In this document: positions 1-64,000 of the stretch, piece after piece | How the letters are laid out: each line of letters opens with the position of its first letter | Position numbering within the stretch: the first letter of the stretch is position 1 | Assembly: GCA_001602455.1 (NCBI GenBank) | Contig: CP012157.1 | Location: 2,909,733-2,973,732 of the forward strand | Reading direction: 5' to 3' | Source of the DNA: Betaproteobacteria bacterium UKL13-2 | Lineage (GTDB): Bacteria > Pseudomonadota > Gammaproteobacteria > Burkholderiales > Usitatibacteraceae | Length of the DNA stretch: 64,000 nt | Program-made: the position numbers and the translations under genes | Notes under the pieces: model-generated | Databases searched by the model: none | The model's input: only the letters and a program-made list of their open reading frames with translations | What the model was told of the DNA's origin: nothing

Positions 1-1
1 C

Positions 2-478
<477 letters not shown>

Positions 479-512
479 CAGCGCCCCCAGTGCGCCCCAT
501 CAAATATTCAGG

Positions 513-2048
513 CTAACCAACTTGGGGATTCAGTCGCGCAAACGTTGCCGTCATCTTGTTTAGCGCGTTTAGATATGCCTTCGCTGAGGCGATCACAATA
601 TCTGTGTCGGCGCCAATACCGTTGACAACACGCCCGCCTTTACTGAGCCGTACCGTGACTTCGCCCTGACTGTCAGTGCCCTCAGTCACGTTGTTCACCG
701 AGTACAGTAGCAACTCAGAGTCGCTCTTGACGACGGTCTCGATCGCCTTGAACGTCGCATCAACCGGGCCGGCGCCGTATGCTTCACACTTCACCTCTCG
801 ATCTTGATCGGTGATGATGAGCGTTGCATACGGCGGTTCGCCAGTTTCGACGTGCGCGGTCAGTGACACCAAATGATATTGTTCGACCGTCGGCGTCACC
901 GCGTCATCTGACACGATGGCGTGCAGGTCTTCATCGAAGATTTCTGACTTTTTATCGGCGAGCTCTTTGAATTTCTTAAATGCCGAGTTCAACGCCACCT
1001 CCGATTCAAGCTCGATACCCAACTCTTTCAAGCGCTCGCGAAATGCGGAGCGCCCCGACAGTTTGCCGAGTGTAAGACGGTTGTTGTGCCAACCGACGTC
1101 TTGGGCACGCATAATTTCGTAAGTTTCACGATGTTTCAAAACGCCGTCTTGATGGATACCCGATTCATGGGCGAAGGCATTTGCGCCAACCACTGCTTTA
1201 TTCGGCTGCACTGGGTAGCCGGTGATGGTTGAAACCAGGCGCGAGGCAGGCACGATTTGAGTCGCGTCGATACGGGTTTCCACACCAAAATAATCTTTTC
1301 GGGTCTGGATGGCCATGACGACTTCTTCGAGCGCTGCGTTTCCAGCGCGCTCACCTAAACCGTTGATGGTGCATTCCACCTGACGGGCACCAGCCTTGAC
1401 CGCTGCGAGCGAATTCGCCACCGCCATGCCGAGGTCGTTGTGGCAGTGTGTGGACCACACCACTTGGTCGGCGTTTGGCACACGCTCCAATAATGTTTTG
1501 AAACGGTCGGCCCACAATTCTGGAATGCTGTAGCCCACTGTGTCAGGCACGTTGATGGTTTTTGCACCGGCCTTGATAACTGCCTCAAACACACGACAGA
1601 GAAAATCCATTTCACTACGAACCGCATCTTCTGCCGAGAACTCGACATCGTCGGTAAAGGTGCGTGCAAATTTCACCGCGTCAATGGCCCCCTGCAGTAC
1701 TTGGTCCGGTGTCATACGGAGTTTGTGCTGCATATGAATCGGCGAGGTCGCGATAAAGGTGTGAATACGCCCTCGCGTAGCGGGTTTGATCGCCTCACCC
1801 GCCTTCTGAATATCGCCAACTTGTGCTCGTGCGAGTGAGCATATGGTCGAATCCTTCACCGCCGTGGCGACAGCGTGAATCGCCTCAAAGTCGCCCTGAC
1901 TCGCGGCCGCAAATCCTGCCTCAATCACATCAACACGCATCTTCTCAAGTTGTTTGCCGATGCGTACCTTTTCTTCCTTCGTCATCGATGCGCCCGGGCT
2001 CTGCTCACCATCTCGCATGGTGGTATCAAAAATAATCAAGTGTTCCAT
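513..2048 (-). CDS. leuA: 2-isopropylmalate synthase
   Basis: 511 codons, the usual length for the long form. LeuA condenses 2-oxoisovalerate with acetyl-CoA, the first committed step of leucine synthesis. The N-terminal TIM-barrel carries [15 protein letters not shown] (about residues 8-22), which supplies metal- and substrate-binding residues. [15 protein letters not shown] (about 199-213) holds the metal-binding His pair, and [12 protein letters not shown] follows. The C-terminal 110 residues are the leucine-responsive regulatory domain. The ATG start matches the family N-terminus [14 protein letters not shown]. In related bacteria leuA follows ilvIHC-psd-pssA; here a 2.1 kb mobile segment separates it from pssA, so it probably relies on a promoter within about 300 bp upstream. 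Its TAG stop lies in TAGCCTGAATATT, matching the end of the dispersed repeat described at 6436. Confidence 0.96.
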
Positions 2049-2342
2049 GGTTTTGCTCCGCGCCGCACAGGCGCTAAATTGACGTCAATAGACAAACATG
2101 TTCTCGCTCGCCAGATTGTGGCGAACGGGAATCTACTTAGCAGGAGGGAGTTGGGTTATTTTTGCGCGGGAAGCGCAAGCAGCAGACCGAGCGGCAACAG
2201 CGATGGGCACAACAACGGCAATACACGCAACGGCAATACACGCAACGGTTCCCACCCTGAAGATGCAGCGGCAAGTTGCGGAGTCGTTGGAGAAAACTTC
2301 ATTCCACCAATATAACGCGTTGCAAGAAGGCGTGCAACCGGC
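2049..2342. other. Region upstream of leuA, no gene supported
   Basis: About 290 bases between the leuA start and the mobile segment. It contains two tandem copies of a 15-bp unit (CAATACACGCAACGG) near 2219-2250. I see no convincing leader peptide rich in leucine codons and no terminator. The leuA promoter should be here, but I cannot place it by eye. Frames through this stretch run into the iterons on the right and look like chance. Confidence 0.5.
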
Positions 2343-2555
2343 AGCCTCTTCCAACGGCATCTGCGTCTGAGAGGGGCACTGCGTTTCCAACGGCATCTGC
2401 GTCTGAGAGGGGCACTGCGTTTCCAACGGCATATGCGTCTGAAATGAGGATTTTGGGTCGATTATCCAGAAATGGTCATCGACATGAACGACGCACGGCT
2501 CGACACAATTGAGCAAATCCGAGAATTTCTGGCTGGTACCGCAGATGTAGGCTTC
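2343..2555. repeat. Left arm of long inverted repeat with 36-bp iterons
   Basis: This 213-bp stretch is repeated inverted at 4306-4482. It contains three copies of a motif (CCAACGGCATCTGCGTCTGA or close variant), two of them in full 36-bp units that include GAGAGGGGCACTGCG. It then reads into the first 28 codons of the integrase-type gene (at about 2471-2555). The right arm has one 36-bp unit fewer, which accounts exactly for the 36-bp length difference. Multiple short repeats at an element end are typical of transposase-binding sites, so this is read as an element terminus duplicated in inverse orientation. Confidence 0.85.
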
Positions 2556-2880
2556 ATCCGACGCCGGTAAAGATGCCCGGTAAGTGCTTAAAAAAGTCTG
2601 TTCGGAGAGGTGTATCGACAATAATCTCTGAGCGAAAATACATTTCGGCTGGTACTTTCGAGCGTAGTCGGACAACTCGCTGCTGGCCGGTTCGTGGGTC
2701 AGGCTCAATTTGCTTGTGCAAGGTATCCGAATACTCGCGCCAAAGATGTTCAAGGGCGCCCGTTTGATGGAACAGCTCTTCCAGATTGCCATTCGGCTTT
2801 CCATTCAGAGCCTCGATTTTCTTGATGACCTTTGACAACCTAGCGGATACAAAAAACGAAGGGAAGAAAAAGAAAGCCAA
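2556..2880 (-). pseudogene. Fragment of a ZorA-like (Zorya anti-phage, MotA/ExbB-type) protein
   Basis: The frame encodes about 108 residues, including LWREYSDTLHKQ, RSKVPAEMYFRSE and LRTDFFKHLPGIFTGVG. From memory, the last stretch matches the region just before the conserved membrane segment of ZorA-type MotA/TolQ/ExbB-like proteins of Zorya defence systems; no search was run. The frame is cut exactly where the left inverted-repeat arm begins, with a TGA at 2554-2556. It has no ATG start: the best is a TTG preceded by an in-frame stop. Both ends are therefore lost and the piece cannot be functional. No ZorB or helicase partner is in the window. Confidence 0.5.
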
Positions 2881-2956
2881 GCGTGCTTATCTATCCTTTA
2901 TCACGCCGGGCTCACCAGCTGCGCCTGTATTTTTCATAACCAATGATAAACACAGA

Positions 2957-3421
2957 CTACATGCGTGCACTTTCTGCGAGCAAAGAGTCAATCGACGACG
3001 GCACTTCCCCTCGTGCCAGCATTCGTTTGAACGCTTCATACACATCCGTTTTGGCTCCCGCCTTGCGTAGCGTATCCTCATCGTTAAACCATACGTAAAC
3101 GATCACCCTGAGCGGGCTGGAAGCGAACCGAAAAAATAGTCTGTAGCGATCCGGCATGCCCTTTTTCACTCGTCGCCAGTTGGTATATTCCGCGCCAAGT
3201 GTCTTACCCAATCGAAAATCAGAGTGGTCAGGGTCGTCTGGCACAAGTTGTGTGATGGCCTTGTACACAGAGGCCAATAATCGCGTTTTAGGATGCGCCT
3301 TGTATCCCGCCGGGTCTTGCTGAGCAAGCTTGGTGACGGTCTGCTCAAGGTCATCCAAGGCAGCCTTGAAGAGTCTGAAATAGAACAGTTGCCAACTGCC
3401 CGGGTTCGTTATTTTCGCCAT
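2957..3421 (-). CDS. yhaV: YhaV-family toxin of a type II toxin-antitoxin pair
   Basis: 154 codons from the ATG at 3421 (MAKITNPGSWQLFYFRLFK). A start further upstream would overlap the antitoxin gene. YhaV toxins are ribosome-associated RNases. Conserved pieces here are FRLFKAALDDLEQTV, YKAHPKTRLLASVYKAI, DFRLGKTLGAEYTNWRRVKKGMPDRYRLFFRF and VYVWFNDEDTLRKAG, which match the family layout over its whole length. The antitoxin gene ends 10 bp upstream, so the two are one operon. The pair lies inside the inverted-repeat segment between pssA and leuA and is clearly an acquisition. It looks intact. Confidence 0.85.
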   Translation of the reverse strand: MAKITNPGSWQLFYFRLFKAALDDLEQTVTKLAQQDPAGYKAHPKTRLLASVYKAITQLVPDDPDHSDFRLGKTLGAEYTNWRRVKKGMPDRYRLFFRFASSPLRVIVYVWFNDEDTLRKAGAKTDVYEAFKRMLARGEVPSSIDSLLAESARM

Positions 3422-3431
3422 GGCGTGAGAT

Positions 3432-3782
3432 TCAATGTGTTGCGTCGTCAGATTCAACACCCTCGACCAGTTTGCTGATGCGAGCCAGTTGCTCTTGATC
3501 GACAGGAGTAATCATCTCGGGGTGTTCGCTCACCTGTTGTTGCAAGAAGCTCAAAAATCCAAGCATGACCGGATCGCTATCGTCTTCTGTTGCCCGGCGT
3601 CGAGTTGCTCCTTTTGCGGAGAGCAAGACCTGACCGTCGGCTAGAACGGTCGCTTTCACATCACCGCTGAATTCAGGATGAGCCTTGAAAAAAGCGGCAT
3701 CTATTCGGATACCCTTCGAATTTCCTACAGGAGTAACTTTTCCACTGTACTGCTCCGACCGGGAGCGACCTGCGTTTGCCAT
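3432..3782 (-). CDS. prlF: PrlF-type antitoxin (AbrB/SpoVT-like)
   Basis: 116 codons. The N-terminus (SGKVTPVGNSKGIRIDAAFFKAHPEF) is a swapped-hairpin AbrB-like DNA-binding fold. The C-terminal half should bind the YhaV toxin encoded directly downstream. Antitoxins of this family repress their own operon, and the region just upstream contains a repeated GTTAC(G)ATTGTA motif that could be the operator. The gene order antitoxin-toxin and the short spacing match known prlF-yhaV pairs. Confidence 0.82.
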   Translation of the reverse strand: MANAGRSRSEQYSGKVTPVGNSKGIRIDAAFFKAHPEFSGDVKATVLADGQVLLSAKGATRRRATEDDSDPVMLGFLSFLQQQVSEHPEMITPVDQEQLARISKLVEGVESDDATH

Positions 3783-3799
3783 GACGGCTCCATGATGTG

Positions 3800-3822
3800 G
3801 TTACGATTGTAGTTACATTGTA
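3800..3822. promoter_or_regulatory. Candidate operator of the prlF-yhaV operon
   Basis: Two direct copies of GTTAC(G)ATTGTA at 3800-3811 and 3812-3822 lie 18 bp upstream of the prlF start. On the coding strand they read TACAATGTAAC and TACAATCGTAAC. The position suits autorepression. The assignment is by position and repetition only. Confidence 0.5.
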
Positions 3823-3899
3823 CACGGGGCGTGAGTCACCGTCCTGTATTAGCCGACCGGTGATGGACGCGTCTTGCTCCAGGATATGCGTTGCTTCTA

Positions 3900-4389
3900 C
3901 GCAGCCATCACTCGCACGCAAGTTGTACAGGTGCGACACGGAGATACCGGACAAGTTGATGAACCGATCGTCGCCAAAGACTTGCCAAGCGCGCATCAGA
4001 ATAACCTTGGTTGCCGGACCGGATAAGGTATCGTGCAGTCTATCAACCTCGGCTAACAGCATCACGTCGTCTGCCCCATAGCGATAGCCAAAGTTGGTGC
4101 GGCTAGCGCGGCTTCGCGGCGCAAGTGAACGTTCTTGCCGGAAGCGGGCAATGAGTTTGGTCAGATGCTGGCGGGTATAACTGCTAAGACGTAGCAGGTA
4201 GGCGAATAGCACACCGCGCTGTCCCTTCGTCCTTTCAAAATACCGGTGGCGCTTGAGTACGGTCGAGACGAACCCATAACGGACTGTTTTATCGGTGGAG
4301 AGGGAGAAGCCTACATCTGCGGTACCAGCCAGAAATTCTCGGATTTGCTCAATTGTGTCGAGCCGTGCGTCGTTCATGTCGATGACCAT
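3900..4389 (-). pseudogene. Integrase-type transposase, N-terminal fragment
   Basis: About 163 residues are recognisable: MNDARLDTIEQIREFLAGT, YLLRLSSYTRQHLTKLIARFRQ (a helix-turn-helix-like stretch) and SGISVSHLYNLRAS. These are N-terminal parts of a widespread DDE (rve) transposase/integrase family. After about 3910 the homology stops and the frame runs into the toxin-antitoxin promoter, so the catalytic domain is missing and the protein is inactive. The first 28 codons are repeated, inverted, in the left arm at 2471-2555. The family start may be the second ATG (4377). Confidence 0.7.
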
Positions 4390-4482
4390 TTCTGGATAAT
4401 CGACCCAAAATCCTCATTTCAGACGCAGATGCCGTTGGAAACGCAATGCCCCTCTCAGACGCATATGCCGTTGGAAGAGGCT
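4306..4482. repeat. Right arm of long inverted repeat with iterons
   Basis: 177 bp, the inverse of 2343-2555 less one 36-bp unit. It contains the 5' end of the integrase-type gene and two CAGACGCAKATGCCGTTGG motifs. A weaker relative (TTCAGACGCATCTTACGATTGG) lies outside the arm at about 4604-4627, close to the pssA stop. The two arms bracket 1.75 kb holding the ZorA fragment and the toxin-antitoxin pair. Confidence 0.85.
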
Positions 4483-4644
4483 CCTCTCACAGCTCGCGAT
4501 AGCACTGAGCGATAATGACGCAGCAAAACAAGTCCAAGAGGCAAAGAAACGTCTCTTCCATTCCTTCAACCGTAGATCCAAAGTCGCCGCTTAAAAAGAA
4601 ACGGCTTCAGACGCATCTTACGATTGGAAAATACGCCGGCCCCA

Positions 4645-5439
4645 CTACTCAGACGGCACTTTGGACCTACCGGGATTCGCCGGATTTCGGGCGGAACGAA
4701 TCGCCCGCATTGCCCAGATGAGATAGCCAGACAATGCATAACAAAGAAATAGTCCAAACAAAACATGCGAAGGCTGAATCGATATCAACAAATATCCCAC
4801 CACAATCGCTGGAATCACCCAAAAGGGCACGCTGCGCCGAAGGTTGAAATCCTTCCCGCTGTAGTAAGGAACGGTAGAAATCATGGTGACCCCTGCGAAC
4901 ACCGCCATCCCCCAAGCCACCCAACGAACATCGCCGCCGCTGACCTGCCACTCATTAAGCACCCAAATCAACCCCGCCATTAAACACGCTGCCGCCGGAC
5001 TTGGAAGCCCTTGGAAAAAGCGTTTGTCAACGACCCCGATATTGGTGTTGAAACGTGCAAGCCGGAGCGCTGCACAAACACAGTAGATGAAGGCACCGAT
5101 CCAGCCCCATTTTCCTAGGGGTTGCAGTGCCCACGCATACATCACGAGTGCCGGAGCAGCACCGAAGGAGACCATGTCAGATAGCGAATCAAGTTGCGCG
5201 CCAAACTCGCTGGTGGTGCGCGTCATACGCGCAACGCGACCATCGAGCCCGTCGAGCACCATCGCGACAAAAATAGCAATACATGCCACCTCGAACTTGC
5301 CGTCCATGCCTTGCACGATGGCATAGAAGCCCGCGAACAAGGATGCCGAGGTAAACAAGTTAGGCAGGATATAGATGCCCTTGCGGCGGCGCTCAGGATC
5401 GAGCAGCCCTTTCTTAAGGCGGGGGATGGGTGAATTCAT
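4645..5439 (-). CDS. pssA: CDP-diacylglycerol-serine O-phosphatidyltransferase
   Basis: 264 codons. An integral membrane enzyme that makes phosphatidylserine from CDP-diacylglycerol and serine. The CDP-alcohol phosphotransferase signature is present as DGLDGRVARMTRTTSEFGAQLDSLSD (about residues 63-88), with all conserved Gly, Arg and Asp positions. About seven hydrophobic segments follow the basic N-terminus. The ATG gives MNSPIPRLKKGLL, normal for the family. It lies 35 bp downstream of psd in the same direction, so phosphatidylserine synthesis and decarboxylation are probably co-transcribed. Confidence 0.93.
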   Translation of the reverse strand: MNSPIPRLKKGLLDPERRRKGIYILPNLFTSASLFAGFYAIVQGMDGKFEVACIAIFVAMVLDGLDGRVARMTRTTSEFGAQLDSLSDMVSFGAAPALVMYAWALQPLGKWGWIGAFIYCVCAALRLARFNTNIGVVDKRFFQGLPSPAAACLMAGLIWVLNEWQVSGGDVRWVAWGMAVFAGVTMISTVPYYSGKDFNLRRSVPFWVIPAIVVGYLLISIQPSHVLFGLFLCYALSGYLIWAMRAIRSARNPANPGRSKVPSE

Positions 5440-5474
5440 CTTTGCATTCTAATCCGAGGCGCTCGTTAGCGCCG

Positions 5475-6326
5475 CTAGGTGCCACGGCCATTACCCATTG
5501 CCTCGCCCATCGCTATCGAACGCGCCGGCGACCATATTGGGTTGAAGGTAATTGAGCCTTTCGGAAACAACAGCACCACAGTAGATCCCAACAAAAAGCG
5601 CCCCATCTCGGCACCGCGTTGCAATGCGACTCGCTCACCATCGTAACGCCACTCGCGCACAGTTCCCAGCCGCGGCGGGTTCACCACCCCATGCCATACC
5701 GTTGCCATACTGCCCACAATGGTTGCACCGACCAGCACCAACGCGAACGGCCCGAATGGCGAATCAAAAACACACACCACTCGCTCATTACGGGCAAACA
5801 ATCCCGGCACACCACGCGCCGTGGTCGGATTGACGGAAAACAAATCTCCCGGCACGTAGATCATTCGTTTCAACACGCCGTCAATCGGCATGTGGATTCG
5901 ATGGTAGTCCTTAGGGCTGAGATAGAGTGTTGCGAAACTGCCATCTTGAAACTCGCCCGCGAGCGTCGCGTCACCACCGACCAGTGCAGTTGTGGTGTAA
6001 CGATGTCCTTTGGCCTGATAGATTTGATCTTTCTCGATCGCCCCAAACTGGCTAATCGCGCCATCGACTGGGCAAACAAAATCTGCCGCAGCAAGCGGTC
6101 TTGCTCCATCACGTAGTGGTCGGGTAAAGAACTCGTTGAATGTCGAGTAACTTGTAATGTCCGGATTGGCTGCTTCGGCCATGTTTACCCCATACCGCTG
6201 GACAAACCATTTGATTATCGAAGTGGTCGTTGAGCCTAACTTGGCACCCGCGCACTTACCTGCCAGCGCGGTCAACGCCTGTTTTGGCAGCCCATACTGT
6301 AAGGCAATGTTGATGCGATCGGCCAC
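5475..6326 (-). CDS. psd: Phosphatidylserine decarboxylase proenzyme
   Basis: 283 codons, the normal length of the gammaproteobacterial-type proenzyme. It converts phosphatidylserine to phosphatidylethanolamine at the inner membrane. The self-cleavage motif LGST (in FLLGSTVVLLFPKG, near residue 248) generates the pyruvoyl prosthetic group. DYHRIHMPIDG (about 142-152) and the CPVDG segment contain further conserved active-site residues. The N-terminus (INIALQYGLPKQALTALAG) aligns with known Psd starts, so the ATG at 6326 is accepted. It sits upstream of pssA and downstream of ilvC. Confidence 0.93.
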   Translation of the reverse strand: MADRINIALQYGLPKQALTALAGKCAGAKLGSTTTSIIKWFVQRYGVNMAEAANPDITSYSTFNEFFTRPLRDGARPLAAADFVCPVDGAISQFGAIEKDQIYQAKGHRYTTTALVGGDATLAGEFQDGSFATLYLSPKDYHRIHMPIDGVLKRMIYVPGDLFSVNPTTARGVPGLFARNERVVCVFDSPFGPFALVLVGATIVGSMATVWHGVVNPPRLGTVREWRYDGERVALQRGAEMGRFLLGSTVVLLFPKGSITFNPIWSPARSIAMGEAMGNGRGT

Positions 6327-6396
6327 GGCAGCTTCGAGAATGAGGGATCAGAGTCCGGCGGCCACAGGAAATGGCTGTGTCACCGGGGAAAGTGAA

Positions 6397-6415
6397 ACGG
6401 GCGCCACGCGCCCGT
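6397..6415 (-). terminator. Hairpin between ilvC and psd, possible terminator
   Basis: ACGGGCGC and GCGCCCGT form an 8-bp stem with a 3-base loop. On the minus strand it is followed by TTTCACTTT, a weak T-tract. It lies in the 305-bp gap between ilvC and psd and could end or attenuate ilv operon transcripts. Confidence 0.4.
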
Positions 6416-6435
6416 CTCGGTGGAGAGTGATGAGT

Positions 6436-7744
<1,309 letters not shown>

Positions 7745-8236
7745 TTATGCTTTAACGATCCACTCGCCGCGTCCAAGCCCGCAAGCACCCGTTCTGACCG
7801 CCTCAAGAATCAAACTGGGATCAATGGCTTCTAGAAATGCATCCAGCTTGTCGCCCGCCCCCGTGAGTTCGATCACATAGGTCTTTTCAGTCAGATCAAT
7901 GATTCGCCCACGAAAGATGTCTGCCGTTCGCTTGAGCTCCTCGCGATCCTTACCGACCGCACGCAATTTCACTAACATCAATTCGCGTTCAACGTGCCTA
8001 CCCTCATTGAGGTCGACGATTTTGACCACGTCGATGAGCTTATTGACCTGCTTCGTGATCTGCTCAATGACGTCATCAGAGCCGGTCGTCACAATCGTCA
8101 TGCGCGAGAGCGTTGCATCCTCTGTGGGTGCCACAGTCAATGATTCGATGTTATAGCCGCGAGCCGAAAACAATCCTGCAACACGCGACAGCGCACCGGC
8201 TTCGTTCTCAAGTAGCAAAGAAAGAATATGACGCAT
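7745..8236 (-). CDS. ilvH: Acetolactate synthase, small regulatory subunit
   Basis: 163 codons. The N-terminal ACT domain begins MRHILSLLLENEAGALSRVAGLFSARGYNIESLTV, the valine-binding part. The C-terminal half (LVKLRAVGKDREELKRTADIFRGRIIDLTEKTYVIELTG) is the activation domain. It binds the IlvI subunit and gives feedback inhibition by valine. Its start is 3 bp after the ilvI stop, so the two are translated together, and ilvC follows about 95 bp downstream. Confidence 0.95.
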   Translation of the reverse strand: MRHILSLLLENEAGALSRVAGLFSARGYNIESLTVAPTEDATLSRMTIVTTGSDDVIEQITKQVNKLIDVVKIVDLNEGRHVERELMLVKLRAVGKDREELKRTADIFRGRIIDLTEKTYVIELTGAGDKLDAFLEAIDPSLILEAVRTGACGLGRGEWIVKA

Positions 8237-8239
8237 CGT

Positions 8240-9994
8240 TTACAGATCCTCTGCCAAAATCATCTCCGAAATACCTTTACCACCTGGCACCATTGGAAAC
8301 ACGTTTTCCTTTTGGTCGGTCAAGAAATCCATAAACACCAAGCGTTTCTTGAGCGCAAATGCTTCCTTCAACGCTCCCTCTACATCGCCCGGTTTTTCAA
8401 TTTTCATCCCAACATGTCCGTAGGCCTCTGCGAGCTTAACAAAATCCGGTAGCGCGTCCATATAACTTTCAGCGTGGCGATTGCCGTGGAAAAAATCCTG
8501 CCACTGTCGCACCATACCCAGATAGCGATTGTTCAGCAAGATCACCTTAATCGGCAGATCGTATTGCTTGCATGTGGATAGCTCCTGAATGTTCATCTGG
8601 ATCGATCCTTCACCAGTGATGCACGCGACATCCGCATCGGGAAACGCAAACTTGCAACCCATTGCATACGGCAGGCCAACGCCCATGGTGCCAAGTCCGC
8701 CGGAGTTAATCCAGCGGCGCGGTTTGTCGAAGCCGTAATACTGCGCAGCCCACATTTGATGTTGACCGACGTCCGATGTGACAAACGCATCGCCTTTGGT
8801 AACTTCCCAAAGTTTTTGAACAACGTATTGCGGCTTGATAATCGTGTCAGATTGTTTGAACTTCAGACAATCCTTCGCGCGCCATTCCTCAATTTGTTTC
8901 CACCACGCGGCAATACCATTCGGCTTTTGTTCGGCGCTCTTAATTTGCGCAATCATCTCATCGAGAACGTCCTTGATATTGCCCACAATGGGAACATCAA
9001 CCTTCACGCGCTTGGAAATCGACGAAGGGTCGATATCGATGTGGATGATCTTTCGCGTTGGATTGCCGGCATTGAAATGCGTCGGGTTGCCAATCACGCG
9101 GTCATCGAATCGTGCGCCAATGGCAATCAGCACATCACAGTTTTGCATCGCCATATTGGCTTCAACGGTTCCATGCATTCCCAACATACCAACGAACTGG
9201 CGGTCCGTCGATGGATAGGCGCCCAAGCCCATCAATGTATTGGTGCAGGGATAGCCCAGCATCTTCACTAAAGTAGTCACCTGTTCCGACGCATCCCCAA
9301 GGATGGCGCCGCCGCCCACATAAACCATTGGACGCTCGGCAGACAGCAACATCTGCATCGCTTTTTTGATCTGTCCGCCGTGGCCTTTGTTGGTTGGTCG
9401 ATACGAGCGCATATCGACCGTCGATGGGTAGTGGAACGGTGCACTTGCCATCGAAACGTCTTTCGGAATATCAACGACAACCGGGCCAGGTCGGCCGGTC
9501 GTTGCGATGAAGAACGCTTTCTTGATAGTCTCTGCGAGCTCACCAACATCTTTGACCAAAAAGTTATGTTTGACACACGGGCGCGTGATGCCCACCGTAT
9601 CACACTCTTGGAAAGCGTCTTGGCCAATCGCGTAGGTCGGCACCTGCCCGGTAATGATCACCATCGGGATCGAATCCATATACGCGGTGGCGATTCCAGT
9701 CACGGCGTTAGTGACACCGGGGCCAGAGGTAACGAGTGCCACCCCGGGGCGACCGGTTGCACGTGCGTAAGCATCGGCAGCGTGCACAGCCGCTTGCTCG
9801 TGGCGGACGAGAATATGTTTGAAGTGGCTTTGCTTGTGGATTTCGTCATAAATCACGAGCACCGCCCCGCCAGGGTAGCCAAACACAAATTCGACGCCCT
9901 CTGCCTTCATTGCATGGCAGACGATTTCGGCACCGGTTAGCAGAGTCGTTACGACATCCGTTGAAGCCGCTTGTGGAGCATCCGAGAGTTTCAT
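8240..9994 (-). CDS. ilvI: Acetolactate synthase, large catalytic subunit
   Basis: About 584 codons from the ATG at 9994. A TTG at 10030 would add 12 codons; neither start has a strong ribosome site, so the start is uncertain. A thiamine-diphosphate enzyme that condenses pyruvate to acetolactate. EGVEFVFGYPGGAVLVIYDE (near residue 30) contains the catalytic Glu region. The FAD-binding middle domain includes IAIGARFDDRVIGN. The ThDP/Mg motif is GEGSIQMNIQELSTCKQYDLPIKVILLNN, here GEG in place of the usual GDG, followed by the expected Asn pair. First gene of ilvI-ilvH-ilvC. Confidence 0.95.
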   Translation of the reverse strand: MKLSDAPQAASTDVVTTLLTGAEIVCHAMKAEGVEFVFGYPGGAVLVIYDEIHKQSHFKHILVRHEQAAVHAADAYARATGRPGVALVTSGPGVTNAVTGIATAYMDSIPMVIITGQVPTYAIGQDAFQECDTVGITRPCVKHNFLVKDVGELAETIKKAFFIATTGRPGPVVVDIPKDVSMASAPFHYPSTVDMRSYRPTNKGHGGQIKKAMQMLLSAERPMVYVGGGAILGDASEQVTTLVKMLGYPCTNTLMGLGAYPSTDRQFVGMLGMHGTVEANMAMQNCDVLIAIGARFDDRVIGNPTHFNAGNPTRKIIHIDIDPSSISKRVKVDVPIVGNIKDVLDEMIAQIKSAEQKPNGIAAWWKQIEEWRAKDCLKFKQSDTIIKPQYVVQKLWEVTKGDAFVTSDVGQHQMWAAQYYGFDKPRRWINSGGLGTMGVGLPYAMGCKFAFPDADVACITGEGSIQMNIQELSTCKQYDLPIKVILLNNRYLGMVRQWQDFFHGNRHAESYMDALPDFVKLAEAYGHVGMKIEKPGDVEGALKEAFALKKRLVFMDFLTDQKENVFPMVPGGKGISEMILAEDL

Positions 9995-10371
9995 ATGGTT
10001 CACCGCAGAAAAGTCGATGTCAGACGACAATGCGCGCGGAGCCTAGCCCGCGTTCACATGGGTCGCAATGGGTGACTCAAGGGTGACGTCGGAGGGGTAG
10101 GCAGGGCGCGTGACGTCGCCAGAATTGAGCATTACCGCAATATTGTCGCGCCGCAGACAGGGATCGCCCGTTGGATGCTGCGCTGCAAAACGATACCTTA
10201 CCATAACTGTATCGCGACTGGCACTATACGTCCCACAAAGCGCCAGTTGCGGGCCGAATCTTGTTAGACTCGCAGACTTGGCAAAGTCAGCCGTTGGCTG
10301 GTGCATTGTGATCGTCCACCCCGAATTTCACCCGAATTTCAAGATTTCCGTCCGTCGTTACGAGGTAAACC
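9995..10371. promoter_or_regulatory. Divergent promoter region between ilvI and the sigma-factor gene
   Basis: About 375 bases without a supported gene, flanked by genes transcribed away from each other, so both promoters must lie here. A short minus-strand frame starting at 10132 is not rich in Ile, Leu or Val codons, and I see no attenuator hairpin followed by a T-run. No operator stands out. Confidence 0.55.
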
Positions 10372-10956
10372 CTGGCTTCCCGGCAAGAACTTTCTGATTT
10401 TTTGGCCTCTGTTGAGCGGCGGGCGTTCAAACAAGCGGTTTTCGCCGTCAAGGACGACGAGGCGGCGCTGGACATCGTGCAAGACTCGATGCTTCGGCTG
10501 GCCGAAAAGTATGGCGATCGGCCAATTGACGAGTTACCGATGCTATTCCAGCGCATTCTTCAGAATGCCATCCGCGACTGGTTTCGCCGCACCAAGGTAC
10601 GTTCGACCTGGACGACGCTGTTCTCATCATTCAGCAACAAGGATGAAGATGACGAGTTTGATATTTTGGAGTCACTCGCCATTGAACAATCATCCAATAT
10701 TCCGGTCTCACCCCACGGGCAGCTAGAGCAAGCGCAGGTATTAACCGCAATTGAACAGGCGGTTGAAAAGCTGCCCGGGCGTCAACGCCAAGCCTTTATG
10801 CTGCGTTATTGGGAAGAATTTGATGTTGCGGAAACAGCAAAAGTGATGGGTTGCTCTGAGGGAAGTGTTAAGACACACTGTTCGCGGGCAGTCAACGCTC
10901 TGTCCATCATGCTCCGCGCGAAAGGTATTTCACTCGATTCAATTGTTACAAAATAG
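10372..10956 (+). CDS. RNA polymerase sigma factor, sigma-70/ECF type
   Basis: 194 codons if it starts at the CTG at 10372. GAGG lies about 8 bp upstream and the peptide LASRQELSDFLASVERRAFKQA continues family homology. A TTG at 10402 gives a shorter 184-codon form. Region 2 covers ERRAFKQAVFAVKDDEAALDIVQDSMLRLAEKY and ILQNAIRDWFRR. Region 4 covers LEQAQVLTAIEQAVEKLPGRQRQAFMLRYWEEFDVAETAKVMGCSEGSVKTHCSRA. It probably directs a small regulon. The next three genes (DUF3619, DUF3106, RDD) are its usual companions in Burkholderiales, and the DUF3619 protein may be its membrane anti-sigma partner (inference). Confidence 0.85.
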   Translation: MASRQELSDFLASVERRAFKQAVFAVKDDEAALDIVQDSMLRLAEKYGDRPIDELPMLFQRILQNAIRDWFRRTKVRSTWTTLFSSFSNKDEDDEFDILESLAIEQSSNIPVSPHGQLEQAQVLTAIEQAVEKLPGRQRQAFMLRYWEEFDVAETAKVMGCSEGSVKTHCSRAVNALSIMLRAKGISLDSIVTK

Positions 10957-11003
10957 CCACTATTGTTTTGGTGATTCGCCTCTAAGGCGCACCCTTTAAG
11001 CTC

Positions 11004-11393
11004 ATGAACGAAAACGACTTTTCCAAAAAATTTGCGTCCTACCTTGATGTCAGCGCGGCGAATGTCAGCGCCGATACAGCGAGCCGTCTGGCCAAGGTAC
11101 GTCAGCAAGCGCTCGCCGCATACCAGCCGCCAGTTCGCATTTTGGGGCTCATCACCGTATCTGGGCAGATGACAGATCCGTCTTATGTGGCTCGGAAGCC
11201 GGTTTTCTGGCTGGGTGTTTTGGGTCTGGCCACTGCCGTCTGGGCGCTTCAGCCTCCAGCAGCAACCGACGATCTCTACGACGAAGCAGGTGTAGTTGAC
11301 GCCAAACTGCTAACCGGCGAATTGCCAATTGATGCATTCTTAGACAAAGATTTCGCCACATGGGTGCAAGAGCAAGAGGCGGCTCCACAGTAG
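11004..11393 (+). CDS. DUF3619-family membrane protein, possible anti-sigma factor
   Basis: 129 codons. The N-terminus (MNENDFSKKFASYLDVSAANVSADTASRLAKVRQQAL) is a cytoplasmic helical region like those of DUF3619 proteins. One hydrophobic segment (PVFWLGVLGLATAVWAL, about residues 65-82) follows, and the C-terminus is acidic. Placement directly after a sigma gene and the single-membrane-span plan fit an anti-sigma role, which is inference. The end overlaps the next gene by 34 bp. Confidence 0.75.
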   Translation: MNENDFSKKFASYLDVSAANVSADTASRLAKVRQQALAAYQPPVRILGLITVSGQMTDPSYVARKPVFWLGVLGLATAVWALQPPAATDDLYDEAGVVDAKLLTGELPIDAFLDKDFATWVQEQEAAPQ

Positions 11394-11917
11394 TTTCGGT
11401 GCAGCGCCGTCGCATCGTCAGGCTCGCGCTGGTAGCGAGCCTCTTTGCGTTTTCTGCCGCCATTCTGACGTTCCATAGCCCATCGGCGCTGAGTCAGGCG
11501 AGCGCGACGCCGAGCGCACCGGCTAACGTACAACCGGCACCCTCTGCGGCTAAGTCGAAGTCGACCGCGACCATTCCTTGGAAGCGCGTCCCGGACGCTG
11601 ATAAAAAAATTCTAGCGCCGCTTGAAAGCCATTGGGCTACGCTCCCCGGCCCCCAGCAACGTAAGCTCTTGGGCGCATCAAAGCATTACCCAACGCTAAC
11701 CCCAGTTGAGCAAGAGCGATTCCAAGAGCGCCTGCGTAGTTGGTCGACTCTGACCCCAGAACAGCGTAGCACTGCGCGCAACAAGTATGAGTCTTTGAAC
11801 AAGCTTTCGCCTGCTAAACAGGATGAACTAAAGGAACGCTGGCAGCACGAAAAACAGGCTGACAAGCAGCCCAAGGACGCACTACCGGCCAATTCATCCG
11901 GCCCGACGAGCAAGTAG
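11360..11917 (+). CDS. DUF3106-family secreted protein
   Basis: Up to 185 codons. The ATG at 11360 overlaps the previous gene; a GTG at 11399 would remove 13 residues and still leave a signal peptide (RRRIVRLALVASLFAFSAAI). The mature part repeats a helical pattern: WKRVPDADKKILAPLESHWATLPGPQQRKLLGASKHYPTLTPVEQERFQERLRSWSTLTPEQRSTARNKY. This is a run of W-x-x-L-x-P-x-Q/E-R units typical of DUF3106. The C-terminus is Lys/Pro rich. Probably periplasmic, function unknown. It belongs to the sigma-factor operon. Confidence 0.75.
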   Translation: MGARARGGSTVVSVQRRRIVRLALVASLFAFSAAILTFHSPSALSQASATPSAPANVQPAPSAAKSKSTATIPWKRVPDADKKILAPLESHWATLPGPQQRKLLGASKHYPTLTPVEQERFQERLRSWSTLTPEQRSTARNKYESLNKLSPAKQDELKERWQHEKQADKQPKDALPANSSGPTSK

Positions 11918-11920
11918 TCT

Positions 11921-12490
11921 ATGCAACGGGCGTCTGACACCGCCACGCGCGGCGTGACGGGTGCGAATATCGATGCATCCGCCCAAATCACAACGCCAAG
12001 CATCATGCGCCGGATCGCCTGCATTCCTTATGAGGGGCTGCTGTTGCTCGCACTCGTGCTCATCGCAAGCTTCCCTATCGCAGGGCTAAAGGGAGTCACG
12101 CTTAGCGGCGCGCCTCACGTCATCTTCCAGTGTTACTTGGCGGTGGTGACTATTTTGTACTTCAGTTGGCAATGGCAAAAGAATGGGCAAACACTTCCCA
12201 TGAAGACGTGGCGCTTTCGGGTTGTCGACGCCGAAGGTAAACGGCTAACTTGGGCGAGAGCGATCGTGCGCGTGTTTGCGGCAACGATCTTTTTTGGACC
12301 GGCGTGCGTCGGGGTGCTTCTGCTATTTTTTCCAGACCGTCTGAGCCCCGTTATCACCATGTGGTTCTTTCTGCCAATGGCGGCGACCTTGCTATTCGCG
12401 AAGTTCGATAGCGATCAACAGTTCCTCCATGATCGAATTGCCGGAACACAACTCAAAGACGCGACGCTTGACCCGGCGAAAACAGGCTAA
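11921..12490 (+). CDS. RDD-family membrane protein
   Basis: 189 codons, starting 3 bp after the preceding stop. Hydrophobic segments are near residues 33-50, 62-80, 112-130 and 135-150. The RDD-type arginine/aspartate pattern appears as RIACIPYEGLLLLALVL and again near FDSDQQFLHDRIAGTQLKD. RDD proteins are often annotated as small transporters or ion exchangers, but the role here is unknown. Last gene of the sigma-factor operon, convergent with lptG and overlapping its end by 4 bp. Confidence 0.8.
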   Translation: MQRASDTATRGVTGANIDASAQITTPSIMRRIACIPYEGLLLLALVLIASFPIAGLKGVTLSGAPHVIFQCYLAVVTILYFSWQWQKNGQTLPMKTWRFRVVDAEGKRLTWARAIVRVFAATIFFGPACVGVLLLFFPDRLSPVITMWFFLPMAATLLFAKFDSDQQFLHDRIAGTQLKDATLDPAKTG

Positions 12491-13587
12491 CCAAATCGGT
12501 GGCGGGGATATTCCTTCAGGAATAACAGCGCGACGGCGACGGAGAAAAATGTCGCCAGCGGCAATGACGCGGTCAGCGCAGGCGACCAGTCGTTAAGAAC
12601 AGTCAGATGCCCAATCAATTGGTTCAAGAAGTACGCGCCGATGCCGATCATCGTGCCGAGCACGAGCATCGCGCCCACGCCACCTGCGCGCTCTGATTGA
12701 ATCGCAAATGGGATCGCAAGAAGCATCATGACAATCACAGCGACGGGCTGAAACACCTTATTCCATAGCGCAACTTCGTAGCGCGTACTGTTTTGCTTGT
12801 TTTCGCGCAGATGCTGGATAAATGCGTTCAGGTTACTGATCGACATCTCTTCGGGCCTCACCCGAAGCACAGCCAGCAAATCCGGCGTCATTGCTGACAC
12901 CCATTCCGCGGTCGGCAACTTAGTGATTCTGGCGACGCCAGAAGCGCCATCGCCATCAAACGTGGTTTGTTCGACATTCGTCAAGCGCCAGAGATTCTTC
13001 GCCTCATACCGGCCTTTTTCAGCAACGCGGATGGACTTCAAGCGATATTGCGCGTCGAACTCAAAAATACGCATATTGATGAGCTCCGTATCAGGCGTCA
13101 CGTTTTGAATATTCACAAATGATCGGTCGTCTTTGACCCAGAAGCCCGATCGAAACTGTCTCGCCACCACGTTGGTGGTTGCCGAGATACGCATTCTTTT
13201 TGCAGCTTCTTCGGCAGCAGGTGCGACAAACTCGCCAAAGGCGAAAATAATGCCAGAAAACAGAATGCCGATGATCGCCGCCAATACAGATAGCCTTGCG
13301 AGCGAAAGCCCGGAGGCTCGCATCACCGTGAGTTCGGACTGAGTCGATAACCTAGAGATTGCGAACAGTGTACCGAGTAGCGCAGCGACCGGAAACACCA
13401 CCACCACATGTGACGGCTGTGAAAGCAACACATAGGCAAAAGCGGTCATCAGGCCGTACCCCCCCTTGCTGAGTGCGCCGAGCTCACGGATGAGGTCAAA
13501 CAGCGCAAACAGCGCCAACAACGCGAGTAACAGAAACGCTGTGGCGAGCGCAATTTCTTTGGCCAAATAACGAAACAAGATCGACAT
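12487..13587 (-). CDS. lptG: LPS export ABC transporter permease LptG
   Basis: 366 codons of YjgP/YjgQ type. Three N-terminal membrane segments (residues 5-30, 50-75, 95-125), a periplasmic beta-jellyroll region (about 130-265) and three C-terminal segments match LptG. Signature stretches are SQPSHVVVVFPVAALLGTLFAISRLSTQSELTVMRASGLS and VMMLLAIPFAIQSERAGGVGAML. With LptF and the LptB ATPase it extracts lipopolysaccharide from the inner membrane. lptF, usually directly upstream, is not adjacent here: the preceding minus-strand gene is a small unrelated membrane protein. Confidence 0.9.
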   Translation of the reverse strand: MSILFRYLAKEIALATAFLLLALLALFALFDLIRELGALSKGGYGLMTAFAYVLLSQPSHVVVVFPVAALLGTLFAISRLSTQSELTVMRASGLSLARLSVLAAIIGILFSGIIFAFGEFVAPAAEEAAKRMRISATTNVVARQFRSGFWVKDDRSFVNIQNVTPDTELINMRIFEFDAQYRLKSIRVAEKGRYEAKNLWRLTNVEQTTFDGDGASGVARITKLPTAEWVSAMTPDLLAVLRVRPEEMSISNLNAFIQHLRENKQNSTRYEVALWNKVFQPVAVIVMMLLAIPFAIQSERAGGVGAMLVLGTMIGIGAYFLNQLIGHLTVLNDWSPALTASLPLATFFSVAVALLFLKEYPRHRFG

Positions 13588-13630
13588 CGCTAGATTATCG
13601 CATCGGCAGGCCGCCCACCGGCAACGCCAA

Positions 13631-13918
13631 CTAACCTGCGTTAATCCTAAAATAAACTAGCCCGACCACGGTCGCGACCCAAACCCAAAACACCAAACCA
13701 AACGCGACCAAAGGCATGTGCTGATCACGCACAAATCTTGGCGACAGCAACCTCGCCAACTTCGTCGCCGGGCTGGTGATGATGCGAAGCAGGACATATA
13801 CAAAGTTCTTTTCGCGGTTGATGCCTGCAAAAAGATAAACCAGCCCTTGGCCCAGCAGCGCGAATCCCGCCACTTCAGCCAGCGCCTTCAGAACCTTAAG
13901 TAGAAATACGACATCCAT
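13631..13918 (-). CDS. Small membrane protein of unknown function
   Basis: 95 codons from the ATG at 13918 (MDVVFLLKVLKALAEVAG). A TTG 11 codons upstream is less likely. Two hydrophobic segments lie near residues 5-35 and 68-90, with a basic stretch (TSPATKLARLLSPRFVRDQ) between. I do not recognise a family. It lies between lptG and the terminator behind actP, so it is probably transcribed on its own or with lptG. Confidence 0.6.
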   Translation of the reverse strand: MDVVFLLKVLKALAEVAGFALLGQGLVYLFAGINREKNFVYVLLRIITSPATKLARLLSPRFVRDQHMPLVAFGLVFWVWVATVVGLVYFRINAG

Positions 13919-13950
13919 TTCAGCAATCCCAACAAATTCACAAACCAACA

Positions 13951-13986
13951 AAGAAAAACCCGCGCCACCTCTCGGCAGCGCGGGTT
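13951..13986 (-). terminator. Rho-independent terminator behind actP
   Basis: On the minus strand AACCCGCGC and GCGCGGGTT form a 9-bp GC-rich stem around a 12-base loop, followed directly by a T-tract. It lies 25 bp downstream of the actP stop and upstream of the next minus-strand gene, so it ends the DUF4212-actP transcript. Confidence 0.85.
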
Positions 13987-14010
13987 GTTTTACCGACTAG
14001 CACGAGGGGA

Positions 14011-16098
14011 TTAGCCCGCTGCGCCCGCCGTATCCATCTTGTCGCCCTTGATGGAAGGGTAACGTACGTGCTCGACCAAGTCTTGAGTGGCTTGATCTGG
14101 CGCTTTTGTCACCAGTGACACGATGACCATGACCGCCATACCCGCCGCAACCCCAAAGACACCGGAGCCGATTGGCAAGATGTCGAACCAAAGAGGCATC
14201 TTTGGCACACCCATATTGGTGAAGAATGGGTAGGTCCGCAACATATAGTACATGGTCACGCCAAGCCCAATAATCATCCCCAAAACTGCGGCTGGTTTAT
14301 TTGCGCGCTTCCAGAATACGCCAAGCACCAGAGCTGGGAAGAATGCCGAAGCTGCTAACGAGAACGCTGCGCCCACCAAGAACAAGATATCACCGGGCTT
14401 TTGCGCTGTGACGTACGCTGCAACCATTGCAACCACCAGCAGCAACACTTTGGAGATGGTGATGCGACGTGCCGTCGTTGCATCTGGGTTGATCATCTTG
14501 TAATACACGTCGTGTGACAACGCGTTGGCGATGGTCAACAGCAGGCCGTCCGCTGTTGATAGTGCAGCGGCTAAACCACCCGCGGCCACAAGACCAGATA
14601 TAACGTACGGCAGCCCGGCAATCTCAGGGGTTGCCAACACGATGATGTCCTGACCAATCACAATTTCGGCGAGCTGCACGATACCATCCTTGTTAATGTC
14701 GACGATACTCAAGAGGCTCTTGTCGACCGCCTGCCACGAATTCACCCATTGCGGTAGATCGGCAAACGCCTTTCCAACCACATTGGAGTAAATGTCAAAC
14801 TTCACAAGCACTGCCAGCGCAGGGGCTGAGAAGTAAAGCAAGAAGATGAAGAACAGCGACCAGAACACCGATATACGCGCTTCATGTACGGAAGGCGTTG
14901 TGTAATAGCGCATCAGAATATGAGGCAGCGCTGCGGTGCCGACCATCAGACAGAACACTAGCGCTAGGAAGTTATTGCGCTTGTTATCCGATGACTTCTG
15001 TTTTTCCTCGTCAGTCTTGCCAGTACCGACAAATGGCGTACCGTGCGGCAGCGGTGGTGCGGCGCGTCCGGCTGCACCTTGCTGGCCCTTTAGTTGCCCT
15101 TCATAAGCTTTCACGTCTTTCGGGAACGAATCGACCGCCTTCTCCGCTGCTTGGATGGCTGCGCTGTCAGGTGTTGGAGCCGCTTTCAGTTCGTCAACTT
15201 TTGCCACCAACGCGGCTTTGTCGGCATTGTAAGAAGTTTCGGCTCCGGCCTTGAGCTTCTCACCGGCAGTCTTCGCACGGTCAGCAAAAATCTTTCGGAC
15301 TTCCAGTTCCTTTGGGTCAACCGTCAGTTTTTTCTCGAGACCAGTCACTTTTTCAAGCACGCCGCCATACACCAGTTGTGGAATCGGGATACCAGTTTGT
15401 TTGACGGACAACCATACCACCGGGATCATGTAGGCAACGATAAGGATGATGTACTGCGCGACCTGTGTCCAAGTTACGGCCTTCATACCGCCCAAGAACG
15501 AGCAAACCAAAATTCCCATCAGGCCCACAATGACGCCCATGGCAAATTCCAAACCTGTGAAGCGGCTGGTGATCAGTCCAACGCCGTAGATCTGCGCAAC
15601 CACGTACACAAAAGAAACGAGGATTGCGGCAAACACACCGATGGAACGAACGAAGTTGCCGCCGTAACGTGCTCCCAGAAAATCAGGAATCGTAAACTGG
15701 CCAAACTTTCGCAGGTAAGGTGCTAGGAACAATGCCACTAAACAATAGCCACCGGTCCAGCCCATGATGAACGCTAATCCATCAAAGCCTTGTAGGTAGA
15801 GGCCACCAGCCATACCGATAAACGACGCGGCCGACATCCAGTCGGCACCCGTTGCCATGCCGTTAAACATCGCCGGGACTTTTCGCCCCGCCACGTAGTA
15901 CTCGGCGACGTCCAGCGTACGGCTCATGATGCCAATAGTTGCGTACAGCAGGATGGTCGCCACCAAGAAGGCGTAACCAAGGTACGCCCGCGGCGTACCC
16001 ATTTGTTCTGCGATGCCCAACAGCACGACAAAGCCGATGAATCCGCCGGTGTAGATGGAGTAGTACTTCTTCAGTTGTTGATTAAAGGTCTGACTCAT
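14011..16098 (-). CDS. actP: Cation/acetate symporter of the sodium:solute symporter family
   Basis: 695 codons, longer than E. coli ActP (about 550). The extra length is a hydrophilic Lys/Ala/Glu-rich insertion near residues 255-370, as in ActP-like proteins paired with a DUF4212 subunit. About 13 membrane segments are visible. SSS-family stretches include EYYVAGRKVPAMFNGMATGADWMSAASFIG, WTGGYCLVALFLAPYLRKFGQFTIPDFLGARYGG and GLAAALSTADGLLLTIANALSHDVY. Likely substrate is acetate or another short monocarboxylate, supported by nearby acs. The start overlaps the DUF4212 stop by 4 bp. Confidence 0.88.
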   Translation of the reverse strand: MSQTFNQQLKKYYSIYTGGFIGFVVLLGIAEQMGTPRAYLGYAFLVATILLYATIGIMSRTLDVAEYYVAGRKVPAMFNGMATGADWMSAASFIGMAGGLYLQGFDGLAFIMGWTGGYCLVALFLAPYLRKFGQFTIPDFLGARYGGNFVRSIGVFAAILVSFVYVVAQIYGVGLITSRFTGLEFAMGVIVGLMGILVCSFLGGMKAVTWTQVAQYIILIVAYMIPVVWLSVKQTGIPIPQLVYGGVLEKVTGLEKKLTVDPKELEVRKIFADRAKTAGEKLKAGAETSYNADKAALVAKVDELKAAPTPDSAAIQAAEKAVDSFPKDVKAYEGQLKGQQGAAGRAAPPLPHGTPFVGTGKTDEEKQKSSDNKRNNFLALVFCLMVGTAALPHILMRYYTTPSVHEARISVFWSLFFIFLLYFSAPALAVLVKFDIYSNVVGKAFADLPQWVNSWQAVDKSLLSIVDINKDGIVQLAEIVIGQDIIVLATPEIAGLPYVISGLVAAGGLAAALSTADGLLLTIANALSHDVYYKMINPDATTARRITISKVLLLVVAMVAAYVTAQKPGDILFLVGAAFSLAASAFFPALVLGVFWKRANKPAAVLGMIIGLGVTMYYMLRTYPFFTNMGVPKMPLWFDILPIGSGVFGVAAGMAVMVIVSLVTKAPDQATQDLVEHVRYPSIKGDKMDTAGAAG

Positions 16099-16361
16099 GC
16101 CTCTTCTCCCTCATCAACACCATGCTCAATGTCGAGCTTACGCATGTACATGGCATAAAAGCCGATGATCAGTACGTAGATAATCAGGGAGCCTTGAGCG
16201 GCCATGTAAAAAGAAAGCGGCCAGCCAAAGAAGTTAATGGTGGCAAGCTCGCGCGCAAAGTACGCCATGACAAATGTCACGACGAACCAGATGCTGAGCA
16301 GGAACGCTGTGATTCGCAGGTTCTTTTGCCAGTAGTCTCGGTGTTGATCAGTCAACTGCAT
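16095..16361 (-). CDS. DUF4212 small subunit of the solute symporter
   Basis: 88 codons with a strong ribosome site (GGAGG). Two membrane segments (residues 15-37 and 46-70) and the typical DUF4212 pattern HRDYWQKNLRI and FVVTFVMAYFARELATINFFGWPLSFYMAAQGSLIIYVLIIGFYAMYM. These small proteins are encoded directly before ActP-like symporters and are thought to act as their subunit. Translation is coupled to actP through the ATGA overlap. The promoter should lie in the 240 bp between 16362 and 16601. Confidence 0.88.
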   Translation of the reverse strand: MQLTDQHRDYWQKNLRITAFLLSIWFVVTFVMAYFARELATINFFGWPLSFYMAAQGSLIIYVLIIGFYAMYMRKLDIEHGVDEGEEA

Positions 16362-16601
16362 TGAGTCCTCCTAGTTTTGTCAAATGATGCGTGTGCTAAA
16401 ACATTTCACGCCTGCCATCGTTGGGCAGGAAACTTAGCGATGTGAGTAATCTCACATTCGTCGGACAGTATAGGGGGACATCTTTAGTCCGGCAATGAAA
16501 AACAGAGGATTTGCTCTAAATTTATCTGCTGCGTCGCAGCAAAAACGTCACCTCCCGCAAGCGAGTAAACGTGGTCTTTACTTTGAAGTGGGGAGCCGCC
16601 G

Positions 16602-16891
16602 TTAACCTGAACATTTCATCGGGGCGCGTGCGAATGCGGGTGAGTGCGTGGATGGGCGAGCGACTTTTTGCCCGACCGACCGAAGCACAGCGAGCCGTGT
16701 TTGCCAAATGCGTACCGGCCGAAGGCGCGCGTTTGTCGACCGCGGTAGCAAACACGGCACCGTCCAATCGCGCGAGGGCGAACGTGCAGCCCGCATCCAC
16801 GGCAAAAGAGGAACGATCCGAATTGGTTTGCCACTCGCTAAGAGGCAATGTGCCTCAAAGTAGCAGGAGACCCGTGTAATATTCAGGTTAG
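16602..16891. repeat. Dispersed element with terminal inverted repeats (copy B, 290 bp)
   Basis: Ends are TTAACCTGAACATTTC (16602-16617) and GTAATATTCAGGTTAG (16876-16891). The interior is the reverse of copy A around GCGAACGTGCAGCCCGCATC (about 16780-16799), with about 90 bp extra on one side. The right end overlaps the TAA stop of the exonuclease gene, as copy A does with ilvC. Frames crossing it are chance. Confidence 0.75.
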
Positions 16892-17628
16892 CGTCGCCGC
16901 AGCCACGCATAGTCCTTGGCAGATTCCAAAACCGCTCCGACATTCGCGAACCCTTGTTTTTCCGCAATTGACAACAGAACACCCAGCAACTGCGCGGTAC
17001 CGAGCGCGTCGGCGGCGGCGTTGTGCCGTGCCGAGACCTCGATGCGGTATCGCTGCAGCCACCAGTCCAAGGGGTAGCCGTGCCCGAACGCCTGCGTTTT
17101 TGCCGACCCTTGTTCCGTATCGACGAGCGCCGGTGCCAGCGCCGCAAGGTCGAGCCAAGTCGTCCCGATCGTAGTGCCAAGATATTTTTTGCAGGCCCGC
17201 TCAAGCATGATCTGATCAAAACTAGCGTGATAGCCGACTAGCGGGCTGTTGCCGGCGAACTCAAGAAATGCAAGTAAGGCTTCAACCGCATCCACCCCCG
17301 ATTGTTGGTCGCGCCCGGAAATGCGGTGGATCAGAATATTGTCTTGCGAGGAAATCTTGGTCTGCCTGAGTACTACCTCGTGGCTTTCCCCGAGGTGCAC
17401 GCGAGTGCCAGCGACAACAACCGCCCCGATGGCGATTAACTGGTCATTCCAGACATTCAATCCGGACGCCTCAACATCGGCAACAACCCAGCGTGCTTGC
17501 GCCAGGCCGATCCCCGACAGCTCGCTTGGCGCAGGAATGTTTGACTCAATCGCCCGCAGCCTCGAACACTGCAAGCCGCTCAGCGGAACGGGGTTTCCGA
17601 ATAGGTGCCGCAGCCATTCCATCGCCAT
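16888..17628 (-). CDS. DEDDh-type 3'-5' exonuclease (DnaQ-like)
   Basis: 246 codons. The exonuclease fold carries ExoI (WVVADVEASGLNVWND, Asp and Glu, near residue 48), ExoII (SPLVGYHASFDQIMLERA, Asp) and ExoIII (RHNAAADALGTAQLL, His and Asp), so all DEDDh metal ligands are present. It resembles the polymerase III epsilon-like exonucleases often encoded beside a CBS/DUF294 protein and actP. It lies 15 bp downstream of the DUF294 gene in the same operon. The cellular role is not established. Confidence 0.85.
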   Translation of the reverse strand: MAMEWLRHLFGNPVPLSGLQCSRLRAIESNIPAPSELSGIGLAQARWVVADVEASGLNVWNDQLIAIGAVVVAGTRVHLGESHEVVLRQTKISSQDNILIHRISGRDQQSGVDAVEALLAFLEFAGNSPLVGYHASFDQIMLERACKKYLGTTIGTTWLDLAALAPALVDTEQGSAKTQAFGHGYPLDWWLQRYRIEVSARHNAAADALGTAQLLGVLLSIAEKQGFANVGAVLESAKDYAWLRRR

Positions 17629-17643
17629 GGGAATGCCCGCCGA

Positions 17644-19611
17644 CTACGCTTGAAAGTCCATCTCGACTCGCGCCTGGAGCTTGCGTGCTTGTCGCAGTGC
17701 CTCCTTCAGTATGCGGCGGTCGAGATCGTTAAGCGCATCAGTCCGGATGCGGTTTGCCATCTGTGCGTTTGATTGGTTGTCCAGTTCAGCCTGTGCAGCG
17801 ACAAAGTCGCCCCGATCTGCATGATCCATGTCCGTTGTACGCTGATTATTTCTGAGTCGCAGCAACTGCACAAAGTGGAATGAGTCTATGTAGGCGCTGA
17901 TCTCGTCGTCCCCGACCCGCATTTTTCGCATTGCTTGGCGTAACCGATCGGCGGTATTGGTTGCCGACACTTGGTTTGCCAGCGCGAATAGCCGCGCAGC
18001 ATCAATAAACGGGCGTGTCCCAAATTTCTTGAGGTCGATTGTTCCTGGGTACACATCGTCGGCGTCAACAAAATCCCGTATTAGCCCCAAAGGTGGACGG
18101 ACTTGCAGGGCATTTGCTGCCATCTGATGCAGGAACAATTTTTGTGTCGGTGCAACCGACCGCAGCCAATCTCGCAGATCTGTCACCAATTCGGACTTCC
18201 CATGCAAGGCACGAAAATCAAAAAAAATTGCGGCATTGAGCAGCGCCAGCGAGCTCGGCGAACGCATCCACGCCTCAAACAAGTTGCGCCACTCGGATTG
18301 CGTGAGACACCAACGCGGATTTTTGGCCATGATATCGCCGCGACAGAATGGGAAGCCTGCTTGGTCAAGCAGGCGATTTACAACAGTGGCAAAGGCCAAG
18401 AATCCCACACGAAGCGCCTCAATATCCATGGGCCCAGCCGACACAGCAGGCGCAAAAATAATAGCGTTGTCCTGGTCAGTCACCAGCGTTTGCTCCATCC
18501 GCCCTTCAGAGCCTAGGCCGATCCAACACCACTCAACATTTGGCGGCGGGGACTCAATGGCTGCAAGTTCAATTGCTTTCTCCGCAATCGCGTCATTCAT
18601 GGTGGTCACAAACTGCGTAAGTTGCTCTGCCGCAACCCCTTGGCCGACCAGTGCCAGAGCCATTTGGCGAACATCATCAGCCACCTTGGCCAGCGACATT
18701 CCATCAGCACACCGATCGATAGATTTCGCAATCTCCCCCAGTGACAGGCGCTGCATCTGGAAAAGATCGCGTTCCGAGACAATCCCGACGAGCCGTCCGT
18801 CCTCTGTCACAAGCACGTGTCGGAAGCGTCGGTCCGCCATTAGTTTCGCCGCCTCAAAAACCGTCGCCGTCGTGGGTAACGCAACGGGGTCAGCGGTCAT
18901 CACATTGGCAATCGCGGCGGATTGGTCGGCTTGGGGAAGGGCGACCCGCGCCAACACATCACGCTCAGTAAAAATACCGCGGGGGATCGTTGATGAATCT
19001 TCGACCACGATCACCGAGCCAATTTTTAGCGCCTGCATCATCGCGAGCACTTGGCTAATCGGCGTAGCCACGTTGACTGTCACCGGCGAACGCTTGATCA
19101 ATGACCGCAACGGGCTCGCCATCGTTTGTGCACCCGACACGTTTCGGCTGAATGTGCTTTGTATATGTTGCCGCGACAAGTCAAGCAAATGTGCGAGGCG
19201 CGTGGTCGCGAAATTGCGAAACTCGGGTGAAGCCTCCATCAATTCAGCAAAGCCAGATTCGCTTAACTCGTAACAGAACACATCCGTTGCGGCTGAAAAC
19301 GTCAGCACCGTGGCGCGCCGGGAAATCATGGCACCGATTGGAAACATCTCGCCTTCCACCAGCGTGAGCGGCCGTTCGCTTGAGGATGGCGAATGGTTGA
19401 CGCCCAGCACGTGGCCGCGCTGCAAAATTGATAGCGTACTCACAACACCATCGTCCGGGGACTTGATGACACTTCCCTCGGCGTAGTAACGCAACGTCAA
19501 CTTCGTCGCAAGTCGGCTGAGCACATGGTCGGCCATTTGATTAAACGGCGCGTGGCCGCGTAGTTCAGCGACGGTTGCGGCGAGGATCGTGGGGGATGGT
19601 TGGACTGCCAT
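17644..19611 (-). CDS. cNMP-binding/CBS/DUF294 nucleotidyltransferase-like protein
   Basis: 655 codons, full length. A cyclic-nucleotide-binding-like domain occupies about residues 15-140. Two CBS domains follow (about 165-285, with SVIVVEDSSTIPRGIFTERDVLARV and HVLVTEDGRLVGIVSERDLFQM). A DUF294 nucleotidyltransferase domain contains WIGLGSEGRMEQTLVTDQDNAIIF, with the GS and D-x-D catalytic pattern. A C-terminal DUF294_C helical domain ends the protein. Such proteins resemble regulatory uridylyltransferases (GlnD-like). They are encoded with actP and acs in many Proteobacteria, suggesting a sensor role in acetate metabolism (inference). Confidence 0.87.
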   Translation of the reverse strand: MAVQPSPTILAATVAELRGHAPFNQMADHVLSRLATKLTLRYYAEGSVIKSPDDGVVSTLSILQRGHVLGVNHSPSSSERPLTLVEGEMFPIGAMISRRATVLTFSAATDVFCYELSESGFAELMEASPEFRNFATTRLAHLLDLSRQHIQSTFSRNVSGAQTMASPLRSLIKRSPVTVNVATPISQVLAMMQALKIGSVIVVEDSSTIPRGIFTERDVLARVALPQADQSAAIANVMTADPVALPTTATVFEAAKLMADRRFRHVLVTEDGRLVGIVSERDLFQMQRLSLGEIAKSIDRCADGMSLAKVADDVRQMALALVGQGVAAEQLTQFVTTMNDAIAEKAIELAAIESPPPNVEWCWIGLGSEGRMEQTLVTDQDNAIIFAPAVSAGPMDIEALRVGFLAFATVVNRLLDQAGFPFCRGDIMAKNPRWCLTQSEWRNLFEAWMRSPSSLALLNAAIFFDFRALHGKSELVTDLRDWLRSVAPTQKLFLHQMAANALQVRPPLGLIRDFVDADDVYPGTIDLKKFGTRPFIDAARLFALANQVSATNTADRLRQAMRKMRVGDDEISAYIDSFHFVQLLRLRNNQRTTDMDHADRGDFVAAQAELDNQSNAQMANRIRTDALNDLDRRILKEALRQARKLQARVEMDFQA

Positions 19612-19834
19612 GCAGACTCCCGAAGGGCAAACGTCAACTGGGCACTTCCATAAAACTGCTGCGTGGGCGAATTTCGCGCCTGCGGTGCTCGCCGTACACT
19701 GGGTACGTGTCCGCTCCTCAGAACGAACTTCGCCCGCTCGCGACGGTTTCGAGAAGTTCCCAACTGGCTAACTCTAGAATCGGCGGGTATTTTCAAGCCA
19801 AAACTGCCGGAAACGCCCGCCGTTGCTAGACTTT

Positions 19835-21820
19835 CTAAATTGGCTTTTTAAGCTGCTCCAGGATTGCCGGATTCTCCAAGGTAGAAACATCCTGCGTGAT
19901 GGTTTCCCCTTTTGCAATTGAGCGCAGCAAACGCCGCATGATCTTGCCGCTGCGCGTCTTTGGCAGGTTATCGCCAAACCGGATATCTTTGGGCTTGGCA
20001 ATCGGGCCGATCTCTTTGCCCACCCAATCCCGCAGCTCTTTCGCGATCCGCAGCGCCTCTTCCCCTTCGGGCCGCTTACCCTTGAGCACCACAAACGCGC
20101 AAATTGCCTCGCCCGTCAGATCATCCGGGCGCCCCACCACTGCCGCCTCCGCAACCAACTTCGAATTCGACACGAGGGCAGATTCAATTTCCATGGTGCC
20201 GAGTCGATGGCCCGAGACGTTGAGCACATCATCGATACGCCCCATGATGGTGAAGTAACCGTCATCCTTGTCACGTACCGCACCATCGCCAGCCAAGTAG
20301 AGATTGCCGCCCAACTCTTCCGGGAAATAGGTTTTCTTGAACCGTTCCGCATCCCCCCAAATCGTGCGCACCATCGATGGCCAGGGGCGTTTCACCACAA
20401 GGATTCCGCCCTGCCCGTTCGGCACGTCGTGGCCGGTTTCATCAACAATCGCCGCCTGAATACCCGGCAAGGGCAAGGTGCAAGAGCCGGGCTTGAGTGG
20501 CGTGACGCCGGGCAACGGCGTAATCATGTGGCCACCCGTCTCGGTTTGCCAAAAGGTATCCACAATCGGGCAGCGGGACCCGCCGATGTTTTCGTAGTAC
20601 CACATCCACGCTTCCGGATTGATCGGTTCACCGACGGAGCCGAGAATACGCAGCGACCGAAGATCGTAGTGACGTGGGTGCACCGTGGGATCAACTTCGC
20701 CCGCCTTAATGAGCGAACGAATCGCCGTCGGTGCCGTGTAGAAGATGGTCACTTTATGCCGCTGAATCATGTCCCAGAAGCGGCCAGCATTCGGATAAGT
20801 CGGAACACCTTCAAATATCAACTGCGACGCGCCAGCGGCCAGCGGCCCATACGCCACATAGGAATGTCCCGTCACCCAACCGATATCGGCAGTACACCAG
20901 AAGAGATCTGTGGGCTTCACGTCGAAGGTCCACTTCATCGTCAGTGCCGCCCACAGCAGATAACCACCTGTTGAGTGCTGGATACCTTTAGGCTTGCCAG
21001 TCGAACCCGAGGTATAGAGGATGAACAATGGGTGCTCGGCGTTCACCCACGTCGGCTCACACGCATCCGACTCAGTAGGCTCTAGGTCGTGCCACCAGCT
21101 ATCGCGACCGGCCACCATATTGACGGCATTGCCGGTGCGCTTATAGACGATACAAGTCTTCATGTGTTCACAACCACCCATGCCGATGGCTTCGTCAACA
21201 ATGGCCTTGATCGGCAGCGCTTTTCCGCCACGCATTTGCTCGTCCGAGGTGATCACAGCGATTGCACCCGCATCGATGATCCGTTCCTGTAATGACTTTG
21301 CCGAAAACCCCCCGAAGACGACCGAGTGGGTGGCGCCGATTCGTGCGCACGCTTGCATCGCGATGACACCCTCGATGGTCATCGGAATATAAATAATGAC
21401 GCGGTCGCCTTGCTTGATGCCCTTTGATTTCAATACATTGGCAAAACGACTCACACGCGCCAGCAAGGCGCGATAGGTAATCTCGGTCACCACACCGTCA
21501 TCGGCCTCAAACTTAATGGCCACTTTGTCGCCGAGCCCGGCTGCAACTTGTCGATCGAGACAGTTGTAAGACGCATTCAGCTCGCCGTCGTGAAACCACC
21601 GATAAAACGGCGCATTTGCTTCATCGAGCACCTTGGTGAAAGGCGTCTTCCAAGAAAGATGTTCGCGTGCAAGGCCGCCCCAGAAACCGGTCTCATCGCG
21701 CTGGGCATCGGCACACATTGCGTCATAAGCTGCACGACTTGAAATAGCGGCCGCTTTCATCAGCGCCTCAGGCGGCTGAAATAAGCGGTTTTCGTGCATG
21801 ACTGATTCAATGCCTGACAT
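19835..21820 (-). CDS. acs: Acetyl-CoA synthetase (AMP-forming)
   Basis: 661 codons, normal length. The AMP-binding P-loop is [21 protein letters not shown] (about residues 269-289). [35 protein letters not shown] and the C-terminal [14 protein letters not shown] follow; the last contains the catalytic lysine whose acetylation controls the enzyme. It activates acetate taken up by the ActP system encoded on the same strand. The start [17 protein letters not shown] matches the family. About 220 bp without features separate it from the DUF294 gene. Confidence 0.96.
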
Positions 21821-22258
21821 TCTTTATCTCCTCGTATTCTTTGGTGTGCGGTTTTTTGACGGCATTTATAGCATACCTACCCCTCACCAGCATTTGTTTT
21901 GCACATCACGCCCGCTTTCGACTGCGAGACAAGTCCTGCTCTTTGCACAAAGAGAATTAGAGGGAGTTAAAGGGGATTAAAGGGGATCAAAGAGGATTTT
22001 CCGTCGCGGACCGGTCGATAAACACCAAAAATTCTCCTCAATCCACTTTTTTCAAAGGAGGCAGTGGCCGCGTCGCAAATGGCCTCGTGGAATTTCAACA
22101 AGTTCTCAGCAGATCAACAGCTTACTCGCATGACTTGCCACAAAGACGACAATTTCTGCGTCAATTATCTCTTATGTCTTATATAAGAGTTGTTGACGCA
22201 CCGCAACAATCTCGGTATTGTTAGCAAAATACACCAGCCCCCAACCAAGATCAGCGCG
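21821..22258. promoter_or_regulatory. Divergent control region between acs and the lyase-fumarase operon
   Basis: 438 bp without a gene. At 21955-21996 a purine-rich direct repeat (three to four copies of about GGGGATTAAA) lies on the acs side. Close to the right-hand gene a perfect 12-bp palindrome, TCTTATATAAGA, is at 22177-22188, preceded by a second half-like CTCTTATG. By position this is a good regulator site for the operon starting at 22259. Confidence 0.6.
22177..22188. promoter_or_regulatory. Palindromic operator candidate TCTTATATAAGA
   Basis: A perfect palindrome 70 bp before the start of the HpcH/HpaI gene. ATAAGA-type palindromes of this kind are bound by GntR-family regulators of central carbon metabolism in betaproteobacteria, from general memory. 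The operon ends with a fumarase, which fits such control. Confidence 0.5.
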
Positions 22259-23386
22259 ATGAGCAACCTTAACGACATACATATCTCAAATGATTCCGCC
22301 GCCCTGCTAGGCGATTACTGGCCCGGTATCCAAATTTATTACCCACCAGTGAAATACGCGCCGTCTTTAGGCATCTATGAAGACCTCGATCAAGCGGCGC
22401 AACGATTCAAGAAACATGCTGTCCAGACCACAGCGCACACCTTGCTATTTGACCTAGAAGACGGTTGCCGTCAAAAAGAAATGTCGCGCGAACTTCTTCG
22501 CCGCGAACTTCCCGGTATGCCAAGTCGCAAAGAGGTACAGATTGCAATTCGTATCAATCCGTTTCGCACAGAGGAGTATGAGAAGGATTTATTGCTCATC
22601 CGCGACCTCGCCGATTACATTGACGTTGTGATGTTGGCCAAGGCGGGTGAAGCGTATGGGTCTGCTGAGATACGCGATCTTTCTGCCGTATTGGTCGGGC
22701 TGAATCACCGTATGACTATTCAACCGATCATCGAACACCCGAAGTCGCTCAAGATTGCGCCCGACCTGATGCAATACGCGACGGTCAAACATGTAGTCTT
22801 CGGTATCCACGACTTCTCAAAAGCGATGGGTATCCACATCACACCACGCCACTGGACCGTAGAACTCGCCTACTTCATGAATCAAGTGCTGTTCGAGGCG
22901 CGTATCGCTGGCAAGGGCGTCATCGGCGGCGTGGAGACGCTCATCGGCCAGTCGGCAATGCCTGAGTCTAGCGTGGAGCCTGACGATGTGCGGCGCTGGC
23001 TGGACTTGCACGGCGATGAAGAGTCCCGCGTGGTCTACAAACACGCCTGCAAAGAAGCCGCGATGGGCATGACGGGTAAACAAGTGATCCATCCGTTTCA
23101 TATCCACCCGTGTAAGGTCGCATATACGCCTTCGCCGACGGATATCAAAACCAAAATTGCGATCCTGAAAGCGGCCATTGAAGCGGACGCACTTCTCGGC
23201 GGCGCCATCAAATTCAATGGCGAGATGCTTGACCCGCCGATGTTCGGTAAGGCACTGCAAACGCTGCTTCGCGCACACTCGCTACACGCGCTCTCGGAAA
23301 GTGACACCGCCTTTGCCATCGAAGTACTCCGCAAACTGCCCGAACAAGTGATCCGCGAAAACTGGCCGTACGGTGTCATTCTCTAA
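22259..23386 (+). CDS. HpcH/HpaI (CitE-like) aldolase/lyase family protein
   Basis: 375 codons from the ATG at 22259; a TTG at 22190 is possible but adds an unconserved leader. The CitE-like TIM barrel shows TLLFDLEDGCRQKEMSREL (acidic metal ligand), IAIRINPFRTEEYEKD, MTIQPIIEHPKSLKIAPDLM and KQVIHPFHIHPCKVA. The family cleaves or thioesterifies (3S)-malyl-CoA, citramalyl-CoA or similar CoA esters; the exact substrate cannot be read. An acyl-CoA ligase and a fumarase follow in the same direction, suggesting C4 or C5 dicarboxylate metabolism. Confidence 0.8.
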   Translation: MSNLNDIHISNDSAALLGDYWPGIQIYYPPVKYAPSLGIYEDLDQAAQRFKKHAVQTTAHTLLFDLEDGCRQKEMSRELLRRELPGMPSRKEVQIAIRINPFRTEEYEKDLLLIRDLADYIDVVMLAKAGEAYGSAEIRDLSAVLVGLNHRMTIQPIIEHPKSLKIAPDLMQYATVKHVVFGIHDFSKAMGIHITPRHWTVELAYFMNQVLFEARIAGKGVIGGVETLIGQSAMPESSVEPDDVRRWLDLHGDEESRVVYKHACKEAAMGMTGKQVIHPFHIHPCKVAYTPSPTDIKTKIAILKAAIEADALLGGAIKFNGEMLDPPMFGKALQTLLRAHSLHALSESDTAFAIEVLRKLPEQVIRENWPYGVIL

Positions 23387-23435
23387 GTCTCTGTGCCTCT
23401 AAGCCCCTAAGTCTCTGCGCCCCTAAGTCTCTGCG
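23380..23435. repeat. Tandem 16-bp repeat overlapping a stop codon
   Basis: Two exact units CCCCTAAGTCTCTGCG at 23404-23419 and 23420-23435 follow degenerate units (TCTCTAAGTCTCTGTG, CCTCTAAG). The first contains the TAA stop of the lyase gene. The array fills most of the gap before the ligase gene. Confidence 0.85.
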
Positions 23436-23454
23436 CCGCGTCCGCCGACCCAAT

Positions 23455-25128
23455 ATGGCAACACCCCATACATCACAGGTAGCGAAAACGATGAACGCCA
23501 AAGCCACTTCCCCCCCTTACGCCGATTGGACATGGCAGGTTCCTGAGTTCTTCAACATTGGCGTTGCCTGCACGGACGCGCACTTAGAAACGGAGGTTGA
23601 GTCTCGGGTGGCGATGATTGTTGAAGACGACGCGAGAGGCACGGTCACCGCAAGTTATCGTGAGCTTGCCGAGCGCAGCAATCAGTTCGCCCAGGCACTA
23701 CGAAAACATGGCGTTATTGCGGGCGAACGTGTCCTCGTTCGCCTACCCAATAGCCTTGAATACCCCATCGCATTTTTTGGCACGATGAAGGTAGGGGCGA
23801 TCGCCGTCCCAACATCCACTCTTCTCACGCCAGAGGAAGTGCAGTACTTGGTGAAGGACTCCGGCGCGAAAGTGCTGGTGATGGACAAGCCGAGTTGGGC
23901 ACGATTGGCACAGACGTTGACGCACCGTGGGAACGTCGAACTCGTACTAACAATGGGCGAAGGGCAACAAGGGGCGATGCCCGGTGTTGAGGTACGCGAC
24001 CTCAATCAAGCGCTGCGAGAAGTCACCGCATTCTCCGCACCACACGCAACCCGCGCTGATGACCCGGCCTACTTGGTGTATACCAGCGGCACCACCGGCT
24101 ACCCCAAGGGGGTTTTGCATTCACACCGCGCATTGATTGGCCGCGAACCCGCGTCGCAATACTGGTTTAACTTCAGTCCGACCCAAGTAGATCGTATCGT
24201 CCATTCGGGGAAATTCAACTGGACCTATGTGCTCGGCTCGGGTCTGATGGACCCGCTCTACCGTGGCAAAACGGTGATCGTCCATGAAGGCAAAAACGAT
24301 CCACTGCTGTGGCCACGCTTGATTGCCAAACACAACGCGACAATTTTTATTGGTGTACCAACCATCTATCGGCAAATCGTACAGAAGACATCGATTGGTA
24401 AAGCCGATGTTCCCAGCTTGCGCTTTTGCATGAGCGCCGGCGAGCACCTCTCTGACGACATGCTCACGCAGTGGCGCGAACGGTTCGGCATGGACATTTT
24501 TGAAGCCGTTGGCATGAGTGAGTTTTCCTACTATCTCTCCCAGTCGATTCATCGCCCTATCCGAGCGGGGTCTGCAGGTTTTCCGCAGCCGGGACACGAT
24601 GTTCGGCTGATCGATCCAGAAACATTGGCACCCACACCAGTTGGCGAAGAAGGCATGATTGTTATCCCGGAAAATGATCCTGGACTCTTCCTGCGTTACT
24701 GGCAATTACCGGAGGAAACGGCAAAGTTACGCCACGATGGCTACTTCTTCACGGGCGACCATGCACGAATCGACGAGGATGGATACTGGTGGTTCTTAGG
24801 GCGCAAAGACGACATCATCAAGAGTTTTGGCTACCGCGTATCGCCATATGAGGTTGAACGCGTGATGAAATCCAACGATGCTGTGGCCGATTGTGCCTGC
24901 ATCGGCGAGACCATCGACAAAGACAAACTCATCGTCGTGGCCTACGTAATCTTGCAGCCTGGTAAAACGACCTCTAGTGAAGAGCTGCTTGCCTTCGGCC
25001 AAGCACACCTCGCAGCTTATAAAGCACCTAAGCGCATCTATCTGGTGCAAGATTTCCCTCGTACTAAGAATGGTAAAATTTTGCGTCGAGAAATTGCGCC
25101 CACATTGGCGGGCCAACAGTTGAGCTGA
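23455..25128 (+). CDS. Acyl-CoA synthetase (AMP-forming), benzoate-CoA-ligase-like
   Basis: 557 codons; an internal ATG at 23491 is an alternative start. The adenylation domain has DDPAYLVYTSGTTGYPKGVLHSH (P-loop, about residues 202-224), FEAVGMSEFSYYL and GYFFTGDHARIDEDGYWWFLGRKDDIIKSFGYRVSPYEVE. The C-terminal lysine motif is PRTKNGKILRREI. The sequence type is closest to medium-chain/benzoate-type acyl-CoA ligases; the substrate is not determined. Second gene of the lyase-ligase-UPF0114-fumarase group, on the same strand with short gaps. Confidence 0.82.
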   Translation: MATPHTSQVAKTMNAKATSPPYADWTWQVPEFFNIGVACTDAHLETEVESRVAMIVEDDARGTVTASYRELAERSNQFAQALRKHGVIAGERVLVRLPNSLEYPIAFFGTMKVGAIAVPTSTLLTPEEVQYLVKDSGAKVLVMDKPSWARLAQTLTHRGNVELVLTMGEGQQGAMPGVEVRDLNQALREVTAFSAPHATRADDPAYLVYTSGTTGYPKGVLHSHRALIGREPASQYWFNFSPTQVDRIVHSGKFNWTYVLGSGLMDPLYRGKTVIVHEGKNDPLLWPRLIAKHNATIFIGVPTIYRQIVQKTSIGKADVPSLRFCMSAGEHLSDDMLTQWRERFGMDIFEAVGMSEFSYYLSQSIHRPIRAGSAGFPQPGHDVRLIDPETLAPTPVGEEGMIVIPENDPGLFLRYWQLPEETAKLRHDGYFFTGDHARIDEDGYWWFLGRKDDIIKSFGYRVSPYEVERVMKSNDAVADCACIGETIDKDKLIVVAYVILQPGKTTSSEELLAFGQAHLAAYKAPKRIYLVQDFPRTKNGKILRREIAPTLAGQQLS

Positions 25129-25153
25129 CTCCCGCCGCAAGCACGCGACTGGC

Positions 25154-25927
25154 TTGAATCTGCGCTTGACTCTCACTCAATCAAACTTACCCCGTCGCAC
25201 ACTTCCCAAAATTTCTTTCCCCGGCAAGCCAAGTTTGCGAGGATTCATTATTGCTATAGCCAATTCATCTCCCCCCCCCTCCCCACGATCAAACGCACTT
25301 GGCGGCCTAGCCAACTTCATATTCTGGAGCCGCTGGCTGCAAATGCCACTCTATATCGGCCTTATCGTGGCCCAAGCGGTGTATGTGTTTCATTTTTGGG
25401 TAGAACTCGTACACCTTGTGGAGGCAGTCTTTGGCAACCAAGAAGCCCTCAGGCAACTCGTCGAATCGGTTGGCTATAAAGTCCCGCCAATCCTTGACGC
25501 CGCTGGCAAGCCGGTCGTTGACGCTGCCGGCCAGGTCATGCTCGCCGCCCCGAAGCTCAACGAAACGCTCATCATGCTCGTCGTGCTCGCGTTGATTGAC
25601 GTTGTGATGATCTCCAATCTGCTTATCATGGTCATCGTAGGCGGCTACGAAACTTTTGTGTCCCGCCTCGGCTTGCAGGATCATCCAGACCAGCCCGAGT
25701 GGCTTTCGCACGTTAACGCCTCAGTGCTTAAAGTCAAACTTGCCACCGCGATCATTGGTATTTCGTCGATTCATCTGCTAAAGACATTTATTAGCGCCGC
25801 TAACTACGACGAGAAAGTCTTAATCTGGCAGACGCTCATACACATGGCCTTTCTCTTTTCTGCGATGGCAATCGCCGCGTGTGATCGTATCTTGCCGCAG
25901 CCAATTAAGCACAACGCGCAGCACTAG
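25154..25927 (+). CDS. UPF0114 (YqhA/TIGR00645) family membrane protein
   Basis: Up to 257 codons; no ATG lies before the conserved region, so the start is a TTG (25154, or 25232) and remains uncertain. Conserved stretches are FIFWSRWLQMPLYIGLIVAQAVYVFHFW and VVLALIDVVMISNLLIMVIVGGYETFVSRLGLQDHPDQPEWLSHVNASVLKVKLATAIIGISSIHLLKTFI, which match the family closely. A hydrophilic Ala/Pro-rich insertion (PPILDAAGKPVVDAAGQVMLAAP) lies between membrane segments 1 and 2. Four membrane segments. Function unknown. It ends 9 bp before the fumarase start. Confidence 0.78.
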   Translation: MNLRLTLTQSNLPRRTLPKISFPGKPSLRGFIIAIANSSPPPSPRSNALGGLANFIFWSRWLQMPLYIGLIVAQAVYVFHFWVELVHLVEAVFGNQEALRQLVESVGYKVPPILDAAGKPVVDAAGQVMLAAPKLNETLIMLVVLALIDVVMISNLLIMVIVGGYETFVSRLGLQDHPDQPEWLSHVNASVLKVKLATAIIGISSIHLLKTFISAANYDEKVLIWQTLIHMAFLFSAMAIAACDRILPQPIKHNAQH

Positions 25928-25936
25928 GAGCCGCAA

Positions 25937-27478
25937 ATGACCACAGTCATCAAGCAGGAAGACTTCATCGCCTCCGTCGCCGATGCATTTCAATACATCA
26001 GCTACTACCACCCGGTTGATTACATCAAGGCATTGCACGAGGCATATCAGAAAGAACAATCGCCAGCCGCCAAAGATGCAATGGCGCAGATACTCATCAA
26101 CTCGCGCATGGCGGCAGAAGGCCATCGTCCGATTTGCCAAGACACCGGAATTTGTATCGCGTTTGTTCGTGTTGGTATGGATGTGCAATGGGACCGAGGT
26201 GCCGCTGCTGCAATGTCATTGGAACAGATGGTGAACGAAGGCGTCCGCCGCGCCTATACCGATGTCAATAATCCCTTACGTGGCTCGATGCTGACCGACC
26301 CGGATGGCAAACGCAATAACACCATGGACAACACGCCAGGCGTCACCCACGTTGAGTTGGTGCCAGGCAACAAGGTCGAAGTCATCGTTGCGGCAAAGGG
26401 CGGTGGCTCAGAGAACAAATCCAAGTTCGCGATGCTTCTGCCGAACGACAACATCGTCAATTGGGTGTTATCGGTCGTGCCGACCATGGGCGCGGATTGG
26501 TGCCCGCCAGGCATGTTGTCACTCGGTATCGGCGGCTCGCCCGAGAAAGCAATGCTACTCGCTAAGTGGGGCATGATGGAGCCGATGAATATCCATGAAT
26601 TGCAGGCACGCGGGCGCACTGGTGCCGCACTCAATCGCGCCGAAGAACTGCGCCTCGAAATTTTTGAAAAAGTAAACGCGCTCGGCATCGGCGCGCAGGG
26701 CCTTGGTGGCCTCGCCACCGTATTGGATGTCAAAGTCAACGACTATCCGACCCATGCGGCGTCCAAACCGGTTGCGCTGCTCCCCAACTGCGCGGCGACC
26801 CGCCACACGCACTTTGTTCTCGATGGCAGCGGCCCGGCTGTTCTTGAGCCGCCTTCGCTATCCGATTGGCCGTCGCTGACACTCGATTTTTCAACGTCGA
26901 AGCGTGTCAATATCGACGGCATCACCAAACAAGCGCTTGGTCAACTCAAGTCGGGCGACCGGGTGTTGCTGACAGGCAAAATTTTGACGGGCCGTGACGC
27001 CGCGCATCGTCGGCTCGTGGAGATGATGAACCGCGGCGAAAAGCTGCCGGTCGATTTCACCAATCGCCTCATCTACTATGTTGGCCCCGTCAATGCGGTG
27101 CGTGATGAAGTGGTCGGTCCTGCGGGCCCCACCACGGCATCGCGCATGGACAAATTCACCGCAGATATGCTGGAAAAGACCGGGCTTATTGGCATGATCG
27201 GCAAGTCCGAACGCGGTTCCGCCACGATTGAAAACATCAAGAAAAACGGCGCGACTTATTTCATTGCGGTCGGTGGTGCGGCCTACTTGGTATCGAAGGC
27301 CATTAAGTCATCACGCTTAGTCGCCTTCGAAGACTTGGGCATGGAAGCCATTTATGAATTTGATGTCAAGGATATGCCCGTCACCGTCGCCGTCGATTCA
27401 AGCGGTGCCGCAGTACATCTCACCGGCCCCGCCGAATGGCGCGCAAAGATCGGCAAAATACCCGTCGTGGTTGCATAG
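25937..27478 (+). CDS. fumA: Fumarate hydratase, class I (iron-sulfur)
   Basis: 513 codons with a clear ribosome site (TAGGAGCC). The single-chain class I type has the alpha region first (INSRMAAEGHRPICQDTGICIAFV, containing a cluster cysteine), then NNTMDNTPGVTHVELVPGNKVEV, WCPPGMLSLGIGGSPEKAM and LLPNCAATRHTHF, which supply further cysteines. The beta region (LLTGKILTGRDAAHRRLVEMMNRGEKLPVDF, GPTTASRMDKFTADML) follows. It hydrates fumarate in the TCA cycle and is oxygen-sensitive. Last gene of the group. Confidence 0.93.
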   Translation: MTTVIKQEDFIASVADAFQYISYYHPVDYIKALHEAYQKEQSPAAKDAMAQILINSRMAAEGHRPICQDTGICIAFVRVGMDVQWDRGAAAAMSLEQMVNEGVRRAYTDVNNPLRGSMLTDPDGKRNNTMDNTPGVTHVELVPGNKVEVIVAAKGGGSENKSKFAMLLPNDNIVNWVLSVVPTMGADWCPPGMLSLGIGGSPEKAMLLAKWGMMEPMNIHELQARGRTGAALNRAEELRLEIFEKVNALGIGAQGLGGLATVLDVKVNDYPTHAASKPVALLPNCAATRHTHFVLDGSGPAVLEPPSLSDWPSLTLDFSTSKRVNIDGITKQALGQLKSGDRVLLTGKILTGRDAAHRRLVEMMNRGEKLPVDFTNRLIYYVGPVNAVRDEVVGPAGPTTASRMDKFTADMLEKTGLIGMIGKSERGSATIENIKKNGATYFIAVGGAAYLVSKAIKSSRLVAFEDLGMEAIYEFDVKDMPVTVAVDSSGAAVHLTGPAEWRAKIGKIPVVVA

Positions 27479-27681
27479 CCAGATTGCCTCGTTACCACGA
27501 TGGCTGTCACCAATCCCAACCTGTCACTCGCTTATCTTGCCAACGAGCACGCCCCTACCCGATACGGGCATGGCTGCCGGGCAAATGATTCCACACAGCA
27601 GATGAAATACTCGCGGCTACGGCAGCTAAGGCAACTACGGCGGCCATACCGACTGCGATGCCCTAGCCTGCGCGGCTCGCG

Positions 27682-30600
27682 ATGACCATCAATACGTTTA
27701 CAGATTCAGTCGATGCGCTACTGCTCGCCCGTGCCGCCACTGGGGGCGCACCACGGTTGATTCTCGTTGCCGACGCAGCAGACGGCGAGCGTCTTGCCAC
27801 CGAAATCGCGTGGTTTCAGCCGACGCTTCGCGTCTGTCGCCTGCCGGACTGGGAGACGCTTCCCTACGATCATTTTTCGCCGCATCCAGACTTAGTGTCA
27901 GAGCGTATCTCGACACTCTATCGATTGTCGCGGGGTGATTTCGATGTTGGCATCGTGCCGGTCACCACCGCCATGACACGCTTGGCACCGCGCGAGTATC
28001 TGGCGGGGCGCGCTTTCTTTTTACGAACAAAAACACCGCTTGATCTTGAGGCATTCCGCAACGACCTGAGCTTCGCCGGATACACGTCCGTCACACAGGT
28101 CATGGCGCCGGGTGAATTCGCGATCCGAGGCGGGCTGATCGATTTGTTTCCCATGGGCTCCACCATTCCATATCGGATCGATCTATTCGGCGATGAAATT
28201 GAAGCGATTCGCACCTTCGATGTTGACACCCAGCGTAGCATTTATCCAGTCAACGAAATTCGCCTGTTACCGGCGCGCGAATTTCCGCTCGACAAGGCCG
28301 GCCAGCATCAGTTTCGCGAGCAGTTTCGCGACCGCTTTGAGGGCGATCCCTCTAAGTCACGCATGTATAAGGACGTGTCGAACGGAATGGCGCCGAACGG
28401 TATTGAATATTTCCTGCCGCTCTTTTTTGCCTCAACGGCGACGATATTCGACTACCTGCCGCCTGAAACGCAGCTCTTTCTCCATGGCAATGTCGAGTCG
28501 GTTGCCGACGCATTTTGGCGCGACATAAAATCGCGCTACGACTTAATGCGCGGCGACCGCGATCATCCACTGCTTCCGCCCGCGGATGTGTTTATGCCGG
28601 TGGAAGAATTGTTCCGTGGCGTGGGACGCTTCGAAAAACTTTCTCTCGCCAATCCCGCGACGGCATCGAAGGCCCTGCCACCGGTTGACGTTGACCGTAA
28701 AGCCGCTGACCCATTGGCGCGATTGCGTCAATTCATCGCCATTGGTAGCACTCGCGTCATGGTTGCCGCCGAGAGTCTCGGCAGACGCGAAACCATTGTC
28801 ACGTTCTTCAATGACCATAAGCTAAACACCAGTACTGGCGCGGATTTCGAAAGCATTTTGGCTGGAAATGCCCGTCCTGATTCGACTTTGCCCGCCGTTA
28901 TCGTCACCATCGCGCCAATCCAACGAGGCTTTATCGCCGTCGACGACAAGCTCGCCATCATTACCGAAAACGAGTTATACGCGAGCGAAGTGAAACAATC
29001 GCGGCGACGTGAGAAATCCCGCACCAATGCCGAAGGCATGTTGCGGGATTTAGCCGAAGTCAAGATGGGTGACCCCGTTGTACATGAGCAGCATGGCATC
29101 GGTCGCTACATGGGACTCACGTCGATGGACCTCGGCGAAGGCGCGATGGAGTTCTTAGAGTTGCACTACGACGGCGAAGACAAGTTGTTTGTGCCCGTCT
29201 CACAGTTATCGGTAATTTCACGTTATACGGGTGCCAATCCCGACTCGGCACCGCTACATCGCTTAGGCTCTGGCCAATGGGAAAAAGCGCGCCGTAAAGC
29301 CGCCGAACAAATCCGCGACACTGCCGCCGAATTGCTCAATCTCTACGCGCGCCGCGCTGCGCGCCAAGGGTTTGCCTTTCCGATGAAGGCCAATGAAGTC
29401 GATGCGTTTGCGGCGGGCTTCCCGTTTGAAGAAACAGCCGACCAGACCGCGGCGATACAGGCCGTGACTGCCGACATGACCTCGGGGCGACCGATGGATC
29501 GACTGATCTGCGGTGATGTCGGCTTCGGCAAAACAGAAGTCGCGCTGCGCGCTACGTTCCTCGCGGTCAATGCGGGCAAACAAGTTGCGATATTGGTGCC
29601 GACCACGTTGCTCGCTGAGCAGCATTTCCATAACTTCTCGGATCGTTTTGCGGAGTGGCCGGTCAAGCTCACCGAGTTCTCACGTTTTCGATCTGCCAAG
29701 GAAACGGCTGAGGCGATCAAAGGTCTTGCCAATGGCACCGTCGATATCGCCATTGGCACACACAAGCTGATTCAGAAGGATGTGGTCTTCAAAAATCTTG
29801 GTTTGGTCATCATCGATGAGGAACATCGTTTTGGTGTGCGCCAGAAGGAAGTCCTTAAAGCCCTGCGCTCCGAAGTCGATGTGTTGACACTCACCGCGAC
29901 ACCGATTCCGCGAACACTCGCCATGTCGCTTGAAGGCTTGCGTGATTTTTCCGTGATTGCCACCGCCCCACAACGCCGCCTCTCGATCAAGACGTTCGTC
30001 CACACGCTGTCCGAAGGCACGGTGCGCGAAGGCATCATGCGTGAATTGAAGCGCGGCGGGCAAGCCTACTATTTGTACAACGAAGTTGAGACCATCCAAA
30101 ACCAGTTAGAACGATTGCAACGCCTCATTCCCGAGGCGCGTATCGCGGTGGCGCACGGCCAGCTACCCGAGCGCGAACTCGAACGTGTGATGCGCGACTT
30201 CTACCACCAAAAGGCCAACGTGTTGCTGTGCTCGACTATCATCGAAACCGGTATCGACGTTCCGACCGCCAACACCATCCTCATTCATCGTGCAGATAAG
30301 TTTGGCCTGGCGCAATTGCATCAGCTTCGCGGTCGGGTTGGTCGTTCGCACCATCAAGCCTACGCCTACCTGCTCACGCCGCCCGAAGATGGTTTGAACA
30401 TCAACGCCAAACGTCGTTTGGAAGCGATTCAAACCATGGAAGATTTGGGCGCGGGGTTCTACTTGGCGATGCACGATTTGGAAATTCGCGGTGCCGGGGA
30501 GGTTCTGGGTGACTCACAGTCCGGCGGCATTCAAGATATCGGTTTCACGCTATACACGGATATGTTGAACCACGCGGTGAAGTCCCTCAAAGCGGGTAAG

Positions 30601-31089
30601 GAGCCGGATCTCTCCAAGCCGCTGAGTGTCGCAACGGAAATCAATCTGCATGCACCGGCGTTGTTACCAGACACCTACTGTGGCGACGTGCACGAGCGGC
30701 TAGTCATCTACAAACGCCTCGCCAACTGCGATTCAGCCGACACGCTCGAACAACTCAAGGAAGAGTTGATTGATCGCTTTGGCACCTTGCCAGACGCAAC
30801 CTCCAATCTCTTCGACAGTCACGCGCTGCGTATCACCGGCAAGCCGTTGGACCTGATCAAAATTGATGCGAGCGCCGCGTCGATTACCATTCAGTTTGGG
30901 CCCGACACACCGATTCATCCGCACCGCGTCATCCAACTGGTGCAGCAAAAGCGGCACTTCAAATTAGCCGGGCCTGATAAGCTCAAGATCGAGAAGCCGA
31001 TGCCCAATCTGCACGACCGTGTTCTGGCGATTAAGGCGGTCTTGTACGAGCTCACGCCCATCGTGCCGCAAGCCAAGGTGGCGGCATGA
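27682..31089 (+). CDS. mfd: Transcription-repair coupling factor Mfd
   Basis: 1135 codons, full length. The N-terminal UvrA-binding module resembles UvrB (LPDWETLPYDHFSPHPDLVSERI). The RNA polymerase interaction domain has GDPVVHEQHGIGRYMGL (about residue 455). The RecG-like translocase has Walker A (DRLICGDVGFGKTEVALRATF), the box LVIIDEEHRFGVRQKE, TATPIPRTLAMSL and the C-terminal QLRGRVGRSHHQAYAYLL. The D7 regulatory domain ends the protein. Mfd removes RNA polymerase stalled at lesions and recruits UvrA. The stop codon overlaps an ATG (ATGA) leading toward serB. Confidence 0.96.
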   Translation: MTINTFTDSVDALLLARAATGGAPRLILVADAADGERLATEIAWFQPTLRVCRLPDWETLPYDHFSPHPDLVSERISTLYRLSRGDFDVGIVPVTTAMTRLAPREYLAGRAFFLRTKTPLDLEAFRNDLSFAGYTSVTQVMAPGEFAIRGGLIDLFPMGSTIPYRIDLFGDEIEAIRTFDVDTQRSIYPVNEIRLLPAREFPLDKAGQHQFREQFRDRFEGDPSKSRMYKDVSNGMAPNGIEYFLPLFFASTATIFDYLPPETQLFLHGNVESVADAFWRDIKSRYDLMRGDRDHPLLPPADVFMPVEELFRGVGRFEKLSLANPATASKALPPVDVDRKAADPLARLRQFIAIGSTRVMVAAESLGRRETIVTFFNDHKLNTSTGADFESILAGNARPDSTLPAVIVTIAPIQRGFIAVDDKLAIITENELYASEVKQSRRREKSRTNAEGMLRDLAEVKMGDPVVHEQHGIGRYMGLTSMDLGEGAMEFLELHYDGEDKLFVPVSQLSVISRYTGANPDSAPLHRLGSGQWEKARRKAAEQIRDTAAELLNLYARRAARQGFAFPMKANEVDAFAAGFPFEETADQTAAIQAVTADMTSGRPMDRLICGDVGFGKTEVALRATFLAVNAGKQVAILVPTTLLAEQHFHNFSDRFAEWPVKLTEFSRFRSAKETAEAIKGLANGTVDIAIGTHKLIQKDVVFKNLGLVIIDEEHRFGVRQKEVLKALRSEVDVLTLTATPIPRTLAMSLEGLRDFSVIATAPQRRLSIKTFVHTLSEGTVREGIMRELKRGGQAYYLYNEVETIQNQLERLQRLIPEARIAVAHGQLPERELERVMRDFYHQKANVLLCSTIIETGIDVPTANTILIHRADKFGLAQLHQLRGRVGRSHHQAYAYLLTPPEDGLNINAKRRLEAIQTMEDLGAGFYLAMHDLEIRGAGEVLGDSQSGGIQDIGFTLYTDMLNHAVKSLKAGKEPDLSKPLSVATEINLHAPALLPDTYCGDVHERLVIYKRLANCDSADTLEQLKEELIDRFGTLPDATSNLFDSHALRITGKPLDLIKIDASAASITIQFGPDTPIHPHRVIQLVQQKRHFKLAGPDKLKIEKPMPNLHDRVLAIKAVLYELTPIVPQAKVAA

Positions 31090-31118
31090 GTGCCCCGCAA
31101 GCGAAGGTTGCGGTATGA
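31086..31118 (+). other. Ten-codon mini-ORF linking mfd and serB
   Basis: The ATG at 31086 overlaps the mfd stop (ATGA). The frame MSAPQAKVAV ends at a TGA (31116-31118) that overlaps the serB ATG (31115) in the same ATGA manner. It arises from a tandem duplication of about 29 bp covering the gene junction (CCGCAAGCSAAGGTKGCGGY-ATGAGTG occurs twice). It probably acts only as a translational bridge. Confidence 0.6.
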
Positions 31119-31780
31119 GTGTCGCCCAACCGACGAACCTCAGCGAGTTTCGTTTGCTCGCGATGGATATGGATTCGACCTTAATCACCATCGAGTGTAT
31201 CGACGAGATTGCGGACTTTGTTGGAAAAAAGACGGACGTTGCCGCCGTCACAGAAGCCGCCATGCGCGGTGAAATCGACTGGCCTACCTCGTTCAGGCAA
31301 CGAGTCGCATTACTCGCTGGCCTCGATGAGGCCGCTCTGCAACAGGTCTATGACCAGCGGCTAAAACTTTCGCCCGGCGCGGAAACATTGGTGGCCGCTG
31401 CGAAAGGTGCGGGAATTTATACCCTGCTTGTTTCTGGCGGCTTTAACTTCTTCACCAATCGGCTGAAAGAGCGACTTGGATTGGATGCCGCGTTTTCCAA
31501 TCAACTGGAAATCGTTGACGGCAAACTCACTGGCCGTGTTGTCGGGCCACTCTGTGACGCCGATGCCAAGGCGCAACACGTACGCGATTTTGCACAACAA
31601 CTCGGTGCCAGCCGCGAGCAAATCATGGTCATCGGTGATGGCGCCAACGACTTAAAAATGATGGCGGTCGCCGGAACATCTGTCGCTTACTACGCCAAAC
31701 CCATCGTACAGGCACAAGCGACGATGGCGATCAACGCCGGCGGGCTGGACGAAGTCTTACGCCGTTTCCCGGCACCTTAG
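31115..31780 (+). CDS. serB: Phosphoserine phosphatase
   Basis: 221 codons from the ATG at 31115; longer frames upstream read into mfd. The HAD phosphatase core has motif I LLAMDMDSTLITIECIDE (nucleophile Asp), motif II LLVSGGFNFF (Ser), a conserved Lys near KAQHVRDF, and motif IV VIGDGANDLKMMAVAGTSVAYYAKP. There is no N-terminal ACT domain. It performs the last step of serine synthesis. Translation is probably coupled to mfd through the mini-ORF. Confidence 0.93.
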   Translation: MSVAQPTNLSEFRLLAMDMDSTLITIECIDEIADFVGKKTDVAAVTEAAMRGEIDWPTSFRQRVALLAGLDEAALQQVYDQRLKLSPGAETLVAAAKGAGIYTLLVSGGFNFFTNRLKERLGLDAAFSNQLEIVDGKLTGRVVGPLCDADAKAQHVRDFAQQLGASREQIMVIGDGANDLKMMAVAGTSVAYYAKPIVQAQATMAINAGGLDEVLRRFPAP

Positions 31781-31858
31781 TTTGCGGAGCGGCAGCGGGA
31801 TCGCGAACCGCCGCACCTGGCCCAAAGCCGTCCTTCGATTTTCCCGATACAAGCGGCG

Positions 31859-31947
31859 GTTTGACGTTTGAGCTAAGCGGCCCGCAACGGCAGGACGCTC
31901 CGTTTGAGCGAGGGTAGGCGTCACCCGGAGACGTAGGAGTGTTGAAC
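31859..31947 (-). repeat. Degenerate attC-like site (weak)
   Basis: On the minus strand GTTCAAC (31947-31941, fits RYYYAAC) and GTCAAAC (31865-31859, one or two changes from GTTRRRY) bracket 89 bp directly after the stop of the 31954-32457 gene. The inner arms do not pair clearly, and GCTCAAACG occurs twice as a direct repeat. It is listed because position and end motifs suit the 3' end of a second cassette, but confidence is low. Confidence 0.3.
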
Positions 31948-31953
31948 GCGAAA

Positions 31954-32457
31954 TCAAAGCGAACGAAGATCACCAAGCGCATCCATGAGTGCTTTTGCTG
32001 AGCGGTCGTCCACCGCCTCCTCTGCGACCAAGTACAACCAGTCGAAGCCGGGCCTATCGATGACGGCTCTATGCTCGGATTTGGCTCCCGTGGCGACACT
32101 TGACTTGCCAATCAAGAATCCAAGAATTGGGCCGAAGTTTCGAAGCTCAAATGGTCCAGTCCAAGAGGCATCCCTCCTGACGGCTGCGACGAGTTCGGCG
32201 GCACTGTGCGACCGGCGTGAATAGGTCCAGATTGTCAGCTCGCCAGCCTTGCTTGGAAGCGCTATGACTATCTCGTCGTAAGTCGGAAACTCGCGGCGTG
32301 TGGCCGGTGCTCCGGCTGGAAGCAAGATAGAGAGCTTGAGTCTGGATTGATCGAAGGCCGTCCTCTCTTGAACGTTCTGAGCTTGTGAACACAATGCAAA
32401 CAACGACAAGAATAGGGCCGGGAGTGCAAGCCAGAGTCAAATGGCGAAGATACGCAT
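31954..32457 (-). pseudogene. Cassette-borne secreted protein with an in-frame stop in its signal peptide
   Basis: From the ATG at 32457 the frame reads MRIFAI, a TGA at 32439-32437, then LWLALPALFLSLFALCSQAQN and about 145 further residues to 31954. Reading the TGA as tryptophan (one base change) restores a normal signal peptide, so a nonsense mutation is the simplest explanation. A TTG further in could still start a shorter product. The mature part (RTAFDQSRLKLSILLPAGAPATRREFPTYDEIVIALPS) is not recognised. The start lies 24 bp behind an attC-like crossover point, as expected for an integron cassette. Confidence 0.55.
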
Positions 32458-32475
32458 GTGAGTCTTTCCATTGAT

Positions 32476-32544
32476 GCTTAACGTGGAGGTCACTGGCGCT
32501 GCGCAGCTTTGTCGCGCAGCGTCCGGTGGACCGCGGGGTTATGT
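32476..32544 (-). repeat. attC-like integron recombination site
   Basis: 69 bp. On the minus strand it begins with ACATAAC (R'') directly after the stop of the 32546-33058 gene and ends with GTTAAGC (R', consensus GTTRRRY). Between them CGCGGTCCACCGGACGCTGC and GCAGCGCCAGTGACCTCCAC can pair along nearly their whole length with an extra unpaired base, around a short loop. R'' is the exact complement of GTTATGT at 33068-33062, the other border of the same cassette, as cassette circularisation requires. Confidence 0.65.
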
Positions 32545-32545
32545 T

Positions 32546-33058
32546 TCATAGTTGTAATGGCGCGATCCATAAGCTCGCAAATGCGACACCGACGCTGAAG
32601 GCATTTGCCAGAACAAGCCACCCAAACTTCTTACTCTTGATCTTAAAATCGACCTTAAACGCCTTCTTGTATACAAACCCCTCCAATACGGCGTTGACTA
32701 CGCAGGCCAGTAAGAACGTACCCGCCCAAGTGATTGGGTTAAATGTCCCCCATCCCAGCGCCCAGTTGTAAACAGAAGCAGGAAACAGTTCCCAGGCGAT
32801 ACCTGCAATGGGAATTAGAACTACCCCAACTACTGCCGATGCGGCATTGGCCGATAGATCTGCAATAGCCGCACGCCTTGGAGCCAAACCAAATAGCCAG
32901 CGTACGAAAAAATACTCGATGACAAGGCCAACTGAGATTGCCCACCAAGAGAAAAGCCGCGTTTCCAAATAGAGCGCAGGCCAGACTGCGTTTGCATATG
33001 CAATGGCTGGTATTGCCAGTAGCGCTGCGATCACAAGCCCTCTCAACGACGGCTCCAT
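32546..33058 (-). CDS. Membrane protein of an integron gene cassette
   Basis: 170 codons from the ATG at 33058, only 9 bp inside the presumed cassette border, as is typical of cassettes. It has a hydrophobic N-terminus (RGLVIAALLAIPAIAYANAVWPALYLE) and further segments near residues 38-58, 70-92, 105-130 and 145-165. I do not recognise the family. The sequence around LFSWWAISVGLVIEYFFVRWLFGL recalls small membrane proteins found in environmental cassettes, from general memory. The gene with its attC spans 32482-33067. Confidence 0.65.
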   Translation of the reverse strand: MEPSLRGLVIAALLAIPAIAYANAVWPALYLETRLFSWWAISVGLVIEYFFVRWLFGLAPRRAAIADLSANAASAVVGVVLIPIAGIAWELFPASVYNWALGWGTFNPITWAGTFLLACVVNAVLEGFVYKKAFKVDFKIKSKKFGWLVLANAFSVGVAFASLWIAPLQL

Positions 33059-33068
33059 GAAACATAAC

Positions 33069-33425
33069 TTAATGTAGACACGCGAATTGCTGCATATCGT
33101 GGCACGCTGCGCGCTACCGTGGCGACACAAACTACGGAATAACGCTCGCAATCAATAGGTTGCCTATTGATTCTGTATTTATGTACATTCATAACAAAAT
33201 CCCCATTTCCGGCAGTTCAAATCGCACAGACCGCACCCTTCGCGGCGCAGATACCAGCGCACCACTAAAGTTTAACGCTGCACTTCCATCGCCGCAATCG
33301 ACAAAAAATACTAGGTTGAAACACTAGCGGTCGGAGTCACATTGTTCTTCATCTGGGTCGGTGGATCAATGTATGAAATCAGAGCATCTTGGGGAAGCGC
33401 CGCTCGTGGCCGTTACTCGCCTTGT
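33069..33425. other. Gene-free stretch between cassette and toxin-antitoxin pair
   Basis: 357 bp. The border GTTATGT (minus strand, 33068-33062) implies an attC should lie here, but I cannot find a matching R'' or pairing arms, so that site is degenerate or lost. AATAGGTTGCCTATT at about 33153-33167 is a short inverted repeat. The right part holds one of the direct repeats that flank the toxin-antitoxin pair. Confidence 0.4.
33374..33420. repeat. Imperfect direct repeat flanking a toxin-antitoxin pair (left)
   Basis: AAATCAGAGCATCTTGGGGA and about 27 further bases match 34085-34133 (AAATTAGAGCACGTCCGGGA...) at most positions, including a shared TGGCCG and a following TTAC. Both are in the same orientation on either side of the toxin-antitoxin genes, so they may mark the borders of the insertion. 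Confidence 0.55.
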
Positions 33426-33731
33426 TCAATGAGGAACTGCCTGTGCGACTAGGCGAACACCAAGTGCCGCGCAGACTCGACTTACGGTATCGAAGCGCGG
33501 CTGTGCATTCGGGCGTAACGCCTTGTAGAGTGCTTCGCGAGTGAGGCCCGAGGCCTTGGCGATTTCACTCATGCCTCGCGCACGCGCAATGTCCCCCAGC
33601 GCGGCGGCCAGCATTGCGGGATCACCTTCTTCAATCATTGCGGTCAGATACTCTGCTACCGCTTCTTCGCTGTCGAGGTACTCCGCCGCATCAAATACGG
33701 GTAGATCTGTTGGTCGAATTTTCTTAGTCAT
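33426..33731 (-). CDS. HigA-like antitoxin
   Basis: 101 codons. The C-terminal helix-turn-helix (ALGDIARARGMSEIAKASGLTREALYKALRPNAQPRFDTVSRVCAALGVRLV) is the Xre-like fold of addiction-module antidote proteins. It is encoded 2 bp after the toxin stop, in the toxin-first order typical of higBA-like pairs. It should neutralise the toxin and, with it, repress the operon at the palindrome described at 34033. Confidence 0.85.
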   Translation of the reverse strand: MTKKIRPTDLPVFDAAEYLDSEEAVAEYLTAMIEEGDPAMLAAALGDIARARGMSEIAKASGLTREALYKALRPNAQPRFDTVSRVCAALGVRLVAQAVPH

Positions 33732-33733
33732 CG

Positions 33734-34030
33734 TTAATTCTCGATTTGCGCCGCCAGCTTGACGGCTTTAGCAATATCCTTGGCCTGCGTGGACTTATCA
33801 CCTCCACCCAGCATCACAATCAACAACCGGCCGCGTTTGACGTAATACAAGCGCCAGCCTGGACCAAAGTCTTCTCGCATTTCATATACGCCCGATTCAA
33901 CCGACTTTACGTCCCCCAAATTACCCAGCTGCGCTTTTCTCAATCGCGCAGCCAGACGTGCACGCGTCACTCCGTCGCGAAGACTTAAAAACCAAGCGTC
34001 AAATTCCTTCGTTCGCCGAACGGTAAACAT
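33734..34030 (-). CDS. RelE/HigB-type mRNA interferase toxin
   Basis: 98 codons. It matches the 'addiction module killer protein' branch of the RelE/ParE superfamily: TKEFDAWFLSLRDGVTRARLAARLRKAQLGNLGDVKSVESGVYEMREDFGPGWRLYYVKRGRLLIVMLGGGDKSTQAKDIAKAVKLA. The GPGWRLYY and LLGGGDK-like stretches are the most conserved. Such toxins cleave mRNA on the ribosome. It sits directly behind a palindromic operator. The gene appears intact. Confidence 0.87.
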   Translation of the reverse strand: MFTVRRTKEFDAWFLSLRDGVTRARLAARLRKAQLGNLGDVKSVESGVYEMREDFGPGWRLYYVKRGRLLIVMLGGGDKSTQAKDIAKAVKLAAQIEN

Positions 34031-34032
34031 CG

Positions 34033-34060
34033 TTTATTGTAATCGACCGATTACAATAAA
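34033..34060. promoter_or_regulatory. Perfect palindromic operator of the toxin-antitoxin operon
   Basis: TTTATTGTAATC and GATTACAATAAA are exact 12-bp inverted repeats with a 4-bp spacer, ending 3 bp from the toxin start codon. A binding site for the antitoxin helix-turn-helix is the obvious reading. Confidence 0.75.
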
Positions 34061-34084
34061 TCAAGTAAGAGGGCCAAACCCGCT

Positions 34085-34133
34085 GAAATTAGAGCACGTC
34101 CGGGAAGGGCAGCTATTGGCCGAAAAGTTACGC
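34085..34133. repeat. Imperfect direct repeat flanking a toxin-antitoxin pair (right)
   Basis: Partner of 33374-33420, in the same orientation, upstream of the toxin promoter. The segment between them is about 0.7 kb and holds only the toxin-antitoxin operon. Confidence 0.55.
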
Positions 34134-34166
34134 GGCTAGTTGAGCAGAATTAATGGGGCCAGGCTC

Positions 34167-35685
34167 TCATGGCACTACCTTAAGCGATTTCTGCCATGAA
34201 AGCGCATGGAAAGAAAGCTGGCTGAGAGCCTTCACTTGTTAAGATGCTGGTGTCTAACATCAACGTCAAAACAGAAAGGATCAGCCATGTGTGACGATAC
34301 CAAAAAAACGCCTACAGTCGAGCATTTTTCGTTTCAAGCAGTTTGTCGCCGAAGCCCCCGGCGCGGCAATGAGCGAGGCAATACCACTGGCGCGGCTGCA
34401 ATCGATTGTTAATCTTGAGGTCGGCAGCTACCGTGACCGGCTCTACCCACCGTTGACGACACTGGGGCTATTCATTGAGCAGAGTCTGTCTGCGGATGGC
34501 GCGTGCCAAGATGCCGTCGCCCGATACCTGAGCGCACGCCATGCGCGGGATCAAGCCCCTTGCAGCCTCAACACCGGCCCTTACTGCAAAGCGCGCCAGC
34601 GGTTACCGATTTCGCTGGTAGAACAGCTGAGCGCGACCATTGGAGAGCGTCTGGAGCAATCCGCACCGAGTCAATGGCGCTGGCGAGGGCGGCGCGTCAA
34701 GCTCTTGGATGGCACCACCGTCTCGATGCCGGATACACCGGCCAATCAAGCGGCATATCCACAAAGCGGCGAACAAGCACCAGGACTAGGATTCCCGTTC
34801 GCACAACTCGTCGGCCTCCTTTCCTTGGCCACCGGTGCGGTGCTCGGTGTCGCGATGGGGTCCACCAAGGGCAAGGGTAGTGGCGAGCAAGCGCTATTTC
34901 GTGAACTGATGCCACAGCTCGACAGTGGAGACGTGATTTTGGTGGATCGCTATCACTGCACTTACTTCACCATTGCCATGCTGTTGGCGCGTGGCATCGA
35001 TATCTTGACCCGACAACACCAGAAGCGCTTAACCTCTCCGGAGGCGATCATCGAGACCTTCGGCGGCGGCGACCGCTTGGTACGATGGGTGCGACCGCAG
35101 CGCCCGAAGTGGATGGACGCCAAGCAGTACGCCACGATGCCCGAAGAACTCATCGTTCGTCAGACCGAGGTAGGTGGTCGCGAGCTGGTGACCACACTCG
35201 TCGACGCCAAGCGTGTCTCAACGAGTGATCTCGATGCGCTCTATCGCAAGCGCTGGATGATCGAGGTTGACTTCCGCAGCATCAAATCCGAGATCGGCAT
35301 GGATATCCTGCGCAGCAAGTCGCCGGAGATGGCCAGAAAGGAAGTTGCTGTCCACCTGCTGGCCTATAACCTGATCCGCTCACTCATGGTGCGTGCCGCC
35401 GTGCTGGCTCACGTCCTGCCGCGTGCCTTGAGCTTCAAGGCCACACTTCAGCTTTGGCACGCCTTTAGCCAGCAATGGCGATGGCATCTAGGTGAGGCCA
35501 CAGAATCCGTCGTGACGGCAATGCTTCGTGCAATTTCAACGAGGATCATTCCGCATCGACCAGACCGAATAGAGCCTCATGCCGTCAAGCGACGACCAAC
35601 AACGCATGCCTACTTGACAGTCCCACGTGATCAAGCCCGAGCCGCTATCCTCGAAGCGCGAAAATCGCTTAAGGTAGTGCCATGA
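34167..35685 (+). mobile_element. IS4-family insertion sequence, copy 1 (1519 bp)
   Basis: Terminal inverted repeats begin TCATGGCACTACCTTAAG and continue CGATTT, about 24 bp. Flanking 11-bp direct repeats GGGCCAGGCTC lie at 34156-34166 and 35686-35696. It carries one transposase gene whose stop codon is formed by the last three bases of the element. Copy 2 at 36542-38060 has the same length and appears identical along its sequence. Confidence 0.92.
34291..35685 (+). CDS. IS4-family DDE transposase (copy 1)
   Basis: 464 codons from a GTG at 34291; an ATG at 34369 is a possible later start. The catalytic triad is in VKLLDGTTVSMPDT (Asp, about residue 140), GDVILVDRYHCTYF (Asp, about 216) and YRKRWMIEVDFRSIKSEIGMDILRSKSPEMARKEVAVHLLAYNLIR (Glu, about 330, in the Y-(2)-R-(3)-E-(6)-K signature). 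The TGA stop lies in the right inverted repeat, so the C-terminus reads KVVP. It looks active. Confidence 0.9.
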   Translation: MTIPKKRLQSSIFRFKQFVAEAPGAAMSEAIPLARLQSIVNLEVGSYRDRLYPPLTTLGLFIEQSLSADGACQDAVARYLSARHARDQAPCSLNTGPYCKARQRLPISLVEQLSATIGERLEQSAPSQWRWRGRRVKLLDGTTVSMPDTPANQAAYPQSGEQAPGLGFPFAQLVGLLSLATGAVLGVAMGSTKGKGSGEQALFRELMPQLDSGDVILVDRYHCTYFTIAMLLARGIDILTRQHQKRLTSPEAIIETFGGGDRLVRWVRPQRPKWMDAKQYATMPEELIVRQTEVGGRELVTTLVDAKRVSTSDLDALYRKRWMIEVDFRSIKSEIGMDILRSKSPEMARKEVAVHLLAYNLIRSLMVRAAVLAHVLPRALSFKATLQLWHAFSQQWRWHLGEATESVVTAMLRAISTRIIPHRPDRIEPHAVKRRPTTHAYLTVPRDQARAAILEARKSLKVVP

Positions 35686-35734
35686 GGGCCAGGCTCGATT
35701 TGTTTCGCCAGATTGAATATATCGAGCCTGGCCC
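35686..35734. repeat. REP-like palindrome, target of the IS4-type elements
   Basis: GGGCCAGGCTCGAT and ATCGAGCCTGGCCC are perfect 14-bp arms with a 21-base centre. Each arm contains the 11-bp target used by an insertion: copy 1 duplicated the left arm sequence, the miniature element the right arm. The same sequence, with the right arm partly lost, follows copy 2 at 38061-38103. Confidence 0.85.
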
Positions 35735-35930
35735 TCATGGCACTACCTTAAGTCTGTCATCCCGGCGAAGGCCGGGATCCAAGTTGCATTTTTAGATAAC
35801 CTAACGAACTTGAACCCCGGCTCGGCACAACACCTGTGGTTGTTCGCCGGAGAGACAGTTTTCGGAGTCGGTTTAGGCAAGCCGATGTCTTTAAGTTGAG
35901 AGTAGATGTTCGCTTAAGGTAGTGCCATGA
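35735..35930. mobile_element. 196-bp miniature element with IS4-type ends
   Basis: TCATGGCACTACCTTAAG (35735-35752) and its exact reverse CTTAAGGTAGTGCCATGA (35913-35930) are the first 18 bp of the neighbouring IS. The 11-bp GAGCCTGGCCC is duplicated on both sides (35724-35734 and 35931-35941). The interior is unrelated to the transposase and includes a hairpin repeat (CATCCCGGCGAAGGCCGGGA, 35759-35778). This fits a MITE moved by the IS4 transposase. Confidence 0.88.
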
Positions 35931-35944
35931 GAGCCTGGCCCCTT

Positions 35945-36520
35945 TTACTTTGCACGCGTCGCCCAGATCGAGTTGCTCGCGACAATCGCAGGTAGTAACC
36001 CACTGTCTGTGTAATAGCGATACCGCTTCTTCGGCTCATCTTCACGTGCGCGGATGTTCTTGATCGCATCTTCCAATAACTTCTTGAGGAGCAGATAGAG
36101 CAATAGGACCAACGCCAATCCTGCAGCGAGGCCCGCACCAACCGCTACACCAGCGGCGCTTAATGTCGGCGCAAAGACCAGTCCGACCATCATCCCGTTC
36201 TCAACTGCAATCTTGGCATTGGCAGCACGCAGATTAGAGCCAAGCAGTATTCCGATCAGTGGGGAATAAGGAATTTGCGGCGTTGGGAATACATTCTCAT
36301 GCGAGGCACTACTTCCCCCATTCCGCCCGCCGCTGATGAGATACGCTGCTCCCCCAGTCTCCGGGTCTTCAACAATGTATCCAATGCCGGTGAAGGTCCC
36401 TAATACAACCTCTCGTTGTGGCACCGTAACTCGCATGCCCGCCGCGACGGCATTCTGTATTTCCTGCTTATCTGCTGCATCGATTTGCAGGTTGGCCAGC
36501 GCTGCACCCGCGTTTGATTG
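35945..36520 (-). pseudogene. C-terminal fragment of a large surface/pre-toxin protein
   Basis: The frame is open upstream of the first ATG (36436) as SNAGAALANLQIDAADKQEIQNAVAAG, then MRVTVPQREVVLGTFTGIGYIVEDPETGGAAYLISGGRNGG. The stretch recalls the region before the C-terminal domain in transglutaminase/RHS-like polymorphic-toxin proteins, from memory. A Gly/Ala-rich membrane segment (about VGLVFAPTLSAAGVAVGAGLAAGLALVLLLYLLLKKL) and a basic tail follow. The 5' end is cut at the REP/IS copy 2 junction, so the gene is not functional. Confidence 0.5.
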
Positions 36521-36541
36521 AGAATTAATGGGGCCAGGCTC

Positions 36542-38060
36542 TCATGGCACTACCTTAAGCGATTTCTGCCATGAAAGCGCATGGAAAGAAAGCTGGCTGA
36601 GAGCCTTCACTTGTTAAGATGCTGGTGTCTAACATCAACGTCAAAACAGAAAGGATCAGCCATGTGTGACGATACCAAAAAAACGCCTACAGTCGAGCAT
36701 TTTTCGTTTCAAGCAGTTTGTCGCCGAAGCCCCCGGCGCGGCAATGAGCGAGGCAATACCACTGGCGCGGCTGCAATCGATTGTTAATCTTGAGGTCGGC
36801 AGCTACCGTGACCGGCTCTACCCACCGTTGACGACACTGGGGCTATTCATTGAGCAGAGTCTGTCTGCGGATGGCGCGTGCCAAGATGCCGTCGCCCGAT
36901 ACCTGAGCGCACGCCATGCGCGGGATCAAGCCCCTTGCAGCCTCAACACCGGCCCTTACTGCAAAGCGCGCCAGCGGTTACCGATTTCGCTGGTAGAACA
37001 GCTGAGCGCGACCATTGGAGAGCGTCTGGAGCAATCCGCACCGAGTCAATGGCGCTGGCGAGGGCGGCGCGTCAAGCTCTTGGATGGCACCACCGTCTCG
37101 ATGCCGGATACACCGGCCAATCAAGCGGCATATCCACAAAGCGGCGAACAAGCACCAGGACTAGGATTCCCGTTCGCACAACTCGTCGGCCTCCTTTCCT
37201 TGGCCACCGGTGCGGTGCTCGGTGTCGCGATGGGGTCCACCAAGGGCAAGGGTAGTGGCGAGCAAGCGCTATTTCGTGAACTGATGCCACAGCTCGACAG
37301 TGGAGACGTGATTTTGGTGGATCGCTATCACTGCACTTACTTCACCATTGCCATGCTGTTGGCGCGTGGCATCGATATCTTGACCCGACAACACCAGAAG
37401 CGCTTAACCTCTCCGGAGGCGATCATCGAGACCTTCGGCGGCGGCGACCGCTTGGTACGATGGGTGCGACCGCAGCGCCCGAAGTGGATGGACGCCAAGC
37501 AGTACGCCACGATGCCCGAAGAACTCATCGTTCGTCAGACCGAGGTAGGTGGTCGCGAGCTGGTGACCACACTCGTCGACGCCAAGCGTGTCTCAACGAG
37601 TGATCTCGATGCGCTCTATCGCAAGCGCTGGATGATCGAGGTTGACTTCCGCAGCATCAAATCCGAGATCGGCATGGATATCCTGCGCAGCAAGTCGCCG
37701 GAGATGGCCAGAAAGGAAGTTGCTGTCCACCTGCTGGCCTATAACCTGATCCGCTCACTCATGGTGCGTGCCGCCGTGCTGGCTCACGTCCTGCCGCGTG
37801 CCTTGAGCTTCAAGGCCACACTTCAGCTTTGGCACGCCTTTAGCCAGCAATGGCGATGGCATCTAGGTGAGGCCACAGAATCCGTCGTGACGGCAATGCT
37901 TCGTGCAATTTCAACGAGGATCATTCCGCATCGACCAGACCGAATAGAGCCTCATGCCGTCAAGCGACGACCAACAACGCATGCCTACTTGACAGTCCCA
38001 CGTGATCAAGCCCGAGCCGCTATCCTCGAAGCGCGAAAATCGCTTAAGGTAGTGCCATGA
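36542..38060 (+). mobile_element. IS4-family insertion sequence, copy 2 (1519 bp)
   Basis: Same terminal repeats as copy 1, with flanking 11-bp GGGCCAGGCTC at 36531-36541 and 38061-38071. The about 20 bp to the left (AGAATTAATGGGGCCAGG) and about 40 bp to the right equal the flanks of copy 1. Both insertions are therefore in the same place within two copies of one repeat. Confidence 0.92.
36666..38060 (+). CDS. IS4-family DDE transposase (copy 2)
   Basis: 464 codons with the same translation as copy 1, including all DDE residues. The exact identity indicates recent movement or gene conversion. Same GTG start and same stop within the right inverted repeat. Confidence 0.9.
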   Translation: MTIPKKRLQSSIFRFKQFVAEAPGAAMSEAIPLARLQSIVNLEVGSYRDRLYPPLTTLGLFIEQSLSADGACQDAVARYLSARHARDQAPCSLNTGPYCKARQRLPISLVEQLSATIGERLEQSAPSQWRWRGRRVKLLDGTTVSMPDTPANQAAYPQSGEQAPGLGFPFAQLVGLLSLATGAVLGVAMGSTKGKGSGEQALFRELMPQLDSGDVILVDRYHCTYFTIAMLLARGIDILTRQHQKRLTSPEAIIETFGGGDRLVRWVRPQRPKWMDAKQYATMPEELIVRQTEVGGRELVTTLVDAKRVSTSDLDALYRKRWMIEVDFRSIKSEIGMDILRSKSPEMARKEVAVHLLAYNLIRSLMVRAAVLAHVLPRALSFKATLQLWHAFSQQWRWHLGEATESVVTAMLRAISTRIIPHRPDRIEPHAVKRRPTTHAYLTVPRDQARAAILEARKSLKVVP

Positions 38061-38118
38061 GGGCCAGGCTCGATTTGTTTCGCCAGATTGAATATATCGA
38101 GCCCCCTTTTACTTCTGC

Positions 38119-38511
38119 TCAAGCCTGGACTGGTGTGCACAGTTCGACAAGCGTACCGTCAGGTGCCCGGAGATACGAAACCACTTGGCCCCAAGGCTTC
38201 TGTGTTGGGGCTGAGAGTTCGACGGCGCCATGCGCCAGCGCAGAGTTGTGCGCAGCGTGTACATCCTGAGTGACCAGCGCGATTTCCATTCCGAGCGGTT
38301 GTTTCGATTCGCTTGCTCGGATATGGCCTGCGGGAAAATTCATCTGCCCCAGCGCATGCGATGCAAATGCGAGGGTTGTTTCTCCAGTCTTGATCTCACC
38401 ATAGTCGCCCGACTCATGTAGGAAGCCTAGTTCAAATCCAAAGGCTTGCTCGAAGAACTTGAGCGAGGATTCCACACTCGGGACGTAGATGATGGTGTAG
38501 CCAAGTTTCAT
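38119..38511 (-). CDS. VOC (glyoxalase/bleomycin-resistance) family protein
   Basis: 130 codons from the ATG at 38511 (MKLGYTIIYVPSVESSLKFFEQAFGFE). An upstream ATG at 38589 would add an unconserved 26-residue leader. Paired beta-alpha-beta-beta-beta modules are visible: GYGEIKTGETTLAFASH-like in the first half, MEIALVTQDVHAAHNSALAHGAVELSAPTQKPWGQVVSYLRAPDGTLVELCTPV in the second. The closing Glu (VELCTP) is a usual metal ligand. Substrate unknown. It lies just beyond IS4 copy 2. Confidence 0.8.
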   Translation of the reverse strand: MKLGYTIIYVPSVESSLKFFEQAFGFELGFLHESGDYGEIKTGETTLAFASHALGQMNFPAGHIRASESKQPLGMEIALVTQDVHAAHNSALAHGAVELSAPTQKPWGQVVSYLRAPDGTLVELCTPVQA

Positions 38512-38592
38512 GGTGACGTCCGGTGCTTCAGGCTGGTGGGGGGCGTTATGGATGCTGGGCCCGAAAATTGACAAAGTATTCTCCTTCAAAGG

Positions 38593-38790
38593 TTAGCGAA
38601 CGGTGTAGAGAAGCTTGACGTCTGGCACCGCCACGGTTAGCTCGCGCTTCAGTAGTTCAAACTCTGGTGCTGAGATGCTTGTACTTCGCCAGCTTTCACC
38701 TGCGATTATAAGCGGCAACCCCTCCATTCGAGCGTACTCAGCGATCCCTACAAGTTCCTTAGCAAGCTTACTGATTTCGATTTGTCGCAT
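38593..38790 (-). CDS. Small protein of unknown function
   Basis: 65 codons with a good ribosome site (GAGGTGA, 6 bp before the ATG). The peptide (MRQIEISKLAKELVGIAEYARMEGLPLIIAGESWRS) looks globular and soluble with no known motif. It precedes the VOC gene on the same strand, so the two may be co-transcribed. Confidence 0.55.
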   Translation of the reverse strand: MRQIEISKLAKELVGIAEYARMEGLPLIIAGESWRSTSISAPEFELLKRELTVAVPDVKLLYTVR

Positions 38791-39267
38791 GTCTTCACCT
38801 CATTGTAGTTAGAAACTAGCTAGGTTGCCGGACGCCTGATCGAATTTCAATTGGGGATTGAGGAATTCATGCGAAACTCGTTTCGCGTATTCAATAGTTA
38901 GAAGTTAGTTTCAAGAAAACATGGGTGCAACTTGCATGAAAAGTCACGAACCCCGATTGAATGTCCCGTCTACATCGGATCCGGGGGCGCATCTGGCCAA
39001 CCACAGCGGAAGCCTGGTGTGCGATTGAGTTGATTTTTTGAAGTTGCTCGGCACTCAAGCCGCACAATTGGAAGTCAGTATGAGACCGCCTCCATTGGCC
39101 GATTCTGCAAGTCTGTAGCAGGTTTGTTTTGACCCAAAGCACACCGATCTCCGACCAGCGACCTACGTTTGGTCGAGAACAGTCTTGGGGAATCAGCTCG
39201 AATGGCGGTCGCTAAAAACAATTTGACTCTGAGCTACCCCGGAGTTCGCTAAGGGTGGATTTGTCTT
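38791..39267. other. Gene-poor stretch before the IS91 array
   Basis: About 480 bp. The only sizeable frame (minus strand, 38891-39142, 83 codons) has no ribosome site and unconvincing composition. No repeat or hairpin stands out. Confidence 0.4.
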
Positions 39268-39953
39268 GCGGATAGGAAATTCAACCGCACGAGATGAAAT
39301 ACAGCACGACCTGGGGGTCACCACGCCACTGAACCAGGTCGCTTCGAGCCGTCGCTGAGGGACCGGAACGCGAGACTGTCCGACATACCTCCCCTCTCAG
39401 CATTGTCAGGCGCAGCCCTACCCCGCAGCGTTGGCCAAACCGCTGTTGCCTTCCCTCACCAACTGATGCGCTGATCGACCTCAAAGTCCGGCGCAGGTTG
39501 GGCCGCTTCGTCCCAATCTGGCTCAACCTCGACACCCTCGCCCATGGGCGCGTCGCACCCGTCCCACAGCGGTGGCCCGCGTGCTGGTGTGATGCGCGGT
39601 GGCTCTGTCTCCACCCCGATGTGCTCCAGTATTTGCCGGATGTCGGCGCTGTAGGTGATGAAGGCGATGATGCGCATTTGCCCGCCACAGATGGGGCATA
39701 CCAGCGGGAACACCTCGTAGATGCGGGCAATCAGCACCGCCCACAGGTAGTGCGCTGGGCGCTTAGGCTGCACCGGCTGGGTCGGCTCGGCCTGGGTTAG
39801 GAGTGGGTTGCCTGCCTCAGGTGCCGCTGCGCCCGCGACCGCCCCTGTGCTGGCTGGCTCAGCTTGCACCTGCGCCGGTTGTACCACTGCATCTTGTGCC
39901 AGCGCCGTGACAGCAGGCCTCAAGGGTGAGTTCGGTGCCAGCACGCCGAAATA
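39268..39953 (-). mobile_element. IS91-type element, copy a (3'-end fragment)
   Basis: Begins with the shared end GCGGATAGGAAATTCAACCG and runs through a diverged 140 bp into the last part of the transposase gene, then stops abruptly at 39953, where AT-rich DNA begins. Only the transposase C-terminus remains. Of the seven copies, this one is most diverged near its end. Confidence 0.82.
39456..39953 (-). pseudogene. IS91-type transposase, C-terminal fragment (copy a)
   Basis: Encodes about 165 C-terminal residues (ending EPDWDEAAQPAPDFEVDQRISW), including the proline-rich linker and the zinc-like VCPICGGQMRIIAFITYSADIRQILEHIG. The Y2 catalytic part is missing. The truncation point joins the 5'-truncated toxin gene on the other strand. 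Confidence 0.82.
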
Positions 39954-39959
39954 GATTTA

Positions 39960-40865
39960 ACTGATAATGATGATCATCGAAATAAACAGTTAACACCAGA
40001 GAGAAAAGCAGAATTAGAACAGAAATTAGAAAATCGGAAGTTAACCAAAGAAGAATGGAAAGAATTAGATAGAGATCGGAGAATTAGTGAAAAACAAAAT
40101 CAAAATAATACTGAATCTTCCACACCTAAAAAAACTAATCAAGATGGAAACGAAAGAACCCAACATCAAGATAAGCCAGAAATTGAACCGGGAATAGTTG
40201 CTAAAGAGAAAACTGGTGATGGTCATGAAATTAAAGTTCTCAAAGATGGTCGTGTAGTTAGATGTTCAGATTGTGGAGAAATTAGAAATAAGTATGAAGA
40301 CCAACTAAAAGAAAAACCAGAACTTAAAAAACGTCTTGATGAAATTGAGAAAATACCCGATGCAAACGAAAAAGCAAAACAAGCAAAGCAACTTGAACAA
40401 GAATTAGCACACAAATTTAAAACATCCTCTAAAACGAATGTTCATCAAGATGCTATTACATCAGCTAAACAAGCAGAAAGTAAATTTGGTAGTTTTCCTA
40501 GTAATAAAACAGTCGCCTCCACAGAATCAGGTCAAAGAACTTTAAGTGGTTGGACGGATAAAGAAGGTTTTAAGCAAGCAACTGATAATGTAATACGTAA
40601 AGCTGAAGAAATTGGACACAATCTTCGACCTCATAAATTACTAGATCAAGGTGTTCCTGGAAGGTATAATGCTTCCCATGCAGAAAAGCAGTTGTCAGTG
40701 ATTGCTCCTAATGAACCTATTGCTGTTTCTAGGGCAATGTGTTCTGATTGTATACCATATTTCCGCCAAATAGCCCAAACATCTGGTAAGGTTCAAATTG
40801 TATCAGATCCAAACTATGTTAGAATATTTAATGCTGATGGAACTATTACTGAATTACCAAAATAA
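39960..40865 (+). pseudogene. Polymorphic-toxin C-terminus with deaminase-like domain (5' truncated)
   Basis: A 301-codon frame is open from the IS91 junction to the TAA at 40863; it has no start codon, so upstream coding sequence was lost. The first part is very hydrophilic (KLTKEEWKELDRDRRISEKQ). A pre-toxin segment follows, with VVRCSDCGEIRNKYEDQLKE and RLDEIEKIPDANEKAKQAKQ. The last about 100 residues look like a nucleic-acid deaminase toxin: SHAEKQLSVI (HAE zinc/catalytic motif) and SRAMCSDCIPYFRQIA (CxxC zinc ligands). The Imm5-like gene follows 30 bp downstream. The AT-rich composition differs sharply from the core genome and suggests a distant donor. Confidence 0.6.
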
Positions 40866-40894
40866 ATTGACAAAAATTAATTATTAGTTGAAAT

Positions 40895-41536
40895 ATGTTA
40901 CTACCAAACAATTTATTACAAGCTATCGAACAAGCATATACTGCTATGTTAAACCATCCTCAACATGATTTAAACTTAGGCTATCGTCATTCTATCTGGG
41001 TAGCATTAGGAGCAAGAATCAATCCATCTTCTATGAAGAATAATGATGGATTAAAAAAAAGAACAACTTTAGCGATATTATCTACCCAACATATTCTATC
41101 ATTATGGGAAAGTATTTATCCTGAAAATGCTCTTCCTCATCAGATTTTGAAAGAAGCTGAAAAAGTATTAGTCAAAGAAATAGATTCTACAACAGCTTGG
41201 AATCATAGAAATAAATTTTGGAATCAAATAGTTGATTTGGGAAATGAAGATGAGCAGTCTCAAATAATTTTAGGTGTTGCTTTGAGTGCTGTTCAAGCAC
41301 TTACTACAGCCTTACAAGATGAGAATTTTGATCCTTTGAACATAAATTATAACCTTACAGATGCAGATATAGATCCTGATGATATGGATGCTTCTTTCTT
41401 TGCAGCATCGGTCTATGCTAATGGTGCAGTTTGGAATTTAGAATCCAGTCCATTACTAAGAAGAGAATTTTGGGAATGGTGGCTTAAACAAGCAGTTCCA
41501 TTATCATGGAATTCAATATCTGGAGCAAGTATATGA
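40895..41536 (+). CDS. Imm5-like immunity protein
   Basis: 213 codons, AT-rich. The all-helical protein matches from memory the Imm5 pattern of immunity proteins paired with deaminase toxins: KKRTTLAILSTQHILSLWESIYPENALPHQILKEAEKVL near residues 55-90, plus repeated AW/W-containing helices (TTAWNHRNKFWNQIVDLG, FWEWWLKQAVPLSW). It lies 30 bp after the toxin stop, the normal toxin-immunity order. It should bind and neutralise the deaminase encoded upstream; here the gene itself seems complete. Confidence 0.65.
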   Translation: MLLPNNLLQAIEQAYTAMLNHPQHDLNLGYRHSIWVALGARINPSSMKNNDGLKKRTTLAILSTQHILSLWESIYPENALPHQILKEAEKVLVKEIDSTTAWNHRNKFWNQIVDLGNEDEQSQIILGVALSAVQALTTALQDENFDPLNINYNLTDADIDPDDMDASFFAASVYANGAVWNLESSPLLRREFWEWWLKQAVPLSWNSISGASI

Positions 41537-41864
41537 TAGAACTAATTGTGAGAAACAGAAAATATGATGTGAGAAGAATTTGAATGTAATAGAATATCAG
41601 GAATATATGGAGATAAACCAATTGATGAATTGGCACGGGAGCATCTCAATTAGGCACTAAATAATTATACTTAGTAGCGGATAGGAAATCCAACCGCATG
41701 AGGGCGATTATGACCCATGTTTTGGGCATCACAGGCCTTCAGCCTGGGTCTGCCTGAGCGCTTGTTCAAGGCCTGTCGCCCGAGATTTTTCGGTTTGCGC
41801 ATTTTTGGGCAGCACCAGGCGCAGCCCTGCCCCGCAGCGTTGGCCAAACCGCTGTTGCCTTCCC

Positions 41865-43493
41865 TCACCAACTGATGCGCTGATCGACCTCAAAGTCCGG
41901 CGCAGGTTGGGCCGCTTCGTCCCAATCTGGCTCAACCTCGACACCCTCGCCCATGGGCGCGTCGCACCCGTCCCACAGCGGTGGCCCGCGTGCTGGTGTG
42001 ATGCGCGGTGGCTCTGTCTCCACCCCGATGTGATCCAGTATTTGGCGAATGTCAGCGCTGTAGGTGATGAAGGCGATGATGCGCATTTGCCCGCCACAGA
42101 TCGGGCACAGCAGCGGGAACACCTCGTAGATGCGGGCAATCAGCACCGCCCACAGGTAGTGCGCTGGGCGCTTAGGCTGCACCGGCTGGGTCGGCTCGGC
42201 CTGGGTTAGGAGTGGGTTGCCTGCCTCAGGTGCCGCTGCGCCCGCGACCGCCCCTGTGCTGGCTGGCTCAGCTTGCACCTGCGCCGGTTGTACCACTGCA
42301 TCTTGTGCCAGCGCCGTGACAGCAGGCCTCAAAGGTGAGTTCGGTGCCAGCACGCCGAAATACCGATGGCGATGCGTGCGCGGTGGTGGCACCAGTGCGG
42401 CAATGCGGGCTATGAGTTCGAGCGGCGTGAGGTGCAGCTCATCTGCCTGTGCCCCGTGCTTTGCACCTCGGTTTGCGTTGCGTTGGTCGCGCCGGTCACT
42501 GCCTGGCTCGCTGCGCTGCTTGGCGCAGCGGTAAATGAGCTCACTGCCCGCTTTGCGCAGCCTATCCAACGCAAACGGGGGCCGTGCGCAGTAGCGCAAC
42601 AGCCGCTCCAGCGCAGCGCGGTCGTGCGACTCAATGCGCACACCGGCATCGACCGAAAACCCACTGTGTTTGTACCCCAGCATCTCCTGGGCCTCGAAGC
42701 CTTCGAGCAGGCCCCGGCCCACAAAGGCGCGCAGGATGCGTCGGCGCAAGTTGGCTTGGGCTTTGGCCACCGCTTCGGTGTCGATGCCGGTGGCCGGGTG
42801 GAAGATGACACCCGGCGCACAGGCTTGCGCACAGGCTTGGGCACGGGCTTGAGCTTGAGCGGCAGCACCGCCCTCGCCCGCCACTTCCTCAAACACGCCA
42901 TCGACTGCGCAGACGTGGAAGTGCACATGCTCATTGAGGCTGGAGCCAAAGCGGTGGATGAAGGCGACTGCGCCGATGTGCAGTGCTGCGTTGTCTGCAT
43001 TGGCCGCACCCGGGCTGTTGACTTGCAGCGTTTGTGCAATGACCCGCAGAAAGATGCGCAGCACCATGCCCAGCACCGCGCCATCTCGCTGCATGAAGTA
43101 ACGCAGTCGCTTGGGCACTGACAACACCCACTGGCGCACCGGCAGGCGAGGGAAGACGTGGTCGGTGAGGTGTGCCGCCGTCTCTGCCATGCGCCGCGCG
43201 TTGCAGGATGGGCACACGCCCCGGCCCTTGCAGGAGAAGGCGACAAGAAAGTCGTGCCCGCAGTCACCGCAGCGGGCGCGGGCAAAGCCGTGCGCAAAGA
43301 TGCCGCACTCCAGATATTTCTCGAAGGCTTTGCGCACATAGGATTTGGGGCTGTGGTGGTCGCCCTGCCCGTCGAACTGGCCCGCGCTGGCCAGCTCAAG
43401 CCAGCTCTCGTAGTGCTCGGCCACCGTTTGGTAGAGCAGCGTGCGCTCGGGGTGGCGCGGGTTGTAGAGCTTGGGCTTGGATGTAGTCGGCAT
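41865..43493 (-). CDS. IS91-type HUH transposase (copy b)
   Basis: 542 codons. An N-terminal zinc-binding domain (CGIFAHGFARARCGDCGHDFLVAFSCKGRGVCPSCNARRM) is followed by the HUH nuclease: RFGSSLNEHVHFHVCAVDGVF holds the metal-binding His pair, and a tyrosine in LERLLRYCARPPFALDRL is the likely nucleophile. The Ala/Pro-rich linker and a C-terminal VCPICGGQ-like cysteine motif close the protein. It lacks the nine-residue PAKPPPPAQ-type repeat seen in copies c-g. Start ATG at 43493. Confidence 0.85.
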   Translation of the reverse strand: MPTTSKPKLYNPRHPERTLLYQTVAEHYESWLELASAGQFDGQGDHHSPKSYVRKAFEKYLECGIFAHGFARARCGDCGHDFLVAFSCKGRGVCPSCNARRMAETAAHLTDHVFPRLPVRQWVLSVPKRLRYFMQRDGAVLGMVLRIFLRVIAQTLQVNSPGAANADNAALHIGAVAFIHRFGSSLNEHVHFHVCAVDGVFEEVAGEGGAAAQAQARAQACAQACAPGVIFHPATGIDTEAVAKAQANLRRRILRAFVGRGLLEGFEAQEMLGYKHSGFSVDAGVRIESHDRAALERLLRYCARPPFALDRLRKAGSELIYRCAKQRSEPGSDRRDQRNANRGAKHGAQADELHLTPLELIARIAALVPPPRTHRHRYFGVLAPNSPLRPAVTALAQDAVVQPAQVQAEPASTGAVAGAAAPEAGNPLLTQAEPTQPVQPKRPAHYLWAVLIARIYEVFPLLCPICGGQMRIIAFITYSADIRQILDHIGVETEPPRITPARGPPLWDGCDAPMGEGVEVEPDWDEAAQPAPDFEVDQRISW

Positions 43494-43496
43494 GAG

Positions 43497-43516
43497 TACT
43501 GTGCAAATACACAGTA
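43497..43516. promoter_or_regulatory. LexA-like box upstream of IS91 transposase (copy b)
   Basis: TACTGT-N8-ACAGTA, a perfect inverted repeat with the spacing and bases of the proteobacterial SOS box. It lies 3 bp before the transposase ATG on its coding strand. The same site is before copy e at 53478. Copy d lacks it, so it may belong to flanking DNA rather than to the element. Confidence 0.6.
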
Positions 43517-43786
43517 TTTTGCAGATTTCTCCTCAGCCGGGCTGCGCAGCAAAAACGCAAGCATGATGCGCTTCGCATACACGACAAAGGAGAATTAAAC
43601 CCTGAGATTGTAGGAGCCTATATGAGTGCCTACAGGAAAAATGTTAGCGAAGGCGTATTTGCTTATACTGATGAAGCTAATCGTCGGCGAAAAGCCAAGT
43701 TTTTCCAATTTGCAGCAAGGAGCGGAATGGGTTACGAAAACTTTCGCGACGCGGTGAGCATTTTTCTTGATTGGAAGGGATTGGAA

Positions 43787-44074
43787 ATGTCGTACTGCCG
43801 AACTAGATTGTGCCAACTGTTCACGGCGTTTTGCATGATTGGTCTATCAGGTTGCTCCACAGCTGCTTGGTATGATTTTTTTCAGAGTGCCGCCCAAAGC
43901 CGCTGTAGCGAACTCAAGACAGACGTTGACAGGCGTAGTTGTTTGGCCCGCAATAGTTATTCTTACGAAACCTACAAGAAGGAGCGTGAGGGAACGGCGC
44001 CGCAGAAATTGAATAGCCCGCCTACGGGAACCCCACCATTTTCAGAACCGGTAGTCCCTTTGCCCGCACACTAA
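43787..44074 (+). CDS. Small lipoprotein of unknown function (unit 1)
   Basis: 95 codons from the ATG at 43787, with a GGAA-type ribosome site. The signal peptide MSYCRTRLCQLFTAFCMIGLSGC ends in a lipobox (LSGC). The mature part (STAAWYDFFQSAAQSRCSELKTDVDRRSCLARNSYSYETYKKERE) contains two cysteines and a Pro-rich tail. A longer frame from 43622 is open but reads through unlikely sequence. An identical copy lies at 53768-54055. Its composition resembles the host core genome, so it was probably captured locally. Confidence 0.55.
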   Translation: MSYCRTRLCQLFTAFCMIGLSGCSTAAWYDFFQSAAQSRCSELKTDVDRRSCLARNSYSYETYKKEREGTAPQKLNSPPTGTPPFSEPVVPLPAH

Positions 44075-44163
44075 GGCTAGGTTGAGGCGGTATTTGGAGT
44101 TGCCGCATATGTGACGCGGTGAGAGGCTGAATGGAGAAAGCCTGCCGGAAACGCCCGTTGTTA

Positions 44164-44478
44164 TTAGCGTTTCGGTGCTTTGTCGACGTACTCAAACACC
44201 TTGATGACGCGAGAAACACCGGAGGTGGTGCGCGCAACTTCTGCAGCCGCGTCGCCTTCTTCCTTGGTGACGATGCCCAAGAGGTAGACAATGCTTGCTT
44301 CCGTGACGATCTTTACGTGGTTCGACGAAAAACCCTTCGCACCAAGGAAACGCGTTTTGACGTTGGTGGTGATCAGGGTATCGTTTGATCTTGCGGCGAG
44401 TGAGGATTTCCCCCCGACCGTCAACTCATTGGTCACGTTCTTTACGCTACCAATCTTGCGGATCGCTTCGCCAATGTC
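44164..44478 (-). pseudogene. BON-domain protein, C-terminal fragment (unit 1)
   Basis: About 105 residues: IGEAIRKIGSVKNVTNELTVGG, then a BON domain (SNDTLITTNVKTRFLGAKGFSSNHVKIVTEASIVYLLGIVTKEEGDAAAEVARTTSGVSRVIKVFEYV). BON proteins are periplasmic or outer-membrane associated. The N-terminus with its signal peptide was replaced by the IS91 end at 44480, which contributes an unrelated in-frame leader. Confidence 0.75.
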
Positions 44479-44479
44479 A

Positions 44480-45352
44480 CGGATAGGAAATCCAACCGCA
44501 TGAGGGCGATTATGACCCATGTTTTGGGCATCACAGGCCTTCAGCCTGGGTCTGCCTGAGCGCTTGTTCAAGGCCTGTCGCCCGAGATTTTTCGGTTTGC
44601 GCATTTTTGGGCAGCACCAGGCGCAGCCCTGCCCCGCAGCGTTGGCCAAACCGCTGTTGCCTTCCCTCACCAACTGATGCGCTGATCGACCTCAAAGTCC
44701 GGCGCAGGTTGGGCCGCTTCGTCCCAATCTGGCTCAACCTCGACACCCTCGCCCATGGGCGCATCGCACCCGTCCCACAGCGGTGGCCCGCGTGCTGGTG
44801 TGATGCGCGGTGGCTCTGTCTCCACCCCGATGTGATCCAGTATTTGGCGAATGTCAGCGCTGTAGGTGATGAAGGCGATGATGCGCATTTGCCCGCCACA
44901 GATCGGGCACAGCAGCGGGAACACCTCGTAGATGCGGGCAATCAGCACCGCCCACAGGTAGTGCGCTGGGCGCTTAGGCTGCACCGGCTGGGTCGGCTCG
45001 GCCTGGGTTAGGAGTGGGTTGCCTGCCTCAGGTGCCGCTGCGCCCGCGACCGCCCCTGTGCTGGCTGGCTCAGCTTGCACCTGCGCCGGTGGCGGTGGTT
45101 TCGCCGGTTGCGCCGGTTGCACCACTGCATCTTGTGCCAGCGCCGTGACAGCAGGCCTCAAGGGTGAGTTCGGTGCCAGAACGCCGAAATACCGGTGGCG
45201 ATGCGTTCGCGGTGGTGGCACCAGTGCGGCAATGCGGGCTATGAGTTCGAGCGGCGTGAGGTGCAGCTCATCTGCCTGTGCCCCGTGCTTTGCACCTCGG
45301 TTTGCGTTGCGTTGGTCGCGCCGGTCACTGCCTGGCTCGCTGCGCTGCTTGG
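44480..45352 (-). mobile_element. IS91-type element, copy c (truncated)
   Basis: Begins CGGATAGGAAATCCAACCGC, continues with the non-coding end and the 3' part of the transposase, and breaks at 45352 after GCGCTGCTTGG. The next bases, ACTAGGATTTCATAAATGG, are shared with copy f, then the flanks diverge. Confidence 0.83.
44667..45352 (-). pseudogene. IS91-type transposase, C-terminal fragment (copy c)
   Basis: Carries the proline-rich linker with the extra AKPPPPAQ repeat and the C-terminal cysteine motif, but lacks the zinc-binding and HUH domains. An in-frame ATG at 45221 leaves 184 codons. Confidence 0.83.
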
Positions 45353-45401
45353 ACTAGGATTTCATAAATGGTGTCTGACCCCAATTTACTCATTGTAAAA
45401 A

Positions 45402-46235
45402 TTACTTAAGAAAGTCGCCTTGGAAAATGTACTTGGGAATGTAGTCTGATTCTACTTCTATAGTCATACCTCTCTCGTAAGCAATAGAAACCAAGCCTAA
45501 TATACCAACTGCTATAAATCCCCTAGGATCATTTTTCAAGTTCTCTTTACTCGAGTGTTTTTTGTGCCTTTCAAGAGCTTTAATGAGAGATTCATTGAAA
45601 GCTACACTATCATTTTCTAACAGACGAAAAAGCAAGTCTATCTCTGGAACTGCAATGTTGAGTGCCGCGTCTACTGTTCCCACTTTTATCACTTCTGGAT
45701 CAGTAGCCTTCATTGCTTCTATTACCCTTTGAGGGGTATCTGCTGCTCCTTTCCAAAAGCTCTGTAAAGCCTCTATTTGCAAGTACAGATATTCATCACT
45801 CCGAGTGGTTGTTTGTTTTAAAATATCAACGGGAATTTCAGCCAGTCTTTCATTTAGGTGACTTTCCCGACAGGCTACTCCTAGATAAAAACCATGTAGA
45901 CAACTAAGTCCAGTAGAGTAGCTATTGACACCAGCAGGTAACATTACAGGATCTCCTTCACCAGCAAAAACTTCATATTCTCCTTCTGGTAGGGAGGCAA
46001 GTTCACAAACACTTGTGAGAGAATAGGCGGCAATGCGTAAAGCCCGCCACAGTTGTATTGAATTCGGATCAAGAATACACTGATATCCCGCATAGGAACA
46101 GGCATTTCTCGCAAGTGTACCTAGATTAGCAGGCGCTTTGTGGATATTCTTGATGCTTTTCTCTAGCAGCCTGGCGTAATAATCGTAATCAGATTGAATA
46201 TCGTCAAGGTCTGCATTGTGTCGGGATATGTTCAT
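45402..46235 (-). CDS. Imm49-like immunity protein
   Basis: 277 codons from the ATG at 46235; a TTG four codons upstream is less likely. AT-rich relative to the flanking IS. The all-helical protein ends with NDPRGFIAVGILGLVSIAYERGMTIEVESDYIPKYIF, which from memory matches the C-terminal signature of Imm49 immunity proteins of polymorphic toxin systems. The central part (LPEGEYEVFAGEGDPVMLPAGVNSYSTGLSCLHGFYLGVACR) also fits. No toxin gene is adjacent, so it is an orphan brought in between IS91 copies c and d. Confidence 0.65.
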   Translation of the reverse strand: MNISRHNADLDDIQSDYDYYARLLEKSIKNIHKAPANLGTLARNACSYAGYQCILDPNSIQLWRALRIAAYSLTSVCELASLPEGEYEVFAGEGDPVMLPAGVNSYSTGLSCLHGFYLGVACRESHLNERLAEIPVDILKQTTTRSDEYLYLQIEALQSFWKGAADTPQRVIEAMKATDPEVIKVGTVDAALNIAVPEIDLLFRLLENDSVAFNESLIKALERHKKHSSKENLKNDPRGFIAVGILGLVSIAYERGMTIEVESDYIPKYIFQGDFLK

Positions 46236-46294
46236 AATATTTCTCAAATCAGGATTACCATTATTATATTCCCTATAAGGAGTACATATAATTA

Positions 46295-46474
46295 ATGAGA
46301 CGAAAATCTTTACTCAGGCAAAAAAAGTTCAGTATGTGGTTGAATGAGGTTGAGTTGAACAAACTCAAACTTGAGGCAGTGCGTCAGGGGGTAGCAATGT
46401 CAGAAATCATGCGGGATTATATTAGAAATCTACCTGAACCCCAAAATAATGGTGATAGCGCAGCGTGGCGGTAG
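46295..46474 (+). CDS. Small ribbon-helix-helix-like protein
   Basis: 59 codons, ATG at 46295, AAGGAG about 13 bp upstream. The peptide KFSMWLNEVELNKLKLEAVRQGVAMSEIMRDYIRNLP has the strand-helix-helix pattern of CopG/RHH DNA-binding proteins. It lies on the opposite strand to the Imm49-like gene and 60 bp from its start, sharing the intergenic promoter region. It could be an antitoxin or repressor without its partner. Confidence 0.55.
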   Translation: MRRKSLLRQKKFSMWLNEVELNKLKLEAVRQGVAMSEIMRDYIRNLPEPQNNGDSAAWR

Positions 46475-46573
46475 CCATAGTTTTATCGAGAGAAGCACTG
46501 CACCTATACCTACGGCTATGATGATCTGGATGACTCGCCCAAGTCGTGCCACCGAGCAGCATCAGTTTCCCAA

Positions 46574-48417
46574 GCGGATAGGAAATCCAACCACATGAGG
46601 GCGATTATGACCCATGTTTTGGGCATCACAGGCCTTCAGCCTGGGTCTGCCTGAGCGCTTGTTCAAGGCCAGTCGCCCGAGATTTTTCGGTTTGCGCATT
46701 TTTGGGCAGCACCAGGCGCAGCCCTACCCCGCAGCGTTGGCCAAACCGCTGTTGCCTTCCCTCACCAACTGATGCGCTGATCGACCTCAAAGTCCGGCGC
46801 AGGTTGGGCCGCTTCGTCCCAATCTGGCTCAACCTCGACACCCTCGCCCATGGGCGCGTCGCACCCGTCCCACAGCGGTGGCCCGCGTGCTGGTGTGATG
46901 CGCGGTGGCTCTGTCTCCACCCCGATGTGATCCAGTATTTGGCGAATGTCAGCGCTGTAGGTGATGAAGGCGATGATGCGCATTTGCCCGCCACAGATGG
47001 GGCACAGCAGCGGGAACACCTCGTAGATGCGGGCAATCAGCACCGCCCACAGGTAGTGCGCTGGGCGCTTAGGCTGCACCGGCTGGGTCGGCTCGGCCTG
47101 GGTTAGGAGTGGGTTGCCTGCCTCAGGTGCCGCTGCGCCCGCGACCGCCCCTGTGCTGGCTGGCTCAGCTTGCACCTGCGCCGGTGGCGGTGGTTTCGCC
47201 GGTTGCGCCGGTTGCACCACTGCATCTTGTGCCAGCGCCGTGACAGCAGGCCTCAAAGGTGAGTTCGGTGCCAGAACGCCGAAATACCGGTGGCGATGCG
47301 TTCGCGGTGGTGGCACCAGTGCGGCAATGCGGGCTATGAGTTCGAGCGGCGTGAGGTGCAGCTCATCTGCCTGTGCCCCGTGCTTTGCACCTCGGTTTGC
47401 GTTGCGTTGGTCGCGCCGGTCACTGCCTGGCTCGCTGCGCTGCTTGGCGCAGCGGTAGACCAACTCGCTGCCCGCTTTGTGCAGCCGTTCCATTGCAAAC
47501 GGGGGCCGTGCGCAGTACCGCAGCAAGCGCTCCAACCCCGCTCGGTCTTGTGCTGCTATGCACACGCTGGTGTCCACCGAAAACCCACTGTGTTTGTACC
47601 CCAGCATCTCCTGGGCCTCGAAGCCTTCGAGCAGGCCCCGGCCCACAAAGGCGCGCAGGATGCGTCGGCGCAAACTGGCCTGGGCTTTGGCCACCGCTTC
47701 GGTGTCGATGCCGGTGGCCGGGTGGAAGATGACACCCGGCGCACAGGCTTGCGCACAGGCTTGGGCACGGGCTTGAGCTTGAGCGGCAGCACCGCCCTCG
47801 CCCGCCACTTCCTCAAACACGCCATCGACTGCGCAGACGTGGAAGTGCACATGCTCATTGAGGCTGGAGCCAAAGCGGTGGATGAAGGCGACTGCGCCGA
47901 TGTGCAGTGCTGCGTTGTCTGCATTGGCCGCACCCGGGCTGTTGACTTGCAGCGTTTGTGCAATGACCCGCAGAAAGATGCGCAGCACCATGCCCAGCAC
48001 CGCGCCATCTCGCTGCATGAAGTAACGCAGTCGCTTGGGCACTGACAACACCCACTGGCGCACCGGCAGGCGAGGGAAGACGTGGTCGGTGAGGTGTGCC
48101 GCCGTCTCGGACATGCGCCGCGCGTTGCAGGATGGGCACACGCCCCGGCCCTTGCAGGAGAAGGCGACAAGAAAGTCGTGCCCGCAGTCACCGCAGCGGG
48201 CGCGGGCAAAGCCGTGCGCAAAGATGCCGCACTCCAGATATTTCTCGAAGGCTTTGCGCACATAGGATTTGGGGCTGTGGTGGTCGCCCTGCCCGTCGAA
48301 CTGGCCCGCGCTGGCCAGCTCAAGCCAGCTCTCGTAGTGCTCGGCCACCGTTTGGTAGAGCAGCGTGCGTTCGGGGTGGCGCCGGTTGTAGAGCTTGGGT
48401 TTGGAGTTGGTTGGCAT
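46574..48417 (-). mobile_element. IS91-type element, copy d (full transposase)
   Basis: The common end GCGGATAGGAAATCCAACC starts at 46574, preceded by CAAG, a tetranucleotide known as an IS91 target. The upstream side diverges from copies b and e right at the transposase start. It is followed by a small GC hairpin and T-run (about 48420-48440), then AT-rich DNA. Confidence 0.82.
46762..48417 (-). CDS. IS91-type HUH transposase (copy d)
   Basis: 551 codons, intact. Same domains as copy b: N-terminal CGDCGHDF and CPSCNARRM zinc motifs, EHVHFHVC nuclease motif, catalytic-type tyrosine in LERLLRYCARPPFAMERL, and C-terminal CPICGGQ. It differs at the N-terminus (MPTNSKPKLYNRR) and around residues 280-330, and has the longer linker QPAQPAKPPPPAQVQ. 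With copy b it is one of two complete transposases that could drive the others in trans. Confidence 0.87.
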   Translation of the reverse strand: MPTNSKPKLYNRRHPERTLLYQTVAEHYESWLELASAGQFDGQGDHHSPKSYVRKAFEKYLECGIFAHGFARARCGDCGHDFLVAFSCKGRGVCPSCNARRMSETAAHLTDHVFPRLPVRQWVLSVPKRLRYFMQRDGAVLGMVLRIFLRVIAQTLQVNSPGAANADNAALHIGAVAFIHRFGSSLNEHVHFHVCAVDGVFEEVAGEGGAAAQAQARAQACAQACAPGVIFHPATGIDTEAVAKAQASLRRRILRAFVGRGLLEGFEAQEMLGYKHSGFSVDTSVCIAAQDRAGLERLLRYCARPPFAMERLHKAGSELVYRCAKQRSEPGSDRRDQRNANRGAKHGAQADELHLTPLELIARIAALVPPPRTHRHRYFGVLAPNSPLRPAVTALAQDAVVQPAQPAKPPPPAQVQAEPASTGAVAGAAAPEAGNPLLTQAEPTQPVQPKRPAHYLWAVLIARIYEVFPLLCPICGGQMRIIAFITYSADIRQILDHIGVETEPPRITPARGPPLWDGCDAPMGEGVEVEPDWDEAAQPAPDFEVDQRISW

Positions 48418-48613
48418 TGCCCGTCAAGGGGCTTTTTTATTCAGGTTAGTGCTTTACGCGATCGGCGGAACTGCCGCCTTTTGGACAATCGGCCGAGTCA
48501 TTCGAATTTTTAGCTCTGTGACTATTTCAGGCTTCCCTGAAGAATCTATATTTGCTAGAGAAAATGTGTCTTCTGACTTAAATAAATTAATTAATCTGCT
48601 TACATTGTCCATA

Positions 48614-49150
48614 TTAACATAAAAGGATTGAAAAGCTATTATCTGGTGTTTGTTTAGCAAGTTCAAAATCTAGATCTTTTATCATATTATAGGTTGCTAA
48701 AAGAACATTGTCTGTTTCATCTTTTACGAATAATCCATAAATATACAGTTGAGGAAACAAAACAAATTTTCGATTTTTATCTACCAAAGCAACTTCACTA
48801 AAATCTCCTGATTCCAAAAAATACATTTGCCAATTCAATGGAGTTGCTTGTTGAAAACAAAAAGCATATAAATACCCAAATTCAAAAGCAGTTTTTTCAT
48901 AATCCTTCACTTTGATGTCACCATTACATACTGCATCTACATATACTCTAATGCATCTTAAAATGATTTCGTGAGGTGCTTTATATATATCGCCTGCTAT
49001 GGTTAAATTTTGAATTTGTTCTTCGGATATTGGTACTATACCTTTAGATAAACAAGATTTGACTTTAATCAATTTCTTGAAAGCCTTTTCAGCTTTTTTC
49101 TCAATATCCTTAACTTCACTAACGCTTAAATCTGATAACTTGGTTGTCAT
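48614..49150 (-). CDS. AT-rich gene of unknown function
   Basis: 178 codons, AT-rich. Lysine-rich helical N-terminus (VSEVKDIEKKAEKAFKKLIKVKSCL), then KAPHEIILRCIRVYVDAVCNGDIKVKDYEKTAFEFGYLYAFCFQQATPLNWQMYFLESGDF. No family recognised. The composition is like the Imm5- and Imm49-like genes in the same array, so an immunity or related function is possible but unsupported. It lies between IS91 copy d and the AlbA_2 gene. Confidence 0.5.
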   Translation of the reverse strand: MTTKLSDLSVSEVKDIEKKAEKAFKKLIKVKSCLSKGIVPISEEQIQNLTIAGDIYKAPHEIILRCIRVYVDAVCNGDIKVKDYEKTAFEFGYLYAFCFQQATPLNWQMYFLESGDFSEVALVDKNRKFVLFPQLYIYGLFVKDETDNVLLATYNMIKDLDFELAKQTPDNSFSILLC

Positions 49151-49219
49151 AATTGATTATTTATTTTTTGAAAAAATTTGTTAATAAATTCAGATTAAAA
49201 AATGCACTTGATAATTTTC

Positions 49220-50527
49220 TTACTTCCTATTGTTGTAGAATTTCCGGATATCATAACCAAGACGAATGGACATCTCATAATAGGATTCATTTTCATTTTC
49301 TCGTATTTTCTCATAAAGTTCTCTACGAAGGTGGGAAAAGCGAAAATCTAAACGTTCCAAAGTCATAGTGTTTTGTTGTGCGGGAGTCAAAAGTCCCGCC
49401 CTGAGCACCTTCAAATAGGCCGGGTCAAACGGGAACTCCAGCCACATGTCGTAAGGGTCATAGCGCAGCACAGGTTTGGGCGTGCCCGCCGCTTCGCAAG
49501 CCGCAAAAATGCGCTCCACCCCACGGCCCCAGGCCTCGATCTCGCCAGCCCTGAAAAAAGCATTGGCAATCGCAGGGTTGTAGGGGCTGGACGAATGCGC
49601 GCCCAGCAGCGTGTACAGTGTCCAGCCCTCGGGCAACACAGCGGGGTTCCACATGCGCAAGCGGTTTTCGTACACACGAATCTGCACGGGCGCGGTCACC
49701 GCATAATCGCGGTGCACCAGTGCATTCAGCAGTGCTTCGCGCAGCGCCGCACGCGGCACCGGAAAGGTCTCCACCCGCACAATGCCGTCGTACGAGATCA
49801 CAGCCTTCAGGTACTTGGTCAGCAACAAGTCCAGCGTGTTCTTGACTTGGTGAAACAAGTCGCCCTCCACCTCGTCGTGGTACAGCAGCTCGGTCTCAGA
49901 CTCAAAAAAGCCCACTTTCACAAATGCACCCGTCACAAAGCGCTGGGGGTCTGCCGCAAACAACAAGGCGGCGGCACGCTTGAAATACGCTCCCTCTTTC
50001 AGTCGCAACTTGTCCAGCAAATGGGCATCACTCTCGACCAAGGTTTCGGCATCGAGCCGCCCGCTGCGCTGGGCCAACTGGCGAAACCGCGCCATGGCCG
50101 GGGCCGACACATCGTCCAAGCTGAACTGGGGCAGCGGCACGCCGTCCCAAGTGCGACCATGGCGACCCAACAAAAAACGGTCCAGCGCCGCACCTTTGAG
50201 TTCTTGCAGCGTACTGCCGCTGCGCATGTAGTAATGGCCCCGGTAGCTGATCGGGTTGGGGTAAGCCTGCACCACCACCTCTAGGTAGGGCAACTCAGCT
50301 TCGGTATGCAGGCTCACATCCACCACGATCCCCAGCAGGTCGCGCACCTTGTTGGGCAAGTCTTCCAGCAGCTTGGCTGCATCAGGCGCGCCGACCACTT
50401 GGCCCTTGTCGTTCACCCCCAGCAGCAAGCGCCCGCCTTGCGCATTGGCAAAGCCGCACACCCAACGCAGATAGTCATCGCACCAGGTTTCTTTCCATTC
50501 GGTGTGCTGAGATTCTTGCTTGAACAT
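49220..50527 (-). CDS. AlbA_2/HATPase_c_4 ATP-binding protein, 3' end probably fused
   Basis: 435 codons from the ATG at 50527 (MFKQESQHTEWKETWCDDYLRWVCGFANAQGGRLLLGVNDKGQVVG), which is the AlbA_2 (Schlafen-like, DNA-binding) domain. The later REALLNALVHRDYAVTAPVQIRVYENRLRMWNPAVLPEG and GEIEAWGRGVERI form the ATPase-like C-terminal domain of these regulators. The last about 48 codons (after 49365) are AT-rich, unlike the rest, and follow a hairpin (GCGGGA/TCCCGC at 49380-49398). The natural 3' end has therefore probably been replaced by foreign DNA. It neighbours an adenine deaminase gene with 25 bp between. Confidence 0.72.
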   Translation of the reverse strand: MFKQESQHTEWKETWCDDYLRWVCGFANAQGGRLLLGVNDKGQVVGAPDAAKLLEDLPNKVRDLLGIVVDVSLHTEAELPYLEVVVQAYPNPISYRGHYYMRSGSTLQELKGAALDRFLLGRHGRTWDGVPLPQFSLDDVSAPAMARFRQLAQRSGRLDAETLVESDAHLLDKLRLKEGAYFKRAAALLFAADPQRFVTGAFVKVGFFESETELLYHDEVEGDLFHQVKNTLDLLLTKYLKAVISYDGIVRVETFPVPRAALREALLNALVHRDYAVTAPVQIRVYENRLRMWNPAVLPEGWTLYTLLGAHSSSPYNPAIANAFFRAGEIEAWGRGVERIFAACEAAGTPKPVLRYDPYDMWLEFPFDPAYLKVLRAGLLTPAQQNTMTLERLDFRFSHLRRELYEKIRENENESYYEMSIRLGYDIRKFYNNRK

Positions 50528-50552
50528 CGCGCCATTTTGACAGGCAACGCTT

Positions 50553-51602
50553 TCAATCCTGCTCCGCAAACCCCTGAAAACACGCTTTCAGTTCATGCAT
50601 CCAGCGGTGCTTGTCTTCTTCTGCCGCGAAGCTCGCCTCAATGCTGTTGGCGGCCAATTTGTAGGCTTGCTGGGCGTTCAGGTGCAGCGCGGCAAAAGTC
50701 TGCAGGTAGTTGTCGTTCAGGTAGCCCCCAAAGTAAGCCGGGTCATCCGAATTGATGGTCACGCACAGACCAGCGTCCAGCATCTGCCCCAGGTTGTGAT
50801 CGGCCAGGTTTTTGAACACACACAGCTTGAGGTTGGACAGCGGGCACACCGTGAGCGGCATCTGTTCTTCAGCCAGTCGCTTCATCAGCGCAGCATCGTG
50901 GATGGCTTGCACGCCGTGGTCGATGCGCTCGACTTTCAGCACGTCCAAGGCGCTCCAGATGTAGGCGGGTGGACCTTCTTCGCCCGCGTGGGCCACGACA
51001 TGCAGGCCCAGTTCACGGGCACGGGCGAAGGCGCGGGCAAACTTTTCGGGCGGGTGGCCCAGCTCGCTCGAATCCAGCCCCACGCCGATGAAGTGTTCGC
51101 GCCAGGGCATGGCTTCTTCGAGTGTGGCCAAAGCGTCGTCTTCAGGCAGGTGGCGCAAGAAACACAAGATCAAATCGGCGCTGATGTTCAGTCGTGTGCG
51201 CGCATCGCGGCAGGCGCGGCTCAGGCCTTCGATGACCGCGCCCATGGCCACGCCGCGTGCGGTGTGGGTTTGCGGGTCAAAAAACAGCTCGGCACGCACC
51301 ACATGGTCGGCGGCGGCTTTTTCAAAATAAGCCCAAGCCATGTCGTAAAAGTCTTGCTCGTACAGCAGCACGCTGGCCCCGGCGTAATACAGGTCCAGAA
51401 AACTTTGCAGATTGGTGAAGGCATAAGCGCTGCGCAAGGCGGCTACATCGGCATAAGGCAGTTGCACACCGTTGCGCTTGGCCAGCACAAAAATCAGCTC
51501 GGGCTCCAAAGAGCCTTCGATGTGGATGTGCAGCTCGGCCTTGGGCATGGCGCGCAGCAACTCGGGCAAACGCGAATGGGAAACCGCGTGGACTTTGAAC
51601 AT
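50553..51602 (-). CDS. Adenosine/adenine deaminase family protein
   Basis: 349 codons from the ATG at 51602, with AAGGAGG 8 bp upstream; the ATG at 51608 is too close to that site. Metal ligands are in KAELHIHIEGSLEPEL (HxH), HVVAHAGEEGPPAYIWSALDVLKVERIDHG (His and Glu) and NSDDPAYFGGY (Asp). The NSDDPAYFGGY form is typical of the adenine-deaminase branch rather than classical adenosine deaminase. It hydrolyses adenine or adenosine to hypoxanthine or inosine in purine salvage. The codon style is GC-rich, unlike the AT-rich neighbours. It ends at IS91 copy e. Confidence 0.85.
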   Translation of the reverse strand: MFKVHAVSHSRLPELLRAMPKAELHIHIEGSLEPELIFVLAKRNGVQLPYADVAALRSAYAFTNLQSFLDLYYAGASVLLYEQDFYDMAWAYFEKAAADHVVRAELFFDPQTHTARGVAMGAVIEGLSRACRDARTRLNISADLILCFLRHLPEDDALATLEEAMPWREHFIGVGLDSSELGHPPEKFARAFARARELGLHVVAHAGEEGPPAYIWSALDVLKVERIDHGVQAIHDAALMKRLAEEQMPLTVCPLSNLKLCVFKNLADHNLGQMLDAGLCVTINSDDPAYFGGYLNDNYLQTFAALHLNAQQAYKLAANSIEASFAAEEDKHRWMHELKACFQGFAEQD

Positions 51603-51818
51603 GCTCATTCCTCCTTGAAAAACGCTGCCCGCGGATAGGAAATCCAACCGCATGAGGGCGATTATGACCCATGTTTTGGGCATCACAGGCCTTCAGCCTG
51701 GGTCTGCCTGAGCGCTTGTTCAAGGCCAGTCGCCCGAGATTTTTCGGTTTGCGCATTTTTGGGCAGCACCAGGCGCAGCCCTGCCCCGCAGCGTTGGCCA
51801 AACCGCTGTTGCCTTCCC

Positions 51819-53474
51819 TCACCAACTGATGCGCTGATCGACCTCAAAGTCCGGCGCAGGTTGGGCCGCTTCGTCCCAATCTGGCTCAACCTCGACACCC
51901 TCGCCCATGGGCGCATCGCACCCGTCCCACAGCGGTGGCCCGCGTGCTGGTGTGATGCGCGGTGGCTCTGTCTCCACCCCGATGTGATCCAGTATTTGGC
52001 GAATGTCGGCGCTGTAGGTGACGAAGGCGATGATGCGCATTTGCCCGCCACAGATGGGGCATACCAGCGGGAACACCTCGTAGATGCGGGCAATCAGCAC
52101 CGCCCACAGGTAGTGCGCTGGGCGCTTAGGCTGCACCGGCTGGGTCGGCTCGGCCTAGGTTAGGAGTGGGTTGCCTGCCTCAGGTGCCGCTGCGCCCGCG
52201 ACCGCCCCTGTGCTGGCTGGCTCAGCTTGCACCTGCGCCGGTGGCGGTGGTTTCGCCGGTTGCGCCGGTTGCACCACTGCATCTTGTGCCAGCGCCGTGA
52301 CAGCAGGCCTCAAGGGTGAGTTCGGTGCCAGAACGCCGAAATACCGATGGCGATGCGTTCGCGGTGGTGGCACCAGTGCGGCAATGCGGGCTATGAGTTC
52401 GAGCGGCGTGAGGTGCAGCTCATCTGCCTGTGCCCCGTGCTTTGCACCTCGGTTTGCGTTGCGTTGGTCGCGCCGGTCACTGCCTGGCTCGCTGCGCTGC
52501 TTGGCGCAGCGGTAGACCAACTCGCTGCCCGCTTTGTGCAGCCGTTCCATTGCAAACGGGGGCCGTGCGCAGTACCGCAGCAAGCGCTCCAACCCCGCTC
52601 GGTCTTGTGCTGCTATGCACACGCTGGTGTCTACCGAAAACCCACTGTGTTTGTACCCCAGCATCTCCTGGGCCTCGAAGCCTTCGAGCAGGCCCCGGCC
52701 CACAAAGGCGCGCAGGATGCGTCGGCGCAAGTTGGCTTGGGCTTTGGCCACCGCTTCGGTGTCGATGCCGGTGGCCGGGTGGAAGATGACACCCGGCGCA
52801 CAGGCTTGCGCACAGGCTTGGGCACGGGCTTGAGCTTGAGCGGCAGCACCGCCCTCGCCCGCCACTTCCTCAAACACGCCATCGACTGCGCAGACGTGGA
52901 AGTGCACATGCTCATTGAGGCTGGAGCCAAAGCGGTGGATGAAGGCGACTGCGCCGATGTGCAGTGCTGCGTTGTCTGCATTGGCCGCACCCGGGCTGTT
53001 GACTTGCAGCGTTTGTGCAATGACCCGCAGAAAGATGCGCAGCACCATGCCCAGCACCGCGCCATCTCGCTGCATGAAGTAACGCAGTCGCTTGGGCACT
53101 GACAACACCCACTGGCGCACCGGCAGGCGAGGGAAGACGTGGTCGGTGAGGTGTGCCGCCGTCTCGGACATGCGCCGCGCGTTGCAGGATGGGCACACGC
53201 CCCGGCCCTTGCAGGAGAAGGCGACAAGAAAGTCGTGCCCGCAGTCACCGCAGCGGGCGCGGGCAAAGCCGTGCGCAAAGATGCCGCACTCCAGATATTT
53301 CTCGAAGGCTTTGCGCACATAGGATTTGGGGCTGTGGTGGTCGCCCTGCCCGTCGAACTGGCCCGCGCTGGCCAGCTCAAGCCAGCTCTCGTAGTGCTCG
53401 GCCACCGTTTGGTAGAGCAGCGTGCGCTCGGGGTGGCGCGGGTTGTAGAGCTTGGGCTTGGATGTAGTCGGCAT
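51819..53474 (-). pseudogene. IS91-type transposase with amber stop (copy e)
   Basis: The frame is the same as copy d, but a CAG (Gln in NPLLTQAEP) has become TAG at 52155-52157. This splits the gene into a 439-codon N-terminal part, which keeps the zinc-binding, HUH and tyrosine motifs, and a C-terminal remnant. The truncated protein would lack the C-terminal cysteine domain. Whether it retains activity is unknown. Confidence 0.85.
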
Positions 53475-53477
53475 GAG

Positions 53478-53497
53478 TACTGTGCAAATACACAGTA
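53478..53497. promoter_or_regulatory. LexA-like box upstream of IS91 transposase (copy e)
   Basis: Same TACTGT-N8-ACAGTA site as at 43497, part of the duplicated block. Confidence 0.58.
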
Positions 53498-53767
53498 TTT
53501 TGCAGATTTCTCCTCAGCCGGGCTGCGCAGCAAAAACGCAAGCATGATGCGCTTCGCATACACGACAAAGGAGAATTAAACCCTGAGATTGTAGGAGCCT
53601 ATATGAGTGCCTACAGGAAAAATGTTAGCGAAGGCGTATTTGCTTATACTGATGAAGCTAATCGTCGGCGAAAAGCCAAGTTTTTCCAATTTGCAGCAAG
53701 GAGCGGAATGGGTTACGAAAACTTTCGCGACGCGGTGAGCATTTTTCTTGATTGGAAGGGATTGGAA

Positions 53768-54055
53768 ATGTCGTACTGCCGAACTAGATTGTGCCAACTG
53801 TTCACGGCGTTTTGCATGATTGGTCTATCAGGTTGCTCCACAGCTGCTTGGTATGATTTTTTTCAGAGTGCCGCCCAAAGCCGCTGTAGCGAACTCAAGA
53901 CAGACGTTGACAGGCGTAGTTGTTTGGCCCGCAATAGTTATTCTTACGAAACCTACAAGAAGGAGCGTGAGGGAACGGCGCCGCAGAAATTGAATAGCCC
54001 GCCTACGGGAACCCCACCATTTTCAGAACCGGTAGTCCCTTTGCCCGCACACTAA
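53768..54055 (+). CDS. Small lipoprotein of unknown function (unit 2)
   Basis: 95 codons, same translation as 43787-44074, with signal peptide and LSGC lipobox. Present because of the block duplication. Confidence 0.55.
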   Translation: MSYCRTRLCQLFTAFCMIGLSGCSTAAWYDFFQSAAQSRCSELKTDVDRRSCLARNSYSYETYKKEREGTAPQKLNSPPTGTPPFSEPVVPLPAH

Positions 54056-54144
54056 GGCTAGGTTGAGGCGGTATTTGGAGTTGCCGCATATGTGACGCGG
54101 TGAGAGGCTGAATGGAGAAAGCCTGCCGGAAACGCCCGTTGTTA

Positions 54145-54459
54145 TTAGCGTTTCGGTGCTTTGTCGACGTACTCAAACACCTTGATGACGCGAGAAACAC
54201 CGGAGGTGGTGCGCGCAACTTCTGCAGCCGCGTCGCCTTCTTCCTTGGTGACGATGCCCAAGAGGTAGACAATGCTTGCTTCCGTGACGATCTTTACGTG
54301 GTTCGACGAAAAACCCTTCGCACCAAGGAAACGCGTTTTGACGTTGGTGGTGATCAGGGTATCGTTTGATCTTGCGGCGAGTGAGGATTTCCCCCCGACC
54401 GTCAACTCATTGGTCACGTTCTTTACGCTACCAATCTTGCGGATCGCTTCGCCAATGTC
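54145..54459 (-). pseudogene. BON-domain protein, C-terminal fragment (unit 2)
   Basis: Same fragment as 44164-44478, joined to the IS91 end at the same base. The exact sharing of this junction shows that the duplication came after the IS91 insertion into the BON gene. Confidence 0.75.
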
Positions 54460-54460
54460 A

Positions 54461-55333
54461 CGGATAGGAAATCCAACCGCATGAGGGCGATTATGACCCA
54501 TGTTTTGGGCATCACAGGCCTTCAGCCTGGGTCTGCCTGAGCGCTTGTTCAAGGCCTGTCGCCCGAGATTTTTCGGTTTGCGCATTTTTGGGCAGCACCA
54601 GGCGCAGCCCTGCCCCGCAGCGTTGGCCAAACCGCTGTTGCCTTCCCTCACCAACTGATGCGCTGATCGACCTCAAAGTCCGGCGCAGGTTGGGCCGCTT
54701 CGTCCCAATCTGGCTCAACCTCGACACCCTCGCCCATGGGCGCATCGCACCCGTCCCACAGCGGTGGCCCGCGTGCTGGTGTGATGCGCGGTGGCTCTGT
54801 CTCCACCCCGATGTGATCCAGTATTTGGCGAATGTCAGCGCTGTAGGTGATGAAGGCGATGATGCGCATTTGCCCGCCACAGATCGGGCACAGCAGCGGG
54901 AACACCTCGTAGATGCGGGCAATCAGCACCGCCCACAGGTAGTGCGCTGGGCGCTTAGGCTGCACCGGCTGGGTCGGCTCGGCCTGGGTTAGGAGTGGGT
55001 TGCCTGCCTCAGGTGCCGCTGCGCCCGCGACCGCCCCTGTGCTGGCTGGCTCAGCTTGCACCTGCGCCGGTGGCGGTGGTTTCGCCGGTTGCGCCGGTTG
55101 CACCACTGCATCTTGTGCCAGCGCCGTGACAGCAGGCCTCAAAGGTGAGTTCGGTGCCAGAACGCCGAAATACCGGTGGCGATGCGTTCGCGGTGGTGGC
55201 ACCAGTGCGGCAATGCGGGCTATGAGTTCGAGCGGCGTGAGGTGCAGCTCATCTGCCTGTGCCCCGTGCTTTGCACCTCGGTTTGCGTTGCGTTGGTCGC
55301 GCCGGTCACTGCCTGGCTCGCTGCGCTGCTTGG
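54461..55333 (-). mobile_element. IS91-type element, copy f (truncated)
   Basis: Same extent and breakpoint as copy c (after GCGCTGCTTGG), as part of unit 2. Confidence 0.83.
54648..55333 (-). pseudogene. IS91-type transposase, C-terminal fragment (copy f)
   Basis: Duplicate of the copy c fragment, with the AKPPPPAQ-containing linker and C-terminal cysteine motif only. Confidence 0.83.
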
Positions 55334-55672
55334 ACTAGGATTTCATAAATGGTGTCTGACCCCAATTTACTTGGGTGGGAGCAGCAACAATGACACACCG
55401 TTGGGTAGCGACGAAAGAGCAGGGGCTGTTACGAGTTGAGCGCGCCTTAAGGCACGGGCATGCGCAGTATTTTGTTCAGCGCGCCTTCGCGCAAGCTGTT
55501 TCTATATGCGGGATCACAACCCGCGAAAAGTGCTGGCGCGTTCAAGAGTCAGATTGGGGTTGCTCACGCGTCGTGGTTCCGATGCCATGAGCCATGCGAA
55601 TGGCTTGTTCTGATAACAGCAAATGCGATGGGCCCCGCAGATTCATATGCATTTCGACTCATTATGGTGCGA
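55334..55672. other. Gene-free stretch with a GTCTGACCCC repeat motif
   Basis: The first 38 bp (TTTCATAAATGGTGTCTGAC and CCCAATTTAC) are shared with 45353-45390. The motif AATTGGGGTCAGACACC is common near REP-associated transposase genes, from memory. The rest contains a hairpin (GTTCAGCGCGCCTTCGCGC, about 55475-55493) and no supportable gene. Confidence 0.45.
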
Positions 55673-56548
55673 CTATCTACGATCAGTTCGAACGACAGCG
55701 TCCCGCTCATCAACGTCAAACGTCATACACTTACCTTTGCAGTTAAAGACCTGCGTTTTTAGAGGTTCCATGTACTTGGCTGTACCGTAACCCTCAGGTG
55801 CTTCGACGTTGTTGATACCAAACTTTTGCATCGCGCGGACGGTTGCAACCCAAGCGTCCGAAGCATTCGCTGTTTTTGGCTCTTGTCCAAGCCGCGTAAT
55901 GTACTCATTGATTTGAAGCTCATCGTAGAATTGGCGCTCCATCTCACGGAATTTGATTAGGGTCGCGATCGAAGATTTTTTTTCGTCAAGGAAAGCTTGA
56001 TCGTCCTTAGTCAATTGTTCCTTCGAAAAATAACTCTTTTCAAGGGTTTCGACATACTTGACCAATAATTCACGCAAATCCTTTTGATGTGAACTTCCGT
56101 GCCACGTAACGAGACTACCTGCACCGATGATCTTCTTATTGCCGGCAAGGAATACCAAATTCGCACACGCCGAATGACAGTAAAGATATGCTTCCACATC
56201 TAAATTATTGTCTTTGACCCAGCGAGCAAGCTTCATTCCCGCAATAGCACTCCCACCATCGGAGCCAATAATCAATTTTTTTATTGTCCCTGACGGACGC
56301 TCAGCAATGAATTTGTCCACTTTTTCAATTGTTATCGGGCCATTGAAAAAATGCTTAAACTCAGCGACGCGGGCAGCGGACATATTGTTGCCGGGCTGCT
56401 GCTTCGGTTCGGCGGCAGCGTGAGGACAAGCAAGTACAAAGCAGGCGCAGAACAATAGGGACTTACGAAAAAAATCTCCACCGATTTTCAATGAGACCGT
56501 CCAAATGAAGAAAGTATTGAAAGCGTCTTCATGGCAAAAGTTTGCCAT
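55673..56548 (-). CDS. Periplasmic ClpP/crotonase-fold protein (COG3904-like)
   Basis: 291 codons; a later start within the first 25 codons is possible. A signal peptide (KSLLFCACFVLACPHAAAEP) ends near residue 47. The ClpP-like core is KKLIIGSDGGSAIAGMKLARWVKDNNLDVEAYLYCHSACANLVFLAGNKKIIGAGSLVTWHGS, where Ser in CHSACAN occupies the nucleophile position and a His follows in TWHGS. This is the pattern of COG3904 periplasmic proteins. It lies 21 bp downstream of a double-glycine-leader peptide gene, so the two are probably co-transcribed; a processing role is inference. Confidence 0.7.
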   Translation of the reverse strand: MANFCHEDAFNTFFIWTVSLKIGGDFFRKSLLFCACFVLACPHAAAEPKQQPGNNMSAARVAEFKHFFNGPITIEKVDKFIAERPSGTIKKLIIGSDGGSAIAGMKLARWVKDNNLDVEAYLYCHSACANLVFLAGNKKIIGAGSLVTWHGSSHQKDLRELLVKYVETLEKSYFSKEQLTKDDQAFLDEKKSSIATLIKFREMERQFYDELQINEYITRLGQEPKTANASDAWVATVRAMQKFGINNVEAPEGYGTAKYMEPLKTQVFNCKGKCMTFDVDERDAVVRTDRR

Positions 56549-56569
56549 GAAGACTTCGCTTAATGTGCC

Positions 56570-56830
56570 TCAGGGGTTCCCGGCCTCTGGGTTGTAAGTG
56601 TGCACAGTGCCGTCAGCATCTCTAACCTCGATACCCCCGTCTGTATACCTAGTAAAAGAATAGCCATCATCCGTAAATCCAGTTTCAGCCACACCGCCAA
56701 GGTACTCGGGTGTTCCAGGGCCATATACATGCCTCGTAATAGACGACGAACCAAAATTAAGGTCGTTTCCTGTAAGTGTAATCGGCCCCCCTGCGACTTG
56801 CTTGGCTTCAATTTTGCTCAATACACGCAT
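56570..56830 (-). CDS. Small peptide precursor with double-glycine leader
   Basis: 86 codons from the ATG at 56830, with GGAG 8 bp upstream. The leader MRVLSKIEAKQVAGG has the spacing and residues of bacteriocin/microcin double-glycine leaders (M-R-x-L-S-x-x-E-x-x-x-V-x-GG). Cleavage after GG would release a 71-residue acidic, Gly/Thr-rich product (PITLTGNDLNFGSSSITRHV...). No peptidase-containing ABC transporter is in the window. The function as bacteriocin is not established; the leader is the evidence. Confidence 0.62.
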   Translation of the reverse strand: MRVLSKIEAKQVAGGPITLTGNDLNFGSSSITRHVYGPGTPEYLGGVAETGFTDDGYSFTRYTDGGIEVRDADGTVHTYNPEAGNP

Positions 56831-56919
56831 TGTAAGAACTCCTATGAAATTTGATGGAAGTCTGTTCCATTTATCCAGTCCGGGAATGAGAACAGCGTGA
56901 TGCACTGCGTCATTTCTGA

Positions 56920-57733
56920 GCGGATAGGAAATCCAACCGCATGAGGGCGATTATGACCCATGTTTTGGGCATCACAGGCCTTCAGCCTGGGTCTGCCTGA
57001 GCGCTTGTTCAAGGCCAGTCGCCCGAGATTTTTCGGTTTGCGCATTTTTGGGCAGCACCAGGCGCAGCCCTACCCCGCAGCGTTGGCAAAACCGCTGTTG
57101 CCTTCCCTCACCAACTGATGCGCTGATCGACCTCAAAGTCCGGCGCAGGTTGGGCCGCTTCGTCCCAATCTGGCTCAACCTCGACCCCCTCGCCCATGGG
57201 CGCATCGCACCCGTCCCACAGCGGTGGCCCGCGTGCTGGTGTGATGCGCGGTGGCTCTGTCTCCACCCCGATGTGATCCAGTATTTGGCGAATGTCAGCG
57301 CTGTAGGTGATGAAGGCGATGATGCGCATTTGCCCGCCACAGATCGGGCACAGCAGCGGGAACACCTCGTAGATGCGGGCAATCAGCACCGCCCACAGGT
57401 AGTGCGCTGGGCGCTTAGGCTGCACCGGCTGGGTCGGCTCGGCCTGGGTTAGGAGTGGGTTGCCTGCCTCAGGTGCCGCTGCGCCCGCGACCGCCCCTGT
57501 GCTGGCTGGCTCAGCTTGCACCTGCGCCGGTGGCGGTGGTTTCGCCGGTTGCGCCGGTTGCACCACTGCATCTTGTGCCAGCGCCGTGACAGCAGGCCTC
57601 AAAGGTGAGTTCGGTGCCAGAACGCCGAAATACCGGTGGCGATGCGTTCGCGGTGGTGGCACCAGTGCGGCAATGCGGGCTATGAGTTCGAGCGGCGTGA
57701 GGTGCAGCTCATCTGCCTGTGCCCCGTGCTTTG
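56920..57733 (-). mobile_element. IS91-type element, copy g (truncated)
   Basis: Common end GCGGATAGGAAATCCAACC at 56920. It breaks at 57733 after GCCCCGTGCTTTG, inside the transposase gene, where it joins the 3' flank of the DNA methyltransferase gene. It retains the longer linker. Confidence 0.83.
57108..57733 (-). pseudogene. IS91-type transposase, C-terminal fragment (copy g)
   Basis: Homology covers about 208 C-terminal residues from KHGAQADELHLTPLELIARI onward. The frame continues 27 codons into non-IS sequence upstream, which is not part of the protein family. Confidence 0.82.
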
Positions 57734-57768
57734 GTTCGACCGAATTTTTGCTAAACCGCGACCTGCGC

Positions 57769-58683
57769 CTAGATATGTCGAGCGAATTTGTGTCCGGCAA
57801 GCCTCGCGCTTTCAATATGTTTGAGGGTAATCGCGCGCGGGGAAACGTTTTTTGGGACGGTCACGCCGTTTCCCAGAACTATTATTTCTGCACCTTCGTA
57901 CCGATCTGCAGCTGTGTAGTTCAGTCCGTAATATATTTTGCGATGGGCGCTGTAGAGATCCCGAACTTGCGGCACATCGTCATACGAAACGATCCATGGC
58001 CGATGGAGCTTTTTCGTTATTGCAGCAGCTAGCTCAGCGTGGTCGGCATGTGCAAAGTGATTGTCATACAGGCTTTGCCCTTTGACGTAGTAAGGAGGAT
58101 CCAAGTAAACCAACGAATCTTTCGACATTGTTGGAACCACGTCGCGAATAAAGCGGCGTACGTCGACGTTATGCAAGTGAATTCTGTCTCTGTAGCGAGC
58201 AATCGTCCTAACTTTTTCAATCAATCCATTCCGATTGAAACGTGCATCGAGTTTCCACTTTCCTTCCTGTGAAATTCCGCCGATCAATCCTGCGCCGAGA
58301 ATTCCGGAGCGGTTAACCCGGTTCAGAAACAGCGTTGCGAATCCCAAATCCGCGAGCTTCGCACGCCTGCCTCGCGAAAAGACCGCTCGCTGCCTGTACC
58401 ACTCCTCGACGTTGATCGGCGTATTTTCGAGACGATCACATAGCGAGTCAGTGTGTTTCAACACGCTTCGCCAAAACGCATATATCGGATACGACAAGTC
58501 GTTTAGGTATGCCTCTCGAATGTACTCCTGACGAAGCAGATTGATCGCGACTCCAGCACCTCCACAAAACGGTTCCGCATAGTCCCCATCGCAGAGTCTG
58601 TTTCTTGCGAAGACCAACTTTACGAAATTGGTGAGGATCGTCTTGCCACCGGGGTAGCGAAGAGGTGTCGACGATACAGGCAT
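57769..58683 (-). CDS. DNA adenine methyltransferase (D12 class, Dam-like)
   Basis: 304 codons. The N-terminal TPLRYPGGKTIL and motif I DYAEPFCGGAGVAINLL bind S-adenosylmethionine. Motif IV is DSLVYLDPPYYVKGQSLYD (DPPY), the catalytic loop for N6-adenine. LGFATLFLNRVNRSGIL and WIVSYDDVP also fit the class. It follows the ParB-like gene on the same strand with two palindromic repeats between. No restriction endonuclease is recognisable in the window, so it may be a solitary methylase or part of a system with the ParB-like protein. Confidence 0.87.
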   Translation of the reverse strand: MPVSSTPLRYPGGKTILTNFVKLVFARNRLCDGDYAEPFCGGAGVAINLLRQEYIREAYLNDLSYPIYAFWRSVLKHTDSLCDRLENTPINVEEWYRQRAVFSRGRRAKLADLGFATLFLNRVNRSGILGAGLIGGISQEGKWKLDARFNRNGLIEKVRTIARYRDRIHLHNVDVRRFIRDVVPTMSKDSLVYLDPPYYVKGQSLYDNHFAHADHAELAAAITKKLHRPWIVSYDDVPQVRDLYSAHRKIYYGLNYTAADRYEGAEIIVLGNGVTVPKNVSPRAITLKHIESARLAGHKFARHI

Positions 58684-58724
58684 GTCCGCAGCCTCATAAG
58701 ATTGGCGATCGACGAATACTAGTC

Positions 58725-58761
58725 TATGGCCATAAGCCAGTCAACTATTTATGGCCATAAG
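58725..58761. promoter_or_regulatory. Paired palindromic operator ahead of the methyltransferase gene
   Basis: TATGGCCATAAG occurs at 58725-58736 and 58750-58761, with 25 bp between starts. The core TATGGCCATA is a perfect palindrome, extended to TTATGGCCATAA in the second copy. The pair lies 42 bp upstream of the methyltransferase ATG. A dimeric repressor binding cooperatively on one face is plausible. Confidence 0.6.
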
Positions 58762-58763
58762 CA

Positions 58764-59002
58764 CTATCCATCCTTGTAGAGTGCCGCGATGAATGGCCCA
58801 AGATTGTCCCAAGCAATCTTTAATTCGTCAGCGACGGGATTGAATTCCTTATTGTGTATATAAGCGTGCAGCGTATCGATGGAAAACAAGCTGTGAGGGT
58901 TCGATACCGCGACCTTGGCGGCTTTAACGTCCGCCTTACTAGCCCCGTTCTTCAGCAACCAGTCTGCAGCCTTGATTACCTTCGAACCAAGTGAACCTAT
59001 TT
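58764..59002 (-). pseudogene. C-terminal domain of the IS-interrupted ParB-like gene
   Basis: The frame IGSLGSKVIKAADWLLKNGASKADVKAAKVAVSNPHSLFSIDTLHAYIHNKEFNPVADELKIAWDNLGPFIAAL ends at 58764. It has no start and is joined to the IS1380-type element at 59003. A helical domain with SIDTLHAYIHN and a terminal WDNL...F motif occurs at the C-terminus of larger proteins, so this is read as the end of the 60630-61745 gene. Confidence 0.65.
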
Positions 59003-60627
59003 CCGGCAGTTGACATTGCGTAAACCGGCTGCAAGCTAGACTAGACGCCAATTTCAATGGATTTATTGGAGTCACCAAATGGGTGAAGCAAAAAGGCGTC
59101 AACTTGCTGTCCAAACGCAGGCACTGGAGGCCATGGTCGTGGATACGCCGGGCGGGCGAATTCATGTGAAGTGGGACCATGGTGCCAGCGCCACACCGAA
59201 TGCACAGTTGACCTTCTTCTCCGAGTTCTTGGCCACCACGGGTGTGTACAGCTCCTGGGTCGATAGCTGCCCATTGACCTACACAAGCCCCAATGCACCC
59301 AGCAAACAGGATATCTTGGGCACATGGCTGCTGGCGATACTGGCAGGGCACAACCGCTACGCCCACATCACCGGGCTGCGCGGCGACGCGGTGAGCCCGC
59401 AGATTCTGGGGATGAAGAAAATCATCAGCGAAGACGCGCTGCGCCGCGCACTGTCGCGTATGAGCGCCGAGCAAAGCCAGGCCTGGCTTGCCCCCCAGCT
59501 CATGGGTAGTGTGCAAGCGGCACTGAGCACCCCTTGGATCCTGGATATCGACACCACCATCAAGCCGATGTTCGGAAAACAAAGCGGAGCTGAGGTCAGC
59601 TACAACCCACACAAACCCGGTCGCCCGAGCCACGCACTGCACACATACTGGGTTGGCAACCTGCGCCTGGTGCTGGATGTTGTCGTCTGCCCCGGCAAAG
59701 AGCACAGCGCGGCCAAAGCGCGGCCTGGTCTGATCAGCGTACTGGAAAAGCTCACGCCCCAGCAGCGTCCGGCCTTGGTCCGAGGCGACTGCGGCTTTGG
59801 CAACGAACCCTTTATCGCCGAGCTGGAGGAGCGAGACCAGCCCTACCTGTTCAAGCTGCGTCAGACTGTGGGTGTCAAGAAATTATTGGCACGCCAATTC
59901 GCGCGTGATGACTGGAGCACACCCGGCCCCAGCGAGCAAGGCTGGAGCGCAGTCGAAGATACCCTCAAACTCTCGGGCTGGGACAAATCACGTCGGGTAG
60001 TGATCTTGCGGCGTGCCGTCAAAGCCGATTTGGCGCTGAGTCGAAAGACCAAGAACGAGCCGGGCGAGCAGATTGAGTTGCTGATGCCGGACAAGGATGT
60101 TCAGGTTTGGGAATACGCGGTGTTGGTGACAAACAGCGCCTACGCATTGGACGCGTTCGGTCAACTCTATCGGGACCGGGCTGACTGCGAGAACGGATTT
60201 GACGAGCTCAAAAATCAGTGGGGATGGGGTGGCTTCACGACCCAGGACATTGAGCGCTGCCAGACCAGTGCTCGCGCTGTAGCGCTGGTGTACAACTGGT
60301 GGTCCTGGTATTGCCGGGCGGCCAAGCCGGGTGCACGCATGGAAGCCATAACCAGCCGAGCGTTATTGCTTGCCAGTGTGGGGCGCGCTGTCAAACATGC
60401 GGGACAGACAACGCTGTATCTGACGCCGATGCATGCTGCCAAGGACAAGTTGCTCGCGCTCATCGCCAACATTCGTGCGGCTTTAGGTCATGTCAGGGAT
60501 ATTGCGGAGCAGTTGCCTTTTACGGATCGATGGAAGACATTTCTGGACTACGTAGTGGCCAAAATCACGCGCCCACTGCCACCTTGGCTACCGTCAGCCC
60601 AACTTACAGCGGCAGGGTAACTGCCGG
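59003..60627 (+). mobile_element. IS1380-family insertion sequence
   Basis: 1625 bp. Ends CCGGCAGTT (59003-59011) and AACTGCCGG (60619-60627) are inverted repeats, with ATTT duplicated on both sides (58999-59002 and 60628-60631), the usual 4-bp target duplication. It carries one transposase gene. It separates the ParB-like gene from its C-terminal domain. Confidence 0.9.
59079..60620 (+). CDS. IS1380-family DDE transposase
   Basis: 513 codons. Catalytic residues are in TPWILDIDTTIKPMFG (Asp, about residue 152), RPALVRGDCGFGNEPFI (Asp, about 235) and YRDRADCENGFDELKNQWGWGGF (Glu, about 373). The sequence is complete and appears active. The ATG at 59079 gives MGEAKRRQLAVQTQ. Confidence 0.9.
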   Translation: MGEAKRRQLAVQTQALEAMVVDTPGGRIHVKWDHGASATPNAQLTFFSEFLATTGVYSSWVDSCPLTYTSPNAPSKQDILGTWLLAILAGHNRYAHITGLRGDAVSPQILGMKKIISEDALRRALSRMSAEQSQAWLAPQLMGSVQAALSTPWILDIDTTIKPMFGKQSGAEVSYNPHKPGRPSHALHTYWVGNLRLVLDVVVCPGKEHSAAKARPGLISVLEKLTPQQRPALVRGDCGFGNEPFIAELEERDQPYLFKLRQTVGVKKLLARQFARDDWSTPGPSEQGWSAVEDTLKLSGWDKSRRVVILRRAVKADLALSRKTKNEPGEQIELLMPDKDVQVWEYAVLVTNSAYALDAFGQLYRDRADCENGFDELKNQWGWGGFTTQDIERCQTSARAVALVYNWWSWYCRAAKPGARMEAITSRALLLASVGRAVKHAGQTTLYLTPMHAAKDKLLALIANIRAALGHVRDIAEQLPFTDRWKTFLDYVVAKITRPLPPWLPSAQLTAAG

Positions 60628-60629
60628 AT

Positions 60630-61745
60630 TTAGGGTGAATCGTTGAAGGCGTGAAACTTGAGTTTCTCCCGATTCAAAAGATGCTCGACAGAAACTTCCA
60701 AAAAAACACGGGTCAACACGGCAGCCGCGTTAGTGAAATCGTTTACTGGCAGCGCCTTCAGCTCGTGATATATGGCATTCGCGCGGGGATGAGGTATCGC
60801 CAGCTGAAAATCTCTGGGCACCAGAGTCTTGCGATCGATAGATCGTCGCTTTGTTCGCTGCAAAGTTCTATTTGAAGAAATTGACCCGAGGCTTGCAGCC
60901 GCCGCACCGGCATCCAGACGGATCGAGCTTCGCCCAAATCTGTCTTCGCTGATACCCTCATCCCGAAGGACCTGCCGAATGTATTTGGTTCGCGATTCTT
61001 GGGAGTAGATTTGGTCTACCTTGGTCGCTCCGCTAGCTAGCGCGGTAAGTACATTTTTAATGACGCGATTTAGATTGCCGACCTTGAGCTGAGTCGCAAG
61101 GGCCTCATCATCGACGCGCATTCCAAGCTCTGCTCGTACCGTTTTATCGTTCACCAGCCGCGTTAAACTCGTAATCGGGACGGCCGCCGCTACGGTTTCA
61201 TCAACGATTTTCTTTGTCTTTGCATACTCGAGCAAGGCATGAGCCAAACTGTTTTGCCCCCGCTTACCGATTCTCCGGTTAAATCGTTCGACTTCTTGCG
61301 GCCCCCATGGCTGGATTCCAGTACCCCCCTGCTCGCCACCATGGCGGACTCTCATCCAATGAAACGCTTCTTCATCGTTGTCCAACAGTACGCAAGGAAT
61401 CGTTGAAGGTAGCGGTATCTTACTTTCAGCCGACAGTCGCTTAAAAATTGTGACGTAGCGTTCTTGACCAGCTAGCTCCGGCTCAAACAGTAGTTTCACT
61501 GCTGCGACCCGCCGGTTACCTTCCATGACGCGGTATAGCAACGATTTGCCCTTGACCGGGACAACTAGGCGGCTCTCTAGCGGATTGAGGCCCGACGACG
61601 CAATGTCCGCTGCGAGTTTCCTGAACTTAGGATCTTCCGCAAAATGGACCAAGATTTCAGACTGCGAAAGCGTCCTATCAAGCCTCGGGTTTTCCGGATC
61701 CAATTCCAGTCGCACGACTGGCAAATCAACGTTACGACTAGGCAT
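60630..61745 (-). pseudogene. ParB-like nuclease-fold protein, N-terminal part
   Basis: 371 codons from the ATG at 61745, which follows a run of G residues. LPVVRLELDPENPRLDRTLSQSEILVHF and the later LLYRVMEGNRRVAAVKLLFEPEL are the ParB/Srx-type fold, with the EGNRR motif that binds or hydrolyses nucleotide. HWMRVRHGGEQGGTGIQPWGPQEVERF follows and a helical part comes after. The frame ends with TAA formed at the IS1380 junction. Even after removing the IS and one copy of ATTT, the codons read CCC-TAA-ATA-GGT, so a stop would remain before the C-terminal domain. Confidence 0.7.
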
Positions 61746-61923
61746 CCCCCCCCCGTTCAGTTAGTTAATATGTGTTAGCGCTGCTTGGGCGACAATCTTA
61801 CGTCGGCACCTTAAAATAAACAATACAGATGTTGAGCATCGGGCGGGACCAAGATTCGAAGTCAAAAGTGCCCCTCTGGTAAACTACCACGTGTGTAATT
61901 TTTTTCATTTTGAGGGGGCTCGC

Positions 61924-62559
61924 ATGAAGTGTAGATTTTGTGACATGGCTTCTTCGCGGGAAGCGGCATCGCGCGGCGTCGCGGATAGGATCATCCTAGA
62001 GTCACCTGATTTTTATGCGGTGAGTTCAATAGGTGGTTTTATTCGCGGTTGGGTGTTGATATGTACAAAGCAACACCATCTAAATCTGAAGAGTTCCTAT
62101 GGTAGGGCCGACTTCTGGGCCTTTGCTGAACGCGTCGCCGACCTAGTGCGCTCAGAATTTGGTCCCACTGTCATGTTTGAGCATGGTGCCAACGCCGAAG
62201 GCTCTAGCACTGCCTGCGGCTCTAATCATGCCCACTTGCACATCGTTCCATTTGCCGGAAACCTAGAAGCGCTCGCGCTCCAATCCGAGGTAAATTTGAG
62301 TTGGATGCCGAGCACTGCTAACGAAATAGCTGTGCTCGCAAACGATTCCGAATATCTGTTCTGTGCGAACCGTTTTAACCGCGGTGAAACAAACGGTCAA
62401 CTCGCTCTGATTGAACGGCCTACGTCTCAGTTTTTCCGCAGAGTCTTGGCAGATGCTGTAGGACTACCAAATCTTTTTGATTACAAAGTGAATCGATTTG
62501 AGGAATTTTCAGCAGACACCGCTCATCGACTCACCCAAGTAGCGCAGGCGGTTTCCTAG
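61924..62559 (+). CDS. HIT-domain (histidine triad) protein
   Basis: 211 codons from the ATG at 61924, with GAGGGGG upstream; a longer frame from 61891 lacks a site. The N-terminal CRFCDM is the zinc-knuckle start common in HIT hydrolases. GNAEGSSTACGSNHAHLHIVPF carries the HxHxH catalytic triad near residue 108. HIT proteins hydrolyse nucleotide phosphoramidates or dinucleoside polyphosphates. The C-terminal 90 residues are not recognised. First gene of a three-gene operon, divergent from the ParB-like gene. Confidence 0.78.
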   Translation: MKCRFCDMASSREAASRGVADRIILESPDFYAVSSIGGFIRGWVLICTKQHHLNLKSSYGRADFWAFAERVADLVRSEFGPTVMFEHGANAEGSSTACGSNHAHLHIVPFAGNLEALALQSEVNLSWMPSTANEIAVLANDSEYLFCANRFNRGETNGQLALIERPTSQFFRRVLADAVGLPNLFDYKVNRFEEFSADTAHRLTQVAQAVS

Positions 62560-62563
62560 GCCG

Positions 62564-63217
62564 ATGGTTAACGCTGACGGGACGACCGCTGGGAACGCTA
62601 ACGACGGACCAGAAGCGCCGCAGACTTCGACTAGTGTTGCAAAAGTGGTTCCCGTTCCTCAGGAATCCGGCGAAGGCGTGAACACAGATGGACGTGCGGT
62701 CGGCGAGTTCAAAAGCCGATATCCGTTTTCGGTTCGCGCCCAAATATTTACAGAATCGCTCTATTTGGGATTAATTCTGCTGGTCGGCGTGTACCTAATT
62801 GTTTGGATGTACAACGGTGGCTTCCCGCTACCATTCAGTTGCATTGTATTTGACAGTCTGCCGGAAACCCTGAAGACGGTACTCTCCTTTCCAATTGGCG
62901 GGCTAATCGGCGGTACGCTTTTTGCGCTGAAGTATTTATATAGGGTGGCGGCACGAGGATTTTGGAGTGTCGATAGGCGCATTTGGCGTCTGTTTTCGCC
63001 TTGGCTATCGGCAACTCTTGCATTGATGGTCGGCATCATGATCGATGGTGGGGTCCTTGGCCTGACGTATAGCGTAAAACCTGGCGGTAGCATTTACTCC
63101 ATAACAGTCAGCGTCGGATTTATCACCGGCTATTTTGCTGACTCTGCTCTCGCCAAAATGCAGGATATCGCGAACGTTATTTTTGGCGCACCGTCTCGCC
63201 ACGGATCTAGGTCCTAG
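62564..63217 (+). CDS. Membrane protein with four predicted segments, unknown
   Basis: 217 codons, beginning 4 bp after the HIT stop, so translation is coupled. A disordered N-terminus of about 60 residues rich in Thr, Ser and Gly precedes hydrophobic segments near residues 65-85, 105-128, 146-165 and 175-195. No family recognised. Its position between a HIT protein and a PEP-binding-domain protein suggests a membrane anchor or effector for the same pathway, which is inference. Confidence 0.6.
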   Translation: MVNADGTTAGNANDGPEAPQTSTSVAKVVPVPQESGEGVNTDGRAVGEFKSRYPFSVRAQIFTESLYLGLILLVGVYLIVWMYNGGFPLPFSCIVFDSLPETLKTVLSFPIGGLIGGTLFALKYLYRVAARGFWSVDRRIWRLFSPWLSATLALMVGIMIDGGVLGLTYSVKPGGSIYSITVSVGFITGYFADSALAKMQDIANVIFGAPSRHGSRS

Positions 63218-63228
63218 CGGAGGGTGCC

Positions 63229-64000
63229 TTGGCTGAAGCCGCTGCGGACTTCCTGCCGAACCGATCAGTAGTGCTGCTTTCCTCGACTGGCGTCTCTGAG
63301 CTACTTCCGAAGGATATTTCTGCGCTGTTGATTGGACAAAAGGCGCTCGGACTCCTTTGTTTGCCCAGTTGTTGGGTGCCGCCATTTTTCGTGATTTCAG
63401 CGGATCTATCGATTGGTTTAGACGGCGAGTCGTCAGAAAACAGCATTGAACAGGCACTGTCCCTGATTGGGTTGGCAACCGGGCGGCCGTTGATGGCTCG
63501 CTCCAGCGCTGTAGATGAAACTATTGAAGAGCGAGGCAGCTTACTCTCGAAGGAGGCAACAACAGCGACGCTCGCTAAAGTAATTGGTGAATGCGCGTCA
63601 ACTACAGCTCACCTGAACAAAACCATCCACTGGATCGTTCAACTGCGACTTCCGGCTAGATCGAAAGGCCACCTGTCGAATGAGGCCCGGATCTCCAAAG
63701 CGAAACGGGATTGGCTCTGCGAAGCTGAAATCGGCGCTGACGGTACCCAACAAAGCGGTCCTGTCCCAGTGGCTATTCGACGGTGGCGTCATGGCGAGGC
63801 CAAAGAACCGCATGGTCTTTCTTGTAGTTCAAGCGTCACTATCGACAAGGTACTACAGGCCCCAGCGCGCTGGGCCACAGACAGGAAACTCAGACTTCAC
63901 TTCGAATGGGTCTGGGACGGAAATTTCGTCTGGCTGGTTCAAGGAGATCTTTGCACATCTATAGAGGGCATTGACCCGCGTTCCGTGCTGCCGGAGCACG
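63229..64000 (+). CDS. PEP/pyruvate-binding (PPDK_N/PEP-synthase-like) domain protein, 3' end outside window
   Basis: A frame of 257 codons is open from the TTG at 63229 (GGAGG 6 bp upstream) to the window edge, with no stop. SIEQALSLIGLATGRPLMARSSAVDETIEERGSLLSKEATTATLAKVI resembles the nucleotide-binding start of PEP synthase and pyruvate phosphate dikinase (the ARSSA...E segment). A later segment (LRLHFEWVWDGNFVWLVQGD) recalls the W-x-x-Q-x-R-like end of that domain. The rest of the protein is outside the window. It follows the membrane-protein gene by 11 bp in the same operon. Confidence 0.6.
   Translation, partial: MAEAAADFLPNRSVVLLSSTGVSELLPKDISALLIGQKALGLLCLPSCWVPPFFVISADLSIGLDGESSENSIEQALSLIGLATGRPLMARSSAVDETIEERGSLLSKEATTATLAKVIGECASTTAHLNKTIHWIVQLRLPARSKGHLSNEARISKAKRDWLCEAEIGADGTQQSGPVPVAIRRWRHGEAKEPHGLSCSSSVTIDKVLQAPARWATDRKLRLHFEWVWDGNFVWLVQGDLCTSIEGIDPRSVLPEH

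Follow-up and report, generated by a model that had tools for sequence, protein, structure and literature searches.

The window, that is, the whole stretch of DNA analysed (64 kb), carries on its minus strand a small peptide gene followed by a gene for a secreted ClpP/crotonase-fold protein; a hairpin lies between the two genes and truncated IS91-family elements border them (Table 1). A preliminary description had assigned the first gene to peptides with a double-glycine (GG) leader, and this assignment holds, as the open reading frame, the leader and a Shine-Dalgarno sequence were all found. The precursor reads MRVLSKIEAKQVAGG/PITLTGND...NPEAGNP, where the slash marks the predicted cleavage point.

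The window was scanned with a strict leader pattern (M, 1-4 residues, hydrophobic, x, xx, acidic/amide, xxx, hydrophobic, small, GG), which retrieved this open reading frame and no other. A single match was also retrieved from 1,245,350 bases of control flanks (79 loci; 1,323 ORFs of at least 200 aa), and it sits directly upstream of a ClpP-like gene (locus L038). Since the pattern is rare in control DNA and its sole control match also precedes a ClpP-like gene, the leader is unlikely to be due to chance. The precursor has no match in Pfam or NCBIfam or among plasmids, and a peptide profile searched against 399 genomes drawn from the order matched the host only. A structure model of the peptide, based on an alignment of three sequences, is beta-rich with a pLDDT of 65, and its best PDB match (E 0.28) is not significant, so no fold was assigned. 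A promoter scan of the pair yielded nothing above chance and no recognisable sigma-70 promoter.

Table 1. Features of the window, of the homologous G010 contig and of the peptide array of the host genome
Feature	Position	Strand	Remarks
GG-leader precursor gene	56570..56830	-	86 aa; leader MRVLSKIEAKQVAGG; predicted mature part 71 aa
Shine-Dalgarno AGGAG of peptide gene	56839..56843	-	8 bases upstream; rated good; read from sequence
Perfect 13-bp hairpin	56525..56554	-	between peptide stop and partner start; z = -4.1; no U-tract
Secreted ClpP/crotonase-fold partner	55673..56491	-	probable start TTG 56491; longest ORF to 56548
Repeat GGTGTCTGACCCCAATTT	55351..55368	+	downstream of partner, ~300 nt
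IS91-family copy 1, with transposase (Y2_Tnp + Zn_Tnp_IS91)	51631..53474	-	
IS91-family copy 2, truncated	54461..55333	-	borders pair on partner side
IS91-family copy 3, truncated	56921..57733	-	borders pair on peptide side
G010 contig, MFP	519-1820		
G010 contig, C39 ABC	1808-3952		
G010 contig, peptide	4142-4408		
G010 contig, ClpP-like	4474-5250		
Array GG peptides (nine)	L023:8847, 10834, 11482, 15266, 17010; L184:1837, 3671, 5552, 9144		
Array TraB/PrgY/GumN partners	L023:9344; L023:11939; L184:6009		PF01963
Array CPBP/Rce1-like partners	L023:15580; L184:1994; L184:9398		PF02517
Array HExxH/NEGxA partner	L184:4048		Peptidase_MA_2 match below threshold
Array ClpP-like partner	L023:17237		lipobox-bearing paralogue of window protein, 35% identity

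The partner gene is the next one after the peptide gene on the same strand. Its annotated ATG is buried in the hairpin, so that translation probably starts at the TTG, which has GGACGG ahead and yields MKIGGDFFRKSLLFCACFVLACPHAAA-EP, a signal peptide by inspection. The protein is then ~272 aa long; residues are given here in the 291-aa numbering of the longest ORF. Its AlphaFold model, obtained with 40 homologues, has a pLDDT of 83.9, and all 50 PDB matches listed are ClpP (E ~1e-6, TM by target up to ~0.6). All 40 homologues retain without variation the equivalents of the ClpP oxyanion GG (G98-G99) and of the ClpP nucleophile (Ser126, which opens helix 127-135), as well as His150. The secreted neighbour is predicted to have a ClpP/crotonase fold with Ser and His at active-site positions, in agreement with the preliminary description. 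It resembles ClpP (S14) in fold and in Ser-His spacing, which is 24 here (S126-H150) and 25 in ClpP (S98-H123); unlike ClpP, it has a signal peptide and a CxS[SA]CAN motif, no Pfam S14 match and no sign of an ATPase partner. It belongs to no Pfam family, with no Pfam ClpP match at E<=1, and an NCBIfam ClpP-related model matches it weakly (E 0.13). Neither Pfam nor NCBIfam gave an S41 (NSR) or S49 (SppA) profile match, the Pfam search gave no PF02517 (Abi/CPBP) domain with EExxxR and FxxxH, and a PDB sequence search with the ClpP-like profile gave no match. Class- and order-wide genome searches added few members, the family being scattered (8/369 genomes); plasmids hold distant matches only (<30% identity), and five distant matches were found on viral contigs. 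Other ClpP-like partners also bear a signal peptide or lipobox (by inspection).

Given that the region is rich in insertion sequences, a generic periplasmic ClpP-like gene may have come to lie beside a GG-peptide gene incidentally, and the peptide is indeed absent beside most ClpP-like relatives: a GG peptide adjoins the ClpP-like gene in 2 of the 80 public loci of these relatives (L034 and L038). We strongly disfavour this account and consider it very improbable, since five adjacencies of a peptide and a ClpP-like gene were found in three genomes, always with the peptide first and both genes on the same strand; since such a pair accounts for the sole strict match in the 1.25 Mb of control sequence; and since the peptides beside close ClpP-like homologues are homologous to each other. 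The leader is conserved in the homologues, and the two families adjoin each other in G010 (L034), at two Rhodoferax loci (L038 and L187) and at a second host locus, so neither of the findings that would speak against the pair, leaders without conservation and genes never adjacent elsewhere, applies. As 78 of the 80 loci have no adjacent GG peptide, the peptide association concerns a subset of the ClpP-like family, and the general role of the family is a different one, which counts against the interpretation proposed below. The closest unpaired ClpP-like homologue (G015, L026:9904-10704; 46% identity) has as its neighbours a gene for a macroglobulin-like protein of 1909 aa and one that is penicillin-binding-protein-like (names by inspection), and no peptide link was found in this neighbourhood.

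Genome G010 belongs to the same genus as the host, and its contig is identical to the public MAG contig JAJAYN010000382.1. Its peptide and ClpP-like protein are, respectively, 41% (E 2.4e-14) and 52% identical to those of the window. The start position of its peptide ORF (L034:4142) reads ATA, with a correctly spaced Shine-Dalgarno sequence; the explanation is a rare start codon, an error in sequencing or damage to the gene. Both further pairs are in Rhodoferax STA_46. The L038 peptide (MRELNTSEVAEVAGG...) overlaps the start of the ClpP-like gene by 10 nt. At L187, a gene for a membrane fusion protein (MFP) is followed by the peptide (MKVLCKRELAYISGG...), a Y1 transposase-like ORF of ~143 aa, the ClpP-like gene, an unknown 543-aa ORF (10261-11892), an HlyC-like acyltransferase and a C39 ABC transporter. 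The acyltransferase, an HlyC-type RTX enzyme (PF02794; L187:11877-12410), adjoins the 543-aa ORF, and the locus may possibly make an acylated microcin. A core of the type GGV..(T)..(D)G[YW]...Y..G is common to the peptides of the window, G010 and L038.

The peptidase-containing ABC transporter that the preliminary description had suggested looking for is present, the host genome (3.39 Mb, one contig) encoding three of the C39 type. One of them (G000:C1 858148-860292), together with an HlyD-type MFP, heads an array that reaches ~880 kb (L023, L184) and contains nine GG peptides, the majority of whose leaders read MRELSVNEVGFVSGG. Array peptides are preceded by copies of a ~300-nt unit, in which the start of the MFP gene (its 5' end) is joined to the divergent leader region, and these promoter units are 72-98% identical in the part tested (L023). 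A protease-superfamily gene comes next after eight of the nine peptides (TraB/GumN three times, CPBP three times, HExxH and ClpP-like once each), while peptide L023:10834, a near-duplicate of the peptide that follows it, is without a partner of its own. Nine genomes from the same family have a GG peptide followed by a CPBP gene and then by MFP and ABC genes; taken together with the array partners, these loci make protease-superfamily partners the rule in this lineage. The preliminary description had suggested that the pair may be a new peptide-producing or peptide-processing unit: the pair does recur, but since four protease superfamilies fill the partner slot, its ClpP-like member is only one variant of a general scheme. 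Two CPBP partners (L184:9398, in host cassette 9, and L153:7294, in G007) have lost the EExxxR motif; catalysis is thus not always kept, and partner function may not need it. The array is broken twice by a 464-aa transposase-like ORF (L023:13247-14641 and L184:7317-8711).

A stem of at least 9 bp between peptide and partner is present in the window and in 8/8 peptide-partner cassettes of the array (z -1.3 to -4.1); no significant hairpin was found in the G010 and L038 pairs. The window hairpin has no U-tract, and it is therefore probably an attenuator or an mRNA-processing element. Genome-wide, the repeat that follows the partner occurs 28 times. The ~16-kb array, in which it is strongly enriched, contains seven of these copies, oriented relative to the genes as the window copy is; the repeat recurs in the window at position 45370, and some copies adjoin Y1 transposase genes. 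As judged from these shared sequence signatures, the hairpin and the repeat, the window pair appears to be of one type with the array cassettes.

We propose, with slightly more confidence than doubt, that the pair consists of a class II microcin-like precursor, whose export takes place in trans, and its cognate immunity protein. A C39-peptidase ABC exporter with an HlyD-type fusion protein, encoded elsewhere in the genome and presumably the one that heads the array, would cut the precursor after GG and export the peptide, and we infer that such an exporter recognises the window precursor. In the producer's periplasm, the ClpP-fold serine-hydrolase-like partner would remove or at least bind the mature peptide, and the hairpin would probably make peptide mRNA more abundant than partner mRNA. 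The partner is most likely the cognate immunity factor, which in turn is probably a protease; the peptide would be toxic and the partner would cleave it. The leader, the adjacency of the genes, its recurrence, the exporter context, the conserved Ser/His, the predicted fold and the signal peptide (by inspection) are established at the level of sequence, and immunity is deduced from gene position and from precedents (Abi/CPBP, NSR and SppA).

Known class II microcin loci comprise a precursor, an adjacent immunity gene, a C39 ABC transporter and an MFP, and the immunity genes, which have no conserved sequence feature to recognise them by, directly adjoin the precursor and often overlap it (PMC10233263). 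The window pair resembles class II microcins (MccV/CvaC type) in its N-terminal double-glycine leader, which is kept in homologues, in its small, unmodified-looking peptide and in the adjoining partner gene; the C39 ABC transporter and the HlyD-type MFP are present genome-wide and, in G010, in cis with the homologous pair. The preliminary description had contrasted the partner with an expected transporter; the next gene is indeed ClpP-like, but it replaces no transporter and sits in the position of class II microcin immunity genes. That position fits, whereas size and topology do not and count against immunity: the partner is a periplasmic ClpP-fold protein of ~272 aa, and known class II microcin immunity proteins have 51-216 aa and are mostly located in the inner membrane. 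The window pair further differs from class II microcins in its Burkholderiales host, in a peptide that is a candidate antibacterial and in having no exporter of its own adjacent, and as an orphan cassette it would rely on one in trans. The missing exporter and sigma-70 promoter also count against the proposal, as do the CPBP partners without EExxxR, the ATA in the G010 peptide and the precedent of SilX, a CAAX protease of a streptococcal bacteriocin locus with a role in processing, not immunity (PMC9298176).

The SilX precedent, the conserved catalytic Ser/His and the place of the partner after the peptide in the same operon are what one would also expect of a maturation protease that trims the exported peptide to its active form after C39 has removed the leader. 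We regard this reading as unlikely, since cleavage is already supplied by C39, since the TraB, CPBP, HExxH and ClpP folds of one array would all have to be dedicated trimmers, and since two CPBP partners are without the catalytic motif. Still less probable, in our estimation, is that the peptide is a secreted signal whose level the protease-like partner sets by periplasmic turnover. GG-leader peptides can serve as signals in Gram-negatives, the name of the TraB/PrgY family refers to pheromone shutdown, and both the L038 peptide and the L187 MFP have a LuxR-type HTH ORF (by inspection) upstream; on the other hand, nine diversified cores with one leader in one genome are arsenal-like, and no receptor gene was seen near the window pair. 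Cognate immunity is favoured over maturation, signal turnover and coincidence.

Protease-superfamily proteins beside bacteriocin genes have precedents in the Abi/CPBP proteins (SkkI, PlnI, PlnL), known bacteriocin self-immunity proteins (PMC8538875), whose family occupies the partner slot in the host array and in the nine related genomes. Abi/CPBP proteins are intramembrane proteases, whereas the window partner has a ClpP/crotonase fold and is serine-type and periplasmic. It can also be likened to two extracytoplasmic serine proteases with shown protection from antimicrobial peptides, NSR (S41), which cuts nisin with a Ser-His dyad and protects cells (PMC4698656), and B. subtilis SppA, whose protease activity guards against lantibiotics (PMC7568657). 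These belong to other peptidase families and serve in resistance or stress responses to peptides of foreign origin, while the window gene is paired with a peptide gene. No ClpP-like or TraB/GumN partner of a microcin is described in the open-access literature searched; if our proposal is true, a periplasmic ClpP-fold protease as a dedicated microcin immunity protein is a new type of immunity.

More tentatively, and with more doubt than confidence, we suggest that microcin self-protection in this lineage relies as a rule on extracytoplasmic proteases: the array would duplicate one promoter-leader unit and join it to varied cores, every core having its own cognate protease, drawn from one or another of four or more unrelated superfamilies (CPBP, TraB/GumN, HExxH and ClpP-like), and single cassettes such as the window pair would move off and use an exporter in trans. 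Nine to ten peptide-partner pairs are available in a single host, their partners drawn from four protease superfamilies, and since the catalytic motifs are intact in some partners and degenerate in others, immunity by proteolysis and immunity by binding can be directly tested against each other. All described microcins come from Enterobacteriaceae (PMC10233263), and a GG peptide with an extracytoplasmic protease-like gene is a search rule for microcins beyond that family.

The IS91 copies between which the preliminary description had placed the pair are real, but only copy 1 has a transposase ORF, copies 2 and 3 being truncated. Delivery of the pair by IS91 is plausible; no second copy of the 1.57-kb cargo was found in the host or in 60 relatives. 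A gene for a D12-class adenine DNA methyltransferase (PF02086; 57769-58683) adjoins copy 3 as the pair adjoins copy 2, and a further IS91 fragment (48001-48417) shares 98% identity with the 5' portion (53058-53474) of the IS91 transposase gene.
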